Origin: Mugil cephalus
Lineage: Eukaryota > Chordata > Actinopteri > Mugiliformes > Mugilidae
Assembly (NCBI RefSeq): GCF_022458985.1
Contig: NC_061789.1
Location: 16,586,357 to 16,650,356, forward strand
Reading direction: 5' to 3'
Length of the DNA: 64,000 bases
Positions 1 through 64,000 of this stretch are shown one piece after another; position 1 is the first letter of the stretch; each line of letters starts with the position of its first letter. The notes beneath the pieces are model-generated. The model was not told where the DNA came from and made no database searches. It saw only the letters and a program-made list of their open reading frames with translations. The position numbers and the translations under genes were made by a program.

Positions 1-706
1 TGGCATTTCTGCCCTTTGTTTAAGCTGGAACCGCGAGCCGACTTCCAAGATGCTTTACAAATGAAATAAGGCAACTCTTTCACTTAAGCAGGACTTGTTG
101 CCTCTGACAAAGGCACAGCGGGTCTTCAGAAGTCCTTCAAAGGACTAAAACCGACTACACCCCGCCGGAAATCATATGAGCCACCCTAATTTAAATGATT
201 TGACGCTCAAAACAACTTCTGTTTACCATTTCACAAAGTCGATTTCAAGGTTTTAAGGTGCTATGATATTCTTTTTTTTTCTTTTTTTTGCATGAGGCTC
301 CACAAAAAAAAAAAAACTGATTTAAATGTTGGCCTTACGAGGACATGTTTGACAGATCAAGTTACAAGTGATGCCTAAATGCTAATGCAATTTCGTATGA
401 ACCGGGCTGAAAGAGATGCAATCAACCATTCCTGATTCAGATGACTGTTGTGTTTAAGAGGACGACAATCCCCTTTCTTATTGTCTATGTAATTCGCCAA
501 AATTGCCACTTACAGCCGCTAAGAGCAGGACGTTTCATCTCCAAGCTTCCTCTGGTCTCCGCTACTCATCCCATTTCTACTTCCTTCCAAAAGTGCCACC
601 ACTTCATTAACCTTGCCAGGCATGAGATAAGAGAGGGAGTGCATCAAAGCTGCCAGCCCACAGAGAGAACAGAGCCCTGCATGTCTCCACTACACAGCAG
701 CCATCA

Positions 707-772
707 CACACACACACACACACACACAGTCCACAAGCACCCATCCAACACACACACACACACACACACACA
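707..772. repeat. Two CA microsatellites
   Basis: (CA)n at about 705-728 and 749-772, separated by a short CCACAAGCACCCATC spacer; they explain the open frames on both strands here. Confidence 0.95.
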
Positions 773-2679
773 AAAAAAGACCTTTTGTGTTCCAAACTGT
801 CATTCAGAAATGTTTTTTTTTTCTGTGCACATGACATTATTATGTTTTAAATATAATTCAAGGTGGGGTAAAGTCATTTGGTTGTTCCGGAGGATTTAAG
901 AGAGTTTGAGTGAGAGGGGAGGAAAATAATTGGTCCGGCTTTTCATTGCCTCAGACACTTCTAACGCTGTGTCTCATAGCGCGGCTGTGAGTGGAGTTCA
1001 GGTACACAGCGCAGTCATCACTCCGACCTATACACTTTAAAACCTCCGAAATGAGAAAATTAAACAAGAAAAGCATCAAAGCCGACTTCAGCGCGATGAG
1101 TAACAGCTCCCGACTTCCTCGATGCGCCGAAGTAGACGGCAGGAAATGTATTAACTGAGTCACAATATTGTTTTACTTGCACCACATACAAATCTCTCTG
1201 GTGCATTTAATCCCTCTACCCACAGTTTCTCAGAAAGGAGGATATAAATTATTTTCCTTTGGTGGAAACGGCAAATCCCTGTCTGGATTCTGTTAAAAGG
1301 CTTAAAATGTCACTAAATGCCAAGGCTGAGACTCCTGCTAACACGTAGGTCTTTAAGACAAGATGTTAAAGCGCTGAAAGTTACCTGAAACTGATGAGGT
1401 TAATATTCTTATCGCGCGCCGAGGCTTCTGAGGAAGTGGATATTGAAAATAGCCAGGTAACCCTCCATATTAGGGGCTATCACACGGATTAGCAGCATAA
1501 ACACCAATTACACATTTCATTGTTTATTGTCAGGAGTATTAAGAAAACACGGGACAGCCCAGATTTTTTTTTTTTTCTAAAAAAGGATTGTAAATGCAGA
1601 GAGGGGTATTTTCCACAATACAGCCTCATCACATGTCTGTACCGCAGCAAAGTAGAAAATATCCCTAAAAATAACAATGCTGAATGCTGGGCTGTAAATG
1701 AGTAATTTACACCGAATATCCCCCTCTATCCTTTTAAGGCCATATGAATTTCCAAACCACATTATACGAGCATGGAAGGGTCTGTCACTGAAATTCGAAA
1801 TAGAGGACAAAGAGGCCAGGGAGCAAATAGGCTTTTTTTTCTTTTCTTTTTTTTTTTTTTTTTTAAAGACGCCATCCGCTGAGTTCTCTGCCAATGTGAA
1901 TCAGAGGTAAAATACAGTGCATTAAGTCGACCTCTGAGGCAGCACAGAGGAGGGTAGAGTGAGACATTCTGCTATCTATTAAGACTCGCGTTGTGTATAT
2001 ATTGTGTTTTGAAGGAATTTTACTGATCCACAAAACCAGCAGGATAGGATAAGGGTGAGTCCCTAAGACCATGTGGTAAGCAACTGCAGTGCAGAATCTT
2101 AGGCAAGTTGAAAGTTGCTGTGCCGCTAAGGAGAGAGTCTGGAAGAATCCTGCATGCCCGCTGATAACATGGTTGGATTAAGGATGTTTAAGGGAAGTGA
2201 AAATTATTCATTTGAGATGGATGAAAGCTGCACTTGTCAAGTCTACCAGTCATGCACTTTATACATTTCATTTCCACTAGCCAGCATGCATAATTTCCCC
2301 TCAATGCAAATTTCTACACACTGGAAATTGTGAGCGTATTTACACCGCTCCCTTAACACGTTTCTCTGACACAGAAAATGGATAATCTCTACTGAACAGG
2401 GAACAAAACAATGCAATTTTGTTTGCAGAGGTGTGAGAATCTAATTTTGCGCAGGAGGACAAACTCGCAGCCGGATGCAAACAGTGGCTTCCGTTTGAAA
2501 TCACGGCCCGGGATCAAAAAGGGACCATGTTTTTGTCGCGTCGCGCGTCGAAATCATTTTAGGTTCTCGGGCCGTTTATTTAAACAGACTTCTGTTTTCA
2601 GCGTAATTACGGACTTAAAGTCGCAAAGTCCTGGCCTCGCTGTTGGTATAGGAGCCTTGCAGCGGAGTACATGTATACT

Positions 2680-3540
2680 GTATGTCTCTCCCTCTCTATA
2701 CAAATATTATGATCTCTCTGATGAGAATTAAGTCTCCAGCCTGGATGGCCAATAAATTAGAGGCACGCTTCTCGTTTACTCATCAGAGCTAATGAGCCTG
2801 ATAAAATTACCTCGAGGATCATAATTACAGGCTAGTGGCAGAGGCTCTGGCAGCGACTGGAATAAGACTTAACACACACATACACACACACACACAGAAT
2901 TTAGATTGTGTTGCGAGAGGCACAGAACAGCCAACCAAGATTGTCACACAAAAAAAAAAAAATAATATTAAAACCCTTATTAATAGCATTGTGATTAAGA
3001 CTATTCTCTGAACATTTTCATTCAGGGAGCTCCGTACAACTACAGGGGCACAAAGAAACCTAAAATGTTTGACATCATTACGGTTTGAAAAATGTACAAG
3101 ATTAACATAATGTAAGGTGCTGAACAATATTAGAATTTCCACCTTTCTGTCAGAGCAGTTCAAACTGATTTTACCACCCTTTCATAAAGATTAAGCACTT
3201 CATGGGTAATGGCATATTTTAATGAACGATGGCAGCCTGGACACAAGAGCTCACCTCAGAGGATTCCATTTCATCACACATTCACAGGATGAATTGTTTT
3301 ACTTATGAATATTAATGTCCCTCTAATTTGAGGCTGTTGTTAATGCTTGTCGCTAGGAGCTTGGCAAATCAGGTCCCATTCCTGTTAAAACCATGTATTA
3401 GACACCCCCCTGACACTAAGCCCTCGCCTTTGATTCTTAATTGCAGAAGTGCAAGCATTTGCAGTAGATGGGGCGCAAAGCTTTAATTAACTCTAATATC
3501 ACACATTCAGTCTCGACTGTCACCCACATCAACGCATGGC
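2680..3540. promoter_or_regulatory. CNE-like block
   Basis: Low-repeat DNA with CCAATAAATTAG, ATAATTACAG, CTTTAATTAACTC and similar homeodomain-type motifs between simple repeats. The texture is that of vertebrate conserved non-coding elements. Inference only; no alignment was possible. Confidence 0.3.
2872..2896. repeat. CA microsatellite
   Basis: ACACACACATACACACACAC-type run, imperfect. Confidence 0.9.
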
Positions 3541-3935
3541 ATTTTGCACCAATATCATCCCCAACTCTGCTCAGCTAGAAAGATTGTGTTCCAAGTTCAT
3601 GATCACGATTTCATGCATCTCAAAATGAGGGATATGTAGTTTAGAAGGAGCTGCCATGTATGGACGCCGGTGAATTAGCTTGATTCCGCCTTTTTTTTTT
3701 TTTTTTTTTAAAAAGCTTTATTAAAAGCTTTGATCGCTGCGTAGCTTTAACGCAAAGGAGCTGCAAGGTTGTTGGTTTCTTACAGAAAGCAACGTCTGAT
3801 CTTGGCAGTTGTTGAATCGACCGATTTAAAAAAAAAAAAAAAAAAAGTTCTGTCTAAATAGAGAGATGTGTGCAAAAAAGGAAGCCGCTATTAGTTAAAT
3901 AATTCAACCTCTCATACACGCTAATCTTCAAAGGA

Positions 3936-4970
3936 TTTATTCAACAACAGATTTCAAGTTTTAAAATACTATAAATGGAGAACAAGTGCACACCATTCAA
4001 TAACACCTCTAAGACGCAGCACTACAGTACATTCCTTACAAACACCGCAAATGCCATTTTCACAGGCGAGCGACTCCATGCGTCGTTTGAACATTTTAAT
4101 AGCTCAGGTACGGAGCCATCCTGATGCAGATATTAGCAAAGAGTAACGTTTAATTAAACCAGGTTTGAAGATAAAGAGCTCAATACAACCTATAGTTTAT
4201 AAGCCTTTCCCGGCCATAAGCTACTGCTCTACCTAATCCTCTTTCACGTTAACATTATTGCATCAGCACAGCTGAACATTTTTGCAGCATTTATAAAATT
4301 AGCAAAGAAATTAACTGTCTGTACTGTGGCAAATTGGATTTCCAAGTTCTCGCCTTGTGATACAGCATACCCAGGCTGCCACCTACAGTACAGAGGGAGA
4401 GAGGAAGCACAGTCTGCAACAGTTCAACATGTGTGGCTCCCCATTCAAATAGGTCCCCGCGAATATCCCAACAGGAAATTTGTTAAAAATCCATTATTAA
4501 ATAAACACTGAAATAAATTAAATTTGGATTCAGACCGTTCGTATTTGCATGTGGAATGGCCAGTGTTCCCTTCACAATTTAAACGTCTCGTGGATTGTGG
4601 CATTTCAACCTTACATCCAATATTTTGTTTTTGACCCGGGTGCATTTCAGAACATGTAAATTAACAAAACAAAAAAACTCTTGTGGGGGGAAAAAAAAAA
4701 AAAAGTAATAAAAGACTGAAGCTGAACAGACATTTCACAAATAAACCCACAACAGAAAGTGACTAATACAAATGAGTTTAACATCAAGACTGAAATTTTC
4801 TGAAACAAAGAGTGCTCACAAATCCCACGATTTAATCCCTCACACTTCCCAACTTACACACAGTGACAATATCTACTACATTAGTTAAACATAAAAACAT
4901 TAAAATGTTTAAAAAGGAATATTAATATGATAAAAATTACAATTCAGTATAAAAAACAAACTCAACAGTA
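3936..4970 (-). other. micall2: Probable 3' UTR of micall2
   Basis: AT-rich non-coding sequence follows the micall2 stop codon with no further acceptable exon. A minus-strand AATAAA (TTTATT at 3936-3941 on the plus strand) is one candidate polyadenylation signal; a second TTTATT lies near 3717. The extent is inferred and has not been tested with transcripts. Confidence 0.35.
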
Positions 4971-6343
4971 TCACTCAACTCGCCTTTTACTTCTTCGCCT
5001 GAACAGTTTTGAGATGGAGGTTTTCCTCTTACTTTTGGGTTTCTTCACACCTGGTCACCACAAAAAACATTAATAAAAGACCATTAGAAAGGACAAACTA
5101 TAAAGAGAAATCTAAAGAATGCGGTACGATCCTCACCGAGATTTTGCATCATTTTATTCAACTGCTGATCTTCTTCCACTTCCCTGAAATAGACCAAAAC
5201 ACAAAGCCCAACATTTAGTCTCATTCTGCACTATGTGGGACGTAAAAACTAATTGAAACTCACCTCAGCCTGTCCTCGTCCAGACCCTCCACGATCGCAT
5301 TTCTACCGTCCACAATCTCCATCAGCCTCTTCATCAGTTTCCTCTCCCGCTGCTGTTCCTCTCTGGACTTTAGGTGATCTGCGACACCCCCCATTTGACA
5401 AATGAGCATGTTGGAACAGGAAAGAGGTCGAAAAGGTGAACGTGAAGTCCGTGATCTCTCACCTGGTTTCTCCATCAGCGTGCGAAGCTCCCACTCCACA
5501 CCTGGTTGCTGCTGCTCCAGCTCCTGAGTCCTGGCTCTGACATATTCATCGATAAAGTGCAAAAATAAGGAAAGCTAATTAATCGCACGCGCCACATTCA
5601 TTTAAAAACTGTAAACAGCCCTGAACAAATAAAAGTGGTATGAAAGTTAGGTTTGATTTGTTCCTAGTGCTAAATGTAAGTAGAATTAACTGTGATCGGA
5701 GCTATGGAGATGATAAAACTTTACTTAGGCGTGGAATAGTTTTATGCAATCAACTGATTTTCTAGTAAGTAAAACATAAGACAGATGTAATAATGGATGA
5801 CATTTAACATAATTTGCACGTCTGTCCTTTAAGTAAAAAGCTATGAAACAAGTTGTTGTACTTACATGTACACAAGCTCCGATTCCTTCCTGATGTACAT
5901 CTGCTTTTTTCGAATAAGGTTAAACCAGTCGACCATCAGTGGGTCCATCAGTATGTCGCCCTCGCCCTCTGAAAATAAGTGAGCAACACACAATATGCCT
6001 TCTGTGGAATATAGCGAGTTTTGCTCAAATCAGGTTCAACTTTGACTTGTGAGTAAATGAAATCGTGCAGGGATTAATTAAACCTCTAATGTCTAATGAT
6101 ACAATGCCAGGGAAAAGTATATAAAAACAAAAAAGCACCACTCATCCATAATTATGGTGCATTGCATTTTAACCAAATCACCCATTTACATTTTATTATT
6201 TACACAACAGTAAGTGCAAATTAGGTTTTTAAGATAATTTGGCTGCTATGCTGAGAAGGCGCTCGAGAGGAAGGAGGTTCAGTAAGATGGCGGGTGACTC
6301 ACATCCTGGGACCATGTCAGCACCTTTATACTGGTGCTGCCAG

Positions 6344-6381
<38 letters not shown>

Positions 6382-8081
6382 GGAGGCGAGTCTGATGATT
6401 CTGAATCTTTAGATTTTGTCAAATCGTCAGAGAGCATGACACAACAAACACCCATTTTATGTATTCGTCGGGTGTTGCGTGCACTCCAAAGTAGAACGCA
6501 GCAAGTGGGCTCAGTGTTTTATTTTGCACTCCTTTCGACTCTGTTTAAAGTAGGAAATTGCAAATTAAATCAACCGCAGCAATGTAGATAATCACTTTAG
6601 TAATCTCTCGATTTGGGGTAGGTCACACAAAGCATTAAATTAAAAATGTCACCTTTACCCCTGAGAAATTTTCTCCATTTGCTCACGTTTTACGGAAGAA
6701 ATGCTATGAAAATGCTATAAAAAGTCGCCCTCGTACGAAGTTCTAATACGCAGAGAACGCAAGAAACAGAGAGAAGCCTAATGAAGCACGGATTAGCTCC
6801 CATTTTATGTGCAGGAGAAATATCATTTGCACTCTGACATTAAAAGGCCCACTTTCAACATTAGATAAGCTTCAGCATCCAGGTGCACACAAAAAAATTT
6901 TGAAATATTTGCCCCGTTCAAAAAGGCGCATCCAAGCCACACTGGAATACCTGAACTGATTTCAGGTTTAATAATCGTCTGTCGCATTTAGTGACCAATC
7001 AAAATGCATTTACAACACAGAGATCCCACCATCACCGCAACACCCGCGTGATTTTATTCCATAAATTCCAGTTGAGAAGCAGATGATCTCCTAGGTAGTG
7101 TGCAATTGATGTCAAATTCTGGCCAAGCGATTGCATTCTGAGGCTTCCTGGGTGGCGCGTAGAGTAGAGGGAAGAGGAAAAAAAAGAAAAAAAAAAGTAA
7201 GCAATCGACCAGAATATATTACTATACGTGAGTCACGCTGACCTTGAGCAAAGCAATCAGGCCCCCTGCTCCTGCTACCTCAAAGGAGAAGCAACACCCC
7301 TGTGGGCTGCCTGCGCCTCTCACCTCATTTGGTTGAAGAAACAGTTAATAGAAATGGCAGGTAATTCCACGGCGCACGTAAACCTCCGGCCGGCGGTGAG
7401 CGAATGTGTGAAGCAACCAGGTCACAACTCGGTGACACAGCAGAGGGATTTGGCTTCCCGCGCAATAAAATATCAAAATGTGTGTCGAAGCTGTTCTTTG
7501 AAGGAGAGGAAAATTGACCGACGGACACTATTTTTTTTTGCCTCGGAATACCACCAAGACTGTGGTCCGAGCGGGTTAAACGGAATTAAAAATCGGAGGC
7601 CGGTTCATGAATTCGTCCAGTGTGGCTGAGTGGGGAGAAAGAAAAAAAAAAAAAAAAAAGTACCTTCCTCACAGCTGCGGAGCTTCTTTTCCAGCTCTAC
7701 ACCCTCCTTCTCCAAGTGAGACAAGTTTGCCTCAATGTCATCCAGCTCCCTCTCAATCTGCTCCACTGGAATATGATAAGACGGCACCTGTTGTAAGACA
7801 CAGAACTTCCGTCAAGGAAAGACACATTTCATTTGAATATTCTGACATTGGCCACTTTAATGTGAAGAAGGTCATGGAGGGTTTTTTTTTTCCAGTGGGG
7901 ATGTAATGAGCACATATTTGTAGGGCTGTTAATTAATCTCTTAAGAGACTTAATGGAGGGAACTTACAGCGGGTGACCTCATTTCAGTCCTGGAGGCGGC
8001 GGTGGGTGACAAATACTTTCCCTTTTTAGCAGCTAAGAGGTAGATAAAATAGGATTAGATATTCCTTTCGTGGCAGCTTTT

Positions 8082-8124
<43 letters not shown>

Positions 8125-11100
8125 GTATTGTCACATATGATTTTCAGGAAAGAAAAAAAAAACTGAAAGAAAAATTCAACTAAAAGGCTGAGGTACACAT
8201 GTGTAGCTTTAATGACCAACCTGACGGATTTCCCTGATTGGCTGGAGTCGTCACTGCAGAGCTAATAGATTCCACAGCTGGCGGTGGTCTGGGTGGGGAT
8301 TTCACAGGCGAGCGACGAACAGGAGGCTTCACATGCTGCAGAGCTGCAGTTCACAACTTCAATCAGTAAATGTTTTTTATATTTATATATGTTCAGCATA
8401 CAAATAAAAGCCCAACATCTCAACCACTTTGGATGGAATGAACTTTGTATATAATGTCCCTGGATGATGAATCCTACCAACCATTCCATTTACCTTTATC
8501 ACTAGAGCTACCGTGACGTTCACATTCATGGATTTGAGTGAAATGTTTCAGCAACTGTGGGATGGATCGCCATGAAACCTGAGATGTATTTTACAAATCT
8601 TCTGGGGCCTAAAGGATTTACAATATTGCTACACGACAAGTCGGAGGATTGCCTAAACTTTAGGCAATCCTCCGACTTCTCATGTAGCAATATTATTGGG
8701 TAAAGTCCTAACTTTTAGGGGAGCAAATAACAACAACTAATCTCATCAAAACAGCAACAACCAGCTTTTAGATTGGCTAAACGGCTTAAAAAGTCAAGTA
8801 GAAGTTGATTAAGCAAGACAAAAATTCATATTTTTTTTTTATACATTTGCAATAAACATTTGGCACAAAATATTTCATAAATTTTCATAAATCTACTTTG
8901 ATTCCACAACAAGGAGCAATTTAAAAGACACACGGTGTACACTAAAGATGGGATATACAGTGGGTTATTTTAACGTATAGACTGTATAAAGATGAAACAG
9001 CTCCTCAAATGTGAAGCCAAAGCAAGTAGCTCCCCCTAGTGTCTGGCTGCGGTATAGGTCATATAAGCTCCACCCCCTCCATGCTAGTGGACAGGACTTG
9101 GGCCAAACTAAAACACTAAAATACACATCAAATCCATTTTTCTTCAAGGATGGTTTCTGTCATTTTAGATAATTAATAAAATAATATATTGATGCATGTT
9201 TAAGTGTCATTTTCTTTTAGTTAATTGAAACATGATGTTACATAAAGGCGACTACCAGTTGCTCCATAACGCTGTCCTATGAGAATTGTTAAAAAGAAAA
9301 AAGAAAAGAGAAAAAAAAACAGTGCATAACCCAACGTTTCCTTGTAACTGGTAGAGGACAGATCGATAGAAAGACTCCACATGGCTCCACTCTCGGAACA
9401 TAGTGATCAGACTCTGGCTCCAAAGTTGCAAGACGCCACACGTATTCCCAGGAAACTAGCATCAGTTTGGCCATTGCAAGGAAGTGGCAACATGTTATCC
9501 ATATTTATACAGCCTATTTGATGTACCTCCAGGACTAGATCTAAAAGTGTAATCCAAAAGGCTTTTAAAAGGGCAACTGGACTTGTAGAGTTTTGAGAAA
9601 CTCACAATACAGAAACTCAAAACTCTACAAGTCTAGTTGCCTTTTTAAAAGTCTTTTGGATTACCATGACCTGGGTGACTGAGAACCTTCACAGACATCT
9701 AAAGTGTACATTGTGGTTAATTTTAATGTCCTACACTTCAATCATAAATTTTTATACCATATTGGCTAATTATATCGCTTATTATAGAGCAAAGAAGCAT
9801 CTCACCTAGGCCTTCGGATCCAGGTAGAGGTTTCTGGGGACTGACTTCGTTAAAGTGCTCAGGATCCAACAGAGCACCGCTAACCAAAGGTGCTGTTGGA
9901 GTTGAGGGAGGAGGTCTTGCTGCACTGATGGAGATGGACATGAACCCAGGCTCCTCAGTGAAGGCTTCGGGCTCAGCATTTCTGTTGGGGAGAAAAAAAA
10001 TAAATAAACAGACTTTAAAATAAATATATAGAAAACTTGAGCATTAATCTGGCACAGACGGATTGATAAGAGTCCTCACCTTATTTAATGTTATATTAAA
10101 AACAGAGGAGGAAGAATGGTCAGCACGGGTTAGAAATGAGAAAAATCTAGTGTTAGAGTAGGAAAGGTTCAGGCCTGGCACTCCTTGGGACTGGTTAAGA
10201 TGGGAGACAGAGCTAGCGGCTGCACTCTGAGCCAGTCAACAAGAAGAGAGATGGGCGACGCTCTGCGATTCGGCGTTCTGGAGGGTGAATAAGCTGAGAG
10301 GTCAGAGAGATTGAAAGGCAAATGCGTTCGAGAAATGTGCGTGACGCATGCAATAGGAGCTGAGTGAGGCATTTAGATAATAGTTGACCAAAACTTACTT
10401 CAGCCCTAGCTCAGTTCTCACTGGTTTGAGCTTGGTTTGCCACTCGGGGAAGACAGGATCTAAGGCAAGAAAAGTAAAAACAGAATTAAATGCAATTGAT
10501 ATAATTACAATTGAATTACTTTCAATACAAATTAATCTAGCGTAGCCAACAAACCTACTGCTGTTTGCTTCTTGGTGGTTGCTAGTTGGTAGCAACTGTG
10601 ACCGTAAGCCTGCTGGTCTTTACTTTTTTTGTTGTTGTTTGTTTGTTAGTTGGACTGGGTTTCTAACTGTGTTTTGCAGAGGGGAGAAGTGTTGGTTGAC
10701 GTTTAATCGCATATCCCATCACTTCTTACCCACTGCTGTTGGCTAGGCTAGTTAGCTGGTGTCTTCTTGTTGGTTGCTAGTTGGTAGCTGACTGCTAGTC
10801 TTCTGGTCAGTTTTTCAGTTGGACTGGGCTTCTAAATGCATTTTGCTTCAGATCTTGGCACAAGGGATTGTAACATCTCATCCTGTGTAATAATGAATTG
10901 TCTGTTAATATTTTGATATTGACAGATCACAAGGTGTAACTTGTGACTAGCTGTAAACAGCCTATGTGTAGCAATGGACGAAGAATGTTCTGTTCATTAA
11001 CTTTATTAAAATTTCCTGATAATTTTAGTTCAACTTAAAGTTTAAACCGACACTTTCATCTTGCATAACTGCCAAAATCCTTCTTTGTTTCAAAACTGGT

Positions 11101-14100
11101 GAGAAGTTAGCTTGTTGTAGCTCACGCGACATCTGCTTCAGCGTTAATTTAAAGCCCTCCAAGCAGTTCAAGTTCATGTGCACAATAAACAAAAGACTCC
11201 CCTGACTCTTCTGGGTCTCTCTCACACACACCTGAGCAGCTGATAATGAGTAGCAGCGAGAGGTGTCATTATCTAGTCTCTCACAACAATGCAACTAAAG
11301 TGACTGAGCTCCACCTCCACATCTGCATTAGAGACCCAAATTGCGTTGTAATCCACAAGCTCGCTATATGGTTAAACGTGAGCAACCTACAGAGTTCATT
11401 CCTGTGTCAGTGCTAAAAATAAAACCAGTCTATAAGCTGCATTCACAATAATAAAAGCAGTTAATTGTGTTTCTGCCTCTGACAGCTGTACACGCGCATC
11501 CATTCCAAGAGAATGGCAGTTTGACTGTGACTGTTCATTAGTCAGAGACAGAAATTAAAATGTCAGCTATCAGCATGCAAGAGGCAGGGGATGTATAAAT
11601 AGGGCAAAATTCGACAAAAGGCCTTTGTTTTCCATGAATGTGCGAGACAGGCAGCCATAGAGGAGAGGGGTGCTGGCTCCGTGTCAAATAATGGATCAAG
11701 TGAAGTGAATTTAGTGGAGCTTGCCTTTGGCAGTTGTGTGTACAGTTGTTGGCCTTGCGCTGTCTTCGTTGATGGCCTTTAGACATGGCGGTTCCTTATT
11801 GTTTGTCGGGCTGGTGGAGGGCTGTCCTGCCAAGTTTCCTGCTGGGCCTTGGCTCCGTTTATCCTTTCTCAAACAACGACTGTCAGCTGAACTTGGCTCG
11901 TCACCAAACCTGCGGGGATAAGAGAGTCCTCACCGTGAGCCTTTACAAAACTGTTAAGACACCGTTAAGACAAGATATGTCGGACTGCCTCAAGACGCGG
12001 TGCTCACCGGCTCTCTGCTGATCGGATGGTGAACTGCCGTTTGTTGTTATTGTTGCAGTTTTCCTCTGCTAGTTTCTTTCCAGCAGTTATCTTGCCTCCG
12101 CTCCTATCATCAGGAGGCAGCGTGACCTTTGCCCTTCCTAAAACACTCTCTGTTGTTTTCCTGTTGCCCACTTCTGGAACTTGCGGAGGAGCCTGGAAAA
12201 ACTTCTGCCTTGCCTCCTGTGTCTTCTGGGCAGAGGTCGTCCAGGACTTGGAGGGCGGAGCAGGAGTGACTGGTTTCCGAGCTATATTCACCGGGGCCGA
12301 CAGCACCGAAGAAGAGGAGTTAGGCACGGGCTGTGTCTTGCTGGCACTGTTCTGTCGTACGGCTGATGTGGCAGGTGGGTTTCTGGTCCCGGCCTCAGAG
12401 GAGGTAGCTTTGACAGCGTTCTGGTGGGCGTTGCAGATAAAAGTGTCCGGATTCTTCCCGGGTTTGTAGCCTCCTGCGTGGAGCACGCTGGAGCACTCGC
12501 TGCATCTAGTGGTGAAGTTTATTATTAAGAATGTATTTTAAAGAAAAGTATGAATGAATATTAGATTAAACTCTTACTTGAAACAGCTTCTGTGGTAGAG
12601 CCTGCCTTCCACAAAGTGTCTCTGAACCAGGTGAACGTGGCTCTTGCAGGCAACACATTTGCTATTGAGGGTCCCGTTTTTGTTGGCATTTTCTGCCAAA
12701 ACTGTCTTCTATAAAAAAAGGACACCAAAACAGACATTATGTTACAAATACAGCCATAATTATGACACCCTGACGGTAATGTGCTGGGCGGACCTGGGCT
12801 CCCGCTCCGGCCGGCTTGCGCAAGCTCTGAGCTGCGCGAGTAGTAGAAGGTAAACAATTCTCAACGGTGGGTTTAGGCACGAAGGTTTTGGCAACCACTG
12901 GGAGATTTTTCTTCTCGGACGGCTCCTCCTTGGAGCCCTCTGCTGGCCTTTTTACACCTCCCACTGGGGACGAGTAAAAACATCAGGAGTAAGAAATGGC
13001 ACATTGCAGCACAGGAGAGAAACAATATAGGTCTGCCTGTGCCTAAAATATGTAAGAAAAACCTCTTAAATGAAGGGATGTGAACTACTTAAGTTATTTA
13101 ATCAAACATATTCTCACTGGGAGGTCGGCCTTTGAAGTAGTTGTAGTACTGCGAGACGTAGGTAAGAATGCTCAGCCTGTCTGGGACCCTTAACGCCACC
13201 ATGTCCTCTGCATCTAACAAAGCTGGGATACCCAACTTCTCCTCCGCAACCTGAAAAGCCTTGAGAACAAAACAAAAAAATAAAATTAAAAACGCATGTG
13301 CCAGACAAAATAAGCACTTTCAAAGCATTTTTTTTTTTTTTGCCAGAAAAACATTGGTATTCACAGAGCGATAATTGCAGCATGTGAAAAAAAAGTCAGA
13401 CAATACTATTTACTTTAAATAGACCGGCAGCATTCGGTGGCGGAGCCCAGAGAGGTCTGAAAAGGGCTGCATAATGAATAGCACGCTTCCTGTGAGCTTG
13501 CGGGGATAAGAGGAAAGAGGATGGAGGGAGCGGGATATCGGGGAATTGTTTAGGATCAGCTCGAACATGCTCATTAAATTTAAAGAAAAGCGTCACTGAA
13601 TACTGAGTGGGTTTACAGAAAAGAAAAAAAAAATCTGAGGTTCCATTTAGCTACAAACACACAGACAAATTCGCAACTTGTGACACAAAAAAAAAACTTG
13701 TAGGTAACTTAACCCTGACGCTCATAAAATATAGAAGGGTGTGAATTGCTGCTCTTGTTCTCACATTTCAGCACAGGGGAGCATCTCCAACAACTGATCA
13801 AAACTTCGGCCTTATCAGATGCTTTTCCCTGGGCAGGATTCGGCCTGCATAGCGTTCAAGAAGTACGCACGAGCAGCGCCTTCAAGTGAACAGTCATCAT
13901 GAGGATCGAGTGGCACATGACAGCAAGGCTCATTCAAAATGAATGGGGCTGGAGAGCCTCTCCCCTGAGCTCAGGTTTTGCTGCTGACACCGCCGTGATC
14001 ATCCAAGACGACAAGGAAGCCACCCGGATCTCCCCCCCCTCAGAGGGGGGCTGGTAGGATGGCAGAAGACTAAATAATGGAGAGGTGCCGGCCTTCATGT

Positions 14101-14930
14101 CACGCAAAAGGTTAACCAAACAAAATGAGTTAAAGTGGACAGAGGCAGAGTAAAGATTCGGAAATGTTATGCTGGAGGAGTCTGGCATTAGCTGCTCGAA
14201 GTGCTGCGCTGGTAAAAACGTGGCAACGGACAAATGTTTAACTTTATCTGCTGCATAAATGCCAGGGCGAGAACAAACAGTCCGGCACCAGGGGTTAATG
14301 AGGCGGATTGTTTTGTGCCACATCAGATGCTCGCAGCCCCAGTGTGACGTCTCTTCCTCTCGGTGAGACAAAGGTTGAACAACTTGACATCTTACCAGTC
14401 TGTTGTTCTCAAACACATCCTCCTTTCTGAGTGAGTCATAGTCTCTGGGAAACACAGGCAACAGGGACAAGTCAGGTTTGTTGAAACACAGGGGACCAGG
14501 GAGATGTGAACTATAAAAACTAAAAATAAGTTACATGTTCAAGGCATCATCTTTATTGTACATGACTGACATTCTTGAAAACACATCTATAAACAGCAGG
14601 CACAACTAGTAACGTGTGTTAAAATTAAGACAATTAACATAAACACATATGGATGAATTTAGAGTGACAAACAAAACACAATCTCTCAGAAAACTATGAG
14701 AAATGACTTCAGAATTTCTTTGGAGGCGACTCGTGGCACACTTCTTCCAGCCGAATCTTACATTCCAAAAGTTAAAGAAATACTCACATCAAATCCGGTC
14801 TGTACTTGTGAATGAGCGCGCAGAAAGCCAGTCCGTTCCTAAAGGAGGTGGTCATGTTGGTGACGGCCACGTCTCGGTAGCCATCGCACTGTATTTTACA
14901 CCACTGCTCCAAAGCCTTGATGGCAGCCAT
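4971..14930 (-). CDS. micall2: MICAL-like protein 2 (CH-LIM-bMERB), 17 coding exons, 761 aa
   Basis: Rab effector and scaffold that links endosomal or junctional Rab GTPases (Rab8/Rab13 class) to actin and recycling; cytoplasmic and membrane-associated. Exons, 5' to 3': 14930-14788, 14444-14396, 13259-13118, 12963-12794, 12708-12578, 12505-12008, 11909-11725, 10459-10399, 9981-9806, 8343-8221, 8032-7968, 7787-7664, 5968-5866, 5536-5463, 5378-5264, 5183-5137, 5050-4971. Every phase joins and the total is 2,286 nt. The start is the ATG giving [11 protein letters not shown], a family N terminus. The CH domain spans residues 1-111. The LIM zinc ligands are C186, C189, H207, C210, C213, C216, C236 and H239. 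A Ser/Pro-rich linker follows, then a coiled-coil bMERB domain (about 582-735) and a basic tail ending SKRRVE. It lacks the FAD monooxygenase of true MICALs. MICALL2 is preferred over MICALL1 from the CH sequence and from synteny with ints1. Intron 7 uses a GC donor. Middle-exon boundaries are the least certain; a or b paralogue is not resolved. Confidence 0.95.
6342..6379. repeat. Poly-A run in a micall2 intron
   Basis: Over 35 A in a row; poly-T on the transcribed strand of micall2 intron 12. Confidence 0.95.
8083..8119. repeat. Poly-A run in a micall2 intron
   Basis: About 37 A, within the intron between exons 10 and 11. Confidence 0.95.
8490..8730. repeat. Dispersed teleost-type repeat with internal hairpin
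   Basis: Contains GATTTGAGTGAAATGTTTCA and GGATGGATCGCCATGAAA, resembling a dispersed repeat I know from many fish genomes, then a long near-perfect inverted repeat at 8622-8694 (arms about 35 nt). It lies in a micall2 intron. Family name not assigned. Confidence 0.6.
9549..9696. repeat. Palindromic MITE-like repeat, copy 1
   Basis: Arms of about 48 nt (9549-9596 with about 9617-9664) form a long hairpin around GCAACTGGACTTGTAGAGTT, followed by GACTGAGAACCTTCACAGAC. The same parts recur at 37395-37566. Confidence 0.75.
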
Positions 14931-15180
14931 GGTCCCGGCGCGGAGCGGCTCGGTGCGCAGTGCGCAACAGGCAGAGCGGTGCGCTGCGTCTGGAGGAGTC
15001 GCGTCACGGGAGGTGGAGGGGGGGAGGAAAGGAAGATACAAACAAAATGTCACCGCGTCGGGGGTTTCACCATGAGCTGAGCCGCTGCAGCTGCGTCCTG
15101 TTTCCTTCTTTGTAGCGGACTGAGGCTCCGGGACGAGGTGCTTCTGCTGCTAGTGGTGGTGGTGTGTGTTGCTCCGCTCA
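14931..15180 (-). promoter_or_regulatory. micall2: 5' UTR and promoter region of micall2
   Basis: The sequence just upstream of the micall2 ATG is much richer in G, C and CpG (for example 14935-15010 and 15060-15140) than the AT-rich DNA beyond 15,200. This fits a CpG-type promoter with a short 5' leader. The reading frame stays open for 41 codons upstream of MAAIK without another ATG. The transcription start cannot be placed from sequence alone. Confidence 0.45.
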
Positions 15181-17414
15181 TTAGACTAATTAACAGCGAC
15201 CGCTGATTCGTCATTCATCACAGCTGAATAAAAGTCATGCAGGAAAGTAAGTAGCAGTTCTTAGTCTTGCAAAAGACTTTGCACACACACATATATCAAT
15301 ATATATGTGTCTGTGTAGCTTTATATTCTTAATCCATCCTCACATCCACCTATGATCTCATCTACAGAAGCATCTACAGAAGATCATCCATTCCTGTGTC
15401 AGTAGCCATCTAGATTTTACACGAACCACGTTATTTGAGATCAAATATACATTATGTAAATACATACATATATTTGGATCAGATATATTTTATTTTCGAT
15501 TTTTCGGTGTAATGGCTCACACAATGATTTGCTGTGGTAACTAATTTCAGTTTAGTTTAAAATTAATTTGCATAAAAGCTGTAGTTATAATAACTCATCC
15601 TTTATGTGCTTTGTGACAGTTGTCTTTTGGGAAACGCACTGTAAGATTTCCAAAGTGTAAAAGCCTAAACTTGCTATCTCACACAGCATACACAAAAAAA
15701 TCTGTGACATGCATATTTTATTTATTTATTTAATTTATTTTTTTTTTTGCCTCGGTCTTCTTTGTGTGGGGCCTAATTGGGGACTAATTGAGGCCAACCA
15801 TGCTCATATAAGGACTCTGACCTAATTATCCCCTATCATGGTGTTCCACAAAATCTTATACCTTGATTTTCATTTTTTTTTTTACAGTAACTTTTAAATA
15901 GTGAACCTCATTGCCAACAATTTAACAGTTTGTGAGAACGTTTCCCACAGTCATTCCACCTTAACGGCGAGTGAAATAACTGGAAGTGGCTCCCTGACCC
16001 ATTTTGAAGAGCAAATCAAATTTGACCCACGGACCTCATCAGTGACACGGGGGGCGTAATTAGCGTGAGACCAGAGTTGAAATTGAGTCTTTGAAATGTG
16101 AGCGACCCACGCTGACCTCGTTCATTAAAACGGGTCGCAAATACTGTAAGACATGAATTGTTTATTAGTGGTCACGCGAGGACTGGAGGGGGAGGGGCTA
16201 GACAAAAAGGAAAATAAAGTTTAAAAGTCCAAAACTATTGTGGACACATAAGGAATGTATGACTCCTTTAAAGTGGAGAAAGAATGGAGTCAGTAGATTC
16301 TGAGCCTCAAATTGACCATCAAGTCTTTCCTCTTTGAGGACATGTTCATGCCCAGAAGGTGGCAGTGTCACACTGCACTGTCAGACTGTCTCAACAATCC
16401 CCACCTGTGGTCAAACTCATGAGTAATGCATGCGCTACACTACTATCTACTACTATCTTGTCTATGCAGAAGCATGCATGTTACACCAAGTTTGAGCATG
16501 AATTAAGGCAGCCAACGTCCACATCTGTGCTTTTGATAATAAAATACTAGATGAATTTATCTGGACGGTGTCCCTTCATATGAGCTGGGTTCTGCTCTTG
16601 TTAAAAGCATTTTTTTCCCCCCTCTCCAGTATCCCGTTAGTGAAGTCTTAACAAAGACAACACTGCTAATTCCCTCTCACATCACTGAGATTACTCTGCT
16701 TAAAGTCCTCGTATTCTATTTGTTGATTGGTCTCTTCAGAGCTTCCAGCTGTTTACGGAATCTCTCTGTGTGTTCTCTGATCTGCGGTTTATAAAAAGAA
16801 ACAGACACTCGCCACATAATCTCCGCGCTGCACAGTCCGTCTTCGTGATTTCATTTTTCAGCTATTTCCATTTTTTTTTTTTCCCTGTGAGGACGTGCGT
16901 CTGCATGTCGACATCCTGTCTGTGTGCGGAGGTAACCCAAGGGGTCATGGAGGAGTTTGTCATCGCTGAACCCATTTAGTATTTACTTGTCTGTATCCTG
17001 TTTCGACTGTGCCCTGATACATGGAAAGCACGTCAGTATTTGCCATTTGTCACTGTTCCTGTCGGTCCAGGTCCCGGCATGGAGCGTGGAGCGTTCACCA
17101 TTCAGTCACATCTGACGTGTGCTGAACGCTGTATTCAAAATATAGAGACATGAGCAATGTACGGTGTGAGAAGATTTATGCTAAATCAGAAAAAATAACG
17201 ATGTTCACCACCACGATTGTCATCTGTCATTTAATGTTCTTAGTCCAGAAATATTAGTTGGACGCATCCTGAAAATGAGAACTGACCTTTTAAATTTATT
17301 ACTTAATACAAAATCATACAAAATATATACACATATATATTTAATGAAAACTGAATACTAAAATTCCTCATCCCAAAAGTATGTTCCTGCGTAAAAATAG
17401 CGTTTACGCAGGTT
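15181..17414. other. Intergenic DNA between micall2 and the homeobox gene
   Basis: No exon seen. It contains TA-rich simple sequence near 15285-15490 and a block at about 15765-16160 with repeated AATTGGGGACTAATTGAGG-type homeodomain-like motifs. Confidence 0.5.
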
Positions 17415-17420
17415 TTTATT
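17415..17420 (-). terminator. Candidate polyadenylation signal of the homeobox gene
   Basis: TTTATT on the plus strand gives AATAAA on the minus strand, about 40 nt after the stop codon. A 10-bp perfect hairpin (17386-17395 with 17403-17412, 7-nt loop) lies immediately downstream. A very short 3' UTR would result. Confidence 0.4.
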
Positions 17421-17456
17421 ATTACTTTGTGAGCTAAAAAGGAAGGAGGAAACAGA

Positions 17457-19262
17457 TCAGTCATTGTGCACGACATCAGTTTCCTGCGTTTGTGGCCGCG
17501 TGTCTCCTCCCGTCATGCTTACGGTGCTGTGGATCTCGGCCTCGTGCTCTCTAGCTTTGGCGCGTAGCTTGGCGATGCTGCAGGAGCGAAGCTCCTCTGA
17601 GCTCGGGCCCTCGGGCCTCTCCCACTTTCCCAACCGCGGGGCAGCGCCGAGCTGGGTACGCGGGCTCAGCGCGGCGCTTGGAGCTTTCGTCCACGGGTAA
17701 CTGTCTCCTTCCTGCTGTCTCTCCCAGTGTTCGCCGTCAGAACTCTCCGTCTGTTTAAAACTCTTGTTCGCTCCCCCGGACGGTTCGTCGTCGTCTCTTT
17801 TCACGTAAGGGCCCGTGAGCTGGCCCTGGAGCTTCAGCTGCCGCCTCATCTTGGCGCGGCGGTTTTGAAACCAAACCTTAAGAGAAATTGGGCAAAAATA
17901 CAACTATAAATTCATAATATATAGAGATATATAGATAAAAACTTTACAAGAGATATAAATAATATTAAAAAAATATCCAATGTACAAAATCTTGACAAGA
18001 AGAGTTGTTAAATTAAGCTCTTCACTAGGTGGCTAATATTAGTTGCATCTGAAATAACGCGTGTTGTATCCATGCTGGGAATCCAAAAATATAGCCACAT
18101 GCAAATTGCATTCAAAAGACCATTTGAACGTTCAAAGATACACTTAAAATTGCAGATATGAAGACATTGATTGCAGCTGAAACCTTGAAAGCAGAGACCT
18201 TTTTGAAATTTAGAAAACTGAAAAAAAAATTTTTATCATGGCCAGTATAGACACATAAAATAAAATGATGAATTGATTTTATAAAATAAATTATAACTAT
18301 CTCTGCGATTGTTTCAAAAAACAGTTCCCAAGTTGAGTATTGTGCACAAACTATTTTATATAACTGAAAACCAATTCTTTAAAGTTTATTATTTACAGTT
18401 AGTTTTTTGACAGAAACACCACTTTTTGACAACATAGCACAGAGGAATTCACTCTTGGTGTTATTAAAAAAAACAAAAAAAAAACACTGATATGATATAC
18501 TGACAAGATATTTTACATGTAAAGCTGTGTCGCTCATCACATGCTGGTATTGAAGGAAAAATGGTGGCTGGACTGAAGAGACGTATTTAAAAATGAATAT
18601 CAGCTGAATGAGTGTGCGCTCAGTCACCTGCACTCTGGCCTCGATGAGATCCAGTCTGAGGGCCAGGGCTTCCCTCATGAAGATGTCCGGGTAGTGGGTG
18701 GCCTCGAACGCCTTCTCCAGCTCCTCCAGCTGCCAGCTGCTGTAGTTGGCCCGCGCGCGCCGCTGCTTCACTGGCCTCTGTTCATCTGGAAAGCACAGCG
18801 CAGGCTCCAATTACACAATCGCCAACGGGTGACAGGGAACTAATGGCTCTAGATTGGATAATTAGCGCGGCGATCATTAGGCCCACTTTAACACTGCTTT
18901 GATAATTGATTGTTAGTCACGAGCTGTTAGTCAGTCTTTTGTAAACATTTACAGTGCAATCAGATGGCGCTCGCCTACTGTCTTGCACGGCGCACGGCAA
19001 AAACTGGAAACCGGGGTTTGAACTCACCTGTGCCGTCCGAGAGGGGGCCGATCCCGACCGCCTGTGTGGCCAGGAGCAAAGCCTCCTTGCACGGCTCTGG
19101 CTGCAGGTAATTCCTCAGGGATTCGTAGCTGATAAAGGGCCCCGGGATCAGGATCTGAGGTTGAGAGCCCAGTCTGGTTGGGAACGCGGGGAAAAAGTGA
19201 GCTGCAGGTGAATGGAAAACAGCTGGAAGGAGAGTGGATACCAGTTGCCCTGGGCCGAACAT
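17457..19262 (-). CDS. Divergent Unc-4/Uncx-like paired-class homeobox protein, 3 exons, about 270 aa
   Basis: Sequence-specific DNA-binding transcription factor, nuclear. Exons: 19262-19028, 18785-18628 and 17876-17457, total 813 nt, all phases consistent. The homeodomain covers residues 86-145: R5, L16, F20, W48, F49, Q50, N51 and R53 are present. The intron falls between homeodomain positions 46 and 47 (after RVQ, before VWFQNRR), typical of paired-class genes. The helix stretch [17 protein letters not shown] closely resembles Uncx, but position 56 is Met rather than Trp and the part after the homeodomain is KMRRQLKLQ, unlike Uncx. No paired domain and no obvious OAR motif are seen; the C terminus is acidic, then Ser/Pro/Arg-rich. 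The start at 19262 (MFGPGQLV) is the first ATG of the open frame; the frame is open upstream to about 19490, so an extra 5' exon is possible. It lies between micall2 and ints1, where mammals have no homeobox gene. SHOX- or DRGX-like identity is less likely. Confidence 0.85.
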
Positions 19263-19775
19263 GTCCAAGCTATTAAGGGTCCAGTGTGTAGAGGCAGTCC
19301 ACGGAAAAGGACCAGGCTGGGTTCTAAGGGGAGGATGGCGGAATGGTGAAATGCATCCCAACGGTAGAAAAAGAAACGATAAAAGAGTTCTGACGGACGG
19401 TCCACCGGGTGAATCCACGTCGCTGTCAGAGCTGCTCTGCGACGCTGAGGTGCTCGGCACAGGTGAGGGGTGTTGTCTGAAGAGTAAAGGTAAGCCTCAA
19501 GTGGTGGAGGCGGTCTCAGTTTGGATTCTTCTCCTCCAATCCTCTTCCAGTCACAAGACGTCCAAACATACTCGGCTTACGGGGTAGAGGTGAAAATCCA
19601 CCTCATGATTCATCCCTCAGCCGACTACTAGTATCAGCATTTCCTGCATTTGTCATTTCTTCCCTGCGTACACTGTAGTGTCTTTTGCTCTCTCTTTGCC
19701 TCCGCGGAACAAGTTGCAACATCTTCAACATCTCCCAGTGATCGAGGCCAATGGGAAGCTCTGCAAGTTGCTTAT

Positions 19776-19776
<1 letters not shown>

Positions 19777-19825
<49 letters not shown>
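19777..19825. repeat. CA microsatellite upstream of the homeobox gene
   Basis: About 24 CA units, about 500 bp upstream of the inferred start codon of the homeobox gene. Confidence 0.95.
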
Positions 19826-19828
<3 letters not shown>

Positions 19829-20339
19829 TATCGCTAACTAACGCTGAACTCCTACCTGACCAGTTTAACGGTTGTTAGATATAATACATGCAAATCATTG
19901 CAGAGGAGACATAATCAAATCAGGTGTGAGGGATGGAGGCAAGCACAAAGGCATGATCTAGGATAAACACACAGACCGGCAAACCCACATGTTTAGTTGC
20001 TGCGTTTAATCCCTGCTGGTAGCGTGCTCTCTGCTCAATTGTTGACTTAATTTAGGCTTAATTTAGGTTAACTTAAGTTCAGTTTTATCGATGCCGGACG
20101 AGCGTCACGTCAACCTTTACAGTGATCAACTGAATGAGTAGTAGCAGCTTAAGACAAATCCTTGTTTTACATGAACTACAGAACAATTTATTGAATGTTA
20201 AATCATGTAAATCAGGTGGAGCTTGTCATGTCTTTTATCCTATGTTGTTTTATATACATGTTTTTGTCATGTTTGGGTTTTCAGATTTTGCAGCATTTCA
20301 TCCCGGATGAGTTAATTTCTTGGCATCACAGTTTAGAAC

Positions 20340-20530
20340 ATAGGTCTTCAACAGGGGGTCCGCAACCCCTAGGGGGTGCGCAGGGGTAGCTACTGCAAGG
20401 GGGGTTGCAAAATCTTTGGTTGATTAGACATTTTTCATGTATTTTTTTCATTTTTTCACCCAAAATTTTAATATGTTTAAATACACATGAATGTGAATCC
20501 AACATATTTTAGCGAAGGGATAAATCGAGG
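20340..20530. repeat. hAT-like dispersed repeat fragment
   Basis: Begins GGTCTTCAACAGGGGGTCCG and continues with a GGGGTTGCAAAATC block, resembling hAT-derived non-autonomous repeats common in vertebrates. Right boundary uncertain. Confidence 0.5.
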
Positions 20531-21162
20531 TTATCTTTCAGTCAGCGAGACCTGTCAATCTGTACACATTCTTACATGGATTGCTGTTATATTTCAGACA
20601 CCCATTCATGCTCCCCACCTTTGGAATGAACCATGAATTTAATATGGTGACCGCTGTAAAGACAACGGATCCCCAGTGCTATGCTCTACTGCATCTGTAG
20701 CTACTTTAACTTGAGTGAAATGTTAAGCAATCTCAACACCTTCGCTAGCTTAGCATGCTAACCTGCTTGAAATTGTGTTCACGGGTATTTCCTGTGCGAA
20801 ACATCAACTTAAATATTACTATTATGAGTATTTTAGCAGAGTATTTATTTACCTGGCTAAGAACAGCCCATATACAATGATTGCAAAGATAAAGTGTCTC
20901 TTTTGGATAGTCGTCCTAGATCCTGTGCGAAAGGCAACCCTGCAAGATTAGATTAATAGCACACCGGCACACTTCATTTTAACAATAAAAACACAAGGAT
21001 ATGAGAGAGCAGAGAAAACTAATAAAAGTCCCCCTGAATTTATTACGACTAGCAAATCTTGTGAAATGGTCAGCTCAAACAGACGACCTTTGATTTGTGG
21101 TACACTGGCACTTATTTGCTAACCAGTGTGAGATGAAATCTAGCTCTGTCATATGTTTCTTA

Positions 21163-21500
21163 CACCGATCAGCCACAACATTAAAACCACTGAAGTGTTC
21201 TGCTGGGAAGATTTAGGGCCTGGTATTAGTGTGGATGCCACATGTAGCACCCACCTAGACCAGACCAGGCACCCCCGGCCCATAACAATGACACTCACTG
21301 ATGACATCTTGATGCAGCCTGATACAGACACACAAACAACAAAAATGGTTTAGGAACAACTCAGAAAACATAAAGGTGTTGACCTGGCCTCCAAATTCAC
21401 TAGATCCCACATTGATCAAGTATCTGTGGGATGATTCACACTGGACCCCTTCAGCCCATAGGACCCAAAGGTCATTCTGGACAACCTCAGAAGACCCATG
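21163..21500 (+). mobile_element. Degenerate Tc1-like element, internally deleted
   Basis: Starts with CACCGATCAGCCACAACATT, the inverted-repeat end also seen at 51.67 kb. A translated stretch LTWPPNSLDPTLIKYLWD (from about 21379) is a decayed form of the Tc1 transposase C-terminal motif with PDLNPIE-LW. Stops and frameshifts make it non-functional. Confidence 0.65.
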
Positions 21501-22133
21501 TCCATTCTGCCTGAGTCAGAATCAGTGTATTATAACCACCGCTGTAAAACCCAGTAGTCAACGTGTTAGCAACACGTTACAGGATTTTCTCATCTGTGAT
21601 CAAAGCGTACACATCAACACATTAACATCCAAGACAGGAAGATTATCAACACCTCTTTTCTTTTCTGTGAGCAAGGCAGCTGTAGCTTAGCGCTGATGGA
21701 TCTCTGATGAGATGATCACCAGCGCTGTCTGTGTGAATTAAACACAGGTGTGTCAATTAATCCGGAGTTACATATCACCCAACAGCACGTCTCTCTAACC
21801 CCCCCCCCATCAACTCAGGCGGCGGTGGAAACACTCAGCTGTCACCACCGAGCCGGCAGTCTGAGGCGTCTTTGATCAGCCGCGGAGTTCTGCAGGAGGC
21901 AGCTGGTCAGGGGCTGAGCTGAGTCACAGGATGGTCATCCCTATGCACGCAGGAAGGACTGCAACCGTCACCTGTGTGGCCCTTTCATCTGCACCTGTTC
22001 AAACACTAAAATGATGCCTCGGTGGGGGCAATAACGAGGTCAGGATTAGGGGCTGGGCAATTTGGTATTTCTTTAAAGCTTAAGTTGAAACTGAAAGGTG
22101 ATATTTGGGAAAAAGTTTTGTTTTGAAGACACC

Positions 22134-22173
22134 AAACATTCAACCCTGACCCTAGGGTTAGGGTTGAATGTTT
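22134..22173. repeat. Telomere-like short palindrome
   Basis: Arms 22134-22152 and 22155-22173 match with one mismatch and include TAGGGTTAGGGTTG. Confidence 0.8.
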
Positions 22174-22479
22174 GAATGGTTAGGGTTCTGTAAAACCCAC
22201 AGTTTTCCCGAACATCTCAGCATGTGTCACGTTTAGTTTGAGTGGAATCATATGTCTGTGAGGAAGGGAATAGGACAGACAGACGGTGCAGGGGAAAAGA
22301 AAATAGATTAGAAGTGTCAGGTCTGAGCTGTGACTAAACAAACACAAGTGTGTGTGGTGGGACTGACTGGATAGCTGTCTTCGTTTGTCCCTGGCACACA
22401 GATAGTTTTCTGGGATTTCTGGTCTGTCTGAAAGTAGACACCTTTCCTCACTTTCAAAGTACTGTGTTTGTCTGTGCCC

Positions 22480-22740
22480 GGCTCCTTTAATGCCCATTGA
22501 TCCAGATAATCGGGGACAAAATTGGTGAAAAACCAGTGGGGGAGGTTCTGACAGTGGTTACTCAAAAGACCTGCTTGTGGATAATTGAAGGAGGCATTAG
22601 GACAACAATAGTAATGGCTAATGCCAGGCCGGATTGGTATTTCAGCTCCCTGACTGACAAGCCAGCGCTGGAGATCCGCAGCTACAATCACTGGATCATT
22701 AGCGGTCCTTCAGCTGCGAGGGCAGAATGTGTATTATCGG
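22480..22740. promoter_or_regulatory. CNE-like block upstream of the homeobox gene
   Basis: Balanced-composition, repeat-free DNA with GATAATCGG, GGATAATTGAAGG and ATCATTAGCGG, flanked by AT-rich drift. Open frames here are short and unlike known proteins. Confidence 0.3.
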
Positions 22741-23579
22741 TGGGTTTAGCAAGTCACCGGAGGGATGCTCTTCACGTGTCTTTAGCCTGAAAGGGGCTTG
22801 TTTGAGCTTGTACTCATTCATTGCAAACTTGCAAAAAGAGACACCTGAAATCCCCCTCAAATGAGTGTCTTTGGATCCCACTAAAATTCTTCTGGTGTGA
22901 TACTTAACATGGAAGTTTGACGGCGAACACATGGAGCAAACCGCGCCAGAGCCTGATGGCGCTTTAGCATTTATCAGTCGAAATGGAACCATTCCATAGT
23001 TCTTGTTAAAATGACATTAAAAAGTGCAAGTAGAAGCACAAACTAGTTAGCAAAAAGAATTCACTGATGCAACCTATATGCGGAAAGCCTCATCCTCGAG
23101 AAAAACACATTAGACACAAATTATTACTCAGATCTTTTGTAGACTTCAAAGTAGGTTTTGAGTGAATCTTTAAACTTCTGTGTTTTTGAGGCCATTTGGG
23201 GGAACGGCGGAGATCATAAATCACAATGACCCTGTTCAAGTTGTTAGAAAAAATCCAGCCTTCCTAGACTAAAGTTGTTGGTGGATCTAAGTCCAACTTT
23301 TAGCTCCATTTTTGGTCTCCTCCATCTCCCGAAGAACTTATCTTGCTAAATCTGCTCTGTTCGCCTCTATGGGAAACTCATTTGTCATCTTAATATACTA
23401 ATATTCCATAAATATTAATTAAAGCCACTTTTCACCAGAATTATGAATATACTCTGAAGCAAAGTAAGTTTTAATTTCCACATTAAAATAGATGATTTTT
23501 TTTTAAAAATGTTTACATAGCTATCTTTTCATCTTAAAACTTGGATGAGCGGAAATTTAAATTGAAAATGATGAACGAC

Positions 23580-24120
23580 ATTTACCCACTTATTCTCCTT
23601 GATAGACATGGCTGAAGTGGATTAACTGTCACACTCTGCCCCTCAGTGTGATAACATACCATCTGATATAATGGAGATCATGAACACTGCACATTATTAT
23701 TCTTTCTCATCCACTACAATGGCACTTAAGCTCATAAAACAAGAGTTCTGCCAAATGTCATGCGAAGATGGATGATTATCGCCAGCTCCACTGTCATGGG
23801 AATATATCTATCCGGTGTAATTTGCAAACTGGAACAGCAATGAGCACAGACTCAATATTTAATGAAAGTATAAGTGAAGCTTAAGGGTTGTCACTTATGC
23901 CTCTGCTGTTAATGACGTGTCACATTATCATACTTATCGGATTGGGTCAATCTGAACCGCAATCACTAGCCTCATTTCTTTTTAATTCATTACAAATGTT
24001 GGATCGGTTCAGTTGTCCACCCCTGCGCAAACACATCATGAAATGTATTCTCTGGCTGCTTGAATATGTATTTTAGCGTCAACTGCCTGCACAAGCTTCA
24101 GACTGAAATCTATTAATGCG
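23580..24120. promoter_or_regulatory. CNE-like block upstream of the homeobox gene
   Basis: Repeat-free DNA with TGGATTAACTG (Otx/Pitx-type core), GTTAATGACGTG and CCGGTGTAATTTGC. No exon structure. Possible enhancer; inference only. Confidence 0.3.
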
Positions 24121-26809
24121 ACCGTGGCTTGCTATAATTCAATCAACACGCCTAAAACATGTTTGTAACTTAGAGAAGAAGTGTATTTCATGGCTGAGGA
24201 AGCCCCTATGCTTGGTGCCTCACTCTCCGTGGTAATAGTATCCCACAGCGAGCAGGTTGATTGTTTTAGTCCTGGATCACTGGCCGTGGGATAAACCTGA
24301 GAGCCCAGCCTGCTTTTCATGTCAAAACCTTCAAGGGAAAGCGGCCACAATCCAAGAGCAATCACACTTGAGACATCAAAGTGCCAGGGAGAAGAGAGGC
24401 GAGAGACGGTCCGCGTTTTTTTTTTTTCTCCATGGAAGCCAAGTGCAACTCAAGCGTGGAGTAAGAGGAGATGATCTAAGACGAGGGTGCCATTGAGAGG
24501 AAGACGGAGAGCGGACAGATGTGCGCGGGCAGGTAGCGGCACATCGGGGCCCCTCCTGTAGCCCGAGAGAGGCACCGGGAAACCTCCGCTAGTCGCATTC
24601 CTGCTCGCTGCTCATTCACTGCCCACTTTCACATGACCGGTGACATTTCAAACCCTCGCACGGGCCACGCAATAGGAAATGTTCAACTCGTAAATTTGAC
24701 ATTTTGTAGAAAAGTGGGGCCAAGTAAAGTTTAAAAAACAAAGAGAAAAACGCTGAATGTTTTATCAGGTGTTACATTTTAACATTTAACTACTTTTTAT
24801 AACATTTGGCACATAGGGTTAGGAAAGGAGTCATTTTGTTCAGTGAAGTAAATATATTTAGATGTTTTTTTTTTTGGTGGAACTGCAAAACACTTTTTTC
24901 ATTTGGGGTCGAACATCGGCCTTTTGTGGTAACTCTTAATTTTAAGAATGCCACGGCAGCTCAAACCACGCGGCGGAGCGTTCAGCGCGGACAAATAAGC
25001 AGTTGGTCTTCAGCAGCTGCGTTTATGGGCATCCAGCCTGGTACGATGAATAAAGGCAGCGGCTGTTAACTTGTCAGTGGTCCATCACGCCATTCAGCAG
25101 CGGGCCGAGGCCCCCGCTCTCGCTCCCACCACTTCCTCGTTAGCTGTCACTCATCTCTGTTCCGCCTCACCGCTGCCCGGCCAATGGGATGCTGGCGCCC
25201 GACCAAGAGCCCAAGCTGCTGGGACTTGTGTCGTAAGCTGATTGATAACCGTAAACAGTGCTTTTGGGGTAGTTATAGGACACCATACAGGTGCAATTAA
25301 CACATCAAACAGAAACGGCATTGAGAGATGAGCAGGAGCGGCCGCTTGATGGGTAGGACGTGGTTCTGCAGACGCATTATGTATTAGCGTGAATTCTATC
25401 TTTTGTTTTTTCTGGTTTGCAGTGATTTTATTCAATAAATCCACCTTAAGTTGGCAGTTGTGGCTAAAATTTAGAGGCGCTTCAACTTCTACACTCATTT
25501 GCTTTAACTGAAAACCATAGTATGGAGCGTTTTAAGGCGTCCTGGCCGTGCATCTCACTGAGTGTCTGTTATTTCTGAGTGACAGATTCCACTGACCCAC
25601 CAGTGTGGACATGCCTTCCCACCGGTTGAGGATCCTCAGCCGTGCCATGGCTCCATAAGCATGTCCTCCTATGTAACAAAACACCAGCAGCCGCCTGCGC
25701 TTCGAGACGCCCTACCCGCACCGCATCTTCAAACAGCCCTTTGGTCTGCGTGATTGAACAATTATCGCCACGGTTAATTTGGCGTCAACGGGGACGTTCA
25801 CTTTCCCGGGTTTTACGAGCGCGCCTACACATTGTTTAGCTTATCCCTCTGACTCCATCAAGAGCCTTTCAGGTTTCAGTCACTGGCACCGGGGCAAAAC
25901 AACTCGCACTTTCATGGCAAAATGGTTTCCATCACAGCGTGCGCATCGCGCCTTTAATTTGTCTGTTACACCCCAGTGAAGAGCGAGCGTACCTGTGACA
26001 GCCGTTTCCAGTTTTATCAGGATCCAAGAATTATTGGAATGAAATGAAACCTTTCACCGTTTATTTCCCCCTCCTTCAATCTTTTTTTTTTTTTTTTTTG
26101 AGGTTTCAACAAGGTTTATTTTGAAAGGTAATTATGTGTTTGCTAAATTTCATTTTTTTTTTTTTTTATAATTTCAACATTAAACTGCAGCAAAACTTGT
26201 GCACTGAGCATAAAGACGATAATAGTAGAGTGATGAAATGTTATGGAGCTCATTTTCTGTCGGGGTCAATTTGAAGAAAAAAAAAATATATATATGTATA
26301 TATAAAAAAACAAACATGTTCCAAAATGTATTTTATTAAGTTTACACTAAGGCTGATGCGATGGTGTCCAGGTATTCAAAGAATTTAGATTATTGGTTTG
26401 AAGTTTGGGATTTTTGGCTTCGTAAATTTAATACTGAAAAACGAGTGGTTACTCACAGACAAATGACCAGTGACCACTCGACTCGTTAGAAAATAAATCT
26501 TATTCTTTCTCAATAATTTGTGATGGAGAAGAGAGGATGACATGGCACGCTATAAGACAAAAGCCTCTGTCTCTTAGATAAAAATAAACTACGACAAATG
26601 TTGCGTGAAGTCTTCAAGCTATTAAAAATACGAAGCCAAAAGCTGTGTTGAAAACATTTTTCTCTTGGAGCTCTGGGAGAATAACGCAGCTGGTGATAAT
26701 TCACTGACTCCAAAAAATGCAAAAATACCACCAAAATAAAGAAGAATTAAGAAGAATGTCAAAACTATTTCCATAATTATTATGTAACATTTAATATACA
26801 TATTTGCGT

Positions 26810-26988
26810 TTTAATTTGTTTCAGATTCCAACTCATTTAGGGGGAGTTTTGAAAGCGTTCTTTGAAGTCACTAAATTACCCCAGAGTTATTGCTGCACCG
26901 GCCGCTGTGTTAATCTGAGAAACGTTTGAACTAAAACCATCGAGGTCCGGAATGTGGAGAACGCTACTTTGGGTGAGACGTGGAGCCG
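26810..26988 (-). other. ints1: Probable short 3' UTR of ints1
   Basis: Non-coding DNA follows the TAG stop of ints1. TTTAAT on the plus strand at 26810-26815 (and 26790-26795) gives the variant signal ATTAAA on the minus strand. This would be a 3' UTR of about 180-200 nt. No canonical AATAAA is closer. Confidence 0.3.
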
Positions 26989-29900
26989 CTACGTCGTCGC
27001 TTCCATGTGAAGGACCTTCATGGACTCTGCAATCATTGAACTGGTATCGATCTGCCCGTAGATACCCACCAAAAACGCCTTGTGGAGCAAGATGTCTGCG
27101 TGTTCTGGAGAGAGAGAAGAGTATTTTAAGTATGTGACGCAAAATATTTCACGGCCATGTTTTTGTAAAAGAAAAAAAAAACTTGATGTGGCGTCTGACC
27201 CTGGCAGAGAAGCACGTATTCGGGGAGGTTCCTTAGAGCCGTCTGCACCACGTCGAAGTTGCCGCTGCCCATGCAGTACATGAAAGTGGGCAGGAAGTCT
27301 GTGGCCAGGCTGCGGCACAAAAAAAACAAGCTCTCATACAATGTCAATACAAAGCTGACCTGTTCTTTTCTTCTCAGGTATCCAGCATGCTTTCTGAGCT
27401 CCTCACGTTCCACACTTACCAGGGATTGTTCTGGATGCAGCGCAGGGCCAGGCTGAAGGCCATGTTCCGACACAACTCCTCAGACGAAGTCATGAGTCTC
27501 TGCAGGTCGTTCTAGAAACAACACAACAAGGCGACGACCGACTCGTTACGTGACGACACAATCCTTGGCTGTTTTTCGTGTGTGTGTGTGTGTCTCTCTG
27601 TCGTCTGTGACTCACAGTGAAGTACTGTATGATCTCCGGGCTCCTCCTCGACTTCTCATCCACCTCCGTCAACACCTCCAACACATCTATAGCAGATCGG
27701 CATATTACTCATTACGGGTTAAGATAACAAACGGCGCATTCGTCAGGGTGATTCTGGAGGTAAACAAATGAACGTGCCGCACAGGTATGTTACTTACCTT
27801 CCACTGCCTCTCCTCTCGACATCTTCTTCAGGTACATTGTCATGTCTGCGGCGCTCAGGGAAAATGAGGCAGATATGTTGACTAAGGGCAGGGAACCAGT
27901 GGACAAGTCATCTGGTGAAGAGAAAAGGGAAAAGCGAGTGCCTCTTTATAACGTGTAATTTGAAAGAAAAGAAAACGGGACCCTGTCTTCAGACATGCAC
28001 TGGGTTTATTTTTGATTTACAAGGCCTGTGTGAGAGCTCTCAAACAACTGCACTTACCGTCTCTCTCTTCTGCTGGAACCTCTGAAGATGAGCTTTTCAC
28101 TGGCAAAGTGAGTCCAGCCAGCAAAGATTTTAGCTGCACCAAGTCTGGATTTTCTGCAGACATACACCTGAAAAGAGGAAAAAGAAAATAAAACTTTAGC
28201 CATCGCTGCGTTCAAACCGTCAGAAACGCATTCAAACGTTTCCACTTACTGTAAGATGTCCGAGTGCTTCTGTAGGTAAGGAATGGCGGCCGCTGCGTCG
28301 TGCGTTATGTACTTCTGCGTGAACTGCAGAAACTTGTTGATGAAGACCAGCGGAGACCGAGTCCTCTGAAAGTTCTACGGGACGACAGATGCACGCACAC
28401 ACATGAACACGAGCAAAACCCTCAATGAAAACGTGTCTGATCTCGACCCCGAATCCTCCAGCGAAGCACCTGAGCTGCCCACCTGAAGGATCCTCATGAA
28501 GGACAGAAGGCAGTCCTGAAGCGCCCTCTGGTGGTCGCCGTGGAAAACGAGCGGCTGCAGCAGCTCCAGGATGGCCAGCACGTTGCTGAAGAACGTCATG
28601 TGGTTCTGCTGCCGGAACTCGTGGATGTTCAGGTGCATGCGGCCGTGCAGGAGACCCGCAATCATGGGCAGGTGCCTGGGGACGAAAAAGAAACACGGGC
28701 GCTCGTCTTTTGCTGCTCCACTGCGGCAGATAATCTTTAAAGCATTTTCTTTTTTTTTAAATCCACCTGAGTAAAAGGACGGGGTGCGACACGGCCAGCT
28801 TCCTGCAGGCGAGGTTGGCATCAGACACGCGGCCCTCTGCGGACTTCGAGTCTCCTATGTCGGCAAGCAGCGTGACCAGGCGGTGGACCAGGACGTCCAG
28901 CTGATAATGAGAATAATTAAACAGTTTATCCTGTAGCATTGTGGTGACATAGGGGTTAAAAAAAATAAATAAAAATCACAGAAATACCATGTGAGTTGAC
29001 TGAGACCTAAAAAACTAATTTAATGAACACAAGACGGATTAGGAAACTAGCCCAATTTTTGGCCCTATAAGGGAACGTGAAACACTGTATGAAGGTATGT
29101 GACCTATTTTGTGAGACACGGTGTAATATGTCAGTGTGTACTGCTGCTTGTACGTAATTTATTACACTTTAGAAAATCATTTTTTTCACTTAGTAAAATT
29201 TCAGGCTAAACTAAATTTAGCCTGAGGTATAGCCTCTGGTCTAAGCATGACATCTACATGACTATTATATATACAGTGGGGGAAATAAGTATTTGATCCC
29301 CTGCTGAATTTGTAAGTTTGCCCACTTCCATAGAAATGATCAGACTCTGGTTTTTATGGTTGTTTACTGGTTATGGGTATAGACAGAATATCAGTCGAAA
29401 ATGCATAAAAAACACCAATCTAAAAGTTATAAATTGTTATGTATTTTATTAAGGGAAATAAGTATTTGATCCCCAACAATTCACTTAGAATTCAGGCTCC
29501 TACAGATTGGCTGGTGCGCATGTGGCACACAGCTGTGCTCAGTCAACTAATTACCAATACTCCTGATCTTAACTCGTCATGTATATAAAGCACACCTGCT
29601 CTAAGAATCAGTTTCTTACATTCCAACTTCTACAGCACCATGGGCAAGACCAAAGAGCTGTCAAAAGATGTCAGGGACAAGATTGTAGACCTGCACAAGG
29701 CTTGTATAGGTTACAAAACCATCAGCAAAAGGCTTGGTGAGAAGGTGACAACTATTGGTGCCATTATTCGCAAGTGGAAGACCCATAAAAGGATCATCAA
29801 CTGTCCTCGGTCTGGAGCTCCCCGCAAAATCTCGCCTCATGGAGTGAGGATGATGATGAGAAAGGTGAGGGAGCAGCCTAAAACAACACGGCAGGAGCTT

Positions 29901-32900
29901 GTTAATGATCTGGAAGCAGTTGGGACCTCCGTCACCAAGAAAACAGTTGGCAACACACTGCGCCGTTATGGATTGAACTCTTGCAGTGCCCGCAAGGTCC
30001 CCCTGCTCAAGAAGGCACATGTACAGGCCCGCCTTAAGTTTGCCAGTGAACATCTAAATGACTCAGAGAAGGCTTGGGAGAAAGTGCTGTGGTCTGACGA
30101 AACCAAAGTTGAGCTATTTGGCATTAACTCGACCCGCCGTGTTTGGAGGATGAAAAAACGTGAGTATGACCCAAAGAACACCATACCCACGGTTAAGCAT
30201 GGAGGTGGAAAATCATGTTTTGGGGCTGTTTTTCAGCAAAGGGTACAGGGCAACTTCACCGCATTATGGGGCCAATGAATGCAGCCATGTTCTGTAACAT
30301 CTTGGACAAAAACCTTCTTTCCTCAGCAAGAACACTGAAGATGCCTCGTGGGTGGGTTTTCCAACATGACAATGACCCAAAACATACTGCCAGGACAACA
30401 AAGGAGTGGCTCAAGAAGAAGCATATTAAGGTCATGGAGTGGCCTAGTCAGTCTCCAGACCTTAACCCGATCGAAAACCTGTGGAGGGAGCTGAAGCTCC
30501 GAGTTTCCAAGAGGCAGCCAAGAAACTTGAAGGATTTAGAGACTGTCTGTAAAGATGAATGGGCCAAAATCCCTCCTGCGCTGTGTGCAAACCTGGTGAC
30601 CAACTACAAGTAACGTCTCATCGCTGTGCTTGCCAACAAAGGTTTCTCTACAAAGTACTGACTTGTGTTGTGCTTGGGGATCAAATACTTATTTCCCTTA
30701 ATAAAATACATAACAATTTATAACTTTTAGATTGTGTGTTTTTTATGCATTTTCGACTGATATTCTGTCTATACCCATAACCAGTAAACAACCATAAAAA
30801 CCAGAGTCTGATCATTTCTATGGAAGTGGGCAAACTTACAAATTCAGCAGGGGATCAAATACTTATTTCCCCCACTGTATATATATATATGTATGTAGGT
30901 ATATTACCTTGCAGCTGATGCCGTCTGATGCCCCTCCACTGCTCAACGTGCCTTCGGGCAGAGTGACGTGCTGGATGACCTCAGGGAAGTGCAGATAGAT
31001 CTGCAGCAGCAAGTTCTGGCAGCGCTTGCTCATCGCACTGAAAGCCAAAAGAAACAAAAAGCTAAGTGTTCTGTGTTGTGCAGTTTAGGCGACCAAAGCG
31101 TGTGCCATTCACTTCAGGGGAAACAAACTTTCTTATTGTCTTAGGACGGTTCGGCCGTCCGTCGCAGACAGTAATCCCTGTCGTTATTGAGTCGTGTAGC
31201 CGGAGGCTATCGAGCTGGTGGACCAGTATTGTGCTGCCACCGAGCGCTTGTCCTCGCTCCTCCGGTCAAATGAGCGTCTCCGAGCGGCCGTGCTAACAAT
31301 TCGAAGCAGTTCCACTCACTTTTGTTTCACTTTCTCCATTTCCTTCGACGGATTATACACACAGCCGATGCGAGATCAGAGATTAGGGATTACTTCTCAG
31401 TTATTTCAACAATAATTATTGTTCATTAACACAAACCGGGGACGTGACTGGCATAATGTGATCCAGAGGTATTTCCGTCAAGTCACTGCAGTTTTTTGTA
31501 AAATCCTCTTACTGGCTAAGGCTCTCGCCAAAGGTTACACTCTCCACCGACTGGAGTTTATTACAGCAGCACATTAATCAAATCAGAGCGACCTTGACCG
31601 AGAGTGAGACTCCGCGCGTCGTTCAATAGTATGTGCGCAATTGGAATAAAACACCGGCTTATCTGACAACAAGCGCTCGCGAGAAGAATGCTTAATACAC
31701 AATCAAGTGTTTACTCAACACAAGGCCGGAGCCCTTTACTTTCAACGCGTTTTCATCCCGCCACGTTTTCACCAGTGACTATTTCACCAGACAGCTTAGC
31801 TGCGCTTAAAACACGGTAATTCTGAAGCTAATTTTTGCTTGACCTTGGCCGAAGTTTCCTCATTAAAGCGGTTTAATAACCAAAGACACATTCATGAAAG
31901 GAGGGTTTGCCTCCACAAAGAGCTGCACCCTGATCTCTGACAGCCCGAGTCAGAGCAGGAACTCACAACACAGGCGAGTTTGGAGCTTCAGCCGTAATCC
32001 TCTTGCCTTCATTAAAACACACTGAGCTTTTAAAGAGATCACGGTACAGACGACTTCTGCTGGTTTTAATTTCACACCAATAGACCTAATTATCGAGCTT
32101 TCCCCGGCCCCGCAGCATTGTGGCTGACAGAGGAAGTCTGAAAAGTTCATCTGCACCGAGAGGGGAAAATCTTGTGCGATTTACTCCGAGTTTATCGTCG
32201 CACAATAACGGGAAGAAAAATGACGTTCAGAATTCGGGCTAATTAGGGAGAATGTTTCCAAATAGAGTGGTCGGGCACGTGAGAAACTACGGCTGGATGG
32301 GCAAAATGAAAAATAAAAACGTTCAGATATTTAACGAATGCACGTCCCACCTGTCCTCCCACTTCTTTGTGCAGTTGATGAGATAATCTGCTACTTTCTT
32401 GATGTTCTCCAGGTCTCCGTTGCAGTAAGAGTGAAGGAGCGGCAGCCTGGACTGGATGAGGGAGCTGGAGGCCTGGTCCACGCTGCCTCTGTCGTCGTGG
32501 GGCGAGTCGCGGCTGTTGAGGTCGGACTCCGACAGGATCAGGTCCACCAGGCTGATGAGCTCCTCCGAACTGAGCCGCAGCACAAGCTTCTCCGTTTTCT
32601 TCTGCAAAAAATCGAAACGGAAAACGGTCTCCCTCTGATTTTTTATTATAAATGCGGGAGAAAATGGGTTTCATATGCAGGTTTTTTGCTCCTACTTGAG
32701 GGATCTTCTGGTCGCGCCCTTGCCAAATACGAGGTATGTGACTGCACGCCCACAGGAAGTCCAGAGCTGACGATGGATCAAGTCTGAAAAACAATTAAAC
32801 GGAGTAAGAAAATTCTATCAAGACAGTGTGTGGTGAAGGCAAGGTCTAAATTAAAATGACGTACTTGTAGTCTCTGCGCTTGCTGAGGAGAGCGCTGATA

Positions 32901-35900
32901 CACTGCAGCAGCGTGGACCAGTTCGACTGATGCGTAAGCAAGGCCAGGAGATAAGGTCTGTAAGCCGGGGTGCCTCGCGCCTGAGACAGATAAACAGCAA
33001 GAGAGGACGCATCACTAATACCGAGCAAACACCTACTCTGGGCCGATAAGACAAGAGGAGAACTCTATCTGCGGGCCGCGCTTATCGTACCTTGTTGAGG
33101 GCGAACAGCAGCTTCTGCTGTAAGTCCGGACAAACCGAAGTGACCTCGGGGTCGAGGTGCTCGAGCCAGTCGACCAGCAGGCCGGAGCTCAGGCCTGACT
33201 TCGTCACCTCAGAACCACTGGCAGAAAAAAAGGGAAAGGTTACCCCAATAGAAATGCTGGCTTGGAACAGCCTCAGTCAAAGCTTCACGTAAAAATAAGG
33301 CGTGATACGTCACAAAGCGGCAAGATTCAAGCTATGAGGTGTAGACAATCTACAGTGTAAGTTCTATGAGGAACTAAAGACGAGATCAACTGATTTTTTT
33401 TTGCTGATTTGTTTGAGCTGATGCTTTTTCCTCCCTCTATTTACATGATAAAAATGATAACAAATGTTACAAGTCTCAATCTACCACGCGCAAATATCGT
33501 CCGGCTGATGGATCTCTAAGGGCACGATTTAGCTGTGACAATAGTCTATGGTAAGAACAATACACCTTTAACCTTTTAAGTAATTCTGAACACAAATACA
33601 CGGTTCTAAATAAAAAGATATAAGACAGGAGTGTTTACATGGCTAAACCGTCTGCTGTGGAGCTTTGAATCTGCCTGGAATATGACAACAGAAGATCTGG
33701 TTTTTGAAGATGACAGACACGTTGATTCCAGCTTCGCTCATCTTTTTTAAGAACTAGTTTGACCACCTCGATGCGCTTCCATGTGTCTGTGATTTGTGGA
33801 AACTCTTCACACTACATGATGTTCACGGCATGTTGGACAAACACGCGCGCGGACGTGATGCGTTTTCTACCCAGAGAGAAACTATTAGATTAAACGTCTA
33901 CATGCTTATTAGGCACTCGTGTTTTGCCGCTGAAAGGATTATCACAGGTTTACACCACCCCATCAATCCCTCCACACGGGGCCAGTGTGTTCTCATTGAG
34001 GTGATTACATGGGGCATTTTGATTATGATTATTAGTGGATATCAGAGTCTTTGCAAACACAGTAGCTTTCAAAGCTCCTCGGACTGAGCCGAGCGTCGGG
34101 TTTATCCGACTGGAACTTGTCTTTGTCGCCTTCGATGCTGATTTCAGTCGTCAAGAATAACGTGAAACTAAATGTTTCAGTAGTAACAAGGCCTGTATAG
34201 TTAATTCACTCCATTTGCTAAAACCATAGACATTGTTCTACGTATATAAGGGCCATCACACCATCTAGTAGTGCTCCTCAGATAAGATGCTGAGATGAGA
34301 CAGTGAGTAAGTTCTCATTAGGTATTGCTGCCTCACTGGTTGGTGATGTCAATATGTTTTTTTTATGATTTCAAAATTACCATAAAGCTGCAGAAAAGCT
34401 GCAAAACCAATTAAACCTTCTTAAAGGGAATCCAGCAGCTGTTTACAAGTGCGAGGCAGCAGACAGTGGGCGCCGTCGGGCTATTTTTGTCGCCTTGTTT
34501 GTCATTTAGTCCTGTCGGATATAAACGTTTCTTGCATGACCTGAGATGGAAATGGAACTGCAGCGCTCACTTGTTAGAATCCACTTCCTTTTTCACAGCT
34601 CGCTCCTCGCTTTCCTGGAGGAGCAGGGAGATCACCATGGCAACAGGCCCGGCGGTCCCATTCTGTGTACCAACAGTCATCAGCAGAGAGAGCAGCTCCT
34701 CCAGATAGGGCGACTTCACCTCCATCAGTCCTTGCAACACTGAGAAATGAGTCAAAAGTAGCACATTTATCCGTTACTGTTTTCTCTTTTTGTATTTATT
34801 TGTTTATTTACCTTTAAAATCATATTTTAAAATGTGACGCTGCACTTTCGTCGCGAGATTTGTCCCCAGTTCAAGTTGTTTTTTTAACACAGCTTTTTTT
34901 CTTTTTATTGTAAAGTACTCATTTTGCCTTACTACATGTGTAAAAACAGTGTCACTAAAGGGCTTTCATATAACTGATTGAAAACAAAATCCGCAGAACA
35001 ATTGAAATCCACTAATTAAAAATGTGAAAACTGAATGACTACATTTGCTGTACATTCAAAAACCCCTGACGACCACAGTTAATCTATCCAAGTTGGAGGC
35101 ACTGAGGACCCTAGGTTCTGGGAGGGGCCTCTGATAATACTTGGTTTGCGTGTCCTGGTGATGCCTCTGGTTGGAGAGTTGATTAATATCGTTTCAATCA
35201 CTCTCCTGACCAGTCTTTTGAACACCAGATCAACCAGGGTTAATACCTTTGCCAATGAGCTCGGCTTCTGCGTTACATCTCTCTCCGGCTCTCAGCATCG
35301 CCATGACGGCTCTCAGCGGCACCTCGGTGTCCGTGCGATAAGCCAGAGCCTCGGCCAGGTGAATGAAACCCGTGCGCACTGCGGAGCAGGAAACGGTTAT
35401 TGCCCGCGCATGAAATGAATTAACAGCATCCAGGAGGACAAATGGTTGGGAGTGCTCACCGTCGTTGTGTCTGTGTTTGTGAGAGTTCTGACCAGCAAAG
35501 GATTTCAGCAGCGTCTTCAACGGTCCTGCATCCACAGTCGGGTTGTCCAACCAGATTAACATCTCAACGATGACTTTGAGGAACAGAGAGGAGAAAGCGA
35601 TGTCCTGGGACACGAGGCGCTGGAAAACACAAAGCGGAACAATTGTTTTAATGATTTTTAATTTCTTTTTAAAGTGGGTCACGGAACAATGCGGCGATGT
35701 TCGGCGTGTCGCACCTGGTAGAGGTGAAGCTGGCGCATTAGAGGACACGAGAGCGCATGGCTGTGATGCATCGACATAACAATGGGCCCAGCGTGAGCAG
35801 AGGTGAGCAGGGCTGCGATGGCCTGCAGCAGGCGAAACGCCAAACCGCCCTGCTGGATGTGCCCCTGCTTGGCTCGCATCAGCTCTTTAGCCAAGGCCTG

Positions 35901-38900
35901 CTGCAGGGCCAGGGACAGCTGACTGGGAGGGGGGCCGTGCCAGCGAGGGTCCACTTTCAAGGGGAAGATCTGCGGGAGTGAAAGGAAAACACTTGTAGCA
36001 TTTCACTACCTTAAACCCGTATCATCCGAAGTAAAACGGCTAGTTTACCTGAAGCAACATGCCGGTGAGATCGTCCTCAGGCCCGACCGCAGGCAGCTGG
36101 CTGGCTGCTCTCATCTTCAGAGAGCTGTGGGCCGTTTCCACAGTGACTTTGGCCTTACTTGTTTCTGGTGAATCTGCCAAGAGAAATGTAATAATTCAGA
36201 TAACATGCATATAATCCTTGTGCACAATTTTAATATTATTAAATTAGAAATAAAAAACAAATTTGCTAGAACACTTATGTGTCACATTAGTTTAAATCGC
36301 ACATTAAAAAAATCAAAGCATATAGTCACTGACCTCTGTGCGGAGGAAGAGAAGAACTCAATAAAGCGTGGAAAGTGTGCCCCCCGGTGGCACCTCGCTC
36401 ATGCTGCACCTCAACTAAGTGAGCCATGTAGTCTGTTGAACAGGCAATAAAGAGTCGAATTAATCACAAAGAGCTAAGCAAAATTAAAATAACTGCACTG
36501 CTTTACTGTAATGTAGTGGAAACTCTTACGCTTGTCCATGATGTTCTGCTCCAGCGACTGTGGATCATGAGAGACGGCCTGATCGAGGTACTGCAGGAGT
36601 TTGCTCATGCTGGAGACCGGAATCCCGAAGGACTGGACAAACAGCAGCAGCTGCTGAGGCTCCAGGTCTTGTAAAGCTGAGGGGAACATGTGCGTCAGTC
36701 AGTTAAAAATTAAAAACAAATTACTCGGCGCCCTGCACGCATTTTCTTTTTTTTTTGCGTGCAACAAAAAGCTGCTGTACCTGCATCAACCAATCGAGAG
36801 ACCTCAGATCGGATCATCCTCAGTTTCAACCAATCGGGAAGCAGGAGGGCCTCCTCTGAGGTGTCGACCAGGAAGGCCGTGGGGAGAGGCTTCTTGTCGG
36901 GGAACCAAATGTCCAAAAGAGCGTAGAAATCACTCTCTCCTGTAAAAATACACGCAACAGTCAACACACTCTTATAACCCTGTCTAACAATGCCCCTTAT
37001 AGTAGAACTACCTTTGGGTGGGCCGAGAGTCAGCAAGATAACCATAGCATGTACTACAAGGATGTGCATCGTAGCCGTCTCTCCTGTAGTCCAGCGCAGA
37101 AACACCTGGTCCTGGGATTCTGACTGGAGAAATAAACAATGTCTGTTATAATAAACAATGGAAACAGAAAGCTTGTCATGTACACATGTTCCTGGTAACT
37201 GCTTACAGTTGTAACGCGCAAATTAATCATGAGTAAAAAGTTGGCCACTCACCATTTAATTGTTCTCATCTAACCAATCAAGACTTCAACTTTTGACATA
37301 AACAACACATTTTTTTAGGATGTACAGAACTTCAAAATGTAAATCTCTGTGAGACAGTGAGAAGATAAACAAGGCCCAACCAAAAACTGTTAAAGAAAGG
37401 CAACTGGACCTGTAGAGTGATGAATAACAGATGTGCCAATTTAAACCCAACTTCTCACCAGTGCGGTAAGTGGGGAAACGTCTTTAAGAAACTCAACAAG
37501 ACCAGTTGCGTTTCTTAATGATTTTGGATTTACCATTATCTGGACGACTGAGAACCTTCACAGAGATAAATTAGTTTTATTAAACTGTAAACACAACTGG
37601 CACCGGCGCTCACCCAGCTGTACAGATCCTCGCCCTCCTTGGTCTTCCTCATCCTCCTGATGTAGGTAGAGAAGATGGTGAGGAAAGCAGAGAGCACGGC
37701 GTCCGACTCCGGCCGGGTGGAGTGTTTGGAAAAGAGGTTGTTCATGATGGTGGAGCGCTCGACGATCAGCCGGGCAATGTCCTAGAGAGAGAGAGAGAGA
37801 GAAGGAGCGGGGAGGAGGGGTCGATTGTAAGCACATCTCTCAAAAGTCAAACTTGAGCTGTCTTTGAACTTAAAGAAAATAATGTAATGCTGGAATTTAA
37901 ATAACTCGCCGTGATTACCAGGGCCAGGTCATTGTGAGAAGCCTGCTCCTCCACTGGTGCATGCTGGGACAGGTAGATGAGATAGGCGCTGATCGTCTGC
38001 GGGTCCGTCTCCATGTGAATGGCCTTGAAAGGAGCCGAGACGGACACGACGTTCAAACTCATGTTTATATAAAAAGCTCATCTCCGGCGGCGGCCGAGAC
38101 ACTGACCTGCTGCAGGGCGGTGGACGTCATGCCCCTGACGCTGTCGAACAAGGGCAGCTTCGGGAGGTCCTGAAGCAGCCACTGGTACCCGGGCAAGAGC
38201 TCAGCGTCCGCAGAGTCCTCTTCCATGGGCTGATCTCGCTCCTCTCCGTCTTTCAGGCCTCCTTCACTCAGCACCAGTGACAAACCCTGCACACAAATAC
38301 GCATTCTATGTATAAATGCTCTTTTTTTCCACCACTAAACAAACTACTAAAGATTTTTTTCTGCTTTCAATACCTTCATAGCTAGAACTCTTGATGCCAC
38401 CTGAGAAGAGCTGAGGCGACGCAGGAAGTAATCCAGCACTTCGCACGTTGTTTGTTCATCAGCCTTAGGACCCAATAAAAGGTCCTGGAGGCGTCCAAGT
38501 AGCTGCCTTTGCTTTTGTTGCCTCTAAGAGGAAAAACAAATAAGAAATCAGTCTGTGTCAAGACCATGCAAGTCTGATCTTGTACCCAGCACACCGATTG
38601 GAGACGATGCTCTCTAGGTCCAAAATCGTATATGTTCAGCATACTTGTCTCTTCTTGGCCCTCTGCTCTTTGCTCTCTCCTTCCTCGTCGTCCTCTATCG
38701 GCAGGCTGTCATCTGCAGCGTCGTGCAGCAGGAATTCGCACAGACACTGCACTGGAAGCACGTCCAAGGAGCCTTCGCTGGACTGGACCAAGTCGGCCAA
38801 CCATGGCATGGACTGCGAGGAAGCCTGTCGGGGATCGAAAACGTGTTAGAGGTCAAGCGCCCTCGCCGACGCCGAGAGCAAATGCCATGTTTGGATTTCC

Positions 38901-41288
38901 ACATAGGACTTTAGGCTCAATCTAAGCGTTCTTGGACAACGTTTTACACTAGCAAAATTCCTGGGCTCCATGTTAGCATGAAAGCGTGTCTCTGTTTAGA
39001 CGTAATTACCATTACAAAGACGATGTAACGGTCAGTTTAGAGAGACTAAGAGAGAAAATCTGACACAGTCAGAGCGCAGACAGACATCTTTACACGTGGT
39101 TCAGTGATAAATAAAGACACTGACATTGAAGAAGATGAGCAGGAACATATCCAGCTCATTAACCAATTAACCGGGGCTGAGCTACTCGGATGAAAAAGTC
39201 AGGAAGGTGTGTACGTGGCCTTTACCTGTCTCTGAATGATGTTGAGGAGAAAGTCTGGGTTGCGGCTGCGGCAGAGGAGGTGACCGAGGCGCAGGGACTG
39301 GTTGAGAGTCTTCACCTGCTCCTGGACCTGAGGGGGAGGTCGACGAGGAGGACCCCTACACACAAACAACAGCACATTCATCAGGACTTTAAAAACTCAG
39401 AAGAGTTCATACACAGGTGTTTTTTTTTAGTATTTTCTATGAGCTCCCTGTGGTGGATAGAACTGTGTAGGTGAACTGTGGCCCTTCTCATTTACTCATT
39501 TATTTAATTGGGACAATGCACATTAATCAACATTGGTGCATTAGGCATCAGTGTAAATGGATCAAACTTAGTACAAATTTTCAGTCGTAGTCCCAGGCAG
39601 GTACTGAAACGAATCATACAATAGACAATTACAAAACCAGACGACAGTCTCCACAATAAAAGAATCGACTACATTCTCCTGAAGTCAGACCCCTTGATTT
39701 GCCATCCTACAGCATTTCTCTCTAAACTCCCTCATTCAATGCCATTCAATTATATTTCTTGGTCATTTTGAGTAAATGACATCTCCTTTCCCTGCTTTGT
39801 GGGCATCAGTCATTTCTGCTGGGCAGCTCAATCACCACTGACTGTGGGGGCAAAGCTCGGAAAAGTTAGGTTTGGGATTTTCAACACCTGGCCTGTTCGA
39901 ATAATGACCGACAGCCGGACATAACCACGGCCCTAATAATTAACCTCTGAGACCGGAGTAAAAGTTATTTGAGTTCAAATCTCTCGGGGTGCAGGAAGTT
40001 TGCATGGTGCTCCTTTTAATTTTTACAAAAAGTGGTCATCACATGGAGGTCATCGTGGGGAGGTGGTGGGTGATGGGAAAACCAATCGCCTGCGCTGTGC
40101 GGTGGAGCTCCACCTTCTTTCCACCAAGCAAGCCTGCTCCCAGCAGACCACATACATAGAACCACTATTGTGTTTTATTTTTGGATTCTATTTCATGACT
40201 ATTTTTATCTCCTGTGCTGCTGCCAACGCGGCAAGTTTCCCCATTGTGATATAAATAAAATGCTGATCTTATCTTACTCACTCCACTACTGAATATGACA
40301 CAAATTGAATAACATTATATCACAGCAGAGCAGATTTCCACTGCTAAGTGTCTTACTGAGGATCCAGGCTGGTGAGCTGAGACAAAAGCAAACTGTTGCT
40401 CTCGGTGATGGTCTGTTTGGTGGACGCCGCTGCCAGGTGGCTCTCAAAGGCCAGGATCTCTTGTTTCTCTCTCTGGGAGATCTGCAGCTCCCTGTTGATC
40501 ATCTCCGTCTTCGTGTCCTCATCCGCAATAGTGCAGGGAGGGTATGTGTAGTTACTATGAAAACAGAAGGAGAAGTTAGCAGCTATGCATATCATTACGT
40601 TTTAATAATTTGATAACCTCCCTTACTTTGTCATAACCATCTCCATGAGCATTTTCAGCGTAGGGTATCCATCCCAAGCTGCCAAACCTAAAAGATAAAT
40701 GTTTGCATATTTATATATATAAAAAAAAGACATGTATTAACTGACTGTATGCATATATGTGTGTGATTTTTATACCTATCTTCTGAGGATTAAATGCAGC
40801 CACCACAAGCAACAAGAGCCAAGCCTTCCAGTACAGAGTGGATATCGCCAAATTTGGCGGTTGGTACCTTAAACATTAGGAGTGGTTTGTTATTTCAGCC
40901 CGTCAAGCCGACGTCCCGTACGCGTTTCTTAAAAGCCATTAAAGACAGCTGACGTACCCCGCCGGCAGCTGGATGTTCTCCGGGTGGTGGTACGTGCACA
41001 GATTCAGCACCGCATCGATGAGCTGGATCCTCTCCACTCTCAGGACCTCCAGATCTGTTTAACGAGAAACAGTCAGGCGGGGGTTACGGCCGGGACAACT
41101 ACAACAATGAAAAGCATATTTCCTTTGTTCATACTTTCCTAACATTATTTAGTCAACTTGAAAAGACGGGGACCTCTTGAATGGCTGAAGGCGACTCATT
41201 AAAGTGAAGCGCAAGTGTTTAACAAATGTCCAAACATTCTGTCAGCATCTTTAACCGGGACCCTAAACATTTATAGTCTTAATGGATC

Positions 41289-41332
<44 letters not shown>

Positions 41333-44300
41333 GTCGGACTGGACTCCGGCGGCTCTCTTAACCAGGTGATCCGCGAGCTCCATGGCGTCCGCCGGGCCCA
41401 GAGGCAGGTCACGTGACAGCCCGATCACGAGAATGCGCATCAGCGTGTCCTCCAACAAAGGCACCTCCGAGCAAAGGCGAAGGAAGAAACTGAGGGATGG
41501 GAAAAAAAAAAAAAATGGCTCAATAAAGTGACAGAGGGGGGAAAAAAAAAAATCGAAAAATCTGAGGAGGCTGCAGGGAAGGCTCACTTTCTGTCGCTCT
41601 CGGGAGGCCAGTTGTCCCACTTGTAGTACGTCTCAGGCTGCTCTGTGAAGAGCACCTTGTGAAGGCTGCAGATACGCATAAAGAAAAATCATGAATAACC
41701 AAGCAGAAGCCACAAGCAGCTGTTTGGATGATAAACACATCAGCTAAATGAAGGTAGTCACCAGTGAACGTAGTCTTTCGCGCCCACTTTGCTGATGGTA
41801 GGAACCACGGAGTGAAGCCACCACACAGCGTCCCTTTGGATGGCGGCGATCTGATTCTGAAACGACCTCAGGACCTCCAGATCTGAAACGAAAACCAGAG
41901 ACGCGTCCAACCCAAGGCAAAACAAATCACCACAAACCCACCACTAGAACTAGAAATGCAAGGCACCCACTCTTCTTCTCTCCTTTGTCCCACGCGATGC
42001 CAGCTTCCTTAACCTGAGCGGTGATGCCCAGCATCATGGAGACGGTCAGTAAATCTGTCACCTGGATGACGAAGCGCTCCTACAGCAGAGAGGGCAACAA
42101 GTGGTTCAGATTAAATCCATGAAGAAAAGAGCTGAAAGGAGGCAGGAGCGGAGGACTCACTTTGAACTCCATGTCCACGTAGCTGGACTCTTTTCTCTCC
42201 TGCATCAGACCGAAGCAAAAGGACTGGAAGTTGATCTCATGCTTGGTCTGCTTGATAATCTCTCTCAGCAAAGCTCGGGAGGCGCGGAGGTAATCGTCCT
42301 TATTGGTCAGCAAGTCTTGGAACACCATCGCCAAGAACTACGGACATAAAGAAACAAGGCGATTATTAAGAAACCGAGTGAATGTAAAGACAGAGGGGAA
42401 AAAAACAAAGGAAATGAAGTTGTGGTTTGACCTTTGGAGCCTGCTCTGGACTGTGCTGCAGCACCGTGTGGAGCACTTGCATGTTGTTGGGATTTCTGGC
42501 GTTGGACAGCTCATTAAAGATGACCAGCTTCACCATCGTGCCCAGGTTGTCTTTGTGAGCATTTAGCAGCTCCCTGGAGAATCCAAAGCACCGGTTAGCG
42601 ACAGCGTGACAACGAGATGAAGGCACGGACAAAAAGTACAACTCCACAGACCTGACACAGAGCATGTAGTGGTTGAGGAGGACTTTCGGTTTGAGTCGTA
42701 TCTTGATCAGGTTGGAGACCACCTCCATGTCGTCTGTTCCGTGGGTGTTGCAGTTCATGCACAGAGACATGAGGAGGTCCTGAGCGGGACGAGTCAGCTG
42801 AACGCGCAAAGACAAAAAAAAGGTAATAAATATAAATAGTGACCCATTAGAGAAGAAAATGTATCGTGATACAGGTGCAAAAGCCAGATACTGTGTAATT
42901 AGGTAGGGATTCAGCATCATCAGATGTAAGTAGTGCACCAGAGATTAGAGAAATCTTTTATTTCTAGAAGACAATGAAACCGTCACAATGAATGACCATG
43001 TATTGCCTTCTGTTATTCACAGGTGCAGAAAGTAAGCTCCCCAGAAATAATCAGGGTAACTCACATCTTGGGTTAACTCCACAAACCAAGCTTTCATCAC
43101 ATAGTTTCCAGTGTCCAACACTAACAAGATTGTCAAGCAGTTCATATCTAGGCCCAAATCTTCCCAATGACCGTTAGTACTCAGTTAAGGAGAGTAGAAT
43201 CAGTAGCACCTGTTGCTACGACCACTAGCATGTGTTACTGACGTTAAATACCCAACCAGAGGGCCGTTCGTCTTATACTGACTGGTTAAACTGTAACTGC
43301 ATGTCTTCCAGACAGACACAATGTTTAAGTTCCCAGCTGACCCTGCATCTGCAACTCTTGCTGAAAGGGCCACATTAACGACCAGCTTAAGTGCACTTAT
43401 CGCCACAGTTAAAGAGAGGTCAACATTGCGTTGTGATGAAGTGATAGCTCTCAGAATTATGAGTACCACAACATGAGCGCAGTATGACAACACTGGTATG
43501 TGTGCATCTCCCAACACTCCCAACGCATGTTTCAGTCAGTGCGTTTACATGCACGTGAAAAAAACTAATTATTGCCTTAATCAATCTGTTGCATGAACGA
43601 CTCTTGTTTATTGATAAATCCCCCGGAAATCGGGCCGTATTAACGTGGTATTATCCCGCTAAAAAGACACGTATCGCCACCTAGTGTGGAAGAGGAGAAC
43701 AGTTATTCGATTTTCTTGCGCTGCATGTAAACTGGGACAAGGACTGTAGTGAGAAAGTCGAATTTTGGTGACTCTAAATTGACCCTAGGTGTGTGTGTGT
43801 GAGTGCGAACGGTTGTTTGTCTCTGTGTTATCCCTGCGACAGGCTGGCGACCTGTCCAGGGTTTACCCCGCCTCTAAACCCAATGGCAGCTTGGATAGAC
43901 TCCAGCAACCCGCGTGACCCTGGTGAGGATTAAGCGGTATGGAAGATGAGATGAGACGGGACTTTTCACCTTTGGATTTTGGAGCCACATCTCCAGCCTC
44001 TGCACGGCCATGAGTCGTGCCTCTTTGTAGCCACACGTGGCTGTGAGCAGACGCAGCAAGTTTCGGGACACGTTGTCCATCGGCTGCCTGCGGTTCAGCT
44101 GATCCTTGAGGACGTCGAGCACGTAGTCCTCGACGCTCTCTGCGAGCTCCTCATACCTAAAGATCAGAATCAGATTTGTTGCCACTTGTGCTCTCACATA
44201 CAAGTTATTTGTCTCAGTGTTTGGTGCAATAAACGTAATCATAAGTCTAACTAACGAATGAGAACGAAATAAAATACAAGAAATATAAAAATAATATGTA

Positions 44301-46005
44301 AAAAGACTGGATTTAAAAAAAGAAAGAATTATTTTAAATAGAAACAGAACTGTACACATGAATGTCAGCGGAGCAGAAACACAGTCCTTGACACTTTGCA
44401 ACATGTGAACTGTACATTCTAGCTGTTGTCACGTTTACATGGAGATTTCATACCTGGGCATAACCTGCCCTTCATCCTCAGGGCTGAGTTTCTCTTCAGC
44501 TATCAGCAACTCAGTCTGGCTGTCGTCCTCGTCTGGAGTTGAGGGATGAGGGCTGCTGCCTTAAAAACCCACAAGCAACATGCAGCAATTCAGAACGTGT
44601 TTCCAATATCAGCATTTATATAACATATAAAGCCAGTGTGCTTTAAGAACATACTATACCTGCACTGAGATCTCCACCAGTGCGTCCAGTATCAGCCTGC
44701 AGCAACATACTCTTTGGGGGCATCTTTGTGCCAAAAGCAGTTTGGATGTTGTCAACAAAATTTTTACAGTGAGAACTGTCCACCCAAATCCTTTCCCCCA
44801 GCGAGTCCTCAATGTACACCTGAAAATACATTGTACAGTGGAAATTACAATTAGAACAAAATCTCTTTGGAAATGACAACATATAAAGTTTGCTTGACAT
44901 TTCTGGAGACTCACTTTGACAAAGATCTCTGGCCAGTTCTCGTCCTCCTCGTACGCGGCCATGAGCAGATTGCAAGCCAGCACAGACACCAGGCTGTTGC
45001 CTTTTGCTTTAAAGTTGATGGAGGCGTCCCGCCGCAGGAGGCTGCACAAGGCCTGGAAACAACAGTGAGACATGTGTGGTTTAGTAGAAGAAAACATATC
45101 AAGGTCCGAATACTTCCACTTTGCAAGATTAAAACCGTACTGCAGCACATATTTAATGTAAAAACAAGTGTATATAGTATAATTGCATGACTAATAAGCT
45201 ATCAATTAATAGCTCTACATCAAAATTTCTTCCTCTGCTCCTCCTTTATGAGTGCATCCTGACTCTCACCTCAATAATTCCTTCAGTTGCAAAAACGTTG
45301 GGCTTGATTTTGGCCAGAAACATGAGACTGAGGTACAGTGTGATATCAGGTTTGGCTCTGTTCATCTTTAGCTGCTTCACCGCTCCACACAGCAATCCCT
45401 CGATGCGATCATCGTTTCCCTCTGACTCTGCAGCTTCGATCTCATCCAGCAGCACCGCTGGAGACACTGCCAACCACAAGGGGAGAATTATTTTACTTCC
45501 CCAATCAGTCACAAACTCAGCGTTTGCACATCTATGCAATTTTTGAATTTATTATAAGAAACAGACACCACTGATTTACCTTCAATGGGTACCACTGACG
45601 GTTCTTTTATTGAGGGTGATATAGCCCTCTTGTCCACAGCTGCGACATCAGCGAGTCGTCCCAGCGCACTGACCGGAGGAGTGGTGGAGAGCTTGGGCCG
45701 TTTGGCTAGGTTGGAGAGACTGGACGAGGAAGGGAGAGCCGAGGTGGTCTCCCTCTTACGGTCTGCAGGTAAACCTGTGGATGCTGGCTTCAAGAGGACA
45801 GCTGGGGCTTTGGGCTCTCCTCCCTGGTTCTTAGAGCCAAGAGCAATGAAGTCCCCTGGTGGAGGATGGCCTGGGTGAGGCAGATGTCTCAGTTAGATTT
45901 TTGTAAAGACAAAACACTGAAGTGACACTTGCCTGTGTAACTAGTCGTACCTGAGGGCTTTGCAGCGCTGGGGCGCCTGAGAGTTGTAGGCTTTGGGCGA
46001 TTCAT
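26989..46005 (-). CDS. ints1: Integrator complex subunit 1, 47 coding exons, 2,186 aa
   Basis: Large scaffold subunit of Integrator, the nuclear complex that cleaves snRNA 3' ends and attenuates RNA polymerase II. Exons, 5' to 3': 46005-45951, 45870-45580, 45466-45270, 45052-44915, 44819-44660, 44559-44454, 44156-43970, 42797-42652, 42573-42432, 42337-42161, 42079-41971, 41882-41762, 41665-41588, 41489-41332, 41054-40958, 40867-40776, 40687-40627, 40554-40357, 39355-39226, 38824-38645, 38523-38374, 38286-38107, 38023-37919, 37781-37614, 37123-37012, 36939-36781, 36676-36530, 36432-36334, 36173-36049, 35969-35715, 35619-35460, 35378-35247, 34739-34571, 33217-33091, 32980-32865, 32783-32696, 32601-32351, 31037-30908, 28900-28767, 28675-28483, 28374-28250, 28167-28058, 27911-27798, 27686-27616, 27511-27420, 27309-27200, 27104-26989. 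They sum to 6,561 nt, an exact multiple of three, and the length matches human INTS1 (about 2,190 aa). The start [19 protein letters not shown] and end LHMEATT match family termini. The protein is mostly helical-repeat with a disordered basic N terminus and an acidic/basic stretch near exon 20 ([15 protein letters not shown]). All introns are GT-AG and no frame break is seen, so the copy looks functional. Confidence 0.97.
29274..29474 (+). repeat. Left terminal inverted repeat of the Tc1 element
   Basis: 201 bp, nearly identical in inverted orientation to 30676-30877. It holds two direct copies of GGGAAATAAGTATTTGATCC (outer from about 29278, inner from 29453), the transposase-binding arrangement known as IR/DR in Tc1-like elements. 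Confidence 0.93.
29640..30613 (+). pseudogene. Tc1 transposase, broken by a one-base frameshift
   Basis: DDE transposase that would cut and paste the element. The first frame (29640-30278) carries the N-terminal helix-turn-helix DNA-binding region ([11 protein letters not shown]-like) and the first catalytic Asp in LWSDETK (30096-30098). Just after VKHGGG, near 30207-30214, the frame shifts by one missing base. The second frame (30215-30613) carries [10 protein letters not shown], the second Asp in HDNDPKHT (30368-30370) and the Glu in NPIENLW (30473-30475). The Asp-Glu spacing is 34 residues, the DD34E signature of Tc1. Family length is about 340 aa and the two frames together would cover nearly all of it. 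As it stands the copy should be unable to make active enzyme. Confidence 0.93.
30676..30877 (-). repeat. Right terminal inverted repeat of the Tc1 element
   Basis: 202 bp. By eye the only difference from the left repeat is one inserted base in the CACACAATC stretch. Such similarity points to a recent insertion, or to conversion between the ends. Confidence 0.93.
37395..37566. repeat. Palindromic MITE-like repeat, copy 2, in an ints1 intron
   Basis: Shares GGCAACTGGACCTGTAGAG, GGATTTACCATTATCTGG and ACTGAGAACCTTCACAGA with the copy at 9.55 kb but has a longer centre. It sits between ints1 exons 24 and 25. Confidence 0.7.
37785..37802. repeat. GA/TC microsatellite next to an ints1 acceptor
   Basis: (GA)8-9 on the plus strand; on the minus strand it is the pyrimidine tract of the acceptor before exon 24 (starts 37781). 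Confidence 0.9.
41291..41331. repeat. CA/GT microsatellite that forms an ints1 splice donor
   Basis: About 20 CA units; on the minus strand a GT run begins at the end of ints1 exon 14 (41332). Confidence 0.95.
43537..43734. mobile_element. hAT-like MITE, 198 bp, in ints1 intron 7
   Basis: Ends CAGTGCGTTTACATGCAC and GCTGCATGTAAACTG are imperfect inverted repeats. No coding capacity. The class is inferred from the CAG ends. Confidence 0.6.
43755..43958 (+). repeat. Teleost retroposon-type repeat with GATGA-like tail
   Basis: Contains GGCTGGCGACCTGTCCAGGG, TACCCCGCCTCT and GGATTAAGCGGTATGGAAGA, ending in GATGAGATGAG. It closely resembles a common fish retroposon 3' end. It directly precedes ints1 exon 7. 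Confidence 0.65.
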
Positions 46006-46570
46006 CTTTATGGTCAGAAAGTCACAGCAGGTTGAACCGGTGACATTACCTTGAGTTTCGTAGTAGCCTGTGTACGACAGAAACACATAAGGATACACAG
46101 CTATTTACCTGAGAATGAAAATCATTCAGCTTTCTCGTGAATCTAAACAGTTACTTAGTTGGCTAAGCAAATAATATTAGTATTACAACCGAAAGTCACA
46201 GAAAATATGTTTAATCTCATTTAAGAGACAGTGTTGGTTAATTTCTACAACACACATGACAAAAAGTGCTAGGCTAACAACAAACTAAATGGCTAAAGCT
46301 AAAAGATATTAGCAACATTCGCTATCTTATATGTGTCAAGCGTTAGCATTGGAGCGATAGATATTTCAATTAAACTAAGTTCAGAGTGATTAACATGTCA
46401 TATATGTTTCATAAAACTGACCGTTTTAAACCAGGAACGACGCAAAGATTAATAACATAAAGAGCATCAAAGCTATCAAACGAACGGAGCCACGGCTTCT
46501 TCTTCGTCGGCGTGAATTGAAGTTGCTCATTAGGAAGTGTAGTCGCGCACACCGCCATCACGCGCCATGG
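46006..46570 (-). promoter_or_regulatory. ints1: 5' UTR and likely promoter of ints1
   Basis: Upstream of the ints1 ATG is a leader of about 60-90 nt that may be its own exon. Between 46480 and 46570 CpG density rises and there is a GCCATGG/CGCCAT pair resembling YY1 sites and a GGAAGT ETS-like core, typical of TATA-less housekeeping promoters. A second CCGGAAGT core is at 46748-46755. Exact start sites are inferred. Confidence 0.4.
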
Positions 46571-46839
46571 AGGACTGTCTAATCAGGATACACACAAATA
46601 AAAAAAAAAAACAAAAAAAAACAATGTACTTATGAGCTAGTTTCTCTAAAATTGTGTACGGTTCATTATCTGGCGTGGGTTTGTGTAATTAGTTATAACC
46701 GAATAAAGGTCTGAGAGTGGTAAAATATTTCGATTTGGAAGTATTTACCGGAAGTATCGTTTAAGTTGTAACTGCGCAGAATGACCAGCAGAGGGGGGTC
46801 ATATGCAATGTGACGTTTTGTACCATAGAAAAACCAGTG

Positions 46840-46935
46840 ATGTCAAAGTCATTTTAGTTTGGGGACCACATAGAACCCAATTTGATCTCAAACGAGCCGG
46901 ACGAGTAACATAACAGCATAATAACCTGTGATTTT
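46840..46935. repeat. hAT-like dispersed repeat fragment
   Basis: TGTCAAAGTCATTTTAGTTT, GGGGACCACATAGAACCCAA and ATAACAGCATAATAACCTGT resemble a repeat widespread in fish genomes. Confidence 0.55.
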
Positions 46936-48002
46936 TACATTTATTTAGTGCAAATAAGGATAAGTTAATTAGGACAATGTTTACCTTTAATAAACTGTTG
47001 TGTGTTGTGTGATTATCCGCCTAGAGATAGAGTGTATGTGTGTGGTCTGGGGTGTCAAGTTAATGGCATAGTGTAACTTCCGATCACCACCTGGAAAGTT
47101 CAATGTCAATTTAGAGCTAGGCCTCACTTTAGACATTAACACATCATGACTAATAGCACAGAGTCTAATATATTATTGCCGGCTCAAATCGTTCTTGAAA
47201 ATTAGACTTGCATTAGTAAATGCACTACTTTCAAAACTGAAATGTACCTTCAACACATAATCAATTGCTCCCTTGCTTTCCGGATGGTTTACCTCTCCAT
47301 CACAATTTCATCATAAGGTCTCTCCTCAAACTCATGCGTGGACCAGTGCAAGAATAAGAGCTGTCCAGCAGATGTCACCGCTTCGCATCAGAACGCTTGA
47401 ACAGGAACAGGAATCCCTTTTAAGCACAGATGCTGACAAATGACGCTGAGTTAGTTCTTGCGAAAGGCCTGGGCCCACAACAGCGTCAGCGCCTGCAGAT
47501 ATTTTGCCATCTCACGACCATTATGTTGTTTTTAGCTCCTGCCCGAGAACTATCACCCAGTCTTAGACTTAAGTACTTGTGTTGCATATTACTATTTGAA
47601 TAATGTCAGTAAACTACCTGATCAAATCCTCTGACGGTAAGACAAAAGTAAAGACAAAGTGTGTGGAGCATTTCCGACACCTGTGTCGTGAATAACACAA
47701 CATTCCTGTCAGGTAGCACAAGGTGGCAGCAGCCTCCATTCTACTGAATTATTTACACGTGCTACCGACTGTGTCACCGAATCCTACACACACACATATT
47801 GTATCTTGTGTATTTGCAGATTAAATAAACATGAGTAAACCCCTAACCAATCTGAATTGCATAATCTGTCATGATTAAAGAACACGTTTGAGCAAAAGCA
47901 GATTCATTCAACCGCACAGCATCCACAGATCCAGCAGATCACACGGAAAACGGAGCAGATTCTCTTTTTTTATGTTAAAGTTGAGCATCTTGTGTCAATT
48001 CA

Positions 48003-48401
48003 GTGTTCTGCTGGGAAACTCTTGGGCCTGGCATTTATGTGCATGTTACTTAGACGTGTACCACCCACCCAGACCAGACCAGACACCCCCACCCCATAGC
48101 GATGACACTCAGGATGCAGTCTGACGCAGGCAAACACACACAAAAACAGTTTAGCAACAACTCAAAATAAAAAAAAAAACATGAAAAACAGCACAAGGTG
48201 TCAACCCGGCCTCCAAACTCAGCAGATCCCAAACTGATCAAGTATCTGTGGGGTGATCCAGAGAGGACCCAGACACCGCAGGACACCCTCTCAGAAGGCC
48301 CGTGTCCAATTCTCTGTTGAGTCACAACTGTTTTTTGGGGGCACAAGGGAGAGCTACACAATATTAGGAAGGTGGTCATAATGTTATGTCTGATCAGTGT
48401 A
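48003..48401 (+). mobile_element. Degenerate Tc1-like element, 3' half
   Basis: Starts GTTCTGCTGGGAAACTCTTG and ends GGTCATAATGTTATGTCTGA followed by TCAGTGTA, the inverted-repeat end shared with 51.67 kb. The middle (CCTCCAAACTCAGCAGATCC onward) is a decayed transposase C terminus, homologous to the copy at 21.16 kb. Confidence 0.65.
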
Positions 48402-49679
48402 TGATGGTGGGCCTAAAATGTCAAAGTAAAGGCAGCTTCCAAGATTTTTTTTTTTCAATCTTTCGTTTATTCCCGACGTTCCGTGGCCCGAAGCAAACAA
48501 AATCAGAACATCAAAGCTTCGCCGCCCTTATTAATGTCCTTATTTAGTCCCTCCCTTGGTCAGCAACAGGGATGTGTTCATTCCTGGAGCATTACTCAGA
48601 GGTTACCGTCTACTTCCATGTTTTACAGGAGTGTTCCGTAAAAATTCAGCACTGCGCTTCTCGTCTCCGAAAGTCAAATCTCTGATTAGTGTGATAATCA
48701 AGGACTTTCCAGCGTGATAGCGCTGCATGCAAGTCAGTCTTTCCGAGCCCTTTTCAAACCCTCCACTACGGCTCGCTCCAGCTGCCACCACCACTACTGT
48801 AACCCCACCACGTTCATCTCCACGCAACTCTGAGCAGCCAGCTGGTTACGTAAAGTGTTTTCATATGAAACACATTTCGGTGAAGTCAGTGGAATGTTCA
48901 GTAACTGCTCCGAATTAAATCTTGTGTCATTTGGGAAGCCTACGACTCTGCAAAAACAATTCCTTAACTTTTGAAATTACGTACGGCTCTGACTGCGCCA
49001 GACGCAGCTGTCTAATGCGCGGGGTATTTTCTCCAGGCTGTTCCTGAACAGCGTGGAAAAATCCAGCAGGAGAAAATGTGGTTTTAGAATGTAATATTGG
49101 TACCTAGGGGTGAGTTATTTAGCTGGTTGGCGATACTTTAAAAAAAATCCTGTATGGTAAATATCAGGCTTTGGCTCGCTAATAATATGAAGCATTTGGA
49201 AGGAAAGAAAAGATCCCTTTACAACAGGGGGCCTCTTTGTGCAAGATCAGATTTCTGAGTTCAACAGTCTGAGTCAGAAAGAAGCAAGATTAGTGACTCA
49301 ATGTTACTTCCTGTAATCCAAAACTGCCTGCAAGAACCCGGACCCCACAGCTCGTTGGTCTAACAAGGACCCTGACAAGTCTGCTGCTCGCGGTCGGCTG
49401 TTTGCGTCCTGCTCGGTGCAGCGGGTGTACTCCAGGTCACATCCATACGCTGCTGCCGGACGGACAGTAATTGGGTGGTACGGCGTTGGAGAGTAGCTGG
49501 ATGTCAGACGGATGGAGAGTATCAGTGGTGGTTGTTGTTGTTGTCTGTGACCGGTGGCGGATTCTGCAGGAAACAGACCACAGATCACATGTACCGTAGC
49601 CTGGTTTCTGTTTTATTTGTTATCTCCTGCTGTGTATCCTGCCTACCTCTCACCACCTCAACACAGTCATCCAAGCAGA

Positions 49680-50640
49680 GATTAGATTAGAGATTCATCC
49701 GACCTCTAATCAAACAGTCATCTCCTTTATTCTGATCTCATCTCATGGCGTCAAGCGTTTAATGCAGTTTCCTCACCTGGTCCAATGCCACGAGGATCTA
49801 AACCCATGAACTCATGGAATCTGAGCTCATCTCCTCTTCGATTTAATGTGATGCCCCGTTTTTCGCCTCATCTTTAATTTGACGTAATATATAGTCTGAT
49901 CTCATGTCTTCCGTTCGACATGTACAAATTGTCTGATCCCATTTAAGGTCAACTCTGCGTTCTTTTATCTCGTCTAACTCTCGTCCACCATAATCCCATT
50001 TTACTTTGAAATCCACTCTAATCTGATGTCATTCTCCTCTGAGTCTGTTAATCAAATCCTAATGTAACTAATTTATCTCATTTCATCCGATGACACGTCA
50101 TCTAATCTCAGTCTCTTTTTCATCAAAATGCATCAGTCATTTCATCTAATCTCTTCTCTTGTGTGATCTCATTCTCATCTCATAAATCTATTTTACCCAA
50201 ATGCCATCCTCAGTATAAACCAGTCTCACCTCTTATCTTGTGTAATGCAGCCTTATCGCATCTCTGTCACCTGTATTTTAGTCTTTATTCTAATCTCATG
50301 TAACCCAGTGTCATCTCAGTCTCTGCTTTATTCCACTTTAACGTAGCCTAATCCGGTGACGTCTACTCTCCATCTCCTACCAAACCCTATCTCATTTAAT
50401 CTAACCCCATCCCTTTACATTTCTAATCTGATGCGCGTCCTCTCATTTAATCTCATCATCGCATCATCTACTCTAATTTAATGTAATCTCATGTAATGAA
50501 CTGCAAAAGAATCTAATGTGGTCCCATTGACTATGTATTAATTCATTTTGAACCAGGCTTTATTTATTAACCACTTTAATTCCATTTAATGTTTTGCTGT
50601 TTTCTAATCTAGTGTAATCTAATAGAATGTAATCTCACCT
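49680..50640. repeat. Degenerate array of TCTAATCTCAT-like motif
   Basis: Nearly 1 kb of variants such as CTCATCTAATCTC, TTTAATCTCATC and AATGTAATCTCATG repeated at irregular intervals. No coding frame. It reads as an old minisatellite. Confidence 0.8.
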
Positions 50641-51291
50641 GTAAATCGAAAAAAATAAATTAAAAAATAAAGTTCCTGAGGGGGAAAAAAAGCTTCCCAG
50701 AGGAAATGAGGTGTCCTACTTTGCGGTTGGTGTGATGGTGCTACAATCTAAGCAGAACACAGAGCATCTGGTTTACTTGTGTTTCTTTTTTACTCTAAAC
50801 ATGCTCCAGAGCAGATGAAAGAATCAGGCCCACCTTCTCCGGCGAACAATTGATTCCACATGCGACTGAGGGGAGGTGGGGATGATCTCCTGATGAGTCA
50901 TCACATCCTAAAAATTACCGTAAAAATAAATCTGCGTCAGTCTTTGCTTTATCGCCACAAAGCCTGGGTGAAAGATATGATTCACTGCAAAAGCGAAGTA
51001 AAGGAGCGCTCCTCCTGTGACCCCGAGTGATCAGATTTTACCGTTTTTTGCTAAACAGTAGAAGTAAATAATATGCACCACAGAGCGCTGCCCAAACAAA
51101 ATCCAACTCACATTAATCACGCGTTTACTATTTCAACATAGTTTGAAAGCTGAACATCACACATCACGCATCCAACAGTGTGTGTTTGGTTTGTTTCCTC
51201 TTTTAAGTGTCTATATATAACTCTGTGAGGCCATCATGGAACAAAAATGATTCAATAATGGGGCCACTTTTGGCCTCCAGTAGTCAGTGAC

Positions 51292-51317
<26 letters not shown>
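51292..51317. repeat. TA microsatellite
   Basis: (TA)n followed by TGTGTGTG. Confidence 0.9.
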
Positions 51318-51326
<9 letters not shown>

Positions 51327-51666
51327 GGAGTGCCCAGTTAATGCAATAGTGCAATTCAGCTTCTGGCAAGGTTGCAGTTATTCAAGACGCTTGACAAGTT
51401 GGTTCACAGAACAGGTGGTATTTGTTCCATGAACACGAATCAGGGGGCACAAATAAACAAGTTGCCGGTCTTGGAAAATGGACTTTCAACATCAAAACCG
51501 GGCTCTGCATCTTCGTTTCATCAGTGCTGCTGCTTCCAGATGTTTAGCTGAGGACGCTCACGTTCTTGATCTGAACGCTCAATTGCCACCAGACGCACAC
51601 CGTACGTTACACTGTACTCTGCTAAAATAACTGCCCACCTTCATACATTATTAGTCTACTGCTGTA

Positions 51667-51973
51667 CACCGATCAGGCACAACATTATGACCACCTTCCT
51701 AATATTGTGTAGGTTTCTCTTGTGCCTCCAAAACAGTTGTGGCCCATCAGAGAGTTGACACGGACCTTCTGAGGGTGTCCTCTGGTGTCTGGCAATACAA
51801 TGTTACATCCTCCGGTTTTTTGAGTTGTTCACAGGGGTTCCTCTTGTGGTTTAGGTGGGAGGTAAAAGTGTAAGTAACATCCACACGAATGACAGTGACA
51901 TTGTGTTGTCACAAGCTGGTCAGTGTCACTGACTTCTCCTGTCAGTGGTCATAATGTTATGCCTGATCAGGGG
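51667..51973. mobile_element. MITE with the same ends as the Tc1-like remnants
   Basis: Ends CACCGATCAGGCACAACATT...(left) and GGTCATAATGTTATGCCTGA (right) are inverted repeats of about 27 bp enclosing about 250 bp without a transposase. Probably a non-autonomous derivative of the family. Confidence 0.75.
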
Positions 51974-52724
51974 TATATATGTTAACACTGTGTTGGGCCA
52001 ATGCAACAAAATATCGTTCCGTGTGCACTTGGACTTGAATGGCAATAACCTCTATCTGTGTCTAAGTCTGTGATGAGGACTGAAAGTATTGTCGTTCATA
52101 AGCTATAAACCCAGACAACCGTTGCAGTGAGCAGAAAAAGAGATATATATGAAAGTGCATTTTCCTCTTCTTTCCTTGCGTTGTTTGAACTGTGTAGCCC
52201 TCAGTGTTTATAGTGCAAACACACGGCGCCTGTTTTTAACAGGCCCCACAGACGGAGACAACCTGGAGGTCTCCTTGTATCCGTTAACCGAAGCCCAGGG
52301 AAGTCCATACAAGCGGAGGCCTTTAAAAGGCTACAGACTTAACATATTTACACTGGGTGCTTAATTACCCAGAATAACCTGTGACGTTACTGGCGGCAGC
52401 GCAGTTAAAATAAGAGAAATCCTGTGACTGCTGGACTACTACACCACATACTTTCCTCAGGAATGGAATGCTGCTCCCAGAGGCAGACGGAGGGAGGAGG
52501 TCGCTGTTTTCCCTCAGTAACTGCACATTTGTGAAAAAAAAAAACACAACCTTGTAGTGTGTGAGAGAGAGGGGAGATCAGAGTCTAGTCGTGGGATGAT
52601 ACATTGAGAGAGTTCAAGATTCAGTAACTCAAAGTTTGTGTTTTGTAATGCTGGCAACGAGAACGGGCTTTGATTCGTTTTGTAAAGTAAGCAAAAGCAG
52701 CCCGGTATCTATCTTCTATTTATG

Positions 52725-52830
52725 GCCTCCCCCCTCCCCCCACAGACCCCCCTTCCCAGACTGACGTCAGCAGAAAGTTATTTTCATGAATGGAGGGGGC
52801 GGTCACGAGGAATCGGTGACGTGAGTGCTT
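52725..52830 (+). promoter_or_regulatory. mafk: mafk promoter with Maf-recognition/CRE-like site and GC box
   Basis: Before the putative exon 1 are a C-rich tract (52731-52757), a GACTGACGTCAGCA site (52759-52772) matching the CRE-type Maf element TGCTGACGTCAGCA at 12 of 14 positions, a GGGGGCGG GC box near 52794-52801, and a TGACGTGAG half CRE near 52816. The match is seen directly; promoter function is inferred from position. Confidence 0.55.
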
Positions 52831-53022
52831 GCGGAAGCAGAGCGTGGAATGTTGGTACATTGTTGTTGTTTTGTAGTTAATTTAGTACGAGGATACGCCG
52901 CGGCCCCGCTGGACGCCTCTTTACACCAACTGCGTAAACTTTCTTCTTCGTCGCCTCTATCGGGAGTCTACCCCGTTACTTCTTCTACGCATTCCGCTTC
53001 ACATATACCCGCGTCCACAGAG
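52773..53022 (+). other. mafk: Probable 5' untranslated exon 1 of mafk
   Basis: A GC-rich, CpG-containing stretch ends in a strong donor (CACAGAG followed by GTGAGTTT at 53023). The next acceptor candidates on the same strand are CTTCTCAG at 58682 and GCCTGCAG at 58722, just before the MafK ATG. This gives a ~5.7-kb first intron, as in other mafk genes, whose first exon is non-coding. The transcription start is not known. Confidence 0.6.
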
Positions 53023-56000
53023 GTGAGTTTATCTATTGTTGTTATTATTATTTCAATTTTTTTTTTTTTTTCGTTCGTGGACATGTTCTGACGTTCCTCT
53101 GTAAATTGCTTAAGTTCTCGCGGTGACATATTGTGGCGCGCGGGTCTGGGTCGTGTCGGGCACGCACGCTCGCGGTGTATGATAAGATTTGATCCCAGTT
53201 ATTAAAGTTGACTTTCTAGATCGTTGGAGTCGCGCGGACACGTGTAGTGTTAGAGAAACATAACACAATGCAGCCCCCACTCTCCCCCCTAAAAAGCGCC
53301 TCAGACGTCCGATTAGTCGCGCGAAATAATAATAATTGTTTTTTTTTTTGTTTTGTTTTTTTTAGTTTAGTTTGTTATTAGTTGCCGTTTTGCGTTTTGT
53401 TTGTTGGATATTGTAACAGTCAAAAGACTAGGTAATTGTGCTACCAGGCTAACGATATATATATATATATAATGTCTTTACGTTAATTGTGTCGTCGATA
53501 AAATAACTAGACTAAATTAAAAAAAGTCGAAATACAAATAGTCTACATCTACAATGAGGTGGAAGCGCAACATATGGCGTAGTCTATTCGCTACATTTAA
53601 CGACAAATATATTATAAAATAAAATGTTACTATTTCGCCGAAGCCGAAATACAAGTTATTACCAATGTCATGGTTAGCTGTTTATTATTATTATTTTATT
53701 TTTATGGGCCATATTCACAGAATCACATGTCTTATTATTGTTTTTAATTGTTATTGCTGTTTCTCGTTGTTTATTTATAGGCGACGTGGTTCGGGTAATC
53801 TTTTTTTGCGGGGGGGAAATGGAAGTGAAATGACTGACCTATTGAAGGAATTTCGCGTGAAACATGTTCACATCCTCCTTTGATTATGACACAGTTCGAC
53901 GCTGCGCTTCATATGGACGCCGACGCTGCTAAATACCAGCCTGCTTTTGACATTGAAATCAACACGTGGTCTGCATTTTAGACATGTGGGACAAAGGGCA
54001 CGATGTGAGGCTGGACCACCAGGGCTGCAATCCTCTAAACGGCAGGAGGAGCGCATATTTCCTCATGCGATAAATCACATATTGGAGGGTAGAATACGTC
54101 TGTATCTTATCATTGTGTTTAGCCACAATCTGTGGCAAATCTCTTCATCTTGGTGAAGATAAAGAAAACATGACCTGAAAGTATGATCTATTTCCTTTTT
54201 TTTTAGCATTAATAATGCCTCATAGTTGTCACTGCTTCACAGTCTTGGTTTCTATTTGTCCTTGTTCGTCCTTTCCCGAATGAGTCTGACCTCTTGAATG
54301 CCTCTGCGATTGATAAATGGAAAATATCCGCCCTTTGAGTAACTTGTTCCACTTAGATGGTCGCAGATTTGCGTCCAGGAGGCTTTTTTTTCTGATTCAC
54401 CGTCGTTCCTGGTGGGTGCAGAGTGTCTCCCAGCACAGAGAGAGGCAGTGGGAGCAGGCGCACTTCTCTGTCATGAGGTTAACATGTGCCTCAATCACCA
54501 AAGTGATGATGTCTTTTTTGGATGGAGAAGCTGCAGCAGCTGACTCATTTCCTTCCCCCCAAAGGCACGGCGATGCAGTTGAGTCGTCATGCTTGGTTCT
54601 CCTTCTCCTTTTTTTTTTTTTTTTTTTTTTTTGCTGGACAGTGGTGATGGATGAAAGCGTTGTGCAGGGTGAAAAACATTTCGTGGCGTGTGTATTGTGA
54701 AAGTGAACTGCTTGTGGTTTGGTGATGCGGTGACTCACAGGGAACACGTTGGCCGTGGTGCGCGTTGCTCCTCTTTCTGGAAAAAAAGATGTCATTTTGA
54801 TTATTGACTTAGGAGGCCGGTGATTTTACACTCGGCTGAACGTGCCAAACGGAGCGTAAACGGGTTCTGTGAACAGGTCTGCCTTGCATCTGTTTAAAGT
54901 GACTCCTTGAGAGGGCTCGCTCTGCCACCCATGGCTATTTGCATTGTGCTTCTCTTGCGAGAAGGTCTTGATCTGAAACGGCTGCTTTCACCTCATTATG
55001 GTCAGATGTGTGGAAAGCATCACGTTTGGTCTTCTGTTTACTTTGCGAGACAGTGTTATTGGGAATTCCTTGTTAATGGGGATGAGGGCAACTTGCTGAT
55101 TCAACTCAATTCGCTTGTTGGCAGCAGTATGACCACTTCACAGCTCCAAAAAACTCAAAACACATGCTTCGCTGTCACATTTTGAAGTTTCTTGGGAACA
55201 TATTGTTAGCATTTCTCATACTATCCACTTATTATTGGTTAGAATATAAAAAAAAAAACGGGACCGGTATGTTCCTTTATTTTTTTGCATTCTTGACATT
55301 TCTACGAATCCCACAGTCTGGGGGAATATCTTTTCTCAGATATTTGAGTTCTCCTCCCTTTCCGCACAAACGTTCCGCCGGTCATGCCAGCCATCTCCAA
55401 GGTCCTCTGTACTTTTCCTTCCTCACCATGAAACAACGGGATTTTCCAGGAAACGTCAGATCAGGAGGGTGTGATTCCCTGCCGCTGGTCGTCGCTTTTA
55501 CCAGTAAACAGCGTGACTCACCGCTCAGCTATGCTCTCCATTTCCTTCACATAATATCCCACCAAATGTGCTGCGCTGGAGAAAGAGCAGAGCGCTGAAT
55601 TCTCTCCGCCTCGCCTGGAAGAAAGCGAGGGAGGGAGGGGGGGCAAAAAAGTGCAAGAAAAGCTTTCTCGGAGGAGTGTAGTAGACTGTCAAGGGCAGCG
55701 AGGAGTCTGCTTTCTGGTGAAAAAAGAAGGAAAAACAACAAAAAAAAAAGAGTCCAGACGAGCCAGCTCTGCATTTATCACCTTTGATATGCTGTTTATT
55801 TTAGGAGAACGCTGGGCCCCACGGGTACCTGCTGTAACTGAAGAGCAACCATGAACTTGAGCGGATCTTCGACTTAACAAACATTACCCTTAGGCATCAG
55901 TCAACACGGGGTGAATAGGTTGATTAGACTGGTTTTGTCCTCTTAGGCTCAGGCTGATTTGTGCTTTTGAACATGACTGGTTCTGAACTTTCTTTTCTTG

Positions 56001-58742
56001 GATGAGTCGAAAGAACGTGTCACCCAAAAAAAAACGAAAAACTAAGGAGGCAGCGTTTTCTTCTGCTCTGGCCGACTGTTAAACATGACAGAGCTTAAGA
56101 AACGTGCTAGCGAAACATGGAGCGTTTCTTCCCCCATAGAAAGACTCCTGGCACCCAGAAACGTGCACGCGCGCCGCCTTTTGATTTGTTCGGGCGAGTG
56201 ATAGACGTGAGACACTTGTGAATTCCAGACATTTTGTGAATTTTGCAGCCATTGTTTTACAAGTGGGATTGTCTGAACTCCACCCCCCTTTCGTCCGAAA
56301 GAAGAAGAAGAAGAAAAAAAAGAGAAAAGCCGAGTGCATCGCGGGACATATTCAGGCCTCTGTGAGCGAAGATCTGCCTTTGTGCATGTGAGGGTTTGCA
56401 CATGTGTGTTCACTCAGGAATGCGGTTTTTTGTTCTTCTCCCGCCATCTGTGGCTTCTCTTTGAGGCATTTTCTCTTTCTTCCCAGACTCCTTTACTCGC
56501 CGTTATGAAAAAAAAAGAAAAATAGGAGCTGTTTTCTCGACTATATCGAGCGGGGCCGCAACAGTCTGTCTGGCCTGTGAGGTGTCGTGCAGTCGCTTTT
56601 GTTTTTCCTCTGAGGAAACTTTTTGATCAAGAAAACATTGTCCCCGTGCAACTTCCAAAAACACAAGCACATGCCTGAAGAATTTCAGGAAAACAGTCTC
56701 TTGGTTCGGGACGGAGGCCTCTTGTGTGAGGAGAGGGAGGCCTCCCGCGCACACTTTCCCGTGATCTTCGCGAGGAATATACCCAGGGACCCCCCCTCTG
56801 ACGCAACACCAAATAAATTAAGTTGTTTTGGCCGACTTGCCGTCAAGGAATGTTTCATTTTTAGTCCCCCATCTTCACTTAATGCCGCTCGTATATCCAT
56901 TATGCAATTCTCTTCTGCAAATGAACCAAGAGCATCGGGGAGCTCCACAGATGTTCCCCCGCTCCGTAAACAGACGAGTTGTGTGGCTCTAGGTTTAGCT
57001 GTTTGCTCCCTGTTTCTCAGCGGTTTATTTTTTTTTCCAAACCTGGAGATATTTTAGGGGCAGACGTTCGCGAGTTGTTTTTCAGTTTCGCTATTGCTTC
57101 CAGTCAGTCAGCAAAGCCCTGCACCGGCAGCATTTACAGGCAAATATGTGAAAACAGGATAAACATCAGAAAGCGAGCAGCCACACCCGGCGTGTTTTCT
57201 TCCATGAAAGCCGCTGCTAACGGGGCTGCTGGGCTGGAATATTTGCCCTCTTACCGAGGTATCACTTATCGCGCGCTCACTTAAATTGTTTAGTTGGCAG
57301 AAATTTGTGTCAGCACTGTGGGCTAAATATACCCGCCAGAGTTAAATAAGGGCATGGAGCTGCTCAGGAAAGCCCAGTGTAAGAGGATCCAGCGAGAGAG
57401 AGGGGGAGAGAGAGAGAGAGGGACACACACAGCACCGAATCGATAGGCTGCATTGTCTCCTAGTAAAAATACATCAGTGACTATAAAGGAAACTATTTCT
57501 CTGTGACACTCTATCTCCAGGAATTTTCCACATGCGCACCTACTGCCCTGTAAAGTTCAGCATAACTGTAAATGTTATACTGATGTGGTGATCCGTTTAA
57601 ACGCGTGATGAGGAGGCCGACTGCGTCCCCGTGGAGCCCCGGAGACATCAGATTAGATGATCTGATGTTCTGAGAGCCCATCAAAGCGAGCGATGAGACA
57701 AAGGGACAGAAAAACCCAATCCCATACGCAGGATGTTTTAGATTTATTAGGACGAGTCGACGCTTGTTGTTCCTACTATGTATGGGCCGTATTGCGGTCA
57801 TGAATGAGACTTGTTTACCCTATTTCGGTGACCATGTGACTCACACTCCCACGCCCATTTGCAGGGCGTTTCCATGGTAGCCGTGGAGCATGGAACAGTG
57901 CACTTGTAGTCAAGCTGGTCTGCAGGTCCTGAAATGGAGCCTCGGGAGGGTGGAGGGGTGGGTGGGGGGATGGGAGGGGGGGGGGGGCGCTGTGTACCTC
58001 TCCCAGGATCACAGCTCAGCGCCCTCGCTTTTTTTGGCCATGGCAGCCGTCTGGAAAGCATGTGGCTCGCTGTAATGAGCACAGAGAGGCTTTTCTGAAT
58101 TCGTTTAGGCCGTAGGCTTAGAGGCGAAGTCCTGAGCGGAGCAGGAGAGAGGTTGCCTGTTTCTAATTTTGCTTGGTCTAGTGAACTACATTGTCAGGGC
58201 CCTCCCTCCTCTAATAGGTAAACACAGGCGCTCAAGTGCGGGTAATTAATAGAGTCATGCTGCCCTCTGCTGGTCGTCAACCGAGCCGACACTACAGTAG
58301 TATTGACATATGACGCAACCCTGGAATGTTGTTGTGATGTCTGTAAATTGTGCTCAGAGTGAGTAGTGACAGAGGATTGTCGTATTCTCTTATCAGCTGT
58401 AAACCATATCTACAAATATTGCAGGAAGACAAAATGTAAATCCAGCAGAAATGTTTTATGAGCACTTGAGTGTGTGATTGTCACTCATCTACGCCTGTTT
58501 GAGTTTTCTTGTAGAAGTTTTACCACACGTCTAAGCAGCAGCTCTGAACTGAACAAGACCCTCAAACGAGTGGTGAAATGTCCTTGAGAAAACTCCAACA
58601 AGCTTTAGTTTACGATGCAGTACTTTATTAAATCTACCTTCAACCATGGATAGTAACTGACATCTTTCTTTTCACTTCTCAGTGTGTCTTCTGTGAGATT
58701 CTGGTCCGTTGCGTGCCTGCAGGGAATGACGACTCATTTTAA
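52849..58742 (+). other. Upstream reading frame of mafk (spliced, start 52849)
   Basis: ATG at 52849 opens a frame that stays open for 58 codons to the exon 1 donor at 53022. Spliced to the acceptor at 58682, it runs on to TAA at 58740-58742, giving about 77 codons and overlapping the MafK start in another frame. Spliced to the weaker acceptor at 58722, it joins MafK in frame. Dependent on the inferred exon 1. Confidence 0.4.
57943..57987 (+). other. G-run cluster with quadruplex potential in mafk intron 1
   Basis: Successive G runs (GGGAGGGTGGAGGGG, then GGTGGGGGGATGGGAGGGGG) meet the four-run pattern on the plus, coding strand. Confidence 0.6.
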
Positions 58743-59284
58743 GACGAGCAAAGCTTTAAAGGTGAGTGTGAGAAAGTCCGGGACTTGCTCTTGTCCAAAA
58801 CGCGTTCTGTTCTTCATGTTTTTCACCCATTTCCCACATCCTGCAGGTCAAGAAGGAGGCCGGTGAGAATGCCCCGACGCTCAGCGACGACGAGCTGGTG
58901 GCCATGTCCGTGCGGGAGCTCAACCAGCACCTGCGCGGGCTGACGAAGGAGGACGTCGTGAGGCTGAAGCAGAGGCGGCGGACCCTGAAGAATCGCGGCT
59001 ACGCCGCCAGCTGCCGCATCAAGCGCGTCACCCAGAAGGAGGAGCTGGAGAGGCAAAAGACAGAGCTGCAGCAGGAGGTGGACAAGCTCGCCCGGGAAAA
59101 CGCCAGCATGAGGTTGGAGCTGGAGGCCCTGCGGGCCAAGTATGAGACCCTGCAGTGTTTTGCCCGGACTGTGACCCGAGGGCCCCTGTCGCCGGGCAAG
59201 GTAGCCACCACCAGCGTCATCACCATCGTCAAGTCCGCCAACCACAACAACTCCAGCCCCACCCCGTTCTCAGCCACTTCCTAG
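58726..59284 (+). CDS. mafk: Small Maf transcription factor MafK, 157 aa, two coding exons
   Basis: bZIP protein without a transactivation domain; binds MARE/ARE sites as a homodimer or with NRF/NFE2/BACH partners, in the nucleus. Exons: 58726-58761 ([12 protein letters not shown]) and 58847-59284, joined in phase 0. Visible parts: a sumoylation-type motif VKKE at residues 13-16 (K14 is a known site in MafK); the Maf extended homology region ([20 protein letters not shown], 24-43); the basic region [20 protein letters not shown] (53-72); a leucine zipper to about residue 120; and a C-terminal TSVITIVKS tail characteristic of MafK rather than MafF or MafG. Length and synteny with ints1 agree with MAFK (156 aa in human). 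Regulation: see the promoter and upstream-frame entries. Confidence 0.97.
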
Positions 59285-62200
59285 TGTTGACAGGACTGGG
59301 CTCTCTGTCTCCTGCCTGGTCCTTCCTGGTCCCGACTCGGCCTGAACCCACTCATCCTGTACTGAGGCGGACGCTCAGTAGTTAGACTGAGGGATGGAAT
59401 GGGGTGGCATGCTCTATGTGATGATGTGCTGCATTCACAGCTCTGTCTCCCTCCTTCTGTCGCTCTTACACAATCTACATTGTCTGTGCACTGTGCAAAC
59501 TCCCCCCTCCTCCCCGATCCCCAGCACCGGCAGGGTATAGGGCCTCTGTGACCCTACCTCCACGACTAACAGCAGAGATTTGCTTTTACTCCAGTGTAAA
59601 GTATCTGACATAGCTTCACGAGGCAGCACGGTCTAGGACAAATCTGATACTTGATGCTACAAAGTGGAAAACAGGCGCATGATATGTGACAGTACAGCTA
59701 TTTGTAAAGCCAAATCCTTTTCCTCTTCTTTTTTTTTTCTGTGCCTCAATGTAAATTGAGTTTGAAGCCATCGCCTTAAGTAGATCCACGATTGAACACA
59801 TCGACGTGTTGACGTTAGGTGGACACCTTTTCGCAGCAGCACTCGGCAGCACTTTCCAGCCAGGCATCCTTGAGAGGCAGCCAAGCACAACACCAGATGT
59901 TTTCGCTGATATGTTCGGCTTCTCTTTTAGGAGGCGCTAAGCAGTAAAAAAAAAATCACCAGTTTCACTGTTTGGTTAAAGTGAAAACTTGGCACCGTGT
60001 GGCTCTCCGCAGTGTGTTTGCGGTTGATAACCGACCAGTGTGTCAAATAAGTATTTAGGAAGCGACGCCAGGGAATAGCAGACAGTATACTAGTTGTAAT
60101 TCCTATAGCTGCTGATGGTCATCTAATTTGGCTGCTTTAAAGTGCTATTTGAAAAGCTTCAGGACTGCATGCGAGCCTTTGCTCGTCTGTTAAAAGATTA
60201 TTTAAGATGGACACATGTGCCTTTTTCTCCCATTGGCATCCGCACAAAGACAAAGGGCACGTCTCAAACCTACGAGGTGTCCCCGTCGGCACATGGGATG
60301 CATCAAGTAGCCGAGAAGTCCGTCACGCTGCGTGCGATCGCGGTGATCCCCGGTCAGTCGCCATTTCTTCGTACATATTATATTTGTTTTAAGAGAACGA
60401 GCGGATCTATTTTCATCATATAGCACTTATAAAGGAAACTGTCAAGATACAGTATAAAACCGTACGTTTCCCGGGGCAACTCGTGATAGAGTTAGATGAA
60501 CCGACGGAAGCTATTCTCGCTCGTTCTTGGGTTCGGTTGTAGCCGGGGCTCGGCCGCGCGATGACTGAATGTGGTGTGACCACTTACTGCGAGGTCAGGC
60601 CTAATAAGAGTAACGGAGGCTACTCTCTGATAACGTGTACTGCAGCACTCACTGCCTGACGTTTGTGCCTCTCTCCTTTTCTACGCCACTCTTTGGTAGG
60701 TAATCCATATTGGATATGGTGGTAATGAGAGCGCTCCTGATTAAGCACGACGCAATTCACCTTACTTCCTGTATATTACAGCTTAGAGACGACGAAGCTC
60801 CCGCCGCTCCTGTCGTCACTTTTACGTTGAGGGCTCCGTCCAAATAGAAATCATTCCTACTGCTGGGTCACGAGACGCGCTGCTGCCGGTGTTGGTAACT
60901 CTGAAACAGTAGCTCTTCACCTTGCTTTTGACACACTCTTCTGCAAGAGAACTCCTGACGCCCATCTCTAGAAACTGAGGTGTCATGACAACTAAACGCA
61001 GTAAACACCTTCGCTCTTGTTGTACGTTTTGTTAATATTTAAATCTGAGATTCACTTGAAATCAAGCCGTTCTTACCGAGGATCCATTCCTAATTTGGAG
61101 TGAATAGAGATTGTTCATGTCAGGATTTTCTCTTGGCTAAGAGGACATGACTGTTCTTCCCCTGTTCCATAGCTGCAAAGAACAGTATGGGGAACTTTGC
61201 TGCTGTACTACCTGCTGTGATTTTGAAGCAGGGGCATTGCTGTGTTCTTACTCTGATTTTGTATTTTCACTTGGTTTCTATGTCGATACATCCTATGTTC
61301 CTTTTCTGTTACTTAGTTTTATATGCATATACAATATATAAATATATATATATATATATTACATATTTTTCTATATTTATGTCTTTTACTATCTGGGGAG
61401 TGGTGTGATTATGTAATCAGTCTTCAAAGTCTAATTATATTGATGCTGGCCTTTTATCTGAAGTTGTATTCACATTTACAATGAGACAACTGTTCTCGTA
61501 ACTTAAGTCTTCTCTGTGAGTTTATTTATAACCCCTGAATAGGTCTTCTCTGCACATTTCCTATATTTGTCTGACACACAGTTTTTGGACAGACGGCGAC
61601 TAGGCTTCCACACAGGTCACAGCTCTGTGACGGCGAGCGGTAAACAGACGTCTAGCCGAGACGTGAAATGATAACAGATTAAAACGGAATCAGAGGAGAG
61701 GCTGCAAAGCAATTTGAACTAAAATAATAATTCACCAGTGGTAAATATTAGCCACATGTGCACTTTGCAGTCGGATATTTCGGGCTCTTTTAGGTGAAGC
61801 CTTAATTTTTAATTTAGAAAATTTGCTCTTAATATTAAAAAATAAAAAGATTTAACCTGCATGTAAACCTAGTCAGTCGTTGCAGACGTTAAGGTGTACT
61901 TGGTGTAGTTTTTTTGTTGTTTTTTTAAAAAAAAAAAAAAAAACTCCTGGTAATGCTTATTGTAACTGTTACAAAGCCTTACCTGTAAATAATTCCAGAG
62001 CTGTTAAAGACTGTCCTCAAAAAAAACCTCTCCTGGTTAAGGTGTAGCCTGAAACAAAATGAGGACAAACGTGTGTGTTTACGTGAAGTTCAACATTTTT
62101 CAGCGAAAAAGCGTGACAGCGACCTCTTGTCGTGAGGTTTAAAAGCATTAGAGACTTTAAACGAGGCCTTGTTGAATGAATTTTAGCACTTACTGCTGCA

Positions 62201-63210
62201 GTTGAGTCCGAGGCGGCCGCTCTTCACGGGCGCGCCTCAGTGATAGAAAATACCATTTTAAATGTTAAAGTTTATATATATATATCTCCGTCTGTGCCAA
62301 ATCCAAGACAAACCTTTCTCTGGGTGAATTAAACGCTCTGGTGTTAAGTGTGACACGGCAGAGGTCCATTCATGCTCTTGAACAGATGTCGCTCTTAAGC
62401 TTACGAAACATCATTTACATTTTATTTCCTCTATGAGCCACTTGTTTTTTTTTTTTTTTGTTTTTTTCTAAAATAAATTTGCTGAAAACTATTTTAGGAT
62501 CCATAAATGTTTTTTTTTTTTAAAAAAAAGAGGCATAAACCTTACCTGGATGCTTGCCACACTTGGTCTGGATATTTTGTTTTCAGGAGCTGTAACGGAA
62601 CTCTTAAGATGGATATTTTACATTTTCACATGAAACATAACAATGCAAATGTATTTATACAATGAGCTTTTTTTTTTTTTTGTGTACCTTGACTAAATAT
62701 TCAAGGTTATTAATTTAAAAGTTTCTTCCTGAAAACGTGTCTTTGAATTGAATAAGCTTTCACACGACGCAAGCTCTGCCAGTCCTACAAGCTAAAGTAG
62801 TGTGAACTCCGTAGAAAGTCTGTTTTAGCATTGTCGAAGGAGCGCAGCATGTAAATATAGTGTTTGGGTAACACGGTTGTGGGTGAATTAATGGATGAAA
62901 CGCATTGAATGTTCAACAGCAGCAATTTCCACGGCAAATTTGCATGTTTGAGGTAAATGGCTCTTTGTTCTAGGCTCATGTAAACGTGTTGAGGCTTAAT
63001 GACGGTAAAAAGGCAGCATAAACTGTATGTACCCTTCACGAGTTTTCATTACTCATTTATATATTTTATATTTATTTCATTGATTTGTGTAATTTTATTA
63101 AAAAAAAAAGCAAACAAACTAAATTATTTTTTTTTGTTTTACATTCATTTATTTACATGTTTCCTCAATGAACTACCCTCATGTACAAATAAAATCTTTA
63201 TTTGTTTCTG
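59285..63210 (+). other. mafk: Long 3' UTR of mafk
   Basis: No gene is seen after the MafK stop. Sequence to 63.2 kb is AT-rich in its second half, with ATTTATTTA-type AU-rich elements (63145-63160). AATAAA at 63188-63193 is followed by a U/GU-rich stretch, a good polyadenylation site. Long 3' UTRs are usual for small Maf genes. An earlier end cannot be excluded. Confidence 0.45.
61332..61360. repeat. TA microsatellite in the mafk 3' region
   Basis: (TA)n run within the presumed 3' UTR. Confidence 0.85.
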
Positions 63211-63335
63211 CACTGATTTTCTGGTAAATTTTTCCTAGAAATAGTTCTACTGTGTTTTAATAGCTTTAAATATGTGTAGTTTTTTCCCTCTTACTACAAA
63301 CTTCAGCATGTGAGTGATTAACGCAAAACAGTTAT

Positions 63336-64000
63336 TTTATTGGGAGTTATTGCCAAACAAGACAAAAACACGCAACTTTTTTTTCCTTGAATATCTTTGT
63401 ACCCAACCGTAAAATAATTTCTGTTTTCTCAGAAAGACAGCTATCATTGGCACAAGAGGGCATAAAAATTAAACAAACTGGGACCTGAAATATAAAAAAA
63501 ATTACACAACATCTCTAGTGGAAAAACAAAAGATGAGAAACTGCCAAAAGTTTCTTCAAAGTGTTTTGGTCTAACTAGGCCTGAGCAACAATAAATAAGA
63601 TCTTCCCAATTAACAATCTAAATCTTTACACAAATACAACGTATCATACACCACAATTTACACCAGTCAAATTTTGTACATATTTCATAATCCCTGGAAG
63701 ACGGGACTCATAATATTAATAGGGATGTGACATGTTAATCACAAAGAGCTCTGAAAAAAAAAAAAAAAAGATTTTCAATGTGCAAAGAAAAAGCAAAAAA
63801 AATGAGTAGTTAGAATGTGTTTCATTGCACTGCTTTACACTCGTCAGCATGTTGGGAAAATGAATGAGAACCACAGAAGTCCGACTTTGCAGGAGACAGT
63901 TTATGCTCCCGTAGGTACGAAGGATTGTGAAGTGCAGTCTGCGGTTTGAAACTCTTGCTCCAAAACGAATGCGTCTTTGAGCAGATCCTTCCATCCGTCA
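63336..64000 (-). other. Possible 3' UTR of a convergent minus-strand gene
   Basis: On the minus strand AATAAA (TTTATT at 63336-63341) ends a stretch with no recognisable coding exon. In human the gene after MAFK is TMEM184A, which points towards MAFK, so this may be the tail of tmem184a. No protein evidence lies in the window. Confidence 0.25.

Follow-up and report, generated by a model that had tools for sequence, protein, structure and literature searches.

The interval between micall2 and ints1 on contig C20 raises two questions: does it carry a homeobox gene that is related to uncx and distinct from it, and where would such a gene have come from? An earlier note on this DNA had placed an extra, divergent Uncx-like gene here and had offered two origins, a local tandem duplicate of uncx or an old gene of the paired class that mammals have lost. 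We refer to this locus as gene X, and to the whole stretch of DNA analysed, 64,000 nucleotides of C20 from 16586357 to 16650356, as the window.

The human homeobox catalogue lists UNCX as alone in its family (PMC2211742), a passage of PMC1896008 describes UNC4.1 as having no close paralogue, and an excerpt of PMC6543554 gives two uncx genes for teleosts and sets aside, as highly divergent, Uncx proteins from fugu and from Ciona. Among the matches listed in a literature search, no paper named a further uncx-like gene of fish, beyond these two, at this position. The Uncx relatives of gene X are uncx4.1 and uncx in teleosts and UNCX in mammals. A clone-named zebrafish homeobox gene may be an orthologue; a literature search on it found no papers.

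Gene structure and genomic context

Gene X lies on the minus strand at window 19262-17457, a span that runs exactly from its ATG to its stop (Table 1). As had been claimed, its three exons join in phase, giving a spliced frame of 813 nt that encodes 270 amino acids and a stop, and both introns have GT..AG borders, with phases 1 and then 0. Exon GC is 0.59-0.64 and GC3 is 0.67-0.87; the introns have a GC content of 0.30 and 0.48. A CA microsatellite is present at window 19776-19825, ~0.5 kb upstream of the ATG.

Table 1. Features of gene X and its neighbours, in window coordinates.
Feature	Position	Strand	Remarks
Gene X exon 1	19028..19262	-	Opens with the ATG at 19262 and holds 78 codons and one further base; phase 1, with the donor GT from 19027
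Gene X exon 2	18628..18785	-	Encodes the linker and residues 1-46 of the homeodomain; donor in phase 0
Gene X exon 3	17457..17876	-	Homeodomain residues 47-60, tail, OAR motif and stop (TGA)
OAR motif in exon 3	17538..17591	-	Protein residues 227-244; Pfam (residues 105-122 of the open frame)
AATAAA hexamer, possible poly(A) signal of gene X	17415..17420	-	37 nt past the stop; a short motif that may be chance
Neighbour taken as micall2, open frame with part of a CH domain	14787..15149	-	Pfam CH, 37.9 bits; best match elsewhere at C2:21173431
ints1 neighbour	27129..44428	-	INTS1 open frames at 27.1-27.5, 42.4-42.9 and 43.9-44.4 kb; gene limits may differ
Small-maf exon	58772..59281	+	Pfam bZIP_Maf, 108.9 bits

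The spliced protein contains a complete Pfam homeodomain at residues 87-143 (75.5 bits, E 2.8e-21, profile positions 1-57 of 57) and a Pfam OAR motif (29.4 bits, E 6.4e-7, cut-off 20.1). Both scores exceed the curated cut-offs and the matches are thus not due to chance; the open frames of exons 2 and 3 give 44.8 bits for the homeodomain and 30.3 bits for the OAR respectively. No further Pfam domain was found in the spliced protein up to E 10. The best PDB matches of the homeodomain are aristaless, ALX4 and PHOX2B. The contact residues R5, Q50, N51 and R53, the intron between homeodomain residues 46 and 47, and Met56 were all described in the earlier note and all hold in the spliced protein, and residues A4, A6, A22, M56 and L60 are gene X's own. 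A complete paired-type homeodomain, Q50, the 46/47 intron and an OAR, a motif present in part of the PRD class, together place the protein in that class. Its sequence is that of an intact homeobox gene of the paired-like (Q50) type that codes for protein. The OAR motif had escaped the earlier note, as had the absence of eh1 and the fact that the genome has two true uncx genes at other loci, both described below.

The order of genes in the window is micall2, gene X and ints1, followed by the small-maf exon. The CH-domain frame, which we take to be micall2 from sequence features and its position, is ~2.5 kb from gene X and on the same strand. On the other side ints1 is identified by the Pfam domains INTS1_R4 and INTS1_RP2B-bd and by PDB matches to Integrator complex subunit 1. 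The earlier placement of a divergent Uncx-like gene between these two neighbours is upheld, with the CH exon on one side and INTS1 on the other. The small-maf exon is presumably mafk, by its position. Tc1/Sleeping Beauty-type transposase frames occupy window 29589-30610 (+), within ints1 and on the opposite strand, the first of them with HTH_SB and HTH_Tnp_Tc3_2 domains.

A third gene beside two uncx genes

The genome searched comprises 634.8 Mb in 24 contigs. The exon-2 peptide of gene X has 46 matches in it: itself, C20:16505815 (75%), C2:21041040 (73%), and 43 others with no more than 68% identity over the matched lengths. Elsewhere in the genome, exons 1 and 3 have no significant match (next best E values 3.05 and 0.31 respectively), and a scan of viral contigs for relatives of gene X returned none. 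A general homeodomain search, in which 150 of 456 candidates were scored, listed neither gene X nor the uncx genes and thus has no bearing on them. The C20 and C2 loci both have an MDSR N-terminus, an FSIDGLL string, a common stretch of 20 homeodomain residues and a KKGPGRPAHN tail, and from these sequence features we take them to be ordinary uncx genes. With one such gene on C20 and one on C2, gene X is a third gene.

The C20 uncx is 99 kb from gene X, with micall2 between them. The view that gene X is not itself an ordinary uncx is borne out by this separate, real uncx beyond micall2 on the same chromosome. On C2, the distance between uncx and the second micall2 (C2:21173431) is 132 kb. Our use of the names uncx and micall2 rests on sequence features, and on the linkage of the two genes in PMC6543554, an excerpt of which reports that the zebrafish uncx and micall2 duplicates are linked likewise. 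The organism is a teleost, as we infer from the duplication of both genes.

A partner of gene X was sought on C2, in 39.6 kb beginning with the second micall2, and none was found there (best E 0.44). Its expected ohnologue must thus have been lost or moved from the interval searched. Open frames of at least 35 amino acids from the window were also compared with the same segment (C2:21173300-21212900), giving no ints1 or maf match at E 1e-6, so that these genes too seem to be lost from the duplicated block or to have moved out of it; matches there other than micall2 look like repeats.

Sequences outside the homeodomain

The N- and C-termini of gene X had been described as unlike those of Uncx, and the alignments agree, being no better than those of shuffled sequences. 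For the N-terminus 978 and 970 of 1000 shuffles scored as high or higher against the two uncx copies, and for the tail 500 and 102 of 1000 scored as high. The two uncx copies align with each other in both regions (0 of 1000 shuffles in each). Two eh1 motifs, FSIDGLL and FSVESLL, occur in the C20 uncx, and both strings can be read in the frames of the C2 uncx as well; neither the pattern used for the C20 uncx nor a looser one finds an eh1 in gene X. Conversely, Pfam finds no OAR in the exon-3 frame of either uncx up to E 10, within HMMER's filters. The KKGPGRPAHN...CSGEP region that follows the homeodomain in both uncx copies is absent from gene X.

One explanation for this distribution is that gene X is a chimera, in which exons 1 and 2 of an Uncx duplicate were joined at the 46/47 intron to exon 3 of another paired-like gene, possibly a Vsx-like one. 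Such an event would account for the foreign homeodomain exit and the OAR together, and fits the absence of a detected OAR in uncx. It is also in keeping with homeodomain residues 47-60, which are not nearest to uncx: gene X matches uncx at 10 of 14 positions and a Rax-like protein at up to 12 of 14. When the OAR tail is aligned to the tail of the Vsx2-like C17 gene, the score is 93, reached by none of 2000 shuffles (maximum 71), and the match takes in EELR upstream and TVS downstream of the OAR core. Against this, the 14-residue cores differ little between families, gene X matching Vsx-like at 11 of 14 positions and Alx4-like at 10 of 14, and the comparison favours Vsx-like, as the OAR pieces from other families were shorter; it included one Vsx-like gene (C17) and left out a second (C21). 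Gene X also lacks the CVC region of Vsx proteins. The loss of an ancestral OAR in Uncx would fit the frequent loss of motifs in the PRD class described in a passage of PMC4901127, which places an OAR in over half of paired-like proteins. We consider the chimera unlikely, although it is the strongest of the rival explanations.

Homeodomain relationships

The homeodomain of gene X is identical to that of the C20 uncx at 45 of 60 positions (75%) and to that of the C2 uncx at 44 of 60 (73%), both below the identity of 80% or more that is usual within human homeobox families (PMC2211742). We read 29 of the 45 other exon-2 matches and placed them in trees; the remaining 16, one of which (C17) was read in part, stand outside the trees. 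Apart from the two uncx copies, the homeodomains read number 27, with at most 40 of 60 identities (67%) to gene X; the labels used for the paralogues (Alx-, Pax-, Shox-, Otp-, Rax-, Otx-, Vsx-like etc.) are putative. W11 and A33 are common to gene X and both uncx copies, and occur at none of the 27 other loci. Like both uncx genes, gene X has three exons and introns of phase 1 and then phase 0, the first of which interrupts an Asp codon.

In a tree of 30 rows gene X groups with the uncx pair with support of 93/89, just under the program's star, and within this group the C20 and C2 copies pair first (95/81). A second tree contained 18 of these 30 rows, 12 copies or near-copies having been dropped, and seven added sequences of provisional status. 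In it gene X and the Uncx/Unc-4 proteins, including three of these provisional sequences, from invertebrate Unc-4, form a group with 98/97. Kinship to Uncx is thus well supported by the homeodomain. The exact branching of gene X among Uncx/Unc-4 is not: in the second tree gene X is sister to all Uncx/Unc-4 with 67/75 and the uncx pair receives 68/76, and a tree joining gene X to the vertebrate uncx genes is not rejected (p-AU 0.41).

Gene X might instead belong to an old paired-like family of separate origin from Uncx, with a homeodomain like that of Uncx and a place in the same block by chance. The lack of detectable uncx similarity outside the homeodomain agrees with this, as does the weakly supported sister position. 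The provisional fly and worm Unc-4 homeodomains are likewise nearer to fish uncx (49-53 of 60) than to gene X (44-45 of 60), a distance which indicates that gene X is either older or faster evolving. A separate family nonetheless appears improbable, given the grouping with Uncx/Unc-4 at 98/97 in the second tree, the restriction of W11 and A33 to gene X and uncx among the 29 loci, the linkage to uncx within 100 kb, and the equal intron phases.

Origin and age

We favour the reading that gene X is probably an old Uncx paralogue, which arose by local duplication within the block of uncx, micall2 and ints1, earlier than the genome duplication specific to teleosts, and is now single-copy. Gene X would have split from Uncx while the ancestor still bore an OAR, and one of its two teleost-duplication copies would later have been lost or moved, a requirement that counts against this reading. 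The choice between tandem duplicate and old gene set out in the earlier note thus gives way to a combination of the two, in which the gene is related and linked to Uncx, and is also old, as its OAR, its flanks and its tree position outside the uncx pair suggest.

Three observations argue that gene X is old rather than a recent copy: no OAR was found in uncx, the flanks show no detectable similarity, and gene X falls outside the uncx pair. A tandem duplicate of the C20 uncx that arose recently, in teleosts or in this species alone, and evolved very fast would be in accord with the distance of 99 kb between the two, with I41, which gene X shares with the C20 copy alone, and with a topology test in which joining gene X to the C20 uncx is not rejected (p-AU 0.49). 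It is however very improbable, since such a copy must have shed both eh1 motifs and every detectable flanking similarity, and acquired an OAR, while the uncx pair kept its own features; a split before the duplication is simpler. Synonymous sites between gene X and uncx are also saturated or nearly so (pS 0.73-0.93), although those between the two uncx copies are saturated as well (pS 0.86), so that pS cannot separate a duplication before the teleost event from one at or soon after it. The branch of gene X is long in the homeodomain comparison, a short alignment from one genome, and the argument for age draws on motifs and divergence that fast evolution may mimic. Least probable of all is a pseudogene or untranscribed remnant: gene X is known here from the DNA of a single genome, but 270 codons are open across three exons with canonical splice sites, GC3 is high relative to the GC of the introns, and homeodomain residues are preserved despite saturated synonymous sites.

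The reading as an old Uncx paralogue can be tentatively extended, to a sister family of Uncx/Unc-4 that would date from the first jawed vertebrates or earlier, have been linked to Uncx through micall2 ever since, and have been retained in fish and lost in mammals. Binding the same sites, but acting through its OAR and not through eh1 motifs that recruit Groucho, it would form with uncx a linked pair of opposing activator and repressor. We regard this wider proposal as less likely than not.

Selection and predicted function

In the homeodomain, comparison of gene X with uncx gives a pN of 0.16 against the high pS, which indicates selective constraint on the DNA-binding domain ever since the two diverged, the signal being partly that of the uncx branch. 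Q50, N51 and R53 predict binding to paired-type palindromic TAAT sites, and from its homeodomain the gene X protein would be expected to bind DNA as Uncx does. The eh1 motifs bind Groucho co-repressors. With an OAR and no eh1, gene X would probably modulate or activate shared targets and not repress them through Groucho; a passage of PMC4901127 ascribes to the OAR a presumed role in activating transcription. Our best guess is that gene X encodes a factor that binds Uncx sites with a different, non-Groucho output, and both its transcription and its regulatory role are putative.

Comparison with known systems

In kind gene X is still ordinary, being one further paired-like homeobox gene. A third gene in this block, one that has an OAR where uncx has eh1 motifs, would alter how redundancy in uncx mutants is read, and also how the regulatory landscape around micall2 is read.

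With the Vsx family, as represented by the putatively Vsx2-like C17 gene, gene X has in common an OAR preceded by EELR and followed by TVS; the exon-2 match of that gene is only 53%, and the homeodomain of gene X is not of the Vsx type. The likeness to Uncx/Unc-4 is broader, comprising 73-75% homeodomain identity, W11 and A33, the 46/47 intron with a phase-1 intron just upstream, three exons, and the same chromosomal block. Unlike Uncx/Unc-4, gene X has an OAR, Met56 and an RRQLKLQ exit, and is without eh1, a KKGPGRPAHN-type region and a detectably similar N-terminus; worm UNC-4 carries an eh1 motif, as noted in a passage of PMC4901127. If orthologues exist in other fish, gene X would be one more vertebrate homeobox gene missing from mammals. 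Pax6.2, described in part of PMC3554528 from fish, frog and lizard, is a precedent for a vertebrate homeobox paralogue lost in birds and mammals; it differs from gene X in belonging to another family and in having orthologues shown in several species.
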